From: Verrucomicrobiia bacterium
GTDB lineage: Bacteria > Verrucomicrobiota > Verrucomicrobiia > Limisphaerales > Fontisphaeraceae
Length of the DNA stretch: 45,787 nt
Assembly (NCBI GenBank): GCA_026414565.1
Contig: JAOAIT010000051.1
Coordinates: 1-45,787 of the forward strand
Reading direction: 5' to 3'
Of this stretch, positions 1 through 45,787 are shown one piece after another. The position numbers were made by a program, and so were the translations under genes. Each line of letters begins with the position of its first letter. The first letter of the stretch is position 1. The notes under the pieces are model-generated. The model was not told the origin of the DNA. It ran no database searches and saw only the letters and a program-made list of their open reading frames with translations.

Positions 1-19
1 AGATGTGTATAAGAGACAG
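1..19 (+). other. Sequencing adaptor (Tn5/Nextera mosaic end)
   Basis: The first 19 bases are AGATGTGTATAAGAGACAG, the transposase mosaic-end adaptor used in tagmentation libraries. The reverse complement closes the contig at 45769-45787. This is untrimmed adaptor, so genomic sequence starts at position 20. Any reading frame opened in it begins with the artefactual peptide MYKRQ. Confidence 0.97.
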
Positions 20-70
20 CATTTGGAGCTTTTCAGCCCGGGGCTTTTCGGGCTTAATGCGGCGCTGATT

Positions 71-1000
71 ATGAGCAAAACTGCATTATTGTTTGCGGGA
101 CAGGGCGCCCAGGTGGTGGGGATGGGCAAAGATTTGGCGGAGCAATATCCTGCGGCGCGGGGCTGGTTTGAGCGGGCCAATGCGGCGCTGGGGTATGATC
201 TGGCTTCGATTTGTTTTGAGGGGCCGGAGCCGGAGCTGACCAAGACGGAGAACGCGCAACCGGGGATTTTTCTGGTGAGCTGGGTGGCGCTGGAGTTGTT
301 GAAGGAGCGGTGCCCCGGGCTGCGTTTTGAGGCCACGGCCGGGTTGTCGCTGGGGGAGTTCACGGCGCTGACGGCCGCCGGGGCGATGGATTTTGCGGAT
401 GGTTTGCGGGTGGTGCGGCAGCGGGGGCGTTTTATGCAGGAGGCGTGCGATGCCACGCGGGGGGGGATGGCGGCGGTGATGGGGCTGGACGAGGCGGTGT
501 GCCGGGAGATTTGCGCGGCGACGGGGGTTTCGATGGCGAATTTGAACTGCCCGGGGCAGATCGTGCTTTCCGGGGCGGCGGAGCAGATTGCGCAGGCGTG
601 CGAGCTGGCCAAAGCGCGGGGGGCGAAGCGGGCGTTGCCGCTGGTGGTGGCGGGGGCGTATCACTCGCCGTTGATGGCGTCGGCGCAGCCCAAGTTGCGG
701 GCCGAGCTGGAGCGGATTGCGCTGCGGCCGCCGGCGGTGCCGGTGATTTCCAACGTGACGGCCCTGCCGCATGGGAGCGTGGAGGAAATCCGGGCGCGGC
801 TGGTGGAGCAGGTCACGGCGTCGGTGCGGTGGGAGGCGTCCATCCGATATCTGCTGGCGCAGGGTTTCACGCGGTTCATAGAGCTGGGGCCGGGGACGGC
901 GCTGACGGGGTTTATGAAGCGCATCGAGAAGAATGCGGTGTGTTTGAACGTGGCGGATGTGCCGAGCCTGGAGGCGACGGTGAAGGCGTTGAGCCAATAG
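71..1000 (+). CDS. fabD: Malonyl-CoA:ACP transacylase (FabD)
   Basis: Moves the malonyl group from CoA to acyl carrier protein, supplying the extender unit for type II fatty acid synthesis in the cytoplasm. The 309-residue length is normal for the family. Visible motifs are the oxyanion-hole GQGAQ (residues 10-14), the nucleophile elbow GLSLGE with Ser93, the CoA-carboxylate arginine in QRGRFMQ (about 118), and GAYHSPLM with the catalytic His198. The elbow has Leu where most FabD proteins have His (GHSLGE). The start at 71 is the first methionine matching the family start; the frame runs further upstream only because it reads into the adaptor. No other fab gene follows, so the usual fabD-fabG-acpP cluster is not seen on this contig. 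Confidence 0.95.
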   Translation: MSKTALLFAGQGAQVVGMGKDLAEQYPAARGWFERANAALGYDLASICFEGPEPELTKTENAQPGIFLVSWVALELLKERCPGLRFEATAGLSLGEFTALTAAGAMDFADGLRVVRQRGRFMQEACDATRGGMAAVMGLDEAVCREICAATGVSMANLNCPGQIVLSGAAEQIAQACELAKARGAKRALPLVVAGAYHSPLMASAQPKLRAELERIALRPPAVPVISNVTALPHGSVEEIRARLVEQVTASVRWEASIRYLLAQGFTRFIELGPGTALTGFMKRIEKNAVCLNVADVPSLEATVKALSQ

Positions 1001-1057
1001 GGGGCGGGCGGCGGGTTGGTGGGGGGGTGGGGCAGGATTAGACAAACTTAATAAGCA

Positions 1058-1086
1058 TTGACCGGGTCAGGGGCGCCGGTCATATT
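1058..1086 (+). promoter_or_regulatory. Possible sigma-70-type promoter for the oxidoreductase gene
   Basis: TTGACC (1058-1063), a 17-base spacer and CATATT (1081-1086) form a plausible -35/-10 pair, about 80 bases before the start at 1167. A second -10-like box, CATAAT (1140-1145), lies nearer the gene but has no -35 match at normal spacing. Found by eye only. Confidence 0.4.
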
Positions 1087-1166
1087 AGGCGGACCGGCCG
1101 CCCGCAGGTGCAATTGAATGTCGCGGCCCGGAAATGAGTCATAATAGTAGAACGTGAGCAATTTAT

Positions 1167-2531
1167 ATGGAATCGAATAAGAAGCATACCACGGCCGGCC
1201 CGATGACGCGCCGGAATTTTTTGAGACAAACCGCCACGATGGCCGGTGCGGCCGCGGCGGCGAGCTGGCTTAGCGGCCCGTTGTACGGGGCGGATGGGGT
1301 GGCGGGCGCCAACAGCCGGCTGGTGTTGGGCTTTATCGGGGTGGGCAACCAGGGTTATGGGAGTCATTTGCTGCCCATCTTGAAGGAGAAGGACAAATAT
1401 AATGTGGCGGTGGCGGCGGTATGCGACGTGTCGAAGACGCGGCGGTTGCAGGCGCAGCAGGCGGTGGGGGAGGGTTGCAAGGAGTATGAGGATTACCGGA
1501 AATTGCTGGAGGACAAGAGCATTGACGCGATTGTGTGCGCCACGGTGGATCACTGGCATGCGCCGGTGACGATTGACGCGCTGAAGGCGGGGAAGCATGT
1601 GTATGTGGAGAAGCCGATGTGCCGGTATTTGCCGGAGGCGTTTGCGATATACGATGCGGTGAAGAGCAGCAAGAAGGTGCTGCAGGTGGGGAGCCAGGGG
1701 TGCTCGGATCAGAAGTGGCACGCGGCGGCCAAGTTGATCAAGGACGGGAAGATTGGGGCGGTGGTGATGTCGCAGGGTTCGTACATGCGGAACAATCCGA
1801 AGGGGGAATGGAATTACAACATCCAAAGCTGGGCGACGAAGGAGGATGTGAACTGGCAGCTCTGGCTGGGGCCGCAGATCAAGACGCGGAAGCCGGAGTT
1901 TGATCCGGATGATTATTTCCGGTGGCGCAAGTATTACCGGTATTGCGCCGGGTTGCTGGGGGATTTGTTCCCGCACAAGCTGCATCCGTACATGCTGGCG
2001 ACGGGCAATCCGCAGTTCCCGTTGCGGGTGGCGGCGATTGGGACGCGGAAGGTGATGACGGACAAGCTCACGCCGGGGACGCCGATGCGCGATGTGCCGG
2101 AAATCATCCAACTGATAGCGGAGTTTCCGGATGGGATGGTGATGCACATCACCAGCAGCAGCGTGAACGAGCAGGGCACGCAGGAGATGATCCGCGGGCA
2201 GAAGGGATCGTTGTACATGGCGGGCAACCGGGTGGAGCTGAAGCCGGAGAAGCCGTTCACGGAGGAGATTGATCCGGAGACGGTGGGGCCGTTCCCGGCG
2301 GAGTCCATTCCGGCGCATCATCAGAACTGGTTTGACAGCATCCGGGCGAACAAGGAGCCCAACTGCGGGATTGAGCTGGCGGTGCGGGTGCAGACGGTGG
2401 TGTGCCTGGGCGAGATGTCGGACCGGCTGAGCACGATGTGCGTTTTCGACGAGAAGACGCGCAAGGTGATGGACGGGATGGGGCGGGAGCTGCCGATCAT
2501 CAATTACGGGTGGAAGGACGGATTGTCCTGA
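1167..2531 (+). CDS. Tat-exported Gfo/Idh/MocA-family oxidoreductase
   Basis: A 454-residue NAD(P)-dependent dehydrogenase of the Gfo/Idh/MocA family, which acts on sugars, inositols and similar polyols; the substrate cannot be read from sequence. The N-terminus has a twin-arginine signal (RRNFLRQ, Arg15-Arg16, then an Ala-rich hydrophobic run), so a folded, cofactor-loaded enzyme is probably exported. The Rossmann fold follows with GFIGVGNQGYG (about residues 54-64) and the family motif VEKPM with Lys149, the usual catalytic/cofactor-contacting lysine. The C-terminal half fits the family's alpha/beta substrate domain. Such Tat-exported members are abundant in Planctomycetota and Verrucomicrobiota. 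It stands alone: a putative promoter precedes it and a strong terminator follows 25 bases after the stop. Confidence 0.92.
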   Translation: MESNKKHTTAGPMTRRNFLRQTATMAGAAAAASWLSGPLYGADGVAGANSRLVLGFIGVGNQGYGSHLLPILKEKDKYNVAVAAVCDVSKTRRLQAQQAVGEGCKEYEDYRKLLEDKSIDAIVCATVDHWHAPVTIDALKAGKHVYVEKPMCRYLPEAFAIYDAVKSSKKVLQVGSQGCSDQKWHAAAKLIKDGKIGAVVMSQGSYMRNNPKGEWNYNIQSWATKEDVNWQLWLGPQIKTRKPEFDPDDYFRWRKYYRYCAGLLGDLFPHKLHPYMLATGNPQFPLRVAAIGTRKVMTDKLTPGTPMRDVPEIIQLIAEFPDGMVMHITSSSVNEQGTQEMIRGQKGSLYMAGNRVELKPEKPFTEEIDPETVGPFPAESIPAHHQNWFDSIRANKEPNCGIELAVRVQTVVCLGEMSDRLSTMCVFDEKTRKVMDGMGRELPIINYGWKDGLS

Positions 2532-2555
2532 GCCACGTGAAGCGGGTTTGAAACG

Positions 2556-2588
2556 GGTTCCGCCGGGCGCGCCGGCGGAACCTTTTTT
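2556..2588 (+). terminator. Intrinsic terminator after the oxidoreductase gene
   Basis: A perfect 11-bp stem (GGTTCCGCCGG at 2556-2566 with CCGGCGGAACC at 2572-2582), a 5-base loop and six T residues (2583-2588). It lies 25 bases after the stop at 2531 and only 8 bases before the chosen apbE start. Confidence 0.9.
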
Positions 2589-2596
2589 ATGCCGGG

Positions 2597-3598
2597 GTGA
2601 GACCTGAATTGACATATCCGGCGGTGCTGCTGGCGCGGGAGGCGATGGCCACGCGGTTTGAGCTGGTGCTGCCGGGCACGCCCACGCCGTCGCTGCGGGC
2701 GGCGGGGGAGGAGGCGCTGGGGGAGATTGCGCGGCTGGAGGGGCTGCTGAGTGTGTACCGGCCGACGAGCGAGATTGCGCATGTCAACGCCTGCGCGGCG
2801 CGGGAGGCGGTGCGGGTCAGCCCGCCGGTGTTTGCGGTGCTGGAGCGGGCGCGGCGGTGGCATGAACTGACGGGCGGGGCGTTTGACATCACGATTGGGC
2901 CGCTGTTGCGGTGCTGGGGATTCATGGGGGCGGAGGGGGCGATGCCGGAGCCGGCGGCGGTGGCGGCGGCGCGGGCGGTGACGGGGATGCAGTGGGTGGA
3001 ATTGGACGCGGCGGAGATGACGGTGCGTTTTCGCAAGCCGGGGGTGATGGTGGATTTGGGGGGCATCGGGAAGGGGTACGCGCTGGATTGTGCCATTGAG
3101 CTGCTGCGCGAGGCCGGGGTGCGGGACGCGCTGCTGCATGGCGGGACCAGTTCGGTGTATGCGCTGGGCGCGCCGCCGGACACGGGGGCGTGGCGGCTGG
3201 GCATCGAGTCGCATCCGCTGCGGGCCGGGGGGCCGAAGATACCGCTGGCGGTGGTGGAGCTGCGGGATCAATCGCTGACGGTGAGCACCGTGTGGGGGAA
3301 ACATTTTCAGCGGGAGGGCCGGACGTATGGGCACATTTTGGATCCCCGCACGGGGGAGCCTGCGGAGGCGGCCGTGGTGAGCGCGGTGCGGTGCGCTTCG
3401 GCCACGGACGGGGACGCGCTGGCCACGGCGTTGATAGTGGACGGCAGACAACGGCATGGGCAGTTGAGCCGCTGTGTGCCGGGGCTGCAGACGCTGGTGG
3501 CGTGGGAGGCGCCGGAAGGCGGGCGGTTGCAGGTGGCGGCGCACGGGCTGGCCCTGTTGCCGGACGTGGCGGCCGAGGTGGTGTGGCAGGAGAGTTGA
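2597..3598 (+). CDS. apbE: FAD:protein FMN transferase (ApbE family)
   Basis: ApbE enzymes use FAD and Mg2+ to attach FMN to a threonine of target flavoproteins such as NqrB/NqrC, RnfD/RnfG and extracytoplasmic reductases. The 333-residue protein shows AMATRFELVL near the start (family AMGTRFE), GGAFDITIGPLLRCWGF (93-109), the flavin-site motif GGIGKGYALD (155-164), RTYGHILDPRTGEPA (about 245-260) and the metal-site region TDGDALATAL near 275-285. No signal peptide or lipobox is visible, although many ApbE proteins are exported lipoproteins. The GTG start at 2597 is chosen because residues before the ATG at 2645 look family-like; that ATG is the alternative. The outer-membrane gene begins 11 bases after the stop, so the two are probably co-transcribed. 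No obvious flavinylation target is nearby. Confidence 0.9.
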   Translation: MRPELTYPAVLLAREAMATRFELVLPGTPTPSLRAAGEEALGEIARLEGLLSVYRPTSEIAHVNACAAREAVRVSPPVFAVLERARRWHELTGGAFDITIGPLLRCWGFMGAEGAMPEPAAVAAARAVTGMQWVELDAAEMTVRFRKPGVMVDLGGIGKGYALDCAIELLREAGVRDALLHGGTSSVYALGAPPDTGAWRLGIESHPLRAGGPKIPLAVVELRDQSLTVSTVWGKHFQREGRTYGHILDPRTGEPAEAAVVSAVRCASATDGDALATALIVDGRQRHGQLSRCVPGLQTLVAWEAPEGGRLQVAAHGLALLPDVAAEVVWQES

Positions 3599-3609
3599 AG
3601 GGGCCGATC

Positions 3610-4833
3610 ATGATGAGACTGGCCATCAGCTTCTTGAGCCAGGGGCGCCGGCTGGCGGCGCTGCTGCTGGGCGTGGGGTGCCTGGGCCAGCCCGGCTTGT
3701 GGGCGGCGGAGGGACTGCCCGGGCCGTTTGTGACCAATCAGGCAGCGGCCACGTTGGAGGAGCTGGCGAAGCTGGATCCCCGCCTGGCGCGGGAGCTGGA
3801 GCAACTGAAAATCCGGCGGTGGGATCTGAGTGTGAACGTGGCGTTGGGCGCGGGTTACAAGGACAATGTGTTGCTGAGCCATGAGCGGCGCGAGGCCAGT
3901 CCATTTGTGCGGGTGGGAGCCGAGGCCACGCTGGTGCGGCTGCCGCAGAAGGGGTGGAGCTTTGCGGGGCTGGCGTCGTGGGAGGATTTGCGTTTTACGC
4001 GGCATGTGGCGGTGGGGCAGGAGCAGGCCGGCATGGCGGTGGGGGAGTTGAAGAAGGCGTGGGGCGAGGCGGGGCATGTGGCGTTGCGGGGGCAGTACAT
4101 GTATTTGGATCAGGTGCTGGATTTGAGCGATGAGCAGGGGATTGGCCAGCCGCTGCCGGTGCGCCTGCACGCGCTGCAACCGCGGTTGATCGCGCATCGG
4201 GAGCTGGGGCGAAATTTTTTTGCCGAGGTGGAAGCCGGCGGGGGGCGGTACGAGTATGAGGCGCCAGTGGATGATTATTGGGAGGGCGGCCCGCTGGGGC
4301 GGGTGGGCTATCGTTACGGGCGGCGCTCGGAGCTCAGCCTGGCGTATGATTACAATAACCGGGGTTACGACAGCCGGCAGGTGACCGATGCGGCGGGCGT
4401 GGCGCAGGGCGGGCGGCGGCTGGAATTTGCGCAGCACCGGACGGTGTTGAACTGGCGGCATCATCTGGACGAGGAGCGGCGCTGGCGGGTGGGGATGCGT
4501 GTGCGGGTGGAGCGGTCGGTGGACAATGGGGCGGATTATTACGGCTATTGGAAATACGGTTTGCAGCCGCAGGTGCGGTATCAACAGGCGCGGTGGAATG
4601 CGCAGGCGGCGCTGCGCTGGATGTATTATCATTATCCGGTGCAGACGTTGGCGCCCGGCAGCGGGGAGCGTTATGAGCGATCGGAGCTGGAGGTGAGCCT
4701 GCGCGGGGAGCTCAAGCTGACGCGGGAAACGCGCCTGGAGTGGGAGTACCAGTGGGAGGGGAATTACTCGAATCTCAAATATACGGAGTACCAGGCGCAC
4801 ACGGTGTGGGCGGGGGTGGCGTGGGAGTTTTGA
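3610..4833 (+). CDS. Putative outer-membrane beta-barrel protein
   Basis: A 407-residue secreted protein with an N-terminal signal peptide (charged start, hydrophobic ALLLGVGCLG, probable cleavage near WAAEG). The rest alternates polar and aromatic residues in repeated antiparallel-strand-like segments rich in Tyr, Trp and Arg (for example RVGYRYGRRSELSLAYDY), and ends WAGVAWEF with the terminal phenylalanine typical of BamA-recognised barrels. It resembles the putative beta-barrel porin 2 type by appearance, but this was not tested. The start is one of two adjacent ATGs (3610, 3613), preceded by a GAAGGGG ribosome-site-like stretch. Linked to apbE by 11 bases. Ligand or transport role unknown. 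Confidence 0.75.
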   Translation: MMRLAISFLSQGRRLAALLLGVGCLGQPGLWAAEGLPGPFVTNQAAATLEELAKLDPRLARELEQLKIRRWDLSVNVALGAGYKDNVLLSHERREASPFVRVGAEATLVRLPQKGWSFAGLASWEDLRFTRHVAVGQEQAGMAVGELKKAWGEAGHVALRGQYMYLDQVLDLSDEQGIGQPLPVRLHALQPRLIAHRELGRNFFAEVEAGGGRYEYEAPVDDYWEGGPLGRVGYRYGRRSELSLAYDYNNRGYDSRQVTDAAGVAQGGRRLEFAQHRTVLNWRHHLDEERRWRVGMRVRVERSVDNGADYYGYWKYGLQPQVRYQQARWNAQAALRWMYYHYPVQTLAPGSGERYERSELEVSLRGELKLTRETRLEWEYQWEGNYSNLKYTEYQAHTVWAGVAWEF

Positions 4834-4894
4834 GGGCCAAGCGCGCGGCGGCGGCGCGGCCGCGCCGGACGAAGCGCGGGCGGCGGCGGGGGGA

Positions 4895-6151
4895 TTAATC
4901 GGCGGGCCACACGCCGAGGGGGAGGATTTGTTCCTGGCGGGTGAGGAGGTTTTTCCAGTGCGCCATGACTTCGCCATTTGGCTGGGGGCGGACGGTGACG
5001 CCGAATTTGGCGCCCAGCTCGGTGGCGCGCTTCCATTGTTTGTCGGGCTTGGCGGGGGTGAGGGAGAACTCGACGGATTGGTTGAGGTCGCGCAACGCCT
5101 GGACCAGGCGGAGGGAAGGTTCGCGGAATTGCTCGTCTTCAATGACACAGACTACGTCCACCGGGGCGTGGAGCGCGGGCAGGCGGCGGCGGGCCTTCAT
5201 CAGCTCGGCGACGACGACATCGCCCATGCCGAAGCCGAGGGCGGGGAGGTCCACCTTGCCGCCGCTGATGAGGCGGATCAGGTTGTCGTAGCGGCCGCCG
5301 CCGGCGATGGCGCGGAATTCGCCCTGGCGGTCGAAGGCCTCGAAGACGGGGCCGGTGTAATAGGCGAGGCCGCGGATGACGGCGTAGTCCACCTTGACGA
5401 AGGCTTCGCGGCCGCGGGCGCGCAGGTTGGCGAGGATGCCCTGCAGCTCCGGGGTAGGCTCGCCGCGCTGGATGAATTCCTGCACTTGGGGGAGAGAGAA
5501 GCCGAGGGCTTGCAATTTGGCGGCGCTGGTTTCGGGGGTTTCGCGCTCCAGTTTGTCAATGATCTGAAAGAACTCATATTCGCGCTCGGGGGCGCCGCCG
5601 GCGCGCTGGTAGAAATCGCGCCAGGCGTTGCGGCTGGAGAGGCGGATTACAAAATCCTGCTGCTGGAGACCCAGGGCGAGGAGGGTGTCAATGAGGAGCG
5701 CAATCAATTCGGCGTCGGCCGCGGGGTCGGCCTCGCCGATCAGGTCGGCGTTGAATTGAAAGTGCTCGCGGAGGCGGCCCTTTTGCTGGCGCTCGTAGCG
5801 AAAGAGCTGGGGGATGGCAAACCACTTGATGGGTTTTTTGTAGGCGCGGTGATGGGCCGCCACGAGGCGGGCGAGGGTGGGGGTCATTTCCGGGCGCAGG
5901 GCCACCTCGCGTCCGCCCTTGTCCACGAAATGATACAACTGGGCGACGATTTCCGCGCCGCTTTTGGCGGTGTACAGCTCGAGCGGTTCGAGCGGCGGGC
6001 CGTCGTATTCGCGGAAGCCATAGCGGCGGGCCACGGCGCGCCAGGTGTCGAAGATGTGGCGGCGGAGGTCGGCACTGGCCACCTCTGGATGGGGCAGCGG
6101 TTCCGGGTAGAAATCCCGGAAACCGGGCAAACGTTCAAACGCCTTGGACAT
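4895..6151 (-). CDS. hisS: Histidyl-tRNA synthetase-like protein
   Basis: Class II synthetase that would charge tRNA-His. Motif 2 is clear (FRYERQQKGRLREHFQF), as are the histidine-site stretch RGLAYYTG and GGGRYDNL, and a C-terminal anticodon-binding-type domain is present (last ~90 residues). The last point argues against HisZ, the shorter HisG regulatory paralogue. Two departures: the histidine loop reads RGLAYY where most enzymes have RGLDYY, and motif 3 (GFGMGDVV) lacks the usual arginine of the GLER type. The start at 6151 (MSKAFERLPGFRD) is preferred because the family begins there; in-frame starts at 6166 and 6181 add 5 and 10 residues. It lies downstream of the HU gene on the same strand, 103 bases away. 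Amino-acid charging is likely but not certain given the altered motifs. Confidence 0.82.
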   Translation of the reverse strand: MSKAFERLPGFRDFYPEPLPHPEVASADLRRHIFDTWRAVARRYGFREYDGPPLEPLELYTAKSGAEIVAQLYHFVDKGGREVALRPEMTPTLARLVAAHHRAYKKPIKWFAIPQLFRYERQQKGRLREHFQFNADLIGEADPAADAELIALLIDTLLALGLQQQDFVIRLSSRNAWRDFYQRAGGAPEREYEFFQIIDKLERETPETSAAKLQALGFSLPQVQEFIQRGEPTPELQGILANLRARGREAFVKVDYAVIRGLAYYTGPVFEAFDRQGEFRAIAGGGRYDNLIRLISGGKVDLPALGFGMGDVVVAELMKARRRLPALHAPVDVVCVIEDEQFREPSLRLVQALRDLNQSVEFSLTPAKPDKQWKRATELGAKFGVTVRPQPNGEVMAHWKNLLTRQEQILPLGVWPAD

Positions 6152-6254
6152 AGCGCAGGGAGGCATGAAACCCAAAGGCACGGCGGGGTGGCAAACAAAA
6201 AAAGACTTCCCGGCGTTGCGCGCTGGCCAGATTTAGTTATAACACCGTGCCGGC

Positions 6255-6587
6255 TCAGGAGGGCTGTCGGGCATCCAATTCAGGGTTGGGCGAGGAAGGC
6301 AGTTCTTTTAATTGCAGCACCAGCTCCCGCATCTCCTTGCCCGGTTTGAAACGCACGACGAAGCGCGGGGGTATGGGCACATTGACTTGGGGCGTATTGG
6401 GATTGCGTCCCACCCGCGCTTTGCGTTTCTTCACCTCAAAAACCCCGAAATTGCGCAGCTCGACTTTTTCGCCCCGGCCGAGGACTTCAATGATCAGCTC
6501 CAGCGCGCGCTGGAGGGCTGCCATGACGTCCTGTTGCTTGAGGCCGGTGTCTTCGCTGATCCGCACTACCAGGTCACGTTTTGTCAT
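6255..6587 (-). CDS. HU/IHF-family nucleoid DNA-binding protein
   Basis: A 110-residue histone-like protein that bends and compacts DNA as a dimer. The start MTKRDLVVRI, the dimerisation helices, RNFGVFEVKKRKARVGRNP with the RNP tip (61-63; the proline normally intercalates into DNA) and PPRFVVRFKPGKEMREL match the family throughout. A Ser/Pro/Asp-rich tail of about 15 residues extends past the usual end. HU versus IHF subunit cannot be decided. The reading frame continues upstream of this ATG, but that stretch contains the promoter/operator at 6642-6680, so the start at 6587 is firm. The hisS-like gene follows on the same strand. Confidence 0.93.
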   Translation of the reverse strand: MTKRDLVVRISEDTGLKQQDVMAALQRALELIIEVLGRGEKVELRNFGVFEVKKRKARVGRNPNTPQVNVPIPPRFVVRFKPGKEMRELVLQLKELPSSPNPELDARQPS

Positions 6588-6641
6588 ACGTCGCGCTTCA
6601 GGGTTGGATGAGCAACGGTCATTAGACAGCCTAACTGCTTC

Positions 6642-6680
6642 ACTATGAGACACTTTTATGTTGCGGTCAAGCAACATAAA
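6642..6680 (-). promoter_or_regulatory. HU-gene promoter with a palindromic operator centred on the -35 box
   Basis: On the minus strand, -35 TTGACC (6670-6665), a 17-base spacer and -10 CATAGT (6647-6642) would start a ~48-base leader to the ATG at 6587. The -35 hexamer is exactly the 6-base loop of a perfect 10-bp inverted repeat, TTTATGTTGC / GCAACATAAA (6655-6680). A bound dimer would cover the -35. Read on the plus strand the same hairpin is followed after four bases by nine T residues (6685-6693), so a plus-strand terminator is the alternative. Confidence 0.6.
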
Positions 6681-6839
6681 CAAATTTTTTTTTGACCTTA
6701 AGCCGGGCTGGTGCGAGGCCGCAAAAGAGTGCGGGGGTGGCGTGTGCGGGCCAGGAGGATTTGCCGCGGGGGTTGGGATTGGAGGTGGAGTCTGCCGAAG
6801 CGATTCGACTTTTGCGGGGGATTCGCCTAGGTTGGGGGC

Positions 6840-7637
6840 ATGAAGATTTTGTTTGTGGGCGACATAGTGGGGCAGCCGGGGCGGCGGGCGGTGCGCGCGC
6901 TGGTGCCGAAGCTGCGGCTGCGCCACGGGGTGGACTTTGTGATTGCCAACGGGGAGAACGCGGCCGGGGGCAACGGCATCACGCCGGCGGTGGCGGAGGA
7001 AATATTTGAGAGCGGGGTGGACGTGATTACGTCGGGGGATCATGTGTGGGATCAGAAGGAGGTGCTGACGTTGCTGGACAAGGAGCCGCGGTTTTTGCGG
7101 CCGGCCAACTATCCGGCGGAAGTGCCGGGGCGGGGCTGGGGGGTGTATGAGGCGGAGGGCCGGCCGGCGGTGGCGGTGATGAATTTGCAGGGGCGGACGT
7201 TCATGCCGGCGCATGAGAATCCCTTTCGGCTGGCGCAGCAGGAGGTGTTGAATTTGCGGAGCCGGACGCGGGTGGTGGTGGTGGATTTTCATGCGGAGGC
7301 GACGTCGGAGAAGATTGCGATGGGCCGGATGCTGGACGGGCTGGCGACGGCGGTGCTGGGGACGCACACGCATGTGCCGACGGCGGATGAACAGATTTTT
7401 CCGGGGGGGACGGCGTTCATCAGTGATGTGGGATTCACGGGGCCGCAGGAGAGTGTGCTGGGGCGGGAGATTGAGCCGGTGATCCGGCGGTTTTTGACGG
7501 GGATGCCGCAGCGGTTTGAGGTGGCCCGTGGGCGCACGGCGCTGCATGGCGTGCTGGTGGAGGTGGAGGAGGGGACGGGCAAGGCGACGGCCATCACGCG
7601 GGTGGTGGAGCCGCTGGCGGTGGAGGGGGGGGCCTGA
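6840..7637 (+). CDS. YmdB/TIGR00282-family metallophosphoesterase
   Basis: A 265-residue dinuclear-metal phosphoesterase. Characterised relatives (Bacillus YmdB, Deinococcus DR1281) hydrolyse 2',3'-cyclic nucleotides and affect biofilm and motility decisions. Metal-site residues are in place: Asp8 (ILFVGD), Glu39-Asn40 (NGEN), Asp67-His68 (SGDHVWD), then DFHAEATSEK and GTHTHVPTADE with the remaining histidines. Length and full-span motif order fit the family. Start ATG at 6840 gives the standard MKILFVGD beginning. xseA begins 4 bases after its stop, so the two genes are probably co-transcribed. A weak -10-like TAGGTT lies 6 bases before the ATG. Confidence 0.93.
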   Translation: MKILFVGDIVGQPGRRAVRALVPKLRLRHGVDFVIANGENAAGGNGITPAVAEEIFESGVDVITSGDHVWDQKEVLTLLDKEPRFLRPANYPAEVPGRGWGVYEAEGRPAVAVMNLQGRTFMPAHENPFRLAQQEVLNLRSRTRVVVVDFHAEATSEKIAMGRMLDGLATAVLGTHTHVPTADEQIFPGGTAFISDVGFTGPQESVLGREIEPVIRRFLTGMPQRFEVARGRTALHGVLVEVEEGTGKATAITRVVEPLAVEGGA

Positions 7638-7641
7638 GATT

Positions 7642-9102
7642 ATGCCGCGGAAGGTGCAAAGCCAGTGGGATTTTGGGGAGCTGTTTGGCCCGCAGCAGAC
7701 GCGGCAGGTGTGGACGGTGAGCGAGCTGACGCAGCGGGTGAAGCGGCTGCTGGAGCCGCAGTTTGCCTCGATTTGGGTCAAGGGGGAAGTCAGCAATTTG
7801 CGCAGCCAGCCGTCGGGCCACATTTATTTCACGTTGAAGGACGCGGGGGCGCAACTGGCGTGCGTGCTGTTTCGGGGGGAGACGGGGGTGGCGCGGCAGG
7901 TGCTGGCGGACGGGCAGCAGGTGCTGGTGCGCGGGGAGCTGACGGTGTATGAGCCGCGGGGCCAGTATCAACTGGTGGTGCGGGAGCTGGAGCCGGTGGG
8001 TTTGGGGGCGCTGCAGGCGGCGTTGGAGCGGCTGAAACAAAAGCTGCAGGCGGAGGGTTTGTTTGAGGTGGCGCGCAAGCGGCGGCTGCCGGTTTATGTG
8101 TACCGGGTGGGGGTGGTGACCTCGCCGGCGGGGGCGGCGTATCAAGATGTGTTGAGCGTGTGGCGGCGGCGGTACGCGGGGATGGAAATTATTCTGGCGC
8201 CGTGCCGGGTGCAGGGGGAGGGGGCGGCGGCGGAAATTGCGGCGGCGATTGCGGGATTGAATGCGTGGCATGCGGCGCAGCCGGCGGGGTGCGGGCTGCA
8301 CGCGTTGCTGGTGACGCGGGGCGGGGGGAGTCTGGAGGATTTGTGGGCGTTCAATGAGGAGGTGGTGGCGCGGGCCATTTTTCATTCGGCGGTGCCGGTG
8401 GTATCGGCGGTGGGGCACGAGATTGATTTCACGATCAGCGATCTGGTGGCGGATGTGCGCGCGCCCACGCCCAGCGCGGCGGCGGAGCTGTTGAGCGAGG
8501 GGATGTTTCGGGCGGGGCAGGCGGTGCCGGGGTATGCGGAGCATTTGCGGCGGAGCATGGGGAGGAGATTCATGCGTTTGACGGAGGCCCTGCAGCAGCG
8601 GGAGGCGCGGCTGGAGCGGTGTCATCCGCGGCGGCGGCTGGAGCAGCAGAGCCAGCGGCTGGACGATTTGCTGGAGCGGCTGTTACGGCAGCCGCGGCGG
8701 CAGTGGCAGGCGCAGCAGGCGCATCTGGCGCGGCTGGTGCAACAGGTGCAGCGGCAGCGGCCGGCGCGATGGCTGGCGCGGCGGACGGAGCAATGGACGG
8801 CGCTGCGGCAGCGGTTGAGCAGGGGCGCGGAGCAACAGGTGCAGGAGCGGCAAAGGCGGGTGCAGCAGTGGCTGGAGCAGTTGCGGCTGCTTTCGCCGCA
8901 GCACACGCTGGAGCGGGGTTACTCCATCACGCGGGATGCGGCGACGGGGCGCATTTTGCGGCGCGCCGACGAGACGGCGGCCGGGCGGGAGGTCATCACG
9001 CGGCTGGCGCACGGGGAGGTGGTGAGCCGGGTGGAAGAGACGCGCGCGGCGGAGCCGGCGGATCCCCTGCTGGACCATGCGACGCCGGAGCAAAGCGGCT
9101 GA
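7642..9102 (+). CDS. xseA: Exodeoxyribonuclease VII large subunit
   Basis: Catalytic subunit of the exonuclease that degrades single-stranded DNA from both ends in mismatch repair and protects against toxic ssDNA. The 486-residue protein has the N-terminal OB-fold (WTVSELTQRVKRLLE, then VKGEVSNLRSQPSGHIYFTLKD at about 35-56) and the catalytic core with VVTSPAGAAYQD, LLVTRGGGSLEDLWAFN and SAVGHEIDFTISDLVAD. A long Gln/Arg-rich coiled coil (about 295-420) binds the small subunit in known enzymes. The C-terminus has the ERGYSI motif. The start at 7642 is chosen because the family begins here; the frame is open further upstream inside the YmdB gene. xseB, often adjacent, is not in the window. Converges with the GH116 gene, with 9 bases between stops. 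Confidence 0.95.
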   Translation: MPRKVQSQWDFGELFGPQQTRQVWTVSELTQRVKRLLEPQFASIWVKGEVSNLRSQPSGHIYFTLKDAGAQLACVLFRGETGVARQVLADGQQVLVRGELTVYEPRGQYQLVVRELEPVGLGALQAALERLKQKLQAEGLFEVARKRRLPVYVYRVGVVTSPAGAAYQDVLSVWRRRYAGMEIILAPCRVQGEGAAAEIAAAIAGLNAWHAAQPAGCGLHALLVTRGGGSLEDLWAFNEEVVARAIFHSAVPVVSAVGHEIDFTISDLVADVRAPTPSAAAELLSEGMFRAGQAVPGYAEHLRRSMGRRFMRLTEALQQREARLERCHPRRRLEQQSQRLDDLLERLLRQPRRQWQAQQAHLARLVQQVQRQRPARWLARRTEQWTALRQRLSRGAEQQVQERQRRVQQWLEQLRLLSPQHTLERGYSITRDAATGRILRRADETAAGREVITRLAHGEVVSRVEETRAAEPADPLLDHATPEQSG

Positions 9103-9111
9103 GGGCGGGGC

Positions 9112-11691
9112 TCAGGCCACGGCGAAGCGCTGGATGTCGAGCTGGCCGCGCACCGGCTCGTAGAAGGGCTTGCCGCGGCGGATGCCCACGCGGCCGAAGC
9201 TGCCCTGGGCGCTGAAGAAGGCCTGCCAGTCGCCCTTGAGTTTGGGGGCGAGGTGGAGCGTTTTGGTGACGGCGTCATAGCGGGCGCCGGTGAGGCCCTG
9301 GAGGAGGGCGTAGGAGGACATGGCGCGGGCGTACCAGTGGCCGCACTCGTATTCGTTGAAGGGATTGCGGATGCGTCCATCGTAGCGGCGGCGGCAGACG
9401 CGGACGATTTCGAGGCCTTCCTCGACGAGGCCCATGAGCATGAGATGGGAGGCCACCTGGTATTCGATGCCGGTCCAGACCTCGTTGCTGTACACGAAGG
9501 GGAGGGAGAGCTCGCCGCCCTTGGGCCAGGTGCAGAGGAGCAGGCCGCCTTCGGCGCCGCAGGCGTAACTGGGGCGCTGGGGGTTGGGGTAATCGGTCAG
9601 GTCGTGTTTGAGGTTGTAGCGGTACACGGCCCGCAGATGGCTGGTGACTTTCCGGGGATCGAGCACGGGACCGACGCCGCAGACGCGGGCCAGCCAGTCG
9701 CCGAGGACGCCATCGGCGAGGCAGCCTTTGCCGTATTGGTATTTGGGGCCCTCCTTTTCGAGGAGCTGGAGGGCCTCGGGGGAGTAGTGGCCCACCATGC
9801 TTTTGTTTTCGACGGGGTTGCCGGCGCGGAGATTTTTCCACTCGATTTTCTGGATGAAGTACTCGCCGTCGAAGAGGTCGGTTTCGGTTTTTTGGCGGCC
9901 TTTGAGGAGGAGGTTTTCGTAGCGGGCGACGTTGTCGCCGAGGGCCTGGCCCATGAGGACGGCGGCCTGGAGGGCGCCGAGGTAGAAGCTGGTGCACATG
10001 CCGTTGGGGCCCCAGAACTCGATGTCGTAGGTGTTGTGGTGGGGTTCTTCGAGCACGCCTTTTTCGGCGGGGTCCCAGGTGGCGATGCAGTAGTCGAGGC
10101 TCTGGCGGATTTTGGGCCACAAGGCGCGCAGCCAGGCGGTGTCGCCGCTGAGGCGCCATTCGCGATAGACTTTCATGATGCCGCCCAACTGGCCGTCGGC
10201 GGCGGCGTGGAAGTCGGGTTCGACGGGGCGGACGGGCAGGGCGCTGCGGAAGGTTTGATGGCCGCGTTTGTCCTGGGAGAAGTTGTATTCGGTGTCGCGC
10301 AGGGAGCGCTCGAGGTCGGGGAAGAGGTGGGGGATGGCCTGGGCGTAATTCCAGACGTGGGTGCAGGTGCCATGGCAGCAGCCGCTGCCGTCGGAGCAGC
10401 CTTCCCAGCCCCAGAGGCGGCCATCGGCCTGGCGGAGGACGGTGGGGGATTTGAGGATGGTGAGGTTGGCGGCCACGGCCTCGAGGACTTCGGGCGGGAG
10501 GGTGCTGCTGTAGAAACATTCGGCGAAGGCCTCGGAGCCGCGGCGCAGGGAGTCATATTGGGTGCGCCAGAATGCAGCGACTTCCTCGACGCCTTGGAAG
10601 CGTCCGGCGTACCAGGGGCGGTAATAATCTTTGGGGGCGGGGGCGCCGGCAGGGTCCCTGCCGATGCGCTGGTTGGTGTGGCCTACGTACCAGGCCAGTT
10701 TGACGGTGATGGTGCGGGAGGCGCCGGGGGCGAGGGTGAAGGGGACAAACAAGGTGGCGCCGGGGCTGGGGCCGCCCTCGGAGACGGGGGGGCGGTCATA
10801 GGCGGCGGCGGTTTCGATGTCCTTCCAGGCCATGGTGAGGGCGTCCCACCAACCGCCGCGGAACCATGCATGATTGACCTTCACGTCCGGCTCGTCCACG
10901 ACGGCGCAGAAGGCGCCCTCCTCCCAGGGGCGGTCGGCGGGGGCGCCGCCCCACAAGAGGAAGCCGCCGCGGATGGGTTTGATGGCCTGGGGGTTGTTGC
11001 CCACGACCATGAAATTTTTGGCGTTGAAGGAGAAGATTGCTTCGAGGGGCTGGCGGGGGGGATTGGTGAAACGATATTCGAGGCCGGCCACCGGGAGGCT
11101 GGAGCTGTCGGCATCGCCGGGGATGAAGGGGCTCCAGCCGGTCAGCTCGACGCGGAGGGGCATTTTGGGGTCGCTCAGGCTGACGGTGGCGAAGGGGAAA
11201 CGCGCGGCAAAGGCGACGCCACGGAAACGCGGGAGGCCATAGGTGGCGCCGGGGGCGCCGTTGCCGGTGTTGCCGGCGCCGAAGATTTTCCAGCTTTGGA
11301 CGGGGCCTTCGAGGACTTTGGCGAGGCCGGGGCGGCCTTTGACGGCGACGGCGGCGAAGAGGCAGGGCTGATGGAAGACCTCGGGGCGATGGCGTAGTGA
11401 GACATGGGAGAAGGCGCCCACGCCTTCGAGGCAGATCATGCCCGCGCCCATGCCGCCCATGGGGAAGGCCACGCGGCTGAGATTTTCGCCGGTGTACACG
11501 GTGTTGAAACGGCGGCTGCCGGCGGGGGCGGCGGGGGCTTTGAGGGCCGGGGCGGCGCCGGCCAGGGGGGCCAGGCCACCGGCGGCACTGACGGCGGCCG
11601 AGGCGGCGGTGAGGGCGAGGAATTGACGGCGTTTGAGGGATCCTGCCGTGGGGGAGGACGATGCTTGGAGGGTGCGCTTGTTCATGGGCAT
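9112..11691 (-). CDS. Tat-exported GH116-family glycoside hydrolase
   Basis: A retaining glycosidase related to non-lysosomal glucosylceramidase (GBA2) and bacterial GH116 beta-glucosidases/xylosidases. The 859-residue protein starts with a twin-arginine signal (KRRQFLALTAAS) and an Ala/Gly-rich hydrophobic run, so export through Tat is likely. The N-terminal beta domain (about 60-390) contains FPMGGMGAGMICLEG. The (alpha/alpha)6 catalytic domain carries GCCHGTCTHVWNY near residue 435 and NTYDIEFWGPNGM near 555; the Asp in the latter aligns by eye with the GH116 acid/base. Two starts, 11691 and 11685, are possible. The natural substrate is unknown; beta-glucosides or xylosides are reasonable guesses. 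Transcribed alone; a hairpin precedes the start. Confidence 0.88.
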   Translation of the reverse strand: MPMNKRTLQASSSPTAGSLKRRQFLALTAASAAVSAAGGLAPLAGAAPALKAPAAPAGSRRFNTVYTGENLSRVAFPMGGMGAGMICLEGVGAFSHVSLRHRPEVFHQPCLFAAVAVKGRPGLAKVLEGPVQSWKIFGAGNTGNGAPGATYGLPRFRGVAFAARFPFATVSLSDPKMPLRVELTGWSPFIPGDADSSSLPVAGLEYRFTNPPRQPLEAIFSFNAKNFMVVGNNPQAIKPIRGGFLLWGGAPADRPWEEGAFCAVVDEPDVKVNHAWFRGGWWDALTMAWKDIETAAAYDRPPVSEGGPSPGATLFVPFTLAPGASRTITVKLAWYVGHTNQRIGRDPAGAPAPKDYYRPWYAGRFQGVEEVAAFWRTQYDSLRRGSEAFAECFYSSTLPPEVLEAVAANLTILKSPTVLRQADGRLWGWEGCSDGSGCCHGTCTHVWNYAQAIPHLFPDLERSLRDTEYNFSQDKRGHQTFRSALPVRPVEPDFHAAADGQLGGIMKVYREWRLSGDTAWLRALWPKIRQSLDYCIATWDPAEKGVLEEPHHNTYDIEFWGPNGMCTSFYLGALQAAVLMGQALGDNVARYENLLLKGRQKTETDLFDGEYFIQKIEWKNLRAGNPVENKSMVGHYSPEALQLLEKEGPKYQYGKGCLADGVLGDWLARVCGVGPVLDPRKVTSHLRAVYRYNLKHDLTDYPNPQRPSYACGAEGGLLLCTWPKGGELSLPFVYSNEVWTGIEYQVASHLMLMGLVEEGLEIVRVCRRRYDGRIRNPFNEYECGHWYARAMSSYALLQGLTGARYDAVTKTLHLAPKLKGDWQAFFSAQGSFGRVGIRRGKPFYEPVRGQLDIQRFAVA

Positions 11692-11720
11692 GGGCTTTTT
11701 TCTTTGCCTACCAAAAGCCC
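11692..11720 (-). promoter_or_regulatory. Inverted repeat directly before the GH116 start
   Basis: GGGCTTTT (11692-11699) and AAAAGCCC (11713-11720) are perfect 8-bp arms around a 13-base spacer. The inner arm touches the ATG at 11691, so in the mRNA it would fold over the ribosome-binding region; as DNA it could be an operator. No Shine-Dalgarno sequence is evident outside the hairpin. Confidence 0.4.
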
Positions 11721-11721
11721 C

Positions 11722-11747
11722 TGGCGGTGCACAGAAAAAAATCGTCC
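11722..11747 (+). repeat. Left copy of imperfect direct repeat flanking darTG
   Basis: Matches TGGCGGYGCACAGRAAAAAA followed by T(C)GTCC. The second copy is at 13730-13754 in the same orientation. They differ by two substitutions and one inserted base. The copies lie 59 bases beyond the darG stop and 166 bases upstream of the darT start. Confidence 0.55.
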
Positions 11748-11806
11748 CTTATTTCTTCCCGCCTGGTTACGGCGCGGCTCAGGCGCGGTTTGGGCCCTTT
11801 TTGTAT

Positions 11807-12925
11807 TTAACCGGCGTGGCGGGCGGCCGGCGAATTCTCGATGTGGGCCCCGGGTTCGGCGGCAATACCGGCCAGGCGTTGAATGGCCGCCTTGAGGTAC
11901 GAGTCAGCAAACAAGCGGTTTTTGCGCTGGCCGGCATCGGCGCCCCCCGGCCAGCGCACCAGGGCCTGGCGAATGGCCTGGAGGTTGGGAGGGCAACCTT
12001 CGCGCACCAACAACCAATCCACCGTGGCCAGGAGCTCCATGCCGAGAGGGGACTGGAAGCCGTCAATCCACTGATCCACATCCTCGAGCACGGGCTGGTA
12101 GCAGCGGGCTGGGGGACTGCGCAGGAAAGCGGCGACTTGCTCCGTTTTTTCCTCTGCAAAGGCGATGGTGTCGTACGGAGTACAATCCGCAATCCGCTTG
12201 TTGGCACGCAGATAACTTCCATCCAAGGCATCAAGAAGATGATTCAGACGGGGTGAGAAGGGGCCGTAGCGATCTGCTTGGAAGTCCAGCTTCAGCACAT
12301 CGTCCAACCGGCGCTGGTGAAGGGCGCGGTGCAAGAACCAGGCGAGTTTATGAATTTCCAGCAAGGTGCACTCGATGCCCAAAACCCAATACCGCCGGAC
12401 GGCATCGGCCAGGAGGGCACGGGGCACCGTAAGTTTCTCCACGCCGCGCGGCTTGGGCAGATTCTGATATTGAGCGGTTGGTTCAAACGCCACGACCTGC
12501 ACGGTTGGCAGCGGGGCGAAAGCCTTTTCAATGAGGGGGCGCACCTGGTTCCAATCCAGGCCGCCCTGGCCACAGCCCAGGGGGGGGAGGGCGAGGGAGT
12601 GGATGTTTTTTTCGCGGATTACGCGCACGAGGTCGGCGAGGCCGGTTTCGATCCATTCCAGGCGCGAGGGTTTCCGCCAATCTTCCTTGGTGGGGAAGTT
12701 GATAATCCAGCGCGGGCCGGTTAATTCGCCGGTGGCGGTGACAAACATGCGACCGGGGCGGACCGCGCCGGATTTGCAGGCCTGGGCGTAGGCGCGGAAG
12801 TTGTCGGGATACCGATCCTTGAACATGAGGGCGATTCCCTTGCCCATCACGCCCCTGGTGTTGACGGTGTTCACCAGGGCCTCCACGTCAGCCTCGAGCA
12901 GATTGCCTTGTCGGAAGATGATCAT
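11807..12925 (-). CDS. darG: DarG antitoxin: macrodomain DNA ADP-ribosylglycohydrolase
   Basis: Antitoxin of the DarTG system. Its macrodomain removes ADP-ribose from DNA and its C-terminal domain binds and blocks DarT. The 372-residue protein has the macrodomain in residues 1-155: QGNLLEADVEALVNTVN, GVMGKGIALMF (26-35), NFPTK with Lys80 (the position of the catalytic lysine in the Thermus protein, from memory), and ALPPLGCGQGGLDW (112-125). Residues ~175-350 form a helical domain consistent with the DarT-binding region. The start overlaps the darT stop by four bases (ATGA), so translation is probably coupled. Length and order match known darT-darG operons. Direct repeats flank the pair. Confidence 0.93.
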   Translation of the reverse strand: MIIFRQGNLLEADVEALVNTVNTRGVMGKGIALMFKDRYPDNFRAYAQACKSGAVRPGRMFVTATGELTGPRWIINFPTKEDWRKPSRLEWIETGLADLVRVIREKNIHSLALPPLGCGQGGLDWNQVRPLIEKAFAPLPTVQVVAFEPTAQYQNLPKPRGVEKLTVPRALLADAVRRYWVLGIECTLLEIHKLAWFLHRALHQRRLDDVLKLDFQADRYGPFSPRLNHLLDALDGSYLRANKRIADCTPYDTIAFAEEKTEQVAAFLRSPPARCYQPVLEDVDQWIDGFQSPLGMELLATVDWLLVREGCPPNLQAIRQALVRWPGGADAGQRKNRLFADSYLKAAIQRLAGIAAEPGAHIENSPAARHAG

Positions 12926-13563
12926 GTAAAATACAAGTCAGGCCGCGCCTCGACCCGCAGGGATAAATTGAGCGCGGCCAGTTCATTTTGCAAGCGCGCT
13001 TGCGCCGCGGCGTTAAAGCACACCGCGCCCAGCAGGCCGGCAATGGGCAGGTGACGATAGATTAGGGCCTCGGCCTGGTAACGCTCTTTTTTACCGGGAT
13101 CATCCGGGTTATTGCGGAAATTCCGGGATTGCAGGAGGGGCCAGTCCACCTTTGTCAAATCGTCAAGTGAATTGTAAAAAGTCGCGGTTTGCACATAGGC
13201 ATGGCGGTCGGTGAACACAAAAGGGATATTCAACTGCGCCACCCGCCGCAGGGAGCTGACCAGGATGACGATTTCTTCGTTGGGCAGGATGGCCACGCCG
13301 CCATGGCCGGTGCGGATGTTATAGAGCATGATCGAGCAAGGCGTGAAGTAGAAGGGCACATAATCGGCCAGCGTGCCGTAAGGGGGGACCGGCACGTGCC
13401 GGTGCTGGCGGCGCGCAATTAAATCTGGATTGCCGATGACTCGATACTGCGGGTCGCGTGGCGCAGCGTTTTGACAATGCAAACCATGCCGCAGCAGCCA
13501 GGGGACATTGTCCATGTGGGTGATGCGAAAAATCAGCGCTTTGTCAGGGTTCAGTGCGCTCAT
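12922..13563 (-). CDS. darT: DarT toxin: ssDNA thymidine ADP-ribosyltransferase
   Basis: DarT (formerly DUF4433) uses NAD+ to add ADP-ribose to bases in single-stranded DNA, stalling replication; it works as a toxin and in phage defence. The 213-residue protein shows FRITHMDNVPWLLRHGL near the N-terminus, Arg51-Arg52 in LIARRQH, DYVPFYFTPCSIMLYNI (67-83), TDRHAYV with His121, and YQAEALIY with Glu165. These correspond to the Arg, His and Glu of the active site described for Thermus DarT (recalled numbering R51, H119, E160). All key residues are present, so the toxin looks intact. First gene of the pair; darG overlaps its end. No convincing promoter was recognised upstream; TTGACT at 13603-13598 is the best -35 candidate, without a good -10. 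Confidence 0.94.
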   Translation of the reverse strand: MSALNPDKALIFRITHMDNVPWLLRHGLHCQNAAPRDPQYRVIGNPDLIARRQHRHVPVPPYGTLADYVPFYFTPCSIMLYNIRTGHGGVAILPNEEIVILVSSLRRVAQLNIPFVFTDRHAYVQTATFYNSLDDLTKVDWPLLQSRNFRNNPDDPGKKERYQAEALIYRHLPIAGLLGAVCFNAAAQARLQNELAALNLSLRVEARPDLYFT

Positions 13564-13729
13564 GGGGTGGCCGGAGAAGTGGGAAGGTCGGCTTGGGAGT
13601 CAAGCTGGTTCCCTGCGCGGGAGTGCCACCCGGGAAAGCGCAACAAGGCGCCTTTCTTTTTGAAGGACACCCATGGCACTGGGACGGAGTGGCTGAACAT
13701 GGACGGACTATGCATTTAACACCATTCGT

Positions 13730-13754
13730 TGGCGGCGCACAGGAAAAAATGTCC
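13730..13754 (+). repeat. Right copy of imperfect direct repeat flanking darTG
   Basis: Pairs with 11722-11747: shared core TGGCGGYGCACAGRAAAAAA, same orientation. The interval from the left copy's start to this one is about 2.0 kb and contains only darG and darT. Confidence 0.55.
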
Positions 13755-13785
13755 GGGGTGGGGCGGGGCAGGGGATTTTTTTTAC

Positions 13786-13832
13786 CACGAATGGACACGA
13801 ATGGACACGAATGGGCACGAATGGACACGAAT
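13786..13832. repeat. Tandem 10-bp repeat (ACGAATGGAC)
   Basis: Four and a half head-to-tail copies of a 10-base unit read as ACGAATGGAC, the third copy with one change (GGGC). The unit is about one helical turn, so each copy presents the same DNA face. Similar ACGAATGRAC arrays are, to my recollection, common between genes of Verrucomicrobiota and other environmental bacteria. Confidence 0.85.
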
Positions 13833-13962
13833 AAAAATGAGCCCTGATGAATGATGGATACGGAGGCACACGAATCTTGGCGGAGGGAAACGAAGGGAGA
13901 AGGAAAAGCCGGCAGCGGCGGAAGGAAGGGGCATGAGCCGGAGGGAGCCGCAGGGGCAGGGG

Positions 13963-14946
13963 CTATTGGCGGGCGAAGAGGCGGCGGACGATTTCTTCGA
14001 TGGGGGGTTCCTCGATGTCAATGTCCTTGACGGGCAGCTCGTCGAGGAGGGCCTTGCAAACGGGGATGACCTGGTCGCGGGGGACGCGCAGGCGGACGCG
14101 GGCGGCGGTCAGTTCCAACAGTTCGCCGTGGCGGGCGAGGTGGGCGGCGGGGGGCGGGCCGCCGGGGCCCAGTTCGATGGTGATGAGTTTGTCGGAGGCG
14201 TAGCGTTCCAGGACTTCCTCGAGGCGGCCGTCGAAGAAGAGGCGGCCGTGATCAATGATGATGACGCGCTCGCAGAGGGCCTGGATGTCGGCCATGTAAT
14301 GGCTGGTGAGGAGGATGGTGGTGCGGGTGGTGGCGTTGTGGTGGCGGAGGAAGTCGCGGACGGTTTTTTGGGAGACGACATCGAGGCCGAGGGTTGGCTC
14401 GTCCAGGAGCAGGACGCGCGGGTGGTGGAGGAGGGCGGCGATCAGCTCCATTTTCATGCGTTCGCCGAGGGAGAGTTCGCGCACCATGACGGCGAGTTTG
14501 TCGGCCACGCCCAGGAGGGCGGCAAGCTCGCTGACGGTGCGCTCGAAGTCGGCGCGGTCAAGGCCGTAGATGTGGCGGTTGAGTTCGAAGGATTCGCGGG
14601 CGGGGAGGTCCCACCACAATTGATTTTTTTGTCCCAGGAGGAGGGCGAACTGGCGGCGGTAGCCATCGGGCCGGTCCCAGGGGACATAGCCGAGGACGCG
14701 GGCGGAGCCGGCGGAGGGGTAGAGGAGGCCGGCGAGCATTTTGAGGGTGGTGGTTTTGCCGGCGCCGTTGGGGCCGACAAAGCCGACCAGCTCGCCCTCC
14801 TGGATGGCGAAGGAGATTTCCTGGACGGCGCGGACGGTTTCGTACCGGCGGCGGAAAAGGCCCTTGAGCGCGCCTGCCAGGCCCGGCTCTTTTTTGTAGG
14901 TGCGGAAACTTTTGCTCAGGTTGTGGACTTCAATGACGGCGGCCAC
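13963..14946 (-). CDS. ABC transporter ATP-binding protein (ABC-2 export type)
   Basis: A 327-residue ATPase subunit of a DrrA/NatA-like exporter. Walker A GPNGAGKTT (58-66), a Q-loop region with LLLGQKNQLWW, signature LSLGE (158-162), Walker B VLLLDEPT (178-185) and the switch histidine in LLTSHYM are all present. A ~90-residue C-terminal extension is typical of exporters with separate ABC-2 permeases. No permease gene is next to it: downstream is the repeat-bearing gap and darTG. Starts with GTG at 14946; a -10-like TATCGT sits only 6 bases upstream. The transported substrate cannot be inferred. Gene is complete by motif content. Confidence 0.92.
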   Translation of the reverse strand: MAAVIEVHNLSKSFRTYKKEPGLAGALKGLFRRRYETVRAVQEISFAIQEGELVGFVGPNGAGKTTTLKMLAGLLYPSAGSARVLGYVPWDRPDGYRRQFALLLGQKNQLWWDLPARESFELNRHIYGLDRADFERTVSELAALLGVADKLAVMVRELSLGERMKMELIAALLHHPRVLLLDEPTLGLDVVSQKTVRDFLRHHNATTRTTILLTSHYMADIQALCERVIIIDHGRLFFDGRLEEVLERYASDKLITIELGPGGPPPAAHLARHGELLELTAARVRLRVPRDQVIPVCKALLDELPVKDIDIEEPPIEEIVRRLFARQ

Positions 14947-14952
14947 GCGCCC

Positions 14953-14981
14953 ACGATAGCGGGGGGTGGGCGGGGGCGCAA
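14953..14981 (-). promoter_or_regulatory. Possible promoter giving a leaderless ABC ATPase mRNA
   Basis: Minus strand: TTGCGC (14981-14976), 17 bases, TATCGT (14958-14953), then 6 bases to the GTG start. Initiation ~7 bases after the -10 would fall at the start codon. The -35 match is weak. Confidence 0.35.
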
Positions 14982-15012
14982 GCGGCAGGCTGGGGGGCGG
15001 GGGGTGCGGGGC

Positions 15013-16107
15013 TTACTTGACCAGGCGGTACCAGTTGTCCCGCTGGCGTGGTTCGTAGCCCAGTTCCTCGATGAGGCGGCGCATGTCCTGCTCGGTCATG
15101 CGGAAGGAGGCGCCGGCCTGGCTGACGACATTTTCTTCGATCATGATGCTGCCGAGGTCGTTGGCGCCGTAGTGGAGGGCGACCTGGCCGATGTCGGGTC
15201 CCTGGGTGACCCAGGAGCTTTGGACGTTGGGGAAATTATCCAGATAGATGCGGGCGAGGGCCTGGGTGCGGAGGTACTCGTGCGCCCCGACGGTGGGGGC
15301 TTTGAGGACGGTGTTTTCGGGCTGGTAGGTCCAGCCGATAAAGGCGGTGAAGCCGCCGGTTTTGTCCTGTTGGGCGCGGAGGCGGTCGAGGTGCTCGATG
15401 CGGTCGGCGAGGGTTTCCACGTGGCCAAACATCATGGTGGCGGAGGTTTTGAGGCCGCAGCGGTGGGCGACATCCATGACGCGGAGCCAGTCGTGGCTCA
15501 TGGCTTTGCGGGGGGAGATGCGCTGGCGGACGCGGTCCACGAGGATTTCGGCGCCGCCGCCGGGGATGCTGCCGAGGCCGGCCTGGACGAAGAGGGGGAT
15601 AAGCTCCTCCACCGGTTTTTGGAAGACGGTTTCGAAGTGGATGAACTCGCTGGGGCTGAAGCCGTGGATGTTGATCTGGGGGAAGCGGCTTTTGATGTGG
15701 CTGAGCAGGTCGAGATACCATTGGAGGCTCAGGCTGGGGTGATGGCCGCCCTGGAGGAGGATTTGGGTGCCGCCGAGGGCCACGGTTTCGGCGACCTTGC
15801 GGTCCATTTCCGCGAAGGAGATGACGTAGGCGTCGGCGTCCTTTTCGGTGCGATAGAAGGCGCAGAACTTGCAATAGACGTTGCAGACGTTGGTGTAATT
15901 GATGTTGCGGTCAATGATGTAGGTGACGATTTCATTGCCGCGGCCGTCATAGGCGGCGGCCTTGGCGAGCTCGCGCCGGCGGTGGGCCAGCTCGCCCAGC
16001 TCGGGCAGGGGCAGGTGGTAGAGGGCCTGGGCTTCGGCGGGGGAGATGCGTTCGCCGTCCCAAACTTTTTGTTTGAGGCTGTCGGTGGCGGTGGCCGGAG
16101 CAACCAT
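15013..16107 (-). CDS. mqnC: Cyclic dehypoxanthine futalosine synthase (MqnC), radical SAM
   Basis: Cyclises dehypoxanthine futalosine in the futalosine route to menaquinone, using a radical-SAM [4Fe-4S] cluster. The 364-residue protein has NINYTNVCNVYCKFCAFYR with Cys75, Cys79 and Cys82 (CxxxCxxC), then LGGTQILLQGGHHP and HGFSPSEFIHF. These match MqnC rather than the related aminofutalosine synthase MqnE. Shows that the host makes menaquinone by this pathway; no other mqn gene is in the window. The ATG at 16107 is preferred over an in-frame TTG at 16140 because a promoter-like pair overlaps the intervening bases. RNase D lies upstream on the same strand, 52 bases away. Confidence 0.93.
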   Translation of the reverse strand: MVAPATATDSLKQKVWDGERISPAEAQALYHLPLPELGELAHRRRELAKAAAYDGRGNEIVTYIIDRNINYTNVCNVYCKFCAFYRTEKDADAYVISFAEMDRKVAETVALGGTQILLQGGHHPSLSLQWYLDLLSHIKSRFPQINIHGFSPSEFIHFETVFQKPVEELIPLFVQAGLGSIPGGGAEILVDRVRQRISPRKAMSHDWLRVMDVAHRCGLKTSATMMFGHVETLADRIEHLDRLRAQQDKTGGFTAFIGWTYQPENTVLKAPTVGAHEYLRTQALARIYLDNFPNVQSSWVTQGPDIGQVALHYGANDLGSIMIEENVVSQAGASFRMTEQDMRRLIEELGYEPRQRDNWYRLVK

Positions 16108-16112
16108 GGGGA

Positions 16113-16140
16113 AAGATAGCGGGTTATGGGGCAAAGACAA
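16113..16140 (-). promoter_or_regulatory. Possible promoter giving a leaderless mqnC mRNA
   Basis: Minus strand: TTGTCT (16140-16135), 16 bases, TATCTT (16118-16113), then 5 bases to the ATG at 16107. No Shine-Dalgarno-like sequence precedes the start. Confidence 0.4.
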
Positions 16141-16159
16141 GGAGGGGGGCCGGGCGGTG

Positions 16160-17218
16160 TCAGAACAGGAGTTTTTGCTGCCAGGTCATCAGTTGGCGGC
16201 GGGCGGCCTCGCCATCGGTGGCGAGGGCGACGAGGGTGGCGCGGGGCGCGATGAGGGTGGGGTCAATTTGGAGCCGGGCCGCCAGGGCGTCGCGGCGGGC
16301 CTGAAGTTCGTTCATGAGCCGCCGCTGGTGGGCGGTCAGGCGCAGGGTGGGCCGGCGCGGGGCGGGGGCGGGGCATTTTTCGGGGGGCAGGTGGAGGGCC
16401 TTGTCCACGGCCTGCCGGAGGCGTTCACGCCGGGCGGGGCTGAAGCGGCGGGGGATGAGGTGTTCGTAGGGCTGGCCGGCGGAGGCCAGCGCGGCCAGGG
16501 AGATCATGCCGTCGGTGGAGAGGATGAAGAAGGGGGGTCGGTTGGCGGCGGTGGCTTCGTGCTCGCGCCAGTGCCAGACGGCGCGGAGGACGGCCAGGCC
16601 GCGGCGGTCGAGTTGGCCGCAGCCTTTGACGCGCCAGACGGTGTCGGCGTCGGCGGGCGGCTCGTGGGCGCTTTGTTCGAGGAGGCGGGCGCACATTTCG
16701 CGGTGCCACTCGAGCCGGCCGCGGGCCACGAGTTCGGCGCGGAGGATGTCGGCCAGGGGTTTGAGATGGCGCGAGTCATTGCGGGCGTACTGCTCCATGT
16801 GGGGGGGCAGGGGGCGGAGGGCCCAGTTGGCTTTTTGGGGGCCTTTTTCGAGGCGCACGCCGAGGTGGCGGGCCACGAGGTCGCTGAGGCCAAAGGCCTG
16901 ATAGCCGAGGAGCCGGGCGGCGAGCATGGTGTCGAAGACGGCGCCGGGGAGGAAGTGGTAGGTGCGGCGGAGGAGGCGGAGGTCGTAATCGCAGCCGTGC
17001 ATGATCAATTCGCGGCCATGGAGGGCCTCCCAGAGGGGTTGGAGGGAAAACCCGGCCAGGGGGTCCACCAGCACATCGCGCCCGGGGTAACTGATTTGAA
17101 TGAGGCAGATTTTTTCGGGGTAGGCATGCAGGCTGTCGGCTTCCGTGTCCATGGCCACCCAGGGACTGGCCCGCAGCTTGTCCGCCAATTCCAACAACTG
17201 TGTTTCCCGCGCAATCAA
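16160..17218 (-). CDS. rnd: Ribonuclease D (3'-5' exonuclease with HRDC domain)
   Basis: A DEDDy-family exoribonuclease that trims tRNA and other structured RNA 3' ends. Active-site motifs: DTEAD (Asp24, Glu26), HGCDYDLRLL (Asp79) and YARND (Tyr144, Asp148, the Y-x3-D spacing of the DEDDy group). An HRDC-type helical domain fits about residues 210-290, and a basic tail follows. 352 residues, close to the E. coli enzyme. The start is TTG at 17218: no ATG or GTG occurs in frame before the first catalytic motif, and a good -10 box (CATAAT) lies just 9 bases upstream. mqnC follows on the same strand. Confidence 0.9.
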   Translation of the reverse strand: MIARETQLLELADKLRASPWVAMDTEADSLHAYPEKICLIQISYPGRDVLVDPLAGFSLQPLWEALHGRELIMHGCDYDLRLLRRTYHFLPGAVFDTMLAARLLGYQAFGLSDLVARHLGVRLEKGPQKANWALRPLPPHMEQYARNDSRHLKPLADILRAELVARGRLEWHREMCARLLEQSAHEPPADADTVWRVKGCGQLDRRGLAVLRAVWHWREHEATAANRPPFFILSTDGMISLAALASAGQPYEHLIPRRFSPARRERLRQAVDKALHLPPEKCPAPAPRRPTLRLTAHQRRLMNELQARRDALAARLQIDPTLIAPRATLVALATDGEAARRQLMTWQQKLLF

Positions 17219-17227
17219 AACAGGCGG

Positions 17228-17257
17228 ATTATGCGGAAAGGGGCGGGATTTTGAGAA
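17228..17257 (-). promoter_or_regulatory. Possible promoter for rnd
   Basis: Minus strand: TTCTCA (17257-17252), 18 bases, CATAAT (17233-17228), then 9 bases to the TTG start. Predicted initiation lies 2-3 bases before the start codon. The -10 is good, the -35 modest. Confidence 0.4.
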
Positions 17258-17320
17258 GAAAAAATCCGGGGCGTGGGGAGAGGCGGGGGCCGGCGGCGGC
17301 GGGGGGGCGAGCTTTCAGGA

Positions 17321-17350
17321 TTGATGAATGGTGCCGGCTCTCCCCATAAT
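17321..17350 (+). promoter_or_regulatory. Possible promoter giving a leaderless histidine kinase mRNA
   Basis: TTGATG (17321-17326), 18 bases, CATAAT (17345-17350), then 5 bases to the ATG at 17356. Transcription about 7 bases after the -10 would begin at the start codon. No ribosome-binding sequence precedes the ATG. Confidence 0.45.
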
Positions 17351-17355
17351 GCTTC

Positions 17356-20343
17356 ATGCCATACACCGGCTGCAGGCGGGTGTTTTTTTTGCTGTGGCTG
17401 CTGGCGGGGCTGTGGGCGTGGCCCGCGCCGGCGGCGGGGCCATTTGCGGTGCGGGTGTGGGAGACGGATGACGGGCTGCCGCACAATACGGTGACGAGTC
17501 TGGCCACGACGGAGGATGGGTATTTGTGGGTGGGGACGCTGAACGGGCTGGCGCGGTTTGACGGGCTGACGTTCAGGGTGTTTGACGGGGAGAACACGCC
17601 GGAGCTGGAGGGGGGTCGGGTGGTATTTTTGCGGGCGGATCCGGCGGGCGGTTTGTGGATTGGGCTGGAGTCGGGCGCACTGGTGGAGTGGCGGCAGGGG
17701 AGATTCCACGTGGTGCCGGTGGGGCGGACGGCGCCGGAGCGGCGGCTGGTGGGGGCGGGGCGGGATGGGCAGGGGGCGGCGTGGTTTTACACGCGCACGG
17801 GGGAGCTGTGGCGGTGGCAGAATGAGGTGCTGACGCCCTATCTTTTTGCCTGGGGCCGTGAGGATGTGGCGCGTTTTCTGGTGGCGGAAACCAACGGGAC
17901 GGTGTGGGTAGGGGCCGCCGGGCGGGTGGCGTGGCTGGGGCCGCAAACGGGCAACAGCTCGCTGGAGCCGCGGGTGGCGGGGGAGGCGGCGGTGCAACAG
18001 CTTGATTTTCTGTGGCCCAGCCGGGGGGGCGGGTTGTGGCGGCTGGCGGATGGGCGGGTGACGTTCTGGCGCGGGGGCAAGCTGGAGCGCAACTGGGGGG
18101 CGTATCCGTGGCGCTCGGCGCCGGTGACGTCGGCGGCGGAGGACCGGCAGGGGCAGTTGGTGGTGGGGACCAAGGGGCTGGGGGTTTTCTGGTATCGGCC
18201 GGATGGTTCGGTGGCGTGGTTGAAACGGCAGGACGGATTGAACAATGAGACGGTGCTGGCGGTGTGCGTGGATCACGAGAACAATTTGTGGGTGGGCACC
18301 GACGGGGGGGGGCTGGCGCGGGTGCGGCGGCAGGGTTTCAGCACGCTGGAGAGCGCGGGGGTCTGGCCGGTGCAATCGGTGTGCGGGGATGGGGGCGAGG
18401 GGTTGTGGGCGGGATTCAACGGGATGGGGCTGCTGCATTGGACGCCGGGCGGGGCGCGGTTCTACGGGCGGCAGGAGGGTTTGACGCGGATGCAGGTGTG
18501 GTCTGTATTGCGCGATTCCCAGGGCCGGGTGTGGGCGGGGACGTACGGGGGCGGGCTGCTGGTGTGGCAGAGCAACCGTTTTGTGGCGGCGCCGCTGCCG
18601 GTCGAGGGGCCGGCGGTGGTCACGACGTTGTATGAGGATCGGCAGCGGCGTTTGTGGGTGGGGGGTCAGGGGGGGCTGGTGGTTTGGGACGGCCAGGCGG
18701 CGCGGCGTTACACGACGAATGAGGGTTTGTCTTCGGCGGTGATCACGGCGTTGGCGGAGGATGCGGAGGGGACGATGTACGCCGGCACGTATGGCGGGGG
18801 GCTGAATGTGTGGCGGGAGGGGCGGTGGAGCGCCGTGCGCAAAGGGCCCGCGGGATTGCCGGCGGACGAGATAGCTTTTCTGCACTGCGACAGCAGCAAT
18901 GTGCTGTGGGTGGGGACGGTGAGCAGCGGGCTGGCGCGGTGGGACGGCCGGCAATGGAGCCGGTTCACGGTGCGGGAGGGGCTGGCGGGCAATGCGGTGG
19001 CGTATCTGGTGGAGGATGAGCAGGGGTATTTTTGGATTGGCTCGAGTGTGGGATTGATGCGCATTGCCCGCCGCGATTTGAACGAGGTGGCCGCCGGGCG
19101 GTTGAAGGTGGCGCCGTGCCGGACGTATGCCAAGGCGGACGGGCTGCCCAGCCGGGAGTGCACCAGCGGGTCGCAGCCGGCGGCGTGGCGAGGCCCCGAC
19201 GGCCGGCTATGGTTTCCGACGACGCGGGGGCTGGCGGTGGTGAATCCGGCGCAGTTGCTGCCCAACACCCATCCGCCGCCGGTGCGGGTGGAGAAGGTGC
19301 TGGTGGACGGTCAGGCGGTGGCGGTGCCGGAGGGGGTTGGGCCGGTGGTGTTGCCGCCGCGCAAGAGCCGGGTGGAGATCCATTACGCCAGCCTCAACCT
19401 GGGCGCGCCGGAGCGCGCGCGATTCCGGTATCAACTGGAGGGGCATGATCCCGGGCCGGTGGAGGCGGGGGACAGCCGGGTGGCGCGGTATGTGGTGTGG
19501 CCGCCGGGGACGTATCGTTTTCGGGTGACGGCGTGCAATGAAGACGGGGTGTGGAATGTGGAGGGGGCGGCGCTGGCGCTGGTGGTGCCGCCGCCGTGGT
19601 GGCGGACGGTGTGGTTTGTCTCGCTGGCGGGCGGGGGGGCGGTGGTGACGCTGGTGCTGCTCATCCGGCATTTTTCGACGGTGCGGCTGCGGCGGCAGCT
19701 TGAGGGGCTGCGCCAGAAGGAGGCGCTGGAGAAGGAGCGGGCGCGGATTGCGCGGGATTTGCATGATCAACTGGGGGCCAATCTGACGCAGATCGCGCTG
19801 CTCAGCGAGATGGTGGAGGCGGACCGGGAGCAGCCGGAGGAGGTGGCGGGGCATGCGCGGCAGATAGCGCAGACGGCGCGGGAGACGACGCGGGGGCTGG
19901 ATGAGATTGTGTGGACGGTGAATCCGGCGAATGACACGGTGGAGGGTCTGGCCAATTATCTGTGCAAGTATGTGCACGATTATCTGACGGTGGCGGGGGT
20001 GCCGTGCCGGCTGGAGGTGCCGGCGGCCTTTCCGCCGGCCGCCATGGCGCCGGAGGTGCGGCATCATGTGTATATGACGGTGAAGGAGGCGGTGACCAAT
20101 GTGGTGCGCCATGCGCAGGCGCGGCAGGTGTGGTTTCGCATTCGCGTGGAGGAGGAGGCCACGCTGGTTATCGAATTGGAGGACGACGGGCGGGGATTGG
20201 ATTTGGAGCGGGTGAAGCAGACCAGCCGCAACGGTTTGAAAAACATGCAGAAACGCATGGCCGAGGCGCAGGGGCAGGTGGAGTTTCTGCCGCGCGCCGG
20301 GGGCGGGACGTGTGTGCGGTTGCGGTGCAGGATGGGGCCATGA
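17356..20343 (+). CDS. Two-component propeller-domain sensor histidine kinase
   Basis: A 995-residue membrane sensor. Signal peptide or N-terminal anchor (FFLLWLLAGLWAW) is followed by repeated 'LWVGT..GLARFDG' blades (about 30-640), the paired seven-blade two-component-regulator propellers that sense extracellular ligands, classically glycans in Bacteroidetes. Next come a Y_Y_Y-type Ig-like domain (about 655-740, ending RFRVTACNEDGVWN), a membrane helix (about 748-772), a HisKA_3 dimerisation domain with phospho-acceptor His803 in RIARDLHDQLGANLTQ, and a GHKL ATPase domain (VKEAVTNVVRHAQA, then the DDGRG box). HisKA_3 kinases normally pair with NarL/LuxR-type regulators, but none is encoded nearby and no receiver or HTH domain is fused. 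A hairpin terminator follows the stop. Confidence 0.92.
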   Translation: MPYTGCRRVFFLLWLLAGLWAWPAPAAGPFAVRVWETDDGLPHNTVTSLATTEDGYLWVGTLNGLARFDGLTFRVFDGENTPELEGGRVVFLRADPAGGLWIGLESGALVEWRQGRFHVVPVGRTAPERRLVGAGRDGQGAAWFYTRTGELWRWQNEVLTPYLFAWGREDVARFLVAETNGTVWVGAAGRVAWLGPQTGNSSLEPRVAGEAAVQQLDFLWPSRGGGLWRLADGRVTFWRGGKLERNWGAYPWRSAPVTSAAEDRQGQLVVGTKGLGVFWYRPDGSVAWLKRQDGLNNETVLAVCVDHENNLWVGTDGGGLARVRRQGFSTLESAGVWPVQSVCGDGGEGLWAGFNGMGLLHWTPGGARFYGRQEGLTRMQVWSVLRDSQGRVWAGTYGGGLLVWQSNRFVAAPLPVEGPAVVTTLYEDRQRRLWVGGQGGLVVWDGQAARRYTTNEGLSSAVITALAEDAEGTMYAGTYGGGLNVWREGRWSAVRKGPAGLPADEIAFLHCDSSNVLWVGTVSSGLARWDGRQWSRFTVREGLAGNAVAYLVEDEQGYFWIGSSVGLMRIARRDLNEVAAGRLKVAPCRTYAKADGLPSRECTSGSQPAAWRGPDGRLWFPTTRGLAVVNPAQLLPNTHPPPVRVEKVLVDGQAVAVPEGVGPVVLPPRKSRVEIHYASLNLGAPERARFRYQLEGHDPGPVEAGDSRVARYVVWPPGTYRFRVTACNEDGVWNVEGAALALVVPPPWWRTVWFVSLAGGGAVVTLVLLIRHFSTVRLRRQLEGLRQKEALEKERARIARDLHDQLGANLTQIALLSEMVEADREQPEEVAGHARQIAQTARETTRGLDEIVWTVNPANDTVEGLANYLCKYVHDYLTVAGVPCRLEVPAAFPPAAMAPEVRHHVYMTVKEAVTNVVRHAQARQVWFRIRVEEEATLVIELEDDGRGLDLERVKQTSRNGLKNMQKRMAEAQGQVEFLPRAGGGTCVRLRCRMGP

Positions 20344-20416
20344 TGCCGCGGAGGCCGCGCCCAGGATGGCGCGCAGACGCCCGCCGCTCCGCACGGGAAT
20401 GCATGGCGCCGGGGGT

Positions 20417-20445
20417 CAAGCCCGGCAGCGGGTGGCTTGGTTTTT
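20417..20445 (+). terminator. Probable intrinsic terminator of the histidine kinase gene
   Basis: CAAGCC (20417-20422) pairs with GGCTTG (20434-20439) across an 11-base loop, then G and five T residues (20441-20445). It lies 74 bases after the kinase stop, in the gap before the convergent efflux gene. Confidence 0.5.
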
Positions 20446-20461
20446 GGCTGGCGCCGGGGCC

Positions 20462-23400
20462 TCAGGGTTGCGGGCGGGCGGCACGCGGGGGGTCTTCCGG
20501 CAGGGCGGCGAGGGTGGTTTCCCAGCCGCCGCCCAGGGCCTTGTACAAGGCGGCCAGGGCGGTGGCCAGGCGGGTGCGGGCCTGGGCGAGCTGGCTTTCG
20601 GCGGCGAGCTGGGTGCGCTGGGCGTCCAGGACGGTCAAATAATCGGCCACGCCGGCGCGGTAGCGTTCTTCGGCGAGGGCGCGGGCTTCCACCGCTGCGC
20701 GGGCGGCGGCGGCCAGGCGTGCTTCCCGCTCGCGGGCGCGGCTGACTTCCACGAGGGCGTTTTCGGTGTCTTCCAGGGCGGTGAGCACGGCCTTTTCGTA
20801 ATTGGCCAGCTCGGCGTCGGCGCGGGCGCCGGCGGCTTTGATGCGGGCGCGCACGCGGCCCAAGTCCAGGGCCGCCCAGGAGAGGCGCGGGCCGAAGGAG
20901 TAGGCATCGGCGCCGGGGCCGGTCAAGCCGGAGAGTTGATTGGCTTCGAGCGAGAGGCTGCCGATCCAGGTGACGCGGGGGAACAAGTCGGCGGTGGCGA
21001 GGCCGATGCGGGCGGTGGCGGCGGCGAGGGTGCGCTCGGCCATGCGGACATCGGGCCGGCGGCGCAGCAAGTCGGCGGGATTGCCCACGGGGACGAGCGC
21101 GGGCATGGGGGGCAGGGCGGCCGGGGGTGACAGCTCGGGTTCGAGGGCGGCCGGGGGTTGGGCGGTGAGGAGGCTGAGGCGGTGGATGGCGCGTTGGATG
21201 GAGGTTTCGAGGGCGGGGAGGAGGGCGAGGGTGCTTTCGTATTGGGATTCGGCGCGGCGGACGTCGAGGTCGGTGCCGCGGCCGGCGGCGACGCGGGCGC
21301 GGATCAGCTCGAGCGATTCGCGCTGGACTTCGGCATTGCGGCGGGCCACGGCGTATTCCTGCTGGGCGCCGCGGAGTTCAAAGTAATTGCGGGCGACTTC
21401 GGCCAGCACACTGAGGCCGACTGCCTGCCGGTAGGCTTCGGCGCCCTGGAGTTCGGCGGTGGCGGCCTCGACACTGCGGCGGACGCGGCCGAAGAGATCC
21501 ATCTCCCAGGTGGCGTCGAAGCCGGCGTCAAAAAGCTCGTATTCGCGCAGGTGGCGGGGGAGGCCGCCGGCGGCGTCCTGGCTGCGGGTGCCGCGGAGGT
21601 AACCGCCGTCGGCCCGGACGGTGGGGTAGAGGTCGAAGGTGGAGTGCTGGCGGAGGGCGCGGGCTTCGCGCACGCGGGCGGTGGCGGCGCGGAGGTCCAG
21701 GTTGGTGGCCAGGGCGGTTTGGACGAGGCGGGTGAGGGCGGGGTCCTGGAATTGGCGCCACCATTCGAGGGGGACGGGCTCGGCGGGGAAGGCGGCGTCG
21801 GCGTGACGGTAAGCGGGCGGGGTGGCGAGCTTGGGGGTATGGTAATTCGGCCCCACGGTGCAGCCGGTCAGCCCCAGGGCCAGCCCCAGGCCGATGATCC
21901 CGAGGGCCAGGCCGTGGCCGGCGGCAGGGGCGGCGGGCGAGGCGGGGTGGAAGTCGGCGGCCTTGCTTTTTTCGCCGGTCCAGCGGCGGATGACGACGTA
22001 GAACACCGGGGTGAGGAAGAGGCCGAAGAAGGTGACGCCGAGGGTGCCCCAGAAGGTGGCGGTGCCGATGGCCTGGCGGAGCTCGGCGCCGGCGCCGTTG
22101 GCGAGCATGAGCGGGAGGACGCCGAAGGCAAAGGCGAGCGAGGTCATGAGGATGGGGCGGAGGCGGAGGCGGCAGGCCTCGCGGGCGGCCTCGAAGCGGG
22201 TGAGATTGCGGTCCTGCAACTGGCGGGCGAATTCGACAATGAGGATGGCGTTTTTGCAGGCGAGGCCGATGAGGGTGACCATGCCGATCTGGGTGAAGAG
22301 GTTGTTTTCCAGGCCGCGGGCCCAGACGCCGAGGATGGCGAACAAGAGGGCCATGGGGGTGATGAGGATGATGGCCAGGGGGAGGGACCAGCTTTCATAT
22401 TGGGCGGCGAGCACCAGAAACACCATCAGGACGCAGAGCGGGAAGATGAGGATGGCCGAGCGGCCGGCCAACAATTCCAGGAGGCTCAATTCGGTCCATT
22501 CGATGGCCATGCCGGGGGGGAGGAGCTGGGCGGCCAGGCGGTTGAGGATCTGGATGGCGTCGCCGGAGCTGACGCCGGGGCGGGTGGCGCCGCTCAAATC
22601 GGCGCTGGGGAAGAGGTTGTAGTGGTTGATGAGGATGGGGCCGGTGGTGTCCTTGACGGTGATGACCGTGCCGAGGGGCACCATTTGGCCGGCGGCGTTG
22701 CGGACGCGCAATTCGGTGGCGTCCGAGGGGCGGGCGCGGAAGGGGGCGTCGGCCTGGGCGCGGACCTGGAAGGGGCGGCCGAAGAGGGTGAAGTCATTGA
22801 CGTAGAGGCCGCCGAGGTACACGGAGAGGGCCTGCCAGATTTCCTGGAGGGGCACCTGGAGGGTTTTGGCCTTTTCGCGGTCCACCTCCAGGAGCACCTG
22901 GGGCACCTGGGCGCGATAGGTGGTGAGCACGTTGGCCAGGCGGGGGTCTTGATTGGCGGCGGCCATGAGCTGGAAGGCGGCGGCCTGGAGGGCTTGCGGC
23001 CCGAGGTTGGCGCGATCCTGGATCTGGAGTTTGAAACCGCCCACCGAGCCGAGGCCGTCCACGGGGGGGAGGTTGAAGGCGGCGGCGAAGCCTTCGTGGA
23101 TGGAGGCCAGTTTGGGGCGGAGCTGGGCCAGGATTTTATCGGCGGTGAGGCCGGATTGCTGGCGTTGGGCGTAGGATTGCAGGCGGACGATGAGGGTGGA
23201 GGCGTTGGGCTGGCTGCCGAAGTTGAGGAAGGAGAAGCCGTCGAGCTTGATGACGGCCTCGACGCCGGGGGTTTGGCGGACCAGTTGATGCAATTTTTCG
23301 CTGACGACGGCGGTGCGCTCCTTGGAGGCGCCGTCGGGGAGTTGGAGGTAGCAGATCAAGGTGCCTTTGTCCTGCTGGGGGATGAAGCCACGGGGGGTGG

Positions 23401-25096
23401 CGAGGAAGCCGAGGTAGGTGAGGGCGAGCAGGCCGCCGTAGAGGAAGAGGGCGATGACGCCGTGGCGGATGACGAGGCTCAGGCCGCCGAGATATTTTTG
23501 GCGGAGGTTTTCAAAGAGGCGGTTGAAGCCCTTGAAGAACCAGCCGAGGGTGAGGTCGAGGAAACGGCTGAAGCGATCGGTGCGGGCGCCGTGGGGCTGG
23601 AGGAGGAGGGCGCACAGGGCGGGGCTGAGGGTGAGGGCGTTGAAGGCGGAGATGAGGGTGGAGACGGCGATGGTGAGGGCGAATTGTTGATAGAACTTGC
23701 CCTGGATGCCCGGGAGGAAGGCGGTGGGGACAAAGACGGCGCTGAGCACGAGGGCGATGGCCACGACGGCGCCGCTGATTTCGTCCATGGCGATGCGGGT
23801 GGCGGTGACGGGGTCTTTGCCTTCGGCGATGTGGCGCTCGACGTTTTCGACGACGACGATGGCATCGTCCACGACGATGCCGATGGCGAGGACGAGGCCG
23901 AAGAGGGTGAGGTTGTTGATGCTGAAGCCGAGGGCGGCCATGACGGCGAAGGTGCCGATGAGGGAGACGGGGACGGCGATCAGGGGGATGAGGGAGGCCC
24001 GCCAGGTTTGGAGGAAGAGGACCACGACGAGGGTGACCAGGATCATGGCCTCCAGGAGCGTTTGAAAGACCTCGTGGATGGAGGCGCGGATGTATTCGGA
24101 GTCATCGCGGGGGATGCGGTACTCGAGGCCCTTGGGGAAGCGGCGGCTCAGCTCGGCCATGGCTTTGCGGACGGCGTCGGCGGTTTCGATGGTGTTGGAG
24201 CCGGGGAGTTGGAAGACGGCCATGGCGACCATGGGGGTGCCGTCGAGGTAGCTGTCGAGGCTGTAATCGCGGGCGCCCAGCTCCACGCGGGCCACGTCCT
24301 TGAGGCGGAGCAGGCGGCCGTCGGCGTCGGTGCGGAGGATGATCTGCTCGAATTCCTGTTCGGAGGCGAGGCGGCCGCGGACCAGGGCGACCAGTTGCAT
24401 GGGGGTGCCTTTGGGGGCGGGGGACTGGCCGAAGACGCCGCCGGCGACCTCGACGTTTTGCTCGCGGATGGCGGCGATGACGTCGCCGGCGGTCAGGTGG
24501 CGGGCGGCGAGTTTGGCGGGGTCGAGCCAGATGCGCATGCTGTACTCGCGGGTGCCGAAGATGAAGACATCGCCGACGCCGGGGAGGCGGGCGAGGACGT
24601 CTTTGACCTGGAGGTAGGCGTAGTTGCTGAGGAAGATGTCATCGAAGGTGCCGTCGGGGGAGATGAGGGTGACGACCATGGTCATGTTGGGGGAGCGTTT
24701 GCGGACGTCCACGCCCAGGCGGCGGACTTCCTCGGGGAGGCGGGGGAGGGCGCTTTGGACGCGGTTTTGGACCTGGACCTGGGCCTTGTCAATGTCGGTG
24801 CCGACCTTGAAGGTGACCTGGATGGACATGGAGCCGTCGGCGGCGCAGGAGGAGGAGAGGTAGAGCATGTTTTCGACGCCGTTGATTTCCTGCTCGAGGG
24901 GGGTGGCGACGGTGTCGGCGACGGTTTGGGCGTTGGCGCCGGGGTACTGGGCGCGCACGAAGATGGTGGGGGGCGTGATTTCCGGGAATGAGGCGATGGG
25001 CAGGCGCCACAGGGCCAGCAGCCCCACCAGGGTGATGAAGATGGAGAGGACCGATGCAAAGATCGGCCGGCGGATGAAGAAATGCGAAAATTTCAT
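20462..25096 (-). CDS. Fused RND (HAE1) efflux pump and outer-membrane factor lipoprotein
   Basis: One uninterrupted 1544-residue frame. Residues 1 to ~1045 are a proton-driven AcrB/MexB-type pump: MKFSHFFIRRPIFASVLS start, TM4 GIVVDDAIVVVEN with the paired proton-relay Asp, and TM10 LACKNAILIVEFA with the relay Lys. After a ~20-residue Ala/Pro linker comes a hydrophobic stretch with a lipobox (LGLTGC, Cys1079), followed by a complete NodT/OprM-type outer-membrane factor (GPNYHTP, then the two repeated coiled-coil/barrel halves, about 466 residues). No ATG, GTG or TTG codon lies between the last pump helix and Cys1079. Good ribosome site GGAGG five bases before the ATG. The adaptor gene is 34 bases upstream; TetR heads the operon. 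Substrate unknown. Confidence 0.9.
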   Translation of the reverse strand: MKFSHFFIRRPIFASVLSIFITLVGLLALWRLPIASFPEITPPTIFVRAQYPGANAQTVADTVATPLEQEINGVENMLYLSSSCAADGSMSIQVTFKVGTDIDKAQVQVQNRVQSALPRLPEEVRRLGVDVRKRSPNMTMVVTLISPDGTFDDIFLSNYAYLQVKDVLARLPGVGDVFIFGTREYSMRIWLDPAKLAARHLTAGDVIAAIREQNVEVAGGVFGQSPAPKGTPMQLVALVRGRLASEQEFEQIILRTDADGRLLRLKDVARVELGARDYSLDSYLDGTPMVAMAVFQLPGSNTIETADAVRKAMAELSRRFPKGLEYRIPRDDSEYIRASIHEVFQTLLEAMILVTLVVVLFLQTWRASLIPLIAVPVSLIGTFAVMAALGFSINNLTLFGLVLAIGIVVDDAIVVVENVERHIAEGKDPVTATRIAMDEISGAVVAIALVLSAVFVPTAFLPGIQGKFYQQFALTIAVSTLISAFNALTLSPALCALLLQPHGARTDRFSRFLDLTLGWFFKGFNRLFENLRQKYLGGLSLVIRHGVIALFLYGGLLALTYLGFLATPRGFIPQQDKGTLICYLQLPDGASKERTAVVSEKLHQLVRQTPGVEAVIKLDGFSFLNFGSQPNASTLIVRLQSYAQRQQSGLTADKILAQLRPKLASIHEGFAAAFNLPPVDGLGSVGGFKLQIQDRANLGPQALQAAAFQLMAAANQDPRLANVLTTYRAQVPQVLLEVDREKAKTLQVPLQEIWQALSVYLGGLYVNDFTLFGRPFQVRAQADAPFRARPSDATELRVRNAAGQMVPLGTVITVKDTTGPILINHYNLFPSADLSGATRPGVSSGDAIQILNRLAAQLLPPGMAIEWTELSLLELLAGRSAILIFPLCVLMVFLVLAAQYESWSLPLAIILITPMALLFAILGVWARGLENNLFTQIGMVTLIGLACKNAILIVEFARQLQDRNLTRFEAAREACRLRLRPILMTSLAFAFGVLPLMLANGAGAELRQAIGTATFWGTLGVTFFGLFLTPVFYVVIRRWTGEKSKAADFHPASPAAPAAGHGLALGIIGLGLALGLTGCTVGPNYHTPKLATPPAYRHADAAFPAEPVPLEWWRQFQDPALTRLVQTALATNLDLRAATARVREARALRQHSTFDLYPTVRADGGYLRGTRSQDAAGGLPRHLREYELFDAGFDATWEMDLFGRVRRSVEAATAELQGAEAYRQAVGLSVLAEVARNYFELRGAQQEYAVARRNAEVQRESLELIRARVAAGRGTDLDVRRAESQYESTLALLPALETSIQRAIHRLSLLTAQPPAALEPELSPPAALPPMPALVPVGNPADLLRRRPDVRMAERTLAAATARIGLATADLFPRVTWIGSLSLEANQLSGLTGPGADAYSFGPRLSWAALDLGRVRARIKAAGARADAELANYEKAVLTALEDTENALVEVSRAREREARLAAAARAAVEARALAEERYRAGVADYLTVLDAQRTQLAAESQLAQARTRLATALAALYKALGGGWETTLAALPEDPPRAARPQP

Positions 25097-25130
25097 GGTG
25101 GCCTCCAGAAGACAGCACTCAGGACAACAT

Positions 25131-26444
25131 TCAGGCCTTGCCGGCGGGCGGTTTGGCGGCGGGGGCGTTGGTGGGGGCGGCGGGCGGCTGGCCCGGCACT
25201 CCCACCTGGACTTTCATGCCCGGGCGCAACATGAGCAGGCCGCTGACGACGACGGAATCGTCGGGGGTCAAGCCGCTCAGGATGACGCGCTGCAAGCCCT
25301 GGGGGCGTCCGAGCACGACGGGGCGGGGCTGGACGGTTTGGTCCGGGCCGAGGACATAGACAAATTTGCGGGTTTGCTCGGCGAGGATGGCGCCTTCGGG
25401 GATGAGGAGGGCTTTTTCGAGCCGTTCCACCGGCAGGCGCAGGCGGGCGAAGGCGCCCGGCACGAGGGCGCGGTCGGTGTTGGCAAACACGGCGCGCAGG
25501 CGGAGGGTGCCGGTGGCGGGGGTGAGTTGATTGTCCAGGAAATCCACCTGGCCGTGATGGAGGAAATCCGGCTCGCCATCCAGGCGCGCCTCGCACGGCA
25601 GGGCGGGGACGCCGGCGGCGCCGGCCAGGGCGAGGCCGGCCTTGCGATATTGGAAATAGGCGCGTTCGCTCACATCGAAGCAGGCGTAAATGGGCGAGTG
25701 GGTGACGAGCGTGACGAGGACGGTGCCCGGCGCCTGGCCGCCGCCCTGGACGAGGTTGCCCACGGTGACGAGGCGCCGGCCGACGCGGCCGGCAATGGGG
25801 GCGGTGACGCGGGTGTAGTCGAGATTGAGTTGGGCGGTTTTGATGGCGGCCTCGGCGGCGGCCACGGCGGCTTCGGCGGCGGCCACGGCGGCCTGGGCGG
25901 CCTGGAGGGCGGCCTCGGCTTCGCGGACGGCCTTGGTGCGGAGGTCCAGTTCCTCCTCGGAGATGGCGCGGGCCTGCTGGAGGCGGGTGGCGCGCTGGAG
26001 GTCGTTGCGGGCCAGCTCGAGGCGGGTGAGGATTTGTTGTTGCTGGGCTTTGGCCTGCTCCACGCCGGCCTGGGCGCGGAGGCGTTCGGCCTGGGCGCGG
26101 GCGAGGTCGGCGGCGAAGGGGCGGGGATCAATGATTACGAGGAGGTCGCCGGCCTTGACTTCGGCGCCGTCGGTGAAATGGATGGACTCGATGTAGCCGG
26201 AGACGCGGGCGCGGACTTCCACGGCTTCCACGGCCTCGAAGCGGGCGGGGTATTCATCGTAATTGGTGATGGCGGTCAGGATTGGCCGGGCGACGCTGAC
26301 GAGGGGCGTGAGGCCCTGGGGCGCGCCGGGCGGGGTTTTGGGGCGGCAGGCGGAGGCCAGCCCCAGGGCGGTGAGGAGCGCGAGCAAGGGGGTTGCGACG
26401 CGGGTTGAACGGTGGTTATACCAAACGGTAGTACGGGTTTGCAT
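25131..26444 (-). CDS. RND efflux periplasmic adaptor lipoprotein (MFP/HlyD family)
   Basis: Membrane-fusion protein that bridges the inner-membrane pump and the outer-membrane channel. The 437-residue protein has a lipoprotein signal (LLALLTALGLASAC, lipid-carrying Cys after residue 30) and a barrel-sandwich/lipoyl half VRARVSGYIESIHFTDGAEVKAGDLL. A long Ala/Glu/Arg-rich coiled coil (about 100-200), the second lipoyl half (RVTAPIAGRVGRRLVTVGNLV) and a beta-barrel/membrane-proximal region end in a Pro/Ala-rich tail. The start at 26444 has GGAGAAAG eight bases upstream; the frame is open upstream without homology. It sits between tetR and the pump gene, in normal acrA-acrB order. Confidence 0.93.
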   Translation of the reverse strand: MQTRTTVWYNHRSTRVATPLLALLTALGLASACRPKTPPGAPQGLTPLVSVARPILTAITNYDEYPARFEAVEAVEVRARVSGYIESIHFTDGAEVKAGDLLVIIDPRPFAADLARAQAERLRAQAGVEQAKAQQQQILTRLELARNDLQRATRLQQARAISEEELDLRTKAVREAEAALQAAQAAVAAAEAAVAAAEAAIKTAQLNLDYTRVTAPIAGRVGRRLVTVGNLVQGGGQAPGTVLVTLVTHSPIYACFDVSERAYFQYRKAGLALAGAAGVPALPCEARLDGEPDFLHHGQVDFLDNQLTPATGTLRLRAVFANTDRALVPGAFARLRLPVERLEKALLIPEGAILAEQTRKFVYVLGPDQTVQPRPVVLGRPQGLQRVILSGLTPDDSVVVSGLLMLRPGMKVQVGVPGQPPAAPTNAPAAKPPAGKA

Positions 26445-26493
26445 AAAGACTTTCTCCGGTGTGGTGGTGATGGTTAAAGCATGGTGCAAGGGG

Positions 26494-27159
26494 TTATGGC
26501 GCCGGTGGCGGGGGCGCCAGCGGCGCGCGCATGGCCGCGGCGAAATAGGCCACGAGGCGGGGCAGGACGGATTCCGTCTGCCGCAAATCAAATTGTCCCG
26601 CGCTTTCCTCCCAAAGCCGCTGGGGATGGCCCAGGAGGTAACCCAAGGCCCCCCACAAACAGATGGTGCGCCAGCTTAGTTCCTCGCGGGTGAGGTGGGG
26701 GCAGGCGAGGGCGAGGCGGCGCAGGAATTCCTCGCGGAGGTCCTGGTGGAGCTGGCGGAGCATGGCCTGGGTGCGGGAGCTAGGCTCGGAGACGATGCGG
26801 CCGATGAGGCGGACGGTGACGGAGGAGTGGGTGGTGCGGGCGGCGAGGCGGAGGGGGGGCAGGAGCATGGCTTCGAGGACCTCCTCGAGGGTGAGGGGGC
26901 GGCCGGCGGCCTGGCGGTCTTTGGCCTGCAAGAGGGCGTAGTGCTCGTCGCGGAGGGGGCCGAAGCGGCGGCGGAAGACGGCTTCGAGGAGGCCTTCCTT
27001 GCTGCGGAAGTAGTAATAGACGGTGGGGAGGTTGACGCGGGCGCGGGCGACGATGTCGCGGAGGGAGGCGCCCTCGTAGCCGAGTTCGGCGAAAGCGGCT
27101 TCGGCCGCATCGAGGATGCGTTTTTGGGGCGGGCGTCCGGTGCGCGGTCGGGCGTTCAT
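26494..27159 (-). CDS. TetR-family transcriptional repressor of the efflux operon
   Basis: A 221-residue regulator. The N-terminal helix-turn-helix matches the family (RILDAAEAAFAELGYEGASLRDIVARARVNLPTVYYYFRSKEGLLEAVF, residues 14-62), and the helical C-terminal ligand/dimerisation half resembles the AcrR/CerR type (DUF1956-like). It heads the operon with the adaptor (49 bases downstream) and the pump fusion, so it probably represses all three, itself included. The ATG at 27159 is preferred because the open frame upstream runs through the perfect palindrome 27173-27190 and the promoter. Confidence 0.93.
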   Translation of the reverse strand: MNARPRTGRPPQKRILDAAEAAFAELGYEGASLRDIVARARVNLPTVYYYFRSKEGLLEAVFRRRFGPLRDEHYALLQAKDRQAAGRPLTLEEVLEAMLLPPLRLAARTTHSSVTVRLIGRIVSEPSSRTQAMLRQLHQDLREEFLRRLALACPHLTREELSWRTICLWGALGYLLGHPQRLWEESAGQFDLRQTESVLPRLVAYFAAAMRAPLAPPPPAP

Positions 27160-27172
27160 ACCTAACGTTTGT

Positions 27173-27190
27173 TTATAACGTTCGTTATAA
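27173..27190 (-). promoter_or_regulatory. Palindromic TetR operator
   Basis: TTATAACGTTCGTTATAA: perfect 8-bp arms around a 2-base spacer, AT-rich in a GC-rich genome. It abuts the tetR -10 box and covers the expected start point, 13 bases before the ATG. A partial second copy (AACGTTTGTTTATAACG) runs into it on the gene side, so two dimers might bind. Confidence 0.8.
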
Positions 27191-27219
27191 TTCATACCGC
27201 ATGGGGCGGGGGTGTGCAA
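27191..27219 (-). promoter_or_regulatory. Promoter of the tetR-efflux operon
   Basis: Minus strand: TTGCAC (27219-27214), exactly 17 bases, TATGAA (27196-27191). The operator begins at the next base, so a bound repressor would block polymerase at the start site. Confidence 0.6.
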
Positions 27220-27318
27220 GCACTTTTTTTCTTTTTTAAGATTGCCCGCGCCGCCGCCGCAGGGCATGAAAGGCGGCGCGCGGGGCGACGCGGTGCAGCG
27301 GGCGCGCCGTCATGGACC

Positions 27319-28020
27319 ATGAAATTGTGTTTGCTGGGATTGCCGGAGATCAAACCGGGCAGGATTAACATCAAAGATGCGCGGCTGGACGAGGCCGATC
27401 GGCTGGTCGAGGCCAAGAAGAAGACCTATGCCCAGGTGGAGGCGGTGGGGGAGGAGGGGCTGGCGACGGCGGAGGCGGTGCTGACGACGGCGGAGGGGCG
27501 GGCGGATTTGATTTTGCGGGATTTGGAGCTGGTGGAGACGCGGCTGGCGCGCGGCCCGGGGGAGGCGGAGGGGCGGGTGCTGGAGAAATTGAAGGGATTG
27601 TTGGAGGGCGAGATTTTGCTGCGGCAGGCCGGGCTGGCGGCGGAGGAATGGCAGGCGGTGCAGGCGCATCAGTTTCTGACGCAGAAACCGGTGATTGTGG
27701 CGAGCGAGGCGGAGCGTCAGGATCCCGAGGCCTTGATCGTGCGGGCCGTGCGCGAGGGGGGTTATATCAGCTTTCTGACGGTGGGGGGCAAGGAGAATCG
27801 GGCGTGGTTGATCCGGGAGGGGATTACGGCGTGGGAGGCGGCGGGGGTGATCCACAGCGACATTCAGAAGGGGTTCATCCGGGCGGAGATCATCAGTTAC
27901 GCCGATTTCATTGCGGCCGGGGGGGAGACGGAGGCCAAGCGGGCGGGCAAACTGCGGCTGGAGACCAAGACGTACGTGATGCAGGACTACGATCTGGTCA
28001 ACTTCCGCTTCAACAAATAG
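27319..28020 (+). CDS. YchF-like protein lacking the GTPase core (DUF933/TGS C-terminus)
   Basis: The last ~70 residues are unmistakably the YchF/OLA1 TGS (DUF933) domain: NRAWLIREGITAWEAAGVIHSD, FIRAEIISYADF, AKRAGKLRLETK and a final VNFRFNK. The middle (about 55-145) matches the helical insert of YchF (VLEKLKGLLEGE, then SAEEK-like LAAEEWQAVQAHQFLTQKP). The start MKLCLLGLPEIKPGR imitates YchF beta-strand 1 but has no GxxGxGKS/T P-loop, and the G2-G3 region is missing; the protein is 233 residues against ~363. It therefore should not bind ATP/GTP in the YchF way. Clean frame and intact end suggest a maintained gene, not a fragment. Function unknown; a ribosome link via TGS is only a guess. 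gspE follows 73 bases later. Confidence 0.8.
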   Translation: MKLCLLGLPEIKPGRINIKDARLDEADRLVEAKKKTYAQVEAVGEEGLATAEAVLTTAEGRADLILRDLELVETRLARGPGEAEGRVLEKLKGLLEGEILLRQAGLAAEEWQAVQAHQFLTQKPVIVASEAERQDPEALIVRAVREGGYISFLTVGGKENRAWLIREGITAWEAAGVIHSDIQKGFIRAEIISYADFIAAGGETEAKRAGKLRLETKTYVMQDYDLVNFRFNK

Positions 28021-28093
28021 GGGGGAGGGAGGGGATGGGCGCGCAACTTTTTGGGATTCGCTGTGTATATAACCCTGTGGCAGACACACGGGC

Positions 28094-29848
28094 ATGACGT
28101 TCCCACCGGTCACTGAAGTGTTGGCGGCGGCGCTGCAAGTGTCGCCGTCGCAAGTGGAGACGTGGCGGTCCATCTGGCTGAAGGCCGGAGAGGACGGCCA
28201 TGCGGAGCCATTGCTGGATTTTTTGTGCCGGGAGCGGGGGATGGCGGAGGAGGCGTTTTTGCAGCAGTTGGCGCGGGTGCTGGGGCTGCCGTATCTGGAT
28301 TTGCCGAAGGTGGACGTGCCGACGGAGGCGCGGAACAAGATATCCACGAAGGTGGCGTTTCAATATTTTGCGCTGCCGACGGCCTTTGCGAACGGGGTGC
28401 TGCAGGTGTGCGTGTGCAATCCGTTTGACGCGGCGATGCTGAGCGCGGTGCAATTTGACGCCGGGCTGCCGGTGAGCCTGGCGCTGGCGCCGCGGGCGGA
28501 GGTGGAGAAGGCGCTCAAGAAATACTACGGGGTGGGGGCGGCGACGCTGGACGAGGTGTCGGAGCAGGAGGAGGAGATACCGGATTTTGGGCCGTTGTCG
28601 GACAAGGAGATCACGGGGGACGATCAGGAGGCCAGCGTGATCAAGTTTGTGAACCAGGTGATCTGGGAGGCGTTCAAGGATCGGGCGACTGACATCCATT
28701 TTGAGCCGGCGGAGGATGAGCTGCGGATTCGCTACCGGATTGATGGGATTTTGCATCAGACGCCGATGCCGCCGCAGTTGAAGAAGTTCCAGGCCTCGAT
28801 CATATCGCGCATCAAGGTGATGAGCGGGATGAACATAGCCGAGAAGCGGCTGCCGCAGGACGGGCGGATCAACGTGCGCATCAAGGGGGAGGAGCTGGAC
28901 ATCCGGGTGTCCACGGTGCCGACGGTGTATGGGGAAAGCGTGTCGCTGCGCCTGCTGACGCGGGGGAAGGTGTTTTTGGGGCTGGACAAGCTGGGTTTTT
29001 CGGCGGAGCAGGAGGCGCGGATTCGGGAGATCATCGTGAAGCCGCACGGGATCATGCTGGTGACGGGCCCGACGGGGTCGGGGAAGTCCACGTCGTTGTA
29101 TGCGTTTTTGAGCAGCATCAATTCGGTCACCAAGCGCATCATCACGATTGAGGAGCCGGTGGAGTACGAGCTGAAGGGGATCAACCAGATTGCGGTGCGT
29201 TCGGACATTGGGCTGACGTTTGCGGTGGGGCTGCGGCACATATTGCGGCAGGATCCGAATGTGATCATGGTGGGGGAGATTCGGGATTTGGAGACGGCGG
29301 AGATTGCCATACGGGCGGCGCTGACGGGGCATCTGGTGTTCAGCACGCTGCACACCAATGACGCGCCGAGCGCGTTCACGCGGTTGATTGACATGGGGAT
29401 TGAGCCGTTTCTGGTGGCGTCGTCGGTGGAGGCGGTGCTGGCGCAGCGGCTGGTGCGGACGATCTGCCCGCAGTGCAAGGTGGAGCAGAAGGTGGAGCGG
29501 GATTATTTGCGGAAGATTGGGTTTCCGGAGGAGCACATTGAGACGGCGGTTTTTTACCGGGGGGCGGGGTGCGAGGAGTGCCGGCAACTGGGATACCAGG
29601 GGCGGACGGGGATTTATGAGCTGTTGTTGGTGACCGAGCCGATCCGGCCGTTGATCATGAATCGGGCGCCGGCCACGGCGATTGCGGCGCAGGCCATTGC
29701 GGAGGGCATGCACACGCTGCGGCAGGACGGCTGGAACAAGGTGATGGCGGGGATCACCACCCTTGAGGAGGTGCTGCGGGTGACCCAGACGGAGGAGCAC
29801 CGCAGCCTGATGGAGGAATCCCGCACGGAACTGCTGGCCCGCGCTTAA
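28094..29848 (+). CDS. gspE: GspE/PilB-family secretion or pilus assembly ATPase
   Basis: Hexameric cytoplasmic motor of type II secretion or type IV pilus assembly. The 584-residue protein has an MshEN-type N-terminal domain (about 1-150), Walker A GPTGSGKST (325-333), an Asp box in TIEEPVEYEL, Walker B-type VGEIRDLETAEIA, a His box HLVFSTLHTNDA, and a tetracysteine zinc site CPQC (458-461) / CEEC (493-496), the latter typical of GspE and PilB and absent from PilT retraction motors. First of a tight run with pilM/N, pilO and the secretin. A TATATAA box (28066-28072) upstream may be its -10. T2SS and T4P cannot be told apart from this gene alone. Confidence 0.94.
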   Translation: MTFPPVTEVLAAALQVSPSQVETWRSIWLKAGEDGHAEPLLDFLCRERGMAEEAFLQQLARVLGLPYLDLPKVDVPTEARNKISTKVAFQYFALPTAFANGVLQVCVCNPFDAAMLSAVQFDAGLPVSLALAPRAEVEKALKKYYGVGAATLDEVSEQEEEIPDFGPLSDKEITGDDQEASVIKFVNQVIWEAFKDRATDIHFEPAEDELRIRYRIDGILHQTPMPPQLKKFQASIISRIKVMSGMNIAEKRLPQDGRINVRIKGEELDIRVSTVPTVYGESVSLRLLTRGKVFLGLDKLGFSAEQEARIREIIVKPHGIMLVTGPTGSGKSTSLYAFLSSINSVTKRIITIEEPVEYELKGINQIAVRSDIGLTFAVGLRHILRQDPNVIMVGEIRDLETAEIAIRAALTGHLVFSTLHTNDAPSAFTRLIDMGIEPFLVASSVEAVLAQRLVRTICPQCKVEQKVERDYLRKIGFPEEHIETAVFYRGAGCEECRQLGYQGRTGIYELLLVTEPIRPLIMNRAPATAIAAQAIAEGMHTLRQDGWNKVMAGITTLEEVLRVTQTEEHRSLMEESRTELLARA

Positions 29849-29852
29849 GTCT

Positions 29853-31217
29853 ATGGCGATCCCCCCCAGCAACGTGTATCAGCCCGCCGGCCGGCGGTTG
29901 TTATGGCATTTTGCGGGGGCCGGCGGGGCCGCCGCCGAGTTGAAGCCGGCGCGGGAACTGCCGTTGAGCAGCCAGGAGCCGCCGCCCAAGGCCCTGGTGG
30001 CGAAGGGGTGGAGCGCTTTTTTGAGCCGGCGGATCAATCTGGCGTGGCTGCCGGCGGGGACGGCGTTTGTGCGGGCGGTGACGCTGCCGGTGATGCCGCG
30101 GGAGGAGCTGGTGGCGGCGGTTGAATTTCAACTGGAGAAACTTTCGCCCCTGCCGCCCACGCACATTGTGTGGAGTGTGGAGCCGCTGCCGCAGGTGGTG
30201 AACGGGCAGCAGACGGTGGTGGTGCTGATTGCGGCGCGGCAGCAGGTGGAGCAGGTGCTGGGGCAGTTGGAGGCGCAGGGGTATCTGGCGGACCGGCTGG
30301 AGGCGCCGGCGCTGGATTTGTTGATGAGCGTGCCGGGCCAGGCGGAGGGATTGTGGCTCTATCCGCCGCAGGAGGGGGCGGAGGCGTGCTGGCTGGCGGC
30401 GTGGTGGAGCGGGGGGCTGCTGCGGCATGTGGGGATGATGCATCTGCCGGAGGGGGAGCAGCGGGCGCAGGTGTTGCGGGATCAGCTCCGGCTCATGGCG
30501 TGGTCCGGGGAGGTGGAGGGGTGGCTGAGCGGGCCGTGGGCGTGGCATCTGGTGGCCGACAGTGTGGCGGCGGCGTTGTGGGAGCCGCTGGTGCGGGAGG
30601 TGGCGGGGGGGCCGGTCACGGTGGTGGCGCCGCCGCCGCTGAGCCGGCTGGCCGGGCAGACGGTGAAACGCGCGGCTGCGGCGCTGGCGGCCAAACTGCC
30701 GGGGCTGCTGCCGGCGGAGGTGGCGCAGCAGTACCGGGCGCGTTTGGTGGACGGGCTGTGGATGAGCAGCCTGAGCACGGTGTTTGCGGTGTATCTGGTG
30801 GTGGTGCTGGCGTATGTGGGCTACCTGGAATTTCTGGAGTACCGCCTGGCGCGGGTGGAGGCGCAGGTGGCGGCGGTGAGCGGGTCGTACACGAACGCGC
30901 AACAGATCAAGTTTCAGGTGCAGATCCTGCAGGAGCAGCAAAATCTGAAGTATGCCGCGCTGGAGGTGTGGGATGCGGTGGCGCGGACGCTGCCGCAGGA
31001 GTGCACGCTGCAATCGCTGAATTTCTCGCGGGAGCGGACGCTGACGCTGTTTGGCACGGTGACGGAGGGCAACAACCAGGCGGTGTTTGATTTCAACAAC
31101 GCCCTGAAGCAGGTGGAATTCAACGGCCGGCCGCTGTTTGCGAAGGTGTCGGCGCCCTTTCTGGACACGCGGCAGGGGCGGTGGAACTTCACCTGTGAAC
31201 TGAATCGTCTGGAATGA
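29853..31217 (+). CDS. PilM/PilN- or GspL-like inner-membrane assembly protein
   Basis: A 454-residue bitopic protein. Residues ~1-270 look like the actin-fold PilM/GspL cytoplasmic part: VTLPVMPREELVAAVEFQLEKLSPLPP is the characteristic PilM/GspL stretch. A single membrane helix (about 307-327, VFAVYLVVVLAYVGYLEF) is followed by a coiled coil and a ferredoxin-like periplasmic PilN/GspL-C domain (LPQECTLQSLNFSRERTLTLFGTV). The fusion of cytoplasmic and membrane parts is GspL-like. Starts 4 bases after gspE and overlaps pilO by four bases, so it is in the same operon. It would tie the ATPase to the inner-membrane platform. Confidence 0.82.
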   Translation: MAIPPSNVYQPAGRRLLWHFAGAGGAAAELKPARELPLSSQEPPPKALVAKGWSAFLSRRINLAWLPAGTAFVRAVTLPVMPREELVAAVEFQLEKLSPLPPTHIVWSVEPLPQVVNGQQTVVVLIAARQQVEQVLGQLEAQGYLADRLEAPALDLLMSVPGQAEGLWLYPPQEGAEACWLAAWWSGGLLRHVGMMHLPEGEQRAQVLRDQLRLMAWSGEVEGWLSGPWAWHLVADSVAAALWEPLVREVAGGPVTVVAPPPLSRLAGQTVKRAAAALAAKLPGLLPAEVAQQYRARLVDGLWMSSLSTVFAVYLVVVLAYVGYLEFLEYRLARVEAQVAAVSGSYTNAQQIKFQVQILQEQQNLKYAALEVWDAVARTLPQECTLQSLNFSRERTLTLFGTVTEGNNQAVFDFNNALKQVEFNGRPLFAKVSAPFLDTRQGRWNFTCELNRLE

Positions 31218-31816
31218 ACCGGCTGTTTGATCAACTGAATTTGCGGCCGCAGGAGCGCCGGCTGGTGATGCTGGCGATGGTGGTGCTGTTTTTGGTGATC
31301 AACCTGTGGCTGGTGTTTCCGCGGTTTGATGACTGGCGGGAGCTGCGGCAGAAACTGAGCACGGCCCAGGAGACTTACGAGCGGCGGGCGGCGGAGGTGG
31401 CGAAACTGCCGCAGTACAAGGCGAAGCTGGAGCAGCTCCAGAGCGAAGGGCAGTTCATCCCGCCCGAGGATCAGAGCACCTCGTTGATGGAGATCATCAG
31501 CCGCGAGGCGGCGCTGGCCAACATCAGTCTGAGCAAGATTGCGCCGGGGGGCGGGGGGCCGATCCCCAACAATCCCTTTTTTGAGGAGCAGCGGGTGACC
31601 CTGAACGGCGTGGCGGCGGAGGGGGATTTGGTGAATTTTCTGCGCAACCTGGGCAATCATCCGGCGCTGCTGCGGGTGCGGGACATGACGCTGAAACCTG
31701 ACGCCAGCGGCAGCAAGCTGGCGGTGGATTTGACCATCGCGGGCAATTATCCCAAGAAGGCCGGGCCGCGGCCGAAGCCGGGCTTTCGCACGCCCACGAA
31801 TCTTCCGCAAAGTTAA
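31214..31816 (+). CDS. PilO/GspM-like pilus or secretion assembly protein
   Basis: A 200-residue bitopic inner-membrane protein: short cytoplasmic start, one membrane helix (LVMLAMVVLFLVINLWLVF, about 17-35), a coiled coil (about 40-80), and an alpha/beta periplasmic domain with SLMEIISREAALANISLSKI and FLRNLGNHPALLRVRDMTL, as in PilO/GspM. These proteins dimerise with PilN/GspL to align motor and secretin. The start overlaps the previous stop by four bases (ATGA), indicating translational coupling. The C-terminus is a short Lys/Pro-rich tail. Confidence 0.85.
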   Translation: MNRLFDQLNLRPQERRLVMLAMVVLFLVINLWLVFPRFDDWRELRQKLSTAQETYERRAAEVAKLPQYKAKLEQLQSEGQFIPPEDQSTSLMEIISREAALANISLSKIAPGGGGPIPNNPFFEEQRVTLNGVAAEGDLVNFLRNLGNHPALLRVRDMTLKPDASGSKLAVDLTIAGNYPKKAGPRPKPGFRTPTNLPQS

Positions 31817-31836
31817 CCGCCCATGCGCATGAGCTT

Positions 31837-34125
31837 ATGAAAGAGAGTTTTGTTGTTTCCGGGTTTTTGACGCGCCGGCGCCGGCTGCTGGGGCTGGTGC
31901 TGACGGCCGGGGTGGGGGCGTTGATGGCCGCGGAGCCGGTGCCCACGCCGCCGGCGTTGCCGGCGCTGCCGCAGTTGCCGGCGCCTCCGGCTGCGCCTGC
32001 GCCGGCGCCGACTCCGGCTCCGGTGCCGGCTGCGCCTGCCGCGGGGGCGTCCACCAATGCGGCGGTGGCGCCGCCGCGGCTGCCGCCCTCGTTGAACACC
32101 GGGGCGTTCACCAATCTGCCGATGGAGTTGCGGCTGAAGGCGCTGCGGACGGCGGGGCTGACCAATGAGGCCGAGCGTTTGTCGGGACTGCTGACCAATG
32201 TGCCCGCCGCCGGCGGCACCAATGCCGCGGGGGGGGAGGAGATTTTGCCGGTGAACACGATCCGGTTGCAGACCGCCTCCTTGAACGCGGTGCTGGATGT
32301 GTATGCGATTCTGGTGCAGCGGACGATTTTGCGGCCGTCGAGCCTGCCGGACGTGACGATCACGCTGCGCAACACCACGCCGTTGACAATTGCCGAGGCG
32401 GTGCGGGCCATTGAGGCGGTGCTGAGCATGAATCAGATCACGCTGATACCGGTGGGGGAGAAGTTTGTGAAGGTGGTGCCGCAGACGGTGGCGTTTCAGG
32501 AGGCCAAGCGGCCGAGCAGCCTGGATGAGGTGCATGAGATGGAGGATTTGGGGCCGTTTGTGACGGTGGTGCGGCAGATGACCAATGCGAAGCCGAGCGA
32601 GGTGGTGCAGGCGATCCAGCCGTTTGCGAAGATGCAGGGCGGCATTGTGCCGATTGACAGCAGCGGCATTTTGGTGCTGCGGGATTACGCGGACAACGTG
32701 AAGCGGATGATGGAGCTGCTGGACAAGATTGACGTGACGGTGCCGCTGGAGGTGGAGCCGGTGGTGATCCCGATCAAATACGCGCTGGCGGGCGACATCG
32801 CGCAGGTGCTGGGGCAGCTCACCTCCGGGACGGTGGCGAGCACGGGGACGGGGGCGGGGAGCACGCGGGGTTTGAGCCGGCCCGCCACGACGACGGGGCG
32901 CACCTCGCCCTTTGGGACGGTGCCCGGCCAGCCGGGGTTCAACCCCACCACGCCGGGGGGGACGACGGGCATTACGCCCACCACCAGTCCGGGGAGCGCG
33001 CAGAGCGCGTTCCAGGACCGGCTGCGCAGCATTGTGGCGCGGGCGGCGGGGACGGGGGATTTTCAGATTTTGGGGCAGGCCAAGATCATCGCGGATGAGC
33101 GGATCAACGCGCTGCTGGTGTTTGCGGACAAGCGGGATCGGGACATGATCACGAACATCATCAGCAAACTGGATGTGGTGCTGGCGCAGGTGTTGATTGA
33201 GGCGTTGATTGTGGAGGTGGGGCTGAATGACAACGAGGAATACGGCATCAGCTACCTGCAGCGGGCGGTGAGCAAGGGCAAGTTCACCGGGGCCGGGGCC
33301 ATCAACAACGCGCAGGGCAATCCGTTTTTGGATCCCAACACCATTGGGGGGGTGGGGACCAACCTGGCCGGGGGCTTCACTTATTTTGCGCGGATCGGGG
33401 ATCTGGACATTGCGGCGAAGGCGGCCGCGAGCGACGGGCGGATCAGCGTGCTGTCGCGGCCGCGGATTCAGACATCGCACGCGGTGGAGGCGAGCCTGTT
33501 TGTGGGGGAGACGCGGCCGTATCCGACGGGCAGCGCGTACGGCGGTTATTACGGGGCGTACAGCACGATTCAGCAGTTGCAGATTGGCATTGAGCTGTCG
33601 GTGCTGCCGCTGATCAATCCGGATGGGCTGGTGGTGATGGAGATCCGGCAGCGGATTCAGAACGTGGGCGAGCCGGTGCGCATAGAAAACGTGGGGGAGG
33701 TGCCGACGACGATTGACCGCACGGCGAACGCCAAGGTGGCGGTGCGCGACGGGGACACCATCATTTTGGGCGGGTTCATCAGCGCGGATCACTCGCGCAG
33801 CAAATCCGGGGTGCCGCTGCTCAAGGACATTCCCGGGCTGGGGGCCCTGTTCCGCTCCTCCTCCACGAAGCGCAACCGCAAGGAGCTGATTGTGTTCATC
33901 CGGCCCACCGTGCTGGAGAATCCCGAGGCTGCGGCGAAGCTGGCCGCCAACGAGCGCGCGAAGATTTCGCCGGTGAACGCGGTGGAAAAACAGTTTGAAC
34001 GGGACGAAAGGGAGCGCACGCGCCAGTTGCTCGACGAAATGCAGCGCGACGAGAAGAAGAAGAAAGGGGCGCGCACGAGCGGCGAACCGGCGGCGAACAA
34101 CCTGCAATCCTTCCCGCCGATGTGA
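31837..34125 (+). CDS. gspD: Type II/IV secretin (GspD/PilQ family)
   Basis: Outer-membrane pore of the same machine. The 762-residue protein has a signal peptide (RRRRLLGLVLTAGVGALMAA), then an unusually Pro/Ala-rich linker (about 28-75) and N-domains (STN/N0-like TIRLQTASLNAVLDVYAI; N1 NAKPSEVVQAIQPFAKM; a further N repeat interrupted by a Gly/Thr/Pro-rich low-complexity insert, about 330-395). The secretin core comes from about residue 410, ending VPLLKDIPGLGALFRSSSTKRNRKELIVFIRP. A charged Lys/Arg-rich tail of ~70 residues follows and may be a pilotin-binding region. It begins 20 bases after pilO. No pilotin is recognised nearby. Confidence 0.92.
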   Translation: MKESFVVSGFLTRRRRLLGLVLTAGVGALMAAEPVPTPPALPALPQLPAPPAAPAPAPTPAPVPAAPAAGASTNAAVAPPRLPPSLNTGAFTNLPMELRLKALRTAGLTNEAERLSGLLTNVPAAGGTNAAGGEEILPVNTIRLQTASLNAVLDVYAILVQRTILRPSSLPDVTITLRNTTPLTIAEAVRAIEAVLSMNQITLIPVGEKFVKVVPQTVAFQEAKRPSSLDEVHEMEDLGPFVTVVRQMTNAKPSEVVQAIQPFAKMQGGIVPIDSSGILVLRDYADNVKRMMELLDKIDVTVPLEVEPVVIPIKYALAGDIAQVLGQLTSGTVASTGTGAGSTRGLSRPATTTGRTSPFGTVPGQPGFNPTTPGGTTGITPTTSPGSAQSAFQDRLRSIVARAAGTGDFQILGQAKIIADERINALLVFADKRDRDMITNIISKLDVVLAQVLIEALIVEVGLNDNEEYGISYLQRAVSKGKFTGAGAINNAQGNPFLDPNTIGGVGTNLAGGFTYFARIGDLDIAAKAAASDGRISVLSRPRIQTSHAVEASLFVGETRPYPTGSAYGGYYGAYSTIQQLQIGIELSVLPLINPDGLVVMEIRQRIQNVGEPVRIENVGEVPTTIDRTANAKVAVRDGDTIILGGFISADHSRSKSGVPLLKDIPGLGALFRSSSTKRNRKELIVFIRPTVLENPEAAAKLAANERAKISPVNAVEKQFERDERERTRQLLDEMQRDEKKKKGARTSGEPAANNLQSFPPM

Positions 34126-34189
34126 GGGCCGGCCCTGGCGGGGGGCGAGGTCATCGGGGCGCGGGAGCGGGGGCGGCGCGGGTTCCGGC

Positions 34190-34218
34190 TTGTCCGCGCG
34201 TGGCCGGCCGCGCAGAAT
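34190..34218 (+). promoter_or_regulatory. Possible promoter giving a near-leaderless sulfatase mRNA
   Basis: TTGTCC (34190-34195), 17 bases, CAGAAT (34213-34218), then 7 bases to the ATG at 34226. The -10 match is moderate. Confidence 0.35.
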
Positions 34219-34225
34219 CCCGGCC

Positions 34226-36328
34226 ATGCAACGTCAGATGATCCGGCTGTGGCTGGTGGGGCTGAGCCTGTGGACGATGGCCGCGGCCGCGGCGGCGCCC
34301 AACATCGTGTTGATTCTGGCTGATGATTTGGGGTGGTCGGATCTGGGGTGTTACGGGGGCGAGATTCGCACGCCGCATCTGGATGCGCTGGCGGCGGGGG
34401 GGGTGCGTTTTACGCGCTTTTACAACACCAGCCGGTGTTGTCCGACGCGCGCCTCGCTGCTGACGGGGCTGTATCCGCATCAGGCGGGGGTGGGGGCGAT
34501 GAACCACGATGCCGGGCCGCAGCATCCCGGGTATCGGGGGACGTTGCAGCCGCAGACGGTGACGCTGGCGGAGGCGTTGAAGGAGGCGGGCTATCGGACG
34601 TTGATGGTGGGCAAATGGCATCTGCACAATCGGCTGGATGTGAAGCCCACCGATCGGGGTTTTGAAGAATTTTACGGGATGCTGGGGGGGTACAATTCCT
34701 TCTGGCATGAGTCGCCGCATTACACGCGGCTGCCGGCGGGGCGTCCGGTGCGTGTGTACACGGCGCCGGCGGGGGATCAGCCGGGGACCTTTTATGCCAC
34801 GGATGCCTTTGCCGATTATGCGGAGGATTTCATCCGGCCGGCGCTGGCGGAGCGGAAGCCGTTCTTTCTCTATCTGGCGTTCAACGCGCCGCATTTTCCG
34901 CTGCATGCGCCGGAGGCGGACATTGCGCGCTATGAGGGGCTTTATTATGCGCAGGGCTGGGATGGCATCCGCGCGGAGCGCCTGGCGCGGCAGAAGCAGA
35001 TGGGGCTGGTGCCGGCGGATTTGGCGTTGCCGCCGCGCAGCGAGGTGGTGCCCAAGCTGCACGCCCGGCCGTCGCCGTTTGCGGGGCGGCCGAATCCGGC
35101 GTGGGCGGAGTTGCCGGAGGAGCGCCGGCGGGATTTGGCGCGGCGGATGGCGGTATATGCGGCCATGGTGGAGCGGATGGATGGGGCGATTGGGCGGGTG
35201 ATGAAAGTGATTCAGGCGGCCGGGGCGTGGGAGAACACGGTGGTCCTCTTTTTATCGGATAATGGGGCCTGCTGGGAATGGGATCCGTATGGGTTTGATG
35301 AGTCCAGCGGCCCGCAGAACCGTCTGCACCGCGGGGAGGAGTTGAAGCAAGTGGGCGGTCCCGGCAGTTACATCAGTTATGGGAGCGGCTGGGCCAATGC
35401 CTGCAACACGCCGTGGCGGTTGTACAAACATTTCAGCCACGAGGGCGGCATCCGGACGCCGTGCATTGTGCACTGGCCGCGGCAGTTGCGGCGGGGGGGC
35501 CGGCTCACGGATTTTCCCGGGCATGTGATGGATTTGATGCCCACGCTGCTTGCCGCCGCGCAGGCCCGGTATCCGGCCGAGCGGAATGGGGTGAAGACGC
35601 TGCCGCTGGAGGGGGTTAATTTGTGGCCGGCGCTGATGGGGCGGGTGAACCGCCGCGCCGGGCCGTTGTTTTTTGAGCATGAAGGCAGCCGGGCGGTGAT
35701 GGAGGGGCGGTGGAAACTTGTGGCGCAGTGGGGCGGCCCGTGGGAGCTGTATGACCTGCAGACGGATGCGGTGGAAATGCAGGATTTGAGCCGCCAGATG
35801 CCGTATCAGACGCGGCGGCTGGCGGCGATGTGGGAGGGGTGGGCGGCGCGCTGCCACGTGAATCTGGCGCTGGCGGAAGCGGCGTGGGGAAGCGGCGGGG
35901 CCTCCGGCAGTCCGGCGGCCAGTCCGCAAATTGCGGGGCGGGCGTTGCGTATTCGGGCGGAAGTGGAAACCCAGGCGGCGGAGGGGGTCATACTGGCGCA
36001 GGGGGGCCGGCAGCAGGGCTATGCGCTGCATTTGCGCGGGGGGCGGCCGGTGTTCAGTGTCCGCATAAACGGGCAGGTGCATGCCATTGAGGCAGGGGAG
36101 GCCGTGGGGGGCCGGTTCCTTGTGGAGGCGCGGCTGGCGCGCGATGGGGCCATGACGCTGGCGGTGAATGGGACGACGGTGGCCGAGGGCCGGGCGGCGG
36201 GGGTGATCCCGGCGCAACCGGTGGATCCGCTGACGGTGGGAGAAGACACCGAGACGGCGGTGGGGGCTTATACGCCGCCGCATCGCCTGCCGGGCACTGT
36301 CAAAAACGTGGTGGTGGAAACCGAGTGA
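34226..36328 (+). CDS. Secreted sulfatase with C-terminal lectin-like (LamG) domain
   Basis: Type I sulfatase hydrolysing sulfate esters, probably on polysaccharides. The 700-residue protein has a short signal peptide (LWLVGLSLWTMAAAAAA), metal-binding Asp33-Asp34 in LILADDLG, and the formylglycine signature CCPTRASLLTG with Cys71 as the residue converted by a maturase. It also has GKWHL and the usual LFLSDNGA metal motif. Residues ~555-700 are an extra beta-rich domain (ALRIRAEVETQAAEGVILAQGG, then VNGTTVAEG) resembling a LamG/concanavalin-type fold, likely for carbohydrate contact. Annotation as arylsulfatase A type is usual for this group; natural substrate unknown. The next gene encodes another secreted jelly-roll protein. 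Confidence 0.92.
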   Translation: MQRQMIRLWLVGLSLWTMAAAAAAPNIVLILADDLGWSDLGCYGGEIRTPHLDALAAGGVRFTRFYNTSRCCPTRASLLTGLYPHQAGVGAMNHDAGPQHPGYRGTLQPQTVTLAEALKEAGYRTLMVGKWHLHNRLDVKPTDRGFEEFYGMLGGYNSFWHESPHYTRLPAGRPVRVYTAPAGDQPGTFYATDAFADYAEDFIRPALAERKPFFLYLAFNAPHFPLHAPEADIARYEGLYYAQGWDGIRAERLARQKQMGLVPADLALPPRSEVVPKLHARPSPFAGRPNPAWAELPEERRRDLARRMAVYAAMVERMDGAIGRVMKVIQAAGAWENTVVLFLSDNGACWEWDPYGFDESSGPQNRLHRGEELKQVGGPGSYISYGSGWANACNTPWRLYKHFSHEGGIRTPCIVHWPRQLRRGGRLTDFPGHVMDLMPTLLAAAQARYPAERNGVKTLPLEGVNLWPALMGRVNRRAGPLFFEHEGSRAVMEGRWKLVAQWGGPWELYDLQTDAVEMQDLSRQMPYQTRRLAAMWEGWAARCHVNLALAEAAWGSGGASGSPAASPQIAGRALRIRAEVETQAAEGVILAQGGRQQGYALHLRGGRPVFSVRINGQVHAIEAGEAVGGRFLVEARLARDGAMTLAVNGTTVAEGRAAGVIPAQPVDPLTVGEDTETAVGAYTPPHRLPGTVKNVVVETE

Positions 36329-36375
36329 AGGAGGGGCGGCTGGCGCGGGGGCCGGGGGCGGGGGCGGAGTTTTTA

Positions 36376-36403
36376 TTTACAGCCGGGGGAGGCAGGCCAT
36401 AAT
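36376..36403 (+). promoter_or_regulatory. Possible promoter giving a near-leaderless mRNA
   Basis: TTTACA (36376-36381), 16 bases, CATAAT (36398-36403), then 7 bases to the ATG at 36411. Five of six bases match consensus in each box. Confidence 0.5.
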
Positions 36404-36410
36404 TTGTGGC

Positions 36411-37334
36411 ATGAACCGCAAACTGGTTTGGGTGGTCCTGGCCACATGCTGTTGGGCGGCCGGTCTGGAGGCGGCCGAGCGATATCCCAATCTGGCGGGG
36501 CAGAGCACGCTGCCGCGCGGCGCCGGTCTGGCCGCCAAGTTCAAGGCCGATGCCGGCGTTGGGACGCATGGGTCGGTGATCTTTGCCGAGGACTTTGAGC
36601 AGGGCGAGCTGGGGGCGCGCTGGGATGAGAAAGGGGCCGGGAAAGGTCGGGCGTTGAGCCTGGTGCCGCCGGGGGAGGCGCGGTGCGGTCAGCGATGCCT
36701 GAAGGTGGAGGCGCGGCTGGGAGAGAATCAGGGGGATGGGTTGACCAAGTGGTTTGAACCGGCGGATCCGGTGTTCATCCGGTTTTATGTGAAGTTTGAT
36801 GGCAACTGCGATTATGTGCATCACTTTGTGACGCTGCGCGCCAATCGCGGCCTGCGGGGGGCGGATCGGTGGAGTGGTTTTGGGGGGGCGGGCTTGAAGC
36901 CGCGCGGGGACGAGCGGTTTTCCACGGCGCTGGAGCCGTGGGGCAACTGGGGCCGGTGGCCGGCGCCGGGGAAATGGAATTTTTACAGTTACTGGCACGA
37001 GATGGAGGTTTCGCGGGATGGCAAGTACTGGGGCAATTCGTTTCAGGCGGAGCCGCAGGAGGTGATACCCAAGAATCGGTGGATATGCGCGGAGTTCATG
37101 CTCAAGCACAACACGCCGGGGAAGCCGGACGGGGAGCAGGCGTTTTGGATTGACGGGCAACTGCTGGGGCACTGGCGGGGGATCAACTGGCGGACGTCGG
37201 GGGCGTTGCAGGCGAATGCGTTGACGCTGGAGAGCTACGTGACGGATCGCTGGACGAAAAATCCCACCAACACCGTGTATTTCGACAATCTGGTGATTGC
37301 CCGCGAATACATCGGCCCGGCGGGCGCGCCGTGA
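36411..37334 (+). CDS. Secreted protein, predicted concanavalin A-like jelly-roll; function unknown
   Basis: A 307-residue protein with an N-terminal signal peptide (LVWVVLATCCWAAGLEA, cleavage near EAAER). The body is rich in Trp, Tyr, Phe and Gly with strand-like patches: VIFAEDFEQGELGARW, VFIRFYVKFD, NFYSYWHEME, RWICAEFMLKHN, QAFWIDGQLLGHWRG and VYFDNLVIAREYIG. The last, with a preceding TxxFDN-type strand, resembles laminarinase/alginate-lyase-type jelly-rolls such as PL14-like proteins, but no catalytic motif is certain. Location after a lectin-tailed sulfatase suggests polysaccharide binding or cleavage. I do not recognise a named family. Its own promoter seems present; a hairpin begins 10 bases after the stop. 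Confidence 0.7.
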   Translation: MNRKLVWVVLATCCWAAGLEAAERYPNLAGQSTLPRGAGLAAKFKADAGVGTHGSVIFAEDFEQGELGARWDEKGAGKGRALSLVPPGEARCGQRCLKVEARLGENQGDGLTKWFEPADPVFIRFYVKFDGNCDYVHHFVTLRANRGLRGADRWSGFGGAGLKPRGDERFSTALEPWGNWGRWPAPGKWNFYSYWHEMEVSRDGKYWGNSFQAEPQEVIPKNRWICAEFMLKHNTPGKPDGEQAFWIDGQLLGHWRGINWRTSGALQANALTLESYVTDRWTKNPTNTVYFDNLVIAREYIGPAGAP

Positions 37335-37365
37335 AAAAAGCAAGGGCCGGCCCGGGGGCCGGCCC
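37334..37365 (-). terminator. Intrinsic terminator of the htrA gene
   Basis: Perfect 9-bp stem GGGCCGGCC (37344-37352) / GGCCGGCCC (37357-37365), 4-base loop. Read on the minus strand it is followed by TTGC and six T residues (plus-strand A-run 37334-37339). It lies 21 bases past the htrA stop; the T-run overlaps the stop codon of the convergent gene. The plus strand has no T-run, so the direction is clear. Confidence 0.75.
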
Positions 37366-37386
37366 GTGGCGCTCCGCGGTTGCGGC

Positions 37387-38880
<1,494 letters not shown>

Positions 38881-39018
38881 AGTTACAGTCTCCATTTTTT
38901 TGTTTTACGCCGGCGAGAGCGCGCGGCGTTTTTTTATACGTTTAGACCCATGGGCCCTGCTGCTGCTCAACCAATGTGCCGCCCGGTTTGAGGCGGGCGG
39001 CCTTGGCGGAGGAGGAAA

Positions 39019-39049
39019 GGCGGACCGCGTGGGCCGCACACGGTCCGCC
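39019..39049 (-). terminator. Hairpin after hsp20, possible weak terminator
   Basis: GGCGGACCG (39019-39027) and CGGTCCGCC (39041-39049), perfect 9-bp arms, 13-base loop. It lies 8 bases past the hsp20 stop. On the minus strand only three T residues follow, so termination may be partial or the hairpin may protect the mRNA 3' end. Confidence 0.4.
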
Positions 39050-39057
39050 GATGGCCC

Positions 39058-39519
39058 TTAGTTGACCTTGACTTCGATCTGTTTTGGACGGGCCTTTTCG
39101 CTCTTGGCCAGGTGCACCCGCAGCACCCCATCCTTGAACTCCGCCTCCACCTTGCCCTCTTCGGCGTCGTTCGGGATGATGAAGCTGCGCTCGAACCGGC
39201 CGTAGCTCCGTTCCACCCGATGGAATCGGCGGCCTTTCTCCACCTTTTCGGCCTTGCGTTCGCCGGAGATGGTGAGGGTGCCGTCTTCCACCGTGACCTT
39301 CACGTCGTCCTTCTGGACTTCCGGCAGTTCCACCTTGATGAGGTACTCTTTGTCGTCCTCGAGGATGTCCACCGCCGGCGCCCATTCAGGCAGCGTGAGG
39401 GTTTCTTCCGAGGCCGTCAGGGAGCTGCGACGAAAAGGCGCCAAGTCAAAGACCGAAGCCAAACGTTTCTGCAACTCCTCCATTTCTTTGAACGGATTCC
39501 AACGAGTCAATGCAGTCAT
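39058..39519 (-). CDS. Hsp20/alpha-crystallin small heat shock protein
   Basis: ATP-independent holdase that binds unfolding proteins. The 153-residue protein has the WNPFKEMEELQKRL N-terminal helix, an alpha-crystallin domain (about 45-140, with PAVDILEDDKEYLIKVELPEV and the family motif GVLRVHLAK) and a C-terminal IEVKV tail of the I-x-V type used in oligomer assembly. A very good ribosome site, GGAGGA, lies 7 bases before the ATG, unlike most genes here. Upstream is a 430-base gap with AT-rich DNA that should hold the promoter. htrA follows on the same strand. Confidence 0.96.
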   Translation of the reverse strand: MTALTRWNPFKEMEELQKRLASVFDLAPFRRSSLTASEETLTLPEWAPAVDILEDDKEYLIKVELPEVQKDDVKVTVEDGTLTISGERKAEKVEKGRRFHRVERSYGRFERSFIIPNDAEEGKVEAEFKDGVLRVHLAKSEKARPKQIEVKVN

Positions 39520-39949
39520 AGTCTGTTCCTCCGTCTTTTCCTGGCGGATTTCATCTCAGCTACCAGACCGGCTCCGCCAAACCGATTTGGCAACCGAGTC
39601 CAGCCCCGCCTGCCTCCACTCGGAGCGGCGGATTGAACTCGCTTGAGACATCAACAAGAAGCGTACCAAGGCAAGGCGGGGTGTGAGTATTTTATAAGTG
39701 ACTTAAAATCAATGGATTATGAAAAAATCGTGGTTAAATATGGGTTGGGCATGCGTATCAGTATGTCGCTCATTTGTAGCAAAATGACACTTTTTAGGTG
39801 CTTTTGTGGTTGGGGTTAATATGTGTCATTGTGCGTCTGGTCAGCGGTCAATGAGTGCAGCCGAAGCCGGTGGGTGGCTTTGGGGAGGAGGCGCGTGGCG
39901 TTGCTGTTTTGGGGTGGCCTGCCGAGAAGGTGGCGGCAGTTTTTTGCGG
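39520..39949. other. Intergenic region between hsp20 and kamA, partly AT-rich
   Basis: No credible gene. The stretch 39684-39840 is far richer in A and T than the rest of the window. It contains an 8-bp inverted repeat AATGACAC/GTGTCATT (39783-39790, 39823-39830) and ends in a plus-strand terminator (39919-39945). The hsp20 promoter should lie here, reading left, but no convincing -35/-10 pair was found. Confidence 0.7.
39919..39945 (+). terminator. Intrinsic terminator on the plus strand with no plus-strand gene upstream
   Basis: CTGCCG (39919-39924), 9-base loop, CGGCAG (39934-39939), then six T residues (39940-39945). Flanking genes are both on the minus strand. For kamA (minus) the hairpin lacks a T-run, so it fits a plus-strand transcript ending here. 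Confidence 0.6.
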
Positions 39950-41176
39950 TTAAGACTGCGGGCCGGCGCAACAGGGGGAAGGGACGGCGTCGCAGACTTC
40001 GGGGTATTCGAAGATTTTGCCCTCGTAATTGCGGATGATCACTCGGTCATGGTTGTGACTGAGGATGTACTCCGGGTTGATGGGGACCTTGCCGCCGCCG
40101 CCGGGGGCATCGATGACATATTGGGGCACGGCGTAGCCGGTGGTGAAGCCGCGCAGATGATTCATGATTTCGAGGCCGCGGCGGACGCTGGTGCGGAGGT
40201 GGGCGGAGCCGGCGATGAGGTCGCACTGGTAGAGGTAATAGGGCCGGACGCGGCAGATGAGGAGCTTGTGGAGGAGGGCTTTCATGACCGGCACGCTGTC
40301 GTTGACGCCGCGGAGGAGCACGGATTGGTTGCCCAGCGGGATGCCGGCATCGGCGAGGCGTTCGAGGGCGGCGCGCGCCTCGAGGGTAAGCTCGCGGGGG
40401 TGGTTGGTGTGGATGCTGATAAAGAGGGGGTGGAATTGGCGGAGCATGGCGCACAATTCCGGGGTGATGCGCTGGGGCAGGAAGATGGGGATGCGGGTGC
40501 CGAGGCGCAGGAATTCCACGTGCGGGATGGCGCGGAGGCGGCTCAGGAGGGCCTCGAGTTTTTCATCGCTGAGGAGGAGGGGATCGCCGCCGCTGAGGAG
40601 GACATCGCGCACTTCGGGGTGCTGGCGGATGTATTCGATTTGGCGGTCGTATTCGGGGTGGAAATCGTAGCCGGAGGCGTTGCTGACGAGGCGGGAGCGG
40701 GTGCAGTAGCGGCAGTAGGCGGCGCAGCGGTCGGTGACGAGGAAGAGGACGCGGTCGGGGTAGCGGTGGACGAGGCCGGGGACGGGGGAATGGGCGTCCT
40801 CGCCGCAGGGGTCGGCCATTTCCCAGGGGGCGGTGTGGGTTTCCTCGAGGCGAGGGATGAGCTGGCGGCGGATGGGGCAGTTTTCGTCTGCGGGGTCAAT
40901 GAGGTTGAAGAAGTAGGGGGTGATGGCCATGGCGAGCTTGGAGTTGGCCAACTGCACGCCGGCGCGCTCCTCAGGGGTGAGGGTGGGCATAAGGAGTTCC
41001 AACTGGCGCAGGGTGGTGATGCGATGCTTGAGCTGCCAGCGGAAGTCGTTCCACTCCCGGTCAGGGACATCGCGCCAGAAACCGCGGCCAGGGGACGTGA
41101 AGGCCTTATACTGCAAAAAAGCGTTTGCGGCCGCGCCGGTACAGCCGGGGTCGTCCGCCTCATTTGACCTAGACAT
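39950..41176 (-). CDS. kamA: Lysine 2,3-aminomutase (KamA family, radical SAM, PLP)
   Basis: Interconverts L-alpha-lysine and L-beta-lysine using SAM, a [4Fe-4S] cluster and pyridoxal phosphate. The 408-residue protein has CAAYCRYC (Cys151, 155, 158), SGGDPLLL, and the PLP lysine Lys363 in APGGGGK. The two acidic residues that hold the lysine side-chain amino group in the Clostridium enzyme (Asp293, Asp330) match Asp319 (YQCDL) and Asp356 (VIDAPGG) at identical spacing, which favours lysine over glutamate 2,3-aminomutase. beta-Lysine can serve catabolism, osmoprotection (N-acetyl-beta-lysine) or EF-P modification; no ablB or epmA is nearby to decide. Transcribed from a near-consensus promoter with almost no leader. 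Confidence 0.93.
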   Translation of the reverse strand: MSRSNEADDPGCTGAAANAFLQYKAFTSPGRGFWRDVPDREWNDFRWQLKHRITTLRQLELLMPTLTPEERAGVQLANSKLAMAITPYFFNLIDPADENCPIRRQLIPRLEETHTAPWEMADPCGEDAHSPVPGLVHRYPDRVLFLVTDRCAAYCRYCTRSRLVSNASGYDFHPEYDRQIEYIRQHPEVRDVLLSGGDPLLLSDEKLEALLSRLRAIPHVEFLRLGTRIPIFLPQRITPELCAMLRQFHPLFISIHTNHPRELTLEARAALERLADAGIPLGNQSVLLRGVNDSVPVMKALLHKLLICRVRPYYLYQCDLIAGSAHLRTSVRRGLEIMNHLRGFTTGYAVPQYVIDAPGGGGKVPINPEYILSHNHDRVIIRNYEGKIFEYPEVCDAVPSPCCAGPQS

Positions 41177-41186
41177 GGCAAAGACA

Positions 41187-41214
41187 ATAATAGGACGGGG
41201 TGAGCGGGTGTCAA
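41187..41214 (-). promoter_or_regulatory. Near-consensus promoter of kamA
   Basis: Minus strand: perfect -35 TTGACA (41214-41209), 16-base spacer, -10 TATTAT (41192-41187), then 10 bases to the ATG at 41176. Expected start of transcription leaves a leader of about 3-4 bases. The -35 overlaps the end of the upstream EamA gene. Confidence 0.75.
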
Positions 41215-42143
41215 GTTGGGGTGGTGCGGCACCAGGCCAAGAGGGCGACGCCGGCGACGGCGATGAGGCCGCCGGCGAGGGAGCGTGGGGAGACTTTTTC
41301 GCCTTCGAGCCAGACGGCGAGGGGGATGATGACGACGGGCATGGTGGCGACGATGGGGAGGACGATGCCTGAGGGGGTGGTTTTCAAGGCCCATTGGAAG
41401 CAGCCGACGCCCAGGAAGGGGCCGGTGAGGGCGTTGAGGATGACCCAGGCCCAACTGCCCTGCCATTTGTTGCGCCAGTGGGCGAAGGCGGCGCCGGGGG
41501 GTTCGTCCCAACGGCCGAGGAGGTGCTTGCGCTTGACCACCAGCAAGGCGACGGCGGCGACGAGCATGCCGCCGAGGCTGCGCTGGAAGGCGGCGCTGAG
41601 GCCGTCCACGGATTCGCCGGCGGCGGCGGCGACGGCGAAGGCGCGGCGGCTGATGACGGCGCCCATGCCCTGGCCGAGGGCGGCGAGGACGCCGCTGGCG
41701 AGGCCGAGCCAGAACACGCGGCGGGGCAGGTGCAGGCGTTCGCCGGGCGCCAGGGCGAGGGCCACGCCGCCGAGGATGAGGGTGCTCAAGGCGATTTCGG
41801 TGGGGGAAAGGCGGGTGCCGAGCCAGGCCCATTCGGCGAGGGCTGCCATGGGGGCGGCCAGGCAGTGGACGAGCAGGCTGGTGAGGCGGGAGCCGAGGCG
41901 GGGGAGGGCTTGAAAGAGGGCGACGTCGCCAACACCGAAGCCCACCAGGCCGCTGAACCAGAAAAGAACAAAGGCGGCGCTGGCGGTGCCGGTGCCGGCG
42001 GAGGCGGCCCAGAGGCCGAGGAAGAGGCAGGCCAGGGCGAGGCGCCAGAAATTGGCCTCGGTGCCGCCCATGAGGCGGGCCGAGCGGGTGGCGGCGATGG
42101 CCGAGAAACAAAAGAGGACGGTGGCGAGAGCGGCGGCCAGCAT
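41211..42143 (-). CDS. EamA/DMT-superfamily membrane transporter
   Basis: A 310-residue protein with about ten hydrophobic helices in two EamA-type halves. The first half has LMGGTEANFWRLALACLFLGLW and GDVALFQALPRLG; the second has GPFLGVGCFQWALKTTPSGIVLPIVATMPVVIIPLA, the recurring pattern of the drug/metabolite transporter superfamily. Members export or import amino acids, nucleotides and other small metabolites; the substrate here cannot be read. Lies between accD and kamA on the same strand; its stop overlaps the kamA promoter. Confidence 0.88.
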   Translation of the reverse strand: MLAAALATVLFCFSAIAATRSARLMGGTEANFWRLALACLFLGLWAASAGTGTASAAFVLFWFSGLVGFGVGDVALFQALPRLGSRLTSLLVHCLAAPMAALAEWAWLGTRLSPTEIALSTLILGGVALALAPGERLHLPRRVFWLGLASGVLAALGQGMGAVISRRAFAVAAAAGESVDGLSAAFQRSLGGMLVAAVALLVVKRKHLLGRWDEPPGAAFAHWRNKWQGSWAWVILNALTGPFLGVGCFQWALKTTPSGIVLPIVATMPVVIIPLAVWLEGEKVSPRSLAGGLIAVAGVALLAWCRTTPT

Positions 42144-42194
42144 GGCGCGGTGAGGGAGAGGTGAAGCCGCCGCGTCACCGGCGGGGGGCGTGGG

Positions 42195-43169
42195 TCATCC
42201 CAGGGCGGCCAGGCGGCGCTGGCCTTCGGCAAAGAAGTCGAGATAGTAGATGAGGCGCGCCTTCATTTCCTGGCGGGGGATGATGGCGTCAATGAGGCCG
42301 TGTTCGAGGAGGAATTCGGAGGTTTGGAAGCCGGGGGGCAGCTCGGCCTGGGTGGTGTCGCGGATGACGCGGGGGCCGGCGAAACCGATCATGGCGGCGG
42401 GTTCGGCCAGGATGAGGTCGCCGAGGCTGGCGTAGCTGGCCATGACGCCGGCGTAGGTGGGATGGGTGAGGATGCTGATGTAGGGGAGGCGGTTTTTGGC
42501 GTGGTAGGCGAGGGCGGCGCTGGTTTTGGCCATTTGCATGAGGCTGAACATGCCTTCATACATGCGGGCGCCGCCGCTGGTGGAAATGATGATGAGGGGC
42601 AGGCCGCGGTCGGTGGCGGTTTCGATGAGGCGGGTGAGTTTTTCCCCCACGACGCTGCCCATGGAGCCGCCGAGGAAATTGAAGTCCATGACGCCGAGGG
42701 CGACATGGTGGGGGCCGATGCGGCCGATGCCGGTGACGACGGCCTCTTTGAGGACGCCGTCCTTCATGTTGGCGGCGAGTTTGGAGGTGTAGGAGGAGAC
42801 GCCGGTGAATTTGAGGACGTCCACGCTGACCATGTCGGCGTCCATTTCCTCAAAGGAGCAGGTTTCGACGAGGGAGTGGATGCGTTCGCGGGCGCCGATG
42901 GGGAAGTGATGCTGGCACTTGGGGCAGACCTTGAGGTTGTTGTCGAGCTCCTTGTCGTAGATCATGTTGGAGCATTTGGGACATTTGGTCCAGAGGCCTT
43001 CGGGGATTTCCTTTTTGCGGGCGCGGCCGGTGCCCAGTTTGGGCTTGCGGATGAAGGTGGTTTCGCTGCTGGGCGCCAGCGGGGTGACAGCCGGCGCGAC
43101 CGCCTCGGTCAAAGCCGGATTTTTGATGATGGTGGTGGTGGCCATACTGCTATGTCTGGGTTTGGTCAC
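42195..43169 (-). CDS. accD: Acetyl-CoA carboxylase carboxyltransferase beta subunit
   Basis: Half of the carboxyltransferase that makes malonyl-CoA from acetyl-CoA and carboxybiotin; with FabD it feeds fatty acid synthesis. The 324-residue protein has a four-cysteine zinc ribbon (Cys63, Cys66, Cys82, Cys85 in CPKC repeats) and the crotonase-like core with GGSMGSVVGEK, STSGGARMYEG, and LGDLILAEPAAMIGFAGPRVI. The GTG start at 43169 has an AAGG site five bases upstream; the ATG at 43145 is the alternative. N-terminal ~45 residues before the zinc ribbon are a low-complexity extension. accA is not in the window. comF ends 7 bases upstream, so the two are probably co-transcribed. Confidence 0.96.
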   Translation of the reverse strand: MTKPRHSSMATTTIIKNPALTEAVAPAVTPLAPSSETTFIRKPKLGTGRARKKEIPEGLWTKCPKCSNMIYDKELDNNLKVCPKCQHHFPIGARERIHSLVETCSFEEMDADMVSVDVLKFTGVSSYTSKLAANMKDGVLKEAVVTGIGRIGPHHVALGVMDFNFLGGSMGSVVGEKLTRLIETATDRGLPLIIISTSGGARMYEGMFSLMQMAKTSAALAYHAKNRLPYISILTHPTYAGVMASYASLGDLILAEPAAMIGFAGPRVIRDTTQAELPPGFQTSEFLLEHGLIDAIIPRQEMKARLIYYLDFFAEGQRRLAALG

Positions 43170-43176
43170 AACGTCC

Positions 43177-43911
43177 TTATCTGCCCCGGGCCAGGGTCCA
43201 GGCGCATACGGCCTCCGCGCCGGCCTGCCTTAAGGCGGTGGCGGCGGCGTTGAGGGTGGCGCCGGTGGTCATGACATCGTCCACGAGCACCAGCCGGGCG
43301 CCCGCCAGCCGCACGCCTGCGGGGACGGCAAAGGCGCCGCGCAGGTTGGCCGCCCGCTCGGCGCGGGTGAGCCGTGTCTGCGAGACAGTATGTTTGACCC
43401 GTTGCAAGACCCGGGTGTTCAATGGGAGGGCGGTGGCCTGGCTGAGGAGCCGGGCCAGCCGCCCGGCCTGGTTAAATCCGCGTTCGCGTTCTTTGATGGG
43501 ATGGAGGGGCACCGGCACGATGGCCTGCCAGTCGCCCGCGCGCAAGGCGGGCGTGGCGGCGGTGGTGAGCCATGGGGCCAACCGCGGCTCCAGCCAGAAG
43601 GCTTGACGATATTTCCATTGATGGATGATTTTGCGCACCGGGCCGTCAAAAACCATTACGGACCTGGCGTAATCGAACTGCGGCGGTGTCGCCTGGCAAT
43701 CTGCACAGATAAACGCGCCGGTGATATTGCCTGCAAAAGGCTGCCCGCACACGTCACACCACGGCGGGCCCAAGGGTTGTGCCTGGGCGGCACAGGCGGA
43801 GCAGACGTAGCCGTTGGGGTGTCCGGCCTGCGCGTTGAGGCACACCTGACAAAGCTCAGGATAGAAGAAAGCGAGGAGGGCATCAAGAGCGGTTTTAGGA
43901 AAAGCGCGCAC
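43177..43911 (-). CDS. ComF-family phosphoribosyltransferase-like protein
   Basis: ComF/GntX relatives are needed for uptake of transforming DNA in competent bacteria, though many members have unknown roles. The 244-residue protein has an N-terminal double zinc-finger region (CQVC, CSAC, CDVC, CADC) and VPVPLHPIKERERGFNQA, and a phosphoribosyltransferase fold with the PRPP motif LVLVDDVMTTGATL near residue 210. The start is GTG at 43911 with AGGA about 12 bases upstream. In a window that also has a PilB/secretin-type machine, a competence role is possible but unproven. Followed by accD after 7 bases; the CPBP gene is 16 bases upstream. Confidence 0.92.
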   Translation of the reverse strand: MRAFPKTALDALLAFFYPELCQVCLNAQAGHPNGYVCSACAAQAQPLGPPWCDVCGQPFAGNITGAFICADCQATPPQFDYARSVMVFDGPVRKIIHQWKYRQAFWLEPRLAPWLTTAATPALRAGDWQAIVPVPLHPIKERERGFNQAGRLARLLSQATALPLNTRVLQRVKHTVSQTRLTRAERAANLRGAFAVPAGVRLAGARLVLVDDVMTTGATLNAAATALRQAGAEAVCAWTLARGR

Positions 43912-43927
43912 AAAGTATCCGTCCTAA

Positions 43928-44842
43928 CTATGTTTGAATGGTTACTGATGATTGGTTGTGGTTGCGCGCGCCGTATCTGGTGGCCCAGTAGCAGACGGCG
44001 ATGAGGACTGGCACCGTCACCCAGCCGTCGAGCAGTTTCTGGCTGCCCCAGAGCCAGGTTGAGCTTTCCGGAGCGGTGCGGGTGAAGAAGCCGGCGGTTT
44101 TGAGCCAGAAGATCCAGCCGGCATGCAGGCCGACGGAGGCATAGAGGGTGCCGGTGGCGTGGTAGAGCCAGGCGAGGATGGCGCCGGCGAGGGTGAGATT
44201 GATGAAGCCGGGCACCAGTTGTTGCAGGTTGGTGAAGCCGGCAAACAACTGCGGCAGTGCGCGGAGGCCGGAATCCCAGGCGACGGCATCCTGCCATTGC
44301 ACGCGGCCGAAGAAGTGGACCAGGCCGAAGAGGGCGCTGCTGGCCAGGAGGGCGGTGCGGAGGGAACAGGTGCGGCGCAGGGCGCCGAAGATGGCGCCGC
44401 GGAAGAGGGTTTCCTCGAGGACGCTGACCACCACGGCGGCGGAGAGGGCGTTGAAAAGATGGCGGGCGATTTGGGCGGCGCTGCGTTCGGCATCCCACAG
44501 CCGTCCGCCCAGGGCCAGTCCCAGACCCAGGGCCAGCGCCAGGCTGGCGAAGCCCAGGCCGAGGCCCCAAATCAAATGGCGGCCCTGTCCGCGGGGAGAG
44601 GACCAGCCGAGGTCCTGCCAGGAGCGGATGTGGAAGGCGCGGGCGAGGGGCCAGATGCCCAGCAGGGCGAGGGCGAGGAAGCAGCGGGTGAGGTAGCGGG
44701 AGAACGGCTGCTGACTGAGACGTTGGAAGAAGCCGGAATCGGCGGCCAGCGCGTGGACCAAGGCATGGAGCCAGGGGGCGAGCAAAGCCCCGCCGAGGAT
44801 CACCCCGATCAGATAGAGCGCCAGGGCCGCGAGCGGACGCAT
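43928..44842 (-). CDS. CPBP-family intramembrane metalloprotease
   Basis: A 304-residue polytopic membrane protein of the CAAX-protease/bacteriocin-processing (Rce1-like, ABI) family. Motif 1 is EETLFRG (Glu-Glu-x3-Arg), motif 2 GLVHFFG with His, and motif 3 LHAGWIFWLK with His. About seven to eight hydrophobic helices surround these. Bacterial members process peptides or confer bacteriocin self-immunity; the substrate is unknown. The start at 44842 (MRPLAALALYLIG) is preferred: the frame is open 33 codons further but is Arg/Pro-rich without membrane character, and a promoter-like pair lies just before this ATG. It heads the run comF-accD. Confidence 0.9.
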   Translation of the reverse strand: MRPLAALALYLIGVILGGALLAPWLHALVHALAADSGFFQRLSQQPFSRYLTRCFLALALLGIWPLARAFHIRSWQDLGWSSPRGQGRHLIWGLGLGFASLALALGLGLALGGRLWDAERSAAQIARHLFNALSAAVVVSVLEETLFRGAIFGALRRTCSLRTALLASSALFGLVHFFGRVQWQDAVAWDSGLRALPQLFAGFTNLQQLVPGFINLTLAGAILAWLYHATGTLYASVGLHAGWIFWLKTAGFFTRTAPESSTWLWGSQKLLDGWVTVPVLIAVCYWATRYGARNHNQSSVTIQT

Positions 44843-44849
44843 GGCCTGA

Positions 44850-44877
44850 ACTCTAAACCGGCGTGCGTGGCTGCCAA
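44850..44877 (-). promoter_or_regulatory. Possible promoter giving a leaderless CPBP-gene mRNA
   Basis: Minus strand: TTGGCA (44877-44872), 16 bases, TAGAGT (44855-44850), then 7 bases to the ATG at 44842. The -35 matches five of six consensus bases. Confidence 0.45.
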
Positions 44878-44984
44878 GCGTTTTTCCGCGCGGGCGGGGG
44901 CGTTGGGAAGTGATTGGGGCGGTGGGGGGGCGTTGCAGCAAGGATTGGGGCGCGTGCGGGAGGGAGGCGGGGAGGGGATTGTTA

Positions 44985-45012
44985 TTGAATGGGGGCGGAG
45001 GGGGAGTATATT
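44985..45012 (+). promoter_or_regulatory. Promoter of the panD-lpxD operon
   Basis: TTGAAT (44985-44990), 16 bases, TATATT (45007-45012). The expected start is near 45019, giving a ~27-base leader that contains an imperfect dyad around GGTTACC (45026-45032). Confidence 0.5.
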
Positions 45013-45045
45013 GAGGGGTCTAACGGTGGTTACCAACCGTCACGT

Positions 45046-45402
45046 ATGCTGGTACATCTCTTGAAATCGAAGATTCATCGGGCGCAGGTCACCGGCGGCA
45101 GCCTCGAGTATGAGGGGAGCCTGACCATTGCGGAGGATTTGATGGAAGCGGCCGGGTTGTATCCGTATGAGAAAATTTTGTGCAGCAACATGGCCAACGG
45201 GAGGCGGTTTGAGACGTATGTGATCAAAGGGCCGCGCGGTTCGGGGCAGATTGTGCTGAACGGGGCGGCGGCGCATTGTGGCAAGCCGGGGGACCGGCTG
45301 ACGATCATGAGTTTTACGGAAGTGGAGGCCGCGCAGGCGGCGCAATGGCATCCCACGGTCATCGTGCTGGGGGACAACAACCGCATCACCACCCGGAAAT
45401 AA
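45046..45402 (+). CDS. panD: Aspartate 1-decarboxylase proenzyme
   Basis: Makes beta-alanine for pantothenate and CoA. The 118-residue precursor self-cleaves between Gly24 and Ser25 (YEGSLTI) to create the catalytic pyruvoyl group. Lys9, Arg54, Thr57 and Tyr58, which act in the E. coli enzyme, are at the same positions, and the conserved LNGAAAHC is present. The ATG at 45046 gives the standard MLVHLLKSKIHRA beginning; an upstream in-frame start at 44989 lies inside the promoter. lpxD starts 9 bases after the stop. Confidence 0.96.
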   Translation: MLVHLLKSKIHRAQVTGGSLEYEGSLTIAEDLMEAAGLYPYEKILCSNMANGRRFETYVIKGPRGSGQIVLNGAAAHCGKPGDRLTIMSFTEVEAAQAAQWHPTVIVLGDNNRITTRK

Positions 45403-45411
45403 GGATTGCCC

Positions 45412-45768
45412 ATGGCTTGGACTGCCGCACAAATCGCCGCGCATCTGCAGGGGGAGGTGGTGGGCGATGCTGGTGTTGTTCTGACTGGTTTTGCGCCTGC
45501 GAAGGCCGCGAAGGCGGGGGATTTGACGTTTGCCGAGAATGCGGAGTACTTCGAGGCTGCGCGGCAGAGCGCGGCCAGCGCCATCCTGGTGGCGGAGGAA
45601 TATCCGGCGGGGGAGAAGACGCTCATCAAGGTGAAGAATGCGCGGGTGGCGTTTGCGCGGGTGCTGCCGTTGTTTTTTCCGGAGCGGCGTCCGCCGGCGG
45701 GGGTGCATCCGACGGCCGTGGTGGGGGCGGGGGCGCAAGTGGATCCGACGGCGGCGGTGGGGCCTTAT
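45412..45768 (+). CDS. lpxD: UDP-3-O-acylglucosamine N-acyltransferase (LpxD), 3' end missing
   Basis: Third step of lipid A synthesis: adds the second hydroxyacyl chain to UDP-3-O-acyl-GlcN. Only 119 codons remain before the adaptor; the full protein is ~340 residues. The visible part has the uridine-binding N-terminal domain (AWTAAQIAAHLQGEVVGD, then GDLTFAEN and SAILVAEE) and the first hexapeptide turns of the left-handed helix (GVHPTAVVGAGAQVDPTAAVGPY). AAGGA lies 7 bases before the ATG. Truncated by the contig end, not by mutation. It implies a lipopolysaccharide-type outer membrane. Confidence 0.93.
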
Positions 45769-45787
45769 CTGTCTCTTATACACATCT
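45769..45787 (-). other. Sequencing adaptor (Tn5/Nextera mosaic end)
   Basis: CTGTCTCTTATACACATCT, the reverse complement of positions 1-19. Genomic sequence ends at 45768 inside lpxD. Confidence 0.97.

Follow-up and report, generated by a model that had tools for sequence, protein, structure and literature searches.

An RND Permease and an Outer-Membrane Factor Encoded in One Open Frame in Verrucomicrobiota, with a Putative Internal Signal Peptide at the Join

In the window (the whole stretch of DNA analyzed here, 45,787 nucleotides), a single gene encodes two of the three components of a tripartite efflux system resembling MexEF-OprN, namely the RND permease and the outer-membrane factor (OMF). 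In the usual picture of a tripartite pump, three parts, each with a gene of its own, have to come together across two membranes; here two of the three, bound for different membranes, are joined in a single chain, and this in many members of a single phylum. Judging from the sequence, we consider it quite probable that this chain is a polyprotein precursor that would be cut at an internal signal peptide, by signal peptidase II in the case of the window. The pump family is ordinary, and the gene architecture is the new element. Beyond what a preliminary description of this DNA had covered, the join proves to be common in the order, to be present in some relatives and absent from others, and to carry two kinds of putative cut site.

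A Full Permease and a Full OMF in One Frame

The fused gene runs on the minus strand, which the preliminary description had left unstated, from an ATG at 25096 to a TGA at 20464-20462, totaling 1544 codons (table 1). That description had claimed one frame holding a full HAE1 pump, a linker, a lipobox at Cys1079, and a full NodT-type OMF, and profile matches above cut-off confirm this layout. In the pump half, TIGR00915 matched residues 3-1048 with 1197.5 bits against a cut-off of 940.35, which identifies a full-length HAE1 permease, and the NCBIfam profile NF000282 (RND_permease_1) matched residues 4-1038 with 1396.5 bits (cut-off 1250). Pfam placed ACR_tran at residues 3-1037 (E 0, 1144 bits), and the OqxB profile reached 1192 bits, under its cut-off of 2200. 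Comparison with solved structures returned RND pumps for this half, the best at 1193 bits. The residues that matter for proton relay, which we take to be the two Asp of TM4, the Lys of TM10, and the Arg of TM11, are accounted for by the motifs IVVDDAIVVVENVER, LACKNAILIVEFAR, and RLRPILMTSLAF, visible in the pump translation.

The OMF half was identified with equal completeness by TIGR01845 (outer_NodT), which matched residues 1072-1524 with 356.4 bits against a cut-off of 210.05 and was covered from position 3 to 460 of 460, and by Pfam OEP in two stretches (172 bits). Its best match among solved structures was OprN (341 bits, OprN residues 1 to 446), an alignment in which Cys1079 falls on residue 1 of mature OprN. 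Foldseek likewise retrieved OprN (5azp) as the best hit, with an E of 6e-20, from an AlphaFold model with a mean pLDDT of 69.7. This half has no ATG, GTG, or TTG start of its own; its signal stretch is present but internal. With both halves above their family cut-offs and 75 distinct proteins showing the same uninterrupted join, the fusion is beyond chance.

Table 1. Features of the fused gene and its upstream neighbors in the window
Feature	Coordinates	Strand	Basis or remark
Single gene, RND-OMF fusion, 1544 aa, TGA stop	20462..25096	minus	ORF and profile matches
RND permease half, residues 1-1040, HAE1 (NF000282 / TIGR00915)	21977..25096	minus	Profile and structure matches
Linker, residues 1041-1078 (38 residues): polar Ala/Pro-rich stretch, then hydrophobic stretch	21863..21976	minus	
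OMF half, residues 1079-1544, TIGR01845, OprN-like	20465..21862	minus	Profile, OprN alignment, Foldseek
Hydrophobic GLALGIIGLGLALGL (residues 1062-1076), putative core of an internal signal peptide, as a 13th membrane segment	21869..21913	minus	
Lipobox LTGC at residues 1076-1079 (within GLTGC), predicted cleavage just ahead of Cys1079	21860..21871	minus	Aligns with mature OprN residue 1
Nearest start-like codon, GTG, residue 1031, inside last pump helix	22004..22006	minus	Without Shine-Dalgarno-like match
GGAGG resembling a Shine-Dalgarno site, 5 bases ahead of the fused gene's ATG	25102..25106	minus	
Separate periplasmic adaptor gene, RND_mfp, MexE-like, lipobox-like start	25131..26444	minus	34 bases upstream of fused gene
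TetR-family regulator (TetR_N, TetR_C_30), upstream of adaptor, candidate start codon	26494..27267	minus	Pfam/NCBIfam

Substitution rates were estimated by simple NG86 and are rough, since dS was often near or above 1. Between the window and the same-genus genome G001 (dS near 1), dN/dS amounted to 0.027 in the pump, 0.25 in the linker (38 codons), and 0.082 in the OMF; six more pairs gave at most 0.17 in the pump and at most 0.21 in the OMF, with linkers ranging from 0.08 to 0.61 and one undefined.

Recurrence of the Fusion in Related Genomes

The preliminary description had proposed a search of related genomes for the same fusion, and there it was found. A search of 320 genomes of the order (E up to 1e-120) matched 72, among which 57 gave a match without a stop from the end of the pump through the OMF, all 57 being confirmed on fetched DNA. 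Three more (G505, G013, and G017), in which a contig end truncated the match or the search reported a stop, proved to be fused on inspection, so that at least 60 of the 320 genomes are carriers. The remaining 12 of the 72 matches were left uncounted as fused: six were inspected and hold separate genes (G487, G651, G056, G010, G023, and G051), and in the six others (G478, G484, G510, G692, G461, and G657) the match begins at or near the OMF side. Outside the order and within the same phylum, at least 14 genomes of a 387-genome sample, counted from the matches listed, carry the fusion on fetched DNA, and four genomes of this sample in which the search had flagged a stop (G247, G191, G285, and G061) have separate genes. 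Long frames in G028, G012, G244, and G301, candidates for additional fusions, turned out on checking to be something else. Altogether 75 distinct fused proteins were verified, comprising 29 sequences, 46 of 48 fetched loci, and two contig-edge pieces, less two duplicates.

This distribution makes it extremely improbable that an assembly or sequencing error removed a stop codon or a frameshift between two ordinary genes. Such an error would be in keeping with a window genome in 71 contigs, with the fragmentation of many carriers, and with the existence of unfused relatives, but the same fusion stands at 94% identity in the single-contig genome G001 of the same genus, and again in the single-contig genomes G138, G140, and G243, besides recurring in at least 60 of the 320 genomes of the order.

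Reach beyond Verrucomicrobiota was assessed on candidate loci, the best 80 out of 245, and on plasmid listings of 40 and 60 rows. None of the fused loci among those 80 was titled as belonging to another phylum. The best 40 of at least 5000 plasmid relatives bore names such as mexF, oprN, adeF, and adeH, and those with both parts annotated had them as separate features. The second plasmid listing, aimed at CzcA fusions of Bacteroidota, contained no Bacteroidota organism among its 60 rows.

Gain and Loss of the Fused State

The stability of the join was followed on a quick tree of the RND half with 73 rows, 29 fused and 44 separate. Separate rows were thinned at 80% identity among themselves and those under 50% to every fused row were excluded; L186, L027, and L055, whose frames run to or near a contig end, were left out, and L203 was added. 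The tree implies eight changes between the fused and the separate state, seven of them forced by starred branches, with gain and loss indistinguishable from the counts and with the caveat that clades C and D are joined by their long branches. The eleven rows of clade C are all fused (support 100). Separate genes are placed inside clade A in L203 (G651) and in L016 (G010; also L179), the pump of which is 87% identical to that of the fused L042, as well as in clade B in L024, whose OMF gene has its own ATG and lipobox, and in clade D in L162 and L163. By this sequence-based reckoning, fusion events, fission events, or a mixture of the two have occurred repeatedly among relatives. The nesting of L016 and L203 in clade A could reflect either fission or repeated fusion, and some fusions may be young, given the separate-gene relatives inside clades A, B, and D.

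Close relatives with a stop between the halves had been named beforehand as the observation that would speak against a genuine fusion. The window's own group (L001, L009, L010, L011, L012, and L041; support 100) is wholly fused, and a lost stop in this assembly is thus not the explanation; at the level of the wider clade A the expectation of an unbroken join does not hold, as L016 and L203 illustrate.

Two further loci were noted along these trees. In the unfused L201 (G487:C6:18581-20497), the stop codon of the pump is followed directly by the in-frame ATG of the OMF gene, possibly representing the state just before or after fusion. The pump half of L119 / L147 (G278) grouped with clade D on the RND trees, and a larger fused-only tree, which includes the OMF half and carries a long-branch warning, placed L119 with the window's clade A; either the OMF half was exchanged between fused lineages or the placement is an artefact.

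Start Codons at the Join

A codon scan of the window gene found no in-frame ATG, GTG, or TTG at residues 1032-1078, in agreement with the earlier reading of every codon from the end of the last pump helix to Cys1079. The nearest such codons before Cys1079 are the GTG of residue 1031, which lies within the pump helix, and an ATG at residue 997, and the claim that the window has no ordinary internal start is thereby upheld. Across 29 fused linkers, scanned for ATG, GTG, and TTG at -40 to -15, 13 had none of the three. Matches resembling a Shine-Dalgarno sequence accompanied 3 of 28 internal start-like codons versus 14 of 25 gene starts (the 29 minus 4 without a clear start near the expected place).

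These counts bear on the possibility that the OMF half is a translation product in its own right, initiated at an unusual internal codon (CTG or other) or through re-initiation, in which case the long frame would be incidental and two free proteins would result. A few linkers do offer suitable codons near the hydrophobic stretch (an ATG at -16 in L009 and L155, a TTG at -15 with GGAG in L042, and an ATG at -29 with AAGG in L159), and the separate genes near or inside fused clades imply that separate translation works in this RND-OMF family. We nonetheless regard this possibility as quite unlikely, both for the window, with no ATG, GTG, or TTG at residues 1032-1078, and for the fused linkers at large, given how many lack a start-like codon and how seldom the existing ones are preceded by a Shine-Dalgarno-like match.

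Linker and Putative Cut Sites

In the window protein, the last pump helix gives way to GEKSKAADFHPASPAAPAAGH, which leads through GLALGIIGLGLALGL into TGC. The LTGC satisfies the strict lipobox pattern of PROSITE, and the net charge ahead of the hydrophobic stretch is 0, a feature that counts against the cutting model. A hydrophobic stretch is present in all 75 fused linkers; in 77 rows, including 2 duplicates, its best 12-residue mean hydrophobicity is at least 1.96 and the charge preceding it ranges from 0 to +6 (median +3). Internal signal peptide and signal peptidase II had been proposed in the preliminary description, and on sequence grounds this mechanism emerges as the best supported, insofar as the linkers of the 75 distinct proteins end in a lipobox-like Cys in 34 cases and, in 40 of the other 41, in an A-x-A-like site ([AVSTLI]-x-A), the last one having A-R-G. 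Both patterns were somewhat looser than those of PROSITE. With duplicates removed, 28 of the 34 lipobox-like sites fit the strict pattern, and L042, L158, L159, L184, L199, and L200 miss it. Asp following the lipobox Cys, the inner-membrane retention signal of Escherichia coli, occurs in 0 of 36 rows.

Of the 40 A-x-A-type linkers, 38 place an Ala five columns ahead of the V-G-P anchor, and L019 and L225 have their A-x-A nearer to this anchor than the rest. A strict A-x-A was present in 29 of 41 linkers versus 10.4 expected, with a maximum of 20 in 2000 linker shuffles, a pattern that was picked after viewing the rows; 11 of the 40 sites of the signal peptidase I type are other than strict A-x-A. 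All this stands within a linker that changes fast, its identity being 31-91% in seven pairs whose pumps share 81-97% and whose OMFs share 59-88%, and in a 7-row alignment of the window clade only R2, A38, and C44 are invariant linker columns. The helix of the hydrophobic stretch had a pLDDT under 50 in an AlphaFold model of residues 1036-1544 built with 7 alignment rows, too low for the model to inform on the linker.

The Cys/Ala pattern at the join speaks for cutting, because a plain membrane anchor needs neither Cys nor Ala there. Ancestry accounts for part of this pattern, since free relatives of the OMF carry the same two kinds of site (signal peptidase I-like in L118 and L064, lipobox in L016, L024, L122, and others), and the inherited share would be larger where a fusion is young. 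Site type also differs inside clade B (41 and 3 rows on the fused-only tree), a change that need not date from the fused state, given the separate-gene relatives inside clades A, B, and D.

Proposed Route from One Chain to Two Proteins

A cytoplasmic C-terminus is established for the RND pump family. The 12 pump helices of the fused protein would accordingly insert so that the pump ends in the cytoplasm, and the hydrophobic stretch would come next as segment thirteen, in the N-in/C-out orientation of an ordinary signal peptide, leading to export of the OMF half. Lgt and signal peptidase II would then modify and cut the chain at Cys1079, freeing a lipoprotein OMF of 466 residues that the Lol route could take to the outer membrane, while the permease would keep one extra helix. 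The genome of the window encodes LspA, Lgt, and LolA, each with a match above cut-off. In most of clade B, cleavage would instead fall to signal peptidase I, acting on an A-x-A motif. Permease and OMF would thereby arise 1:1 from one message and presumably assemble in that ratio, the adaptor being supplied by the gene just upstream, and the complex would presumably act as a multidrug pump. Should the internal lipobox be cut, the lipoprotein pathway would accept a signal sequence placed after twelve membrane helices, and the fused genes would offer a natural 1:1 system for pump-channel assembly, with unfused close relatives as controls.

Were the chain to stay uncut, one polypeptide would be anchored in the inner membrane and form the outer-membrane channel as well. 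The single open frame in every fused case accords with this arrangement, in which the hydrophobic stretch might be no more than a 13th helix. According to PMC8277102, a palmitate fixes the N-terminus of OprM in the outer membrane and an OMF is ~140 A long. The position of Cys1079 corresponds to that anchored end, and by homology an uncut chain should therefore not fit, as the residue directly beside an inner-membrane helix would also be required at the outer membrane. Together with the Cys and Ala kept by the linkers, this leads us to consider an uncut chain very unlikely.

A variant of the precursor reading, which we rate as unlikely, is that cutting is slow or conditional. Pump and channel would then be tethered during assembly, with the signal peptidase serving as a checkpoint and releasing the channel only after pump and channel have joined their adaptor, and the repeated gain and loss of the join in the phylum would reflect selection for assembly in cis instead of mere stop loss.

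Relation to Known Systems

MexEF-OprN of Pseudomonas aeruginosa and the AdeFGH-type pumps share their RND and OMF families with the window, and the gene order adaptor-permease-OMF is the same. Permease and OMF are separate genes in those systems, whereas in the window one frame continues through the signal stretch of the OMF. CusA/CzcA-type pumps of Bacteroidota are known with a C-terminal OMF fused to the RND permease; these fusions belong to the heavy-metal (HME) family, unlike the HAE1 pump described here. For the mode of cutting, the closest precedent is presumably FbcH, the cytochrome b-c1 polyprotein of Bradyrhizobium, in which a polytopic inner-membrane protein and an exported partner are cut apart at an internal signal peptide. 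FbcH involves unrelated proteins, signal peptidase I, and a partner that stays at the inner membrane, whereas the partner in the window would travel to the outer membrane from a lipobox site. Titles and opening lines of abstracts in the open-access literature yielded no description of a natural RND-OMF fusion; the combination may already be catalogued in domain-architecture databases.

Genomic Neighborhood of the Fused Gene

The adaptor encoded next to the fused gene matched RND_mfp (TIGR01730) with 249 bits versus a cut-off of 94.9, and an adaptor lies just upstream in 27 of 29 fused loci, the contig ending in the other two. On the opposite side, a convergent sensor kinase gene (17356-20343, plus strand) with Reg_prop, Y_Y_Y, HisKA_3, and HATPase domains ends 118 bases from the end of the fused gene.

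Beyond the regulator gene, positions 27169-28020 (plus strand) encode a YchF-like protein in which Pfam detects only the C-terminal domain PF06071. A P-loop is expected in the YchF GTPase; the likely start here, MKLCLLGLPEIKPGR, is without one, and from its sequence the product looks like a GTPase-less relative of YchF. Finally, an open frame of 1277 aa runs antisense to the fused gene (21158-24991, plus strand), probably as an effect of high G+C content.
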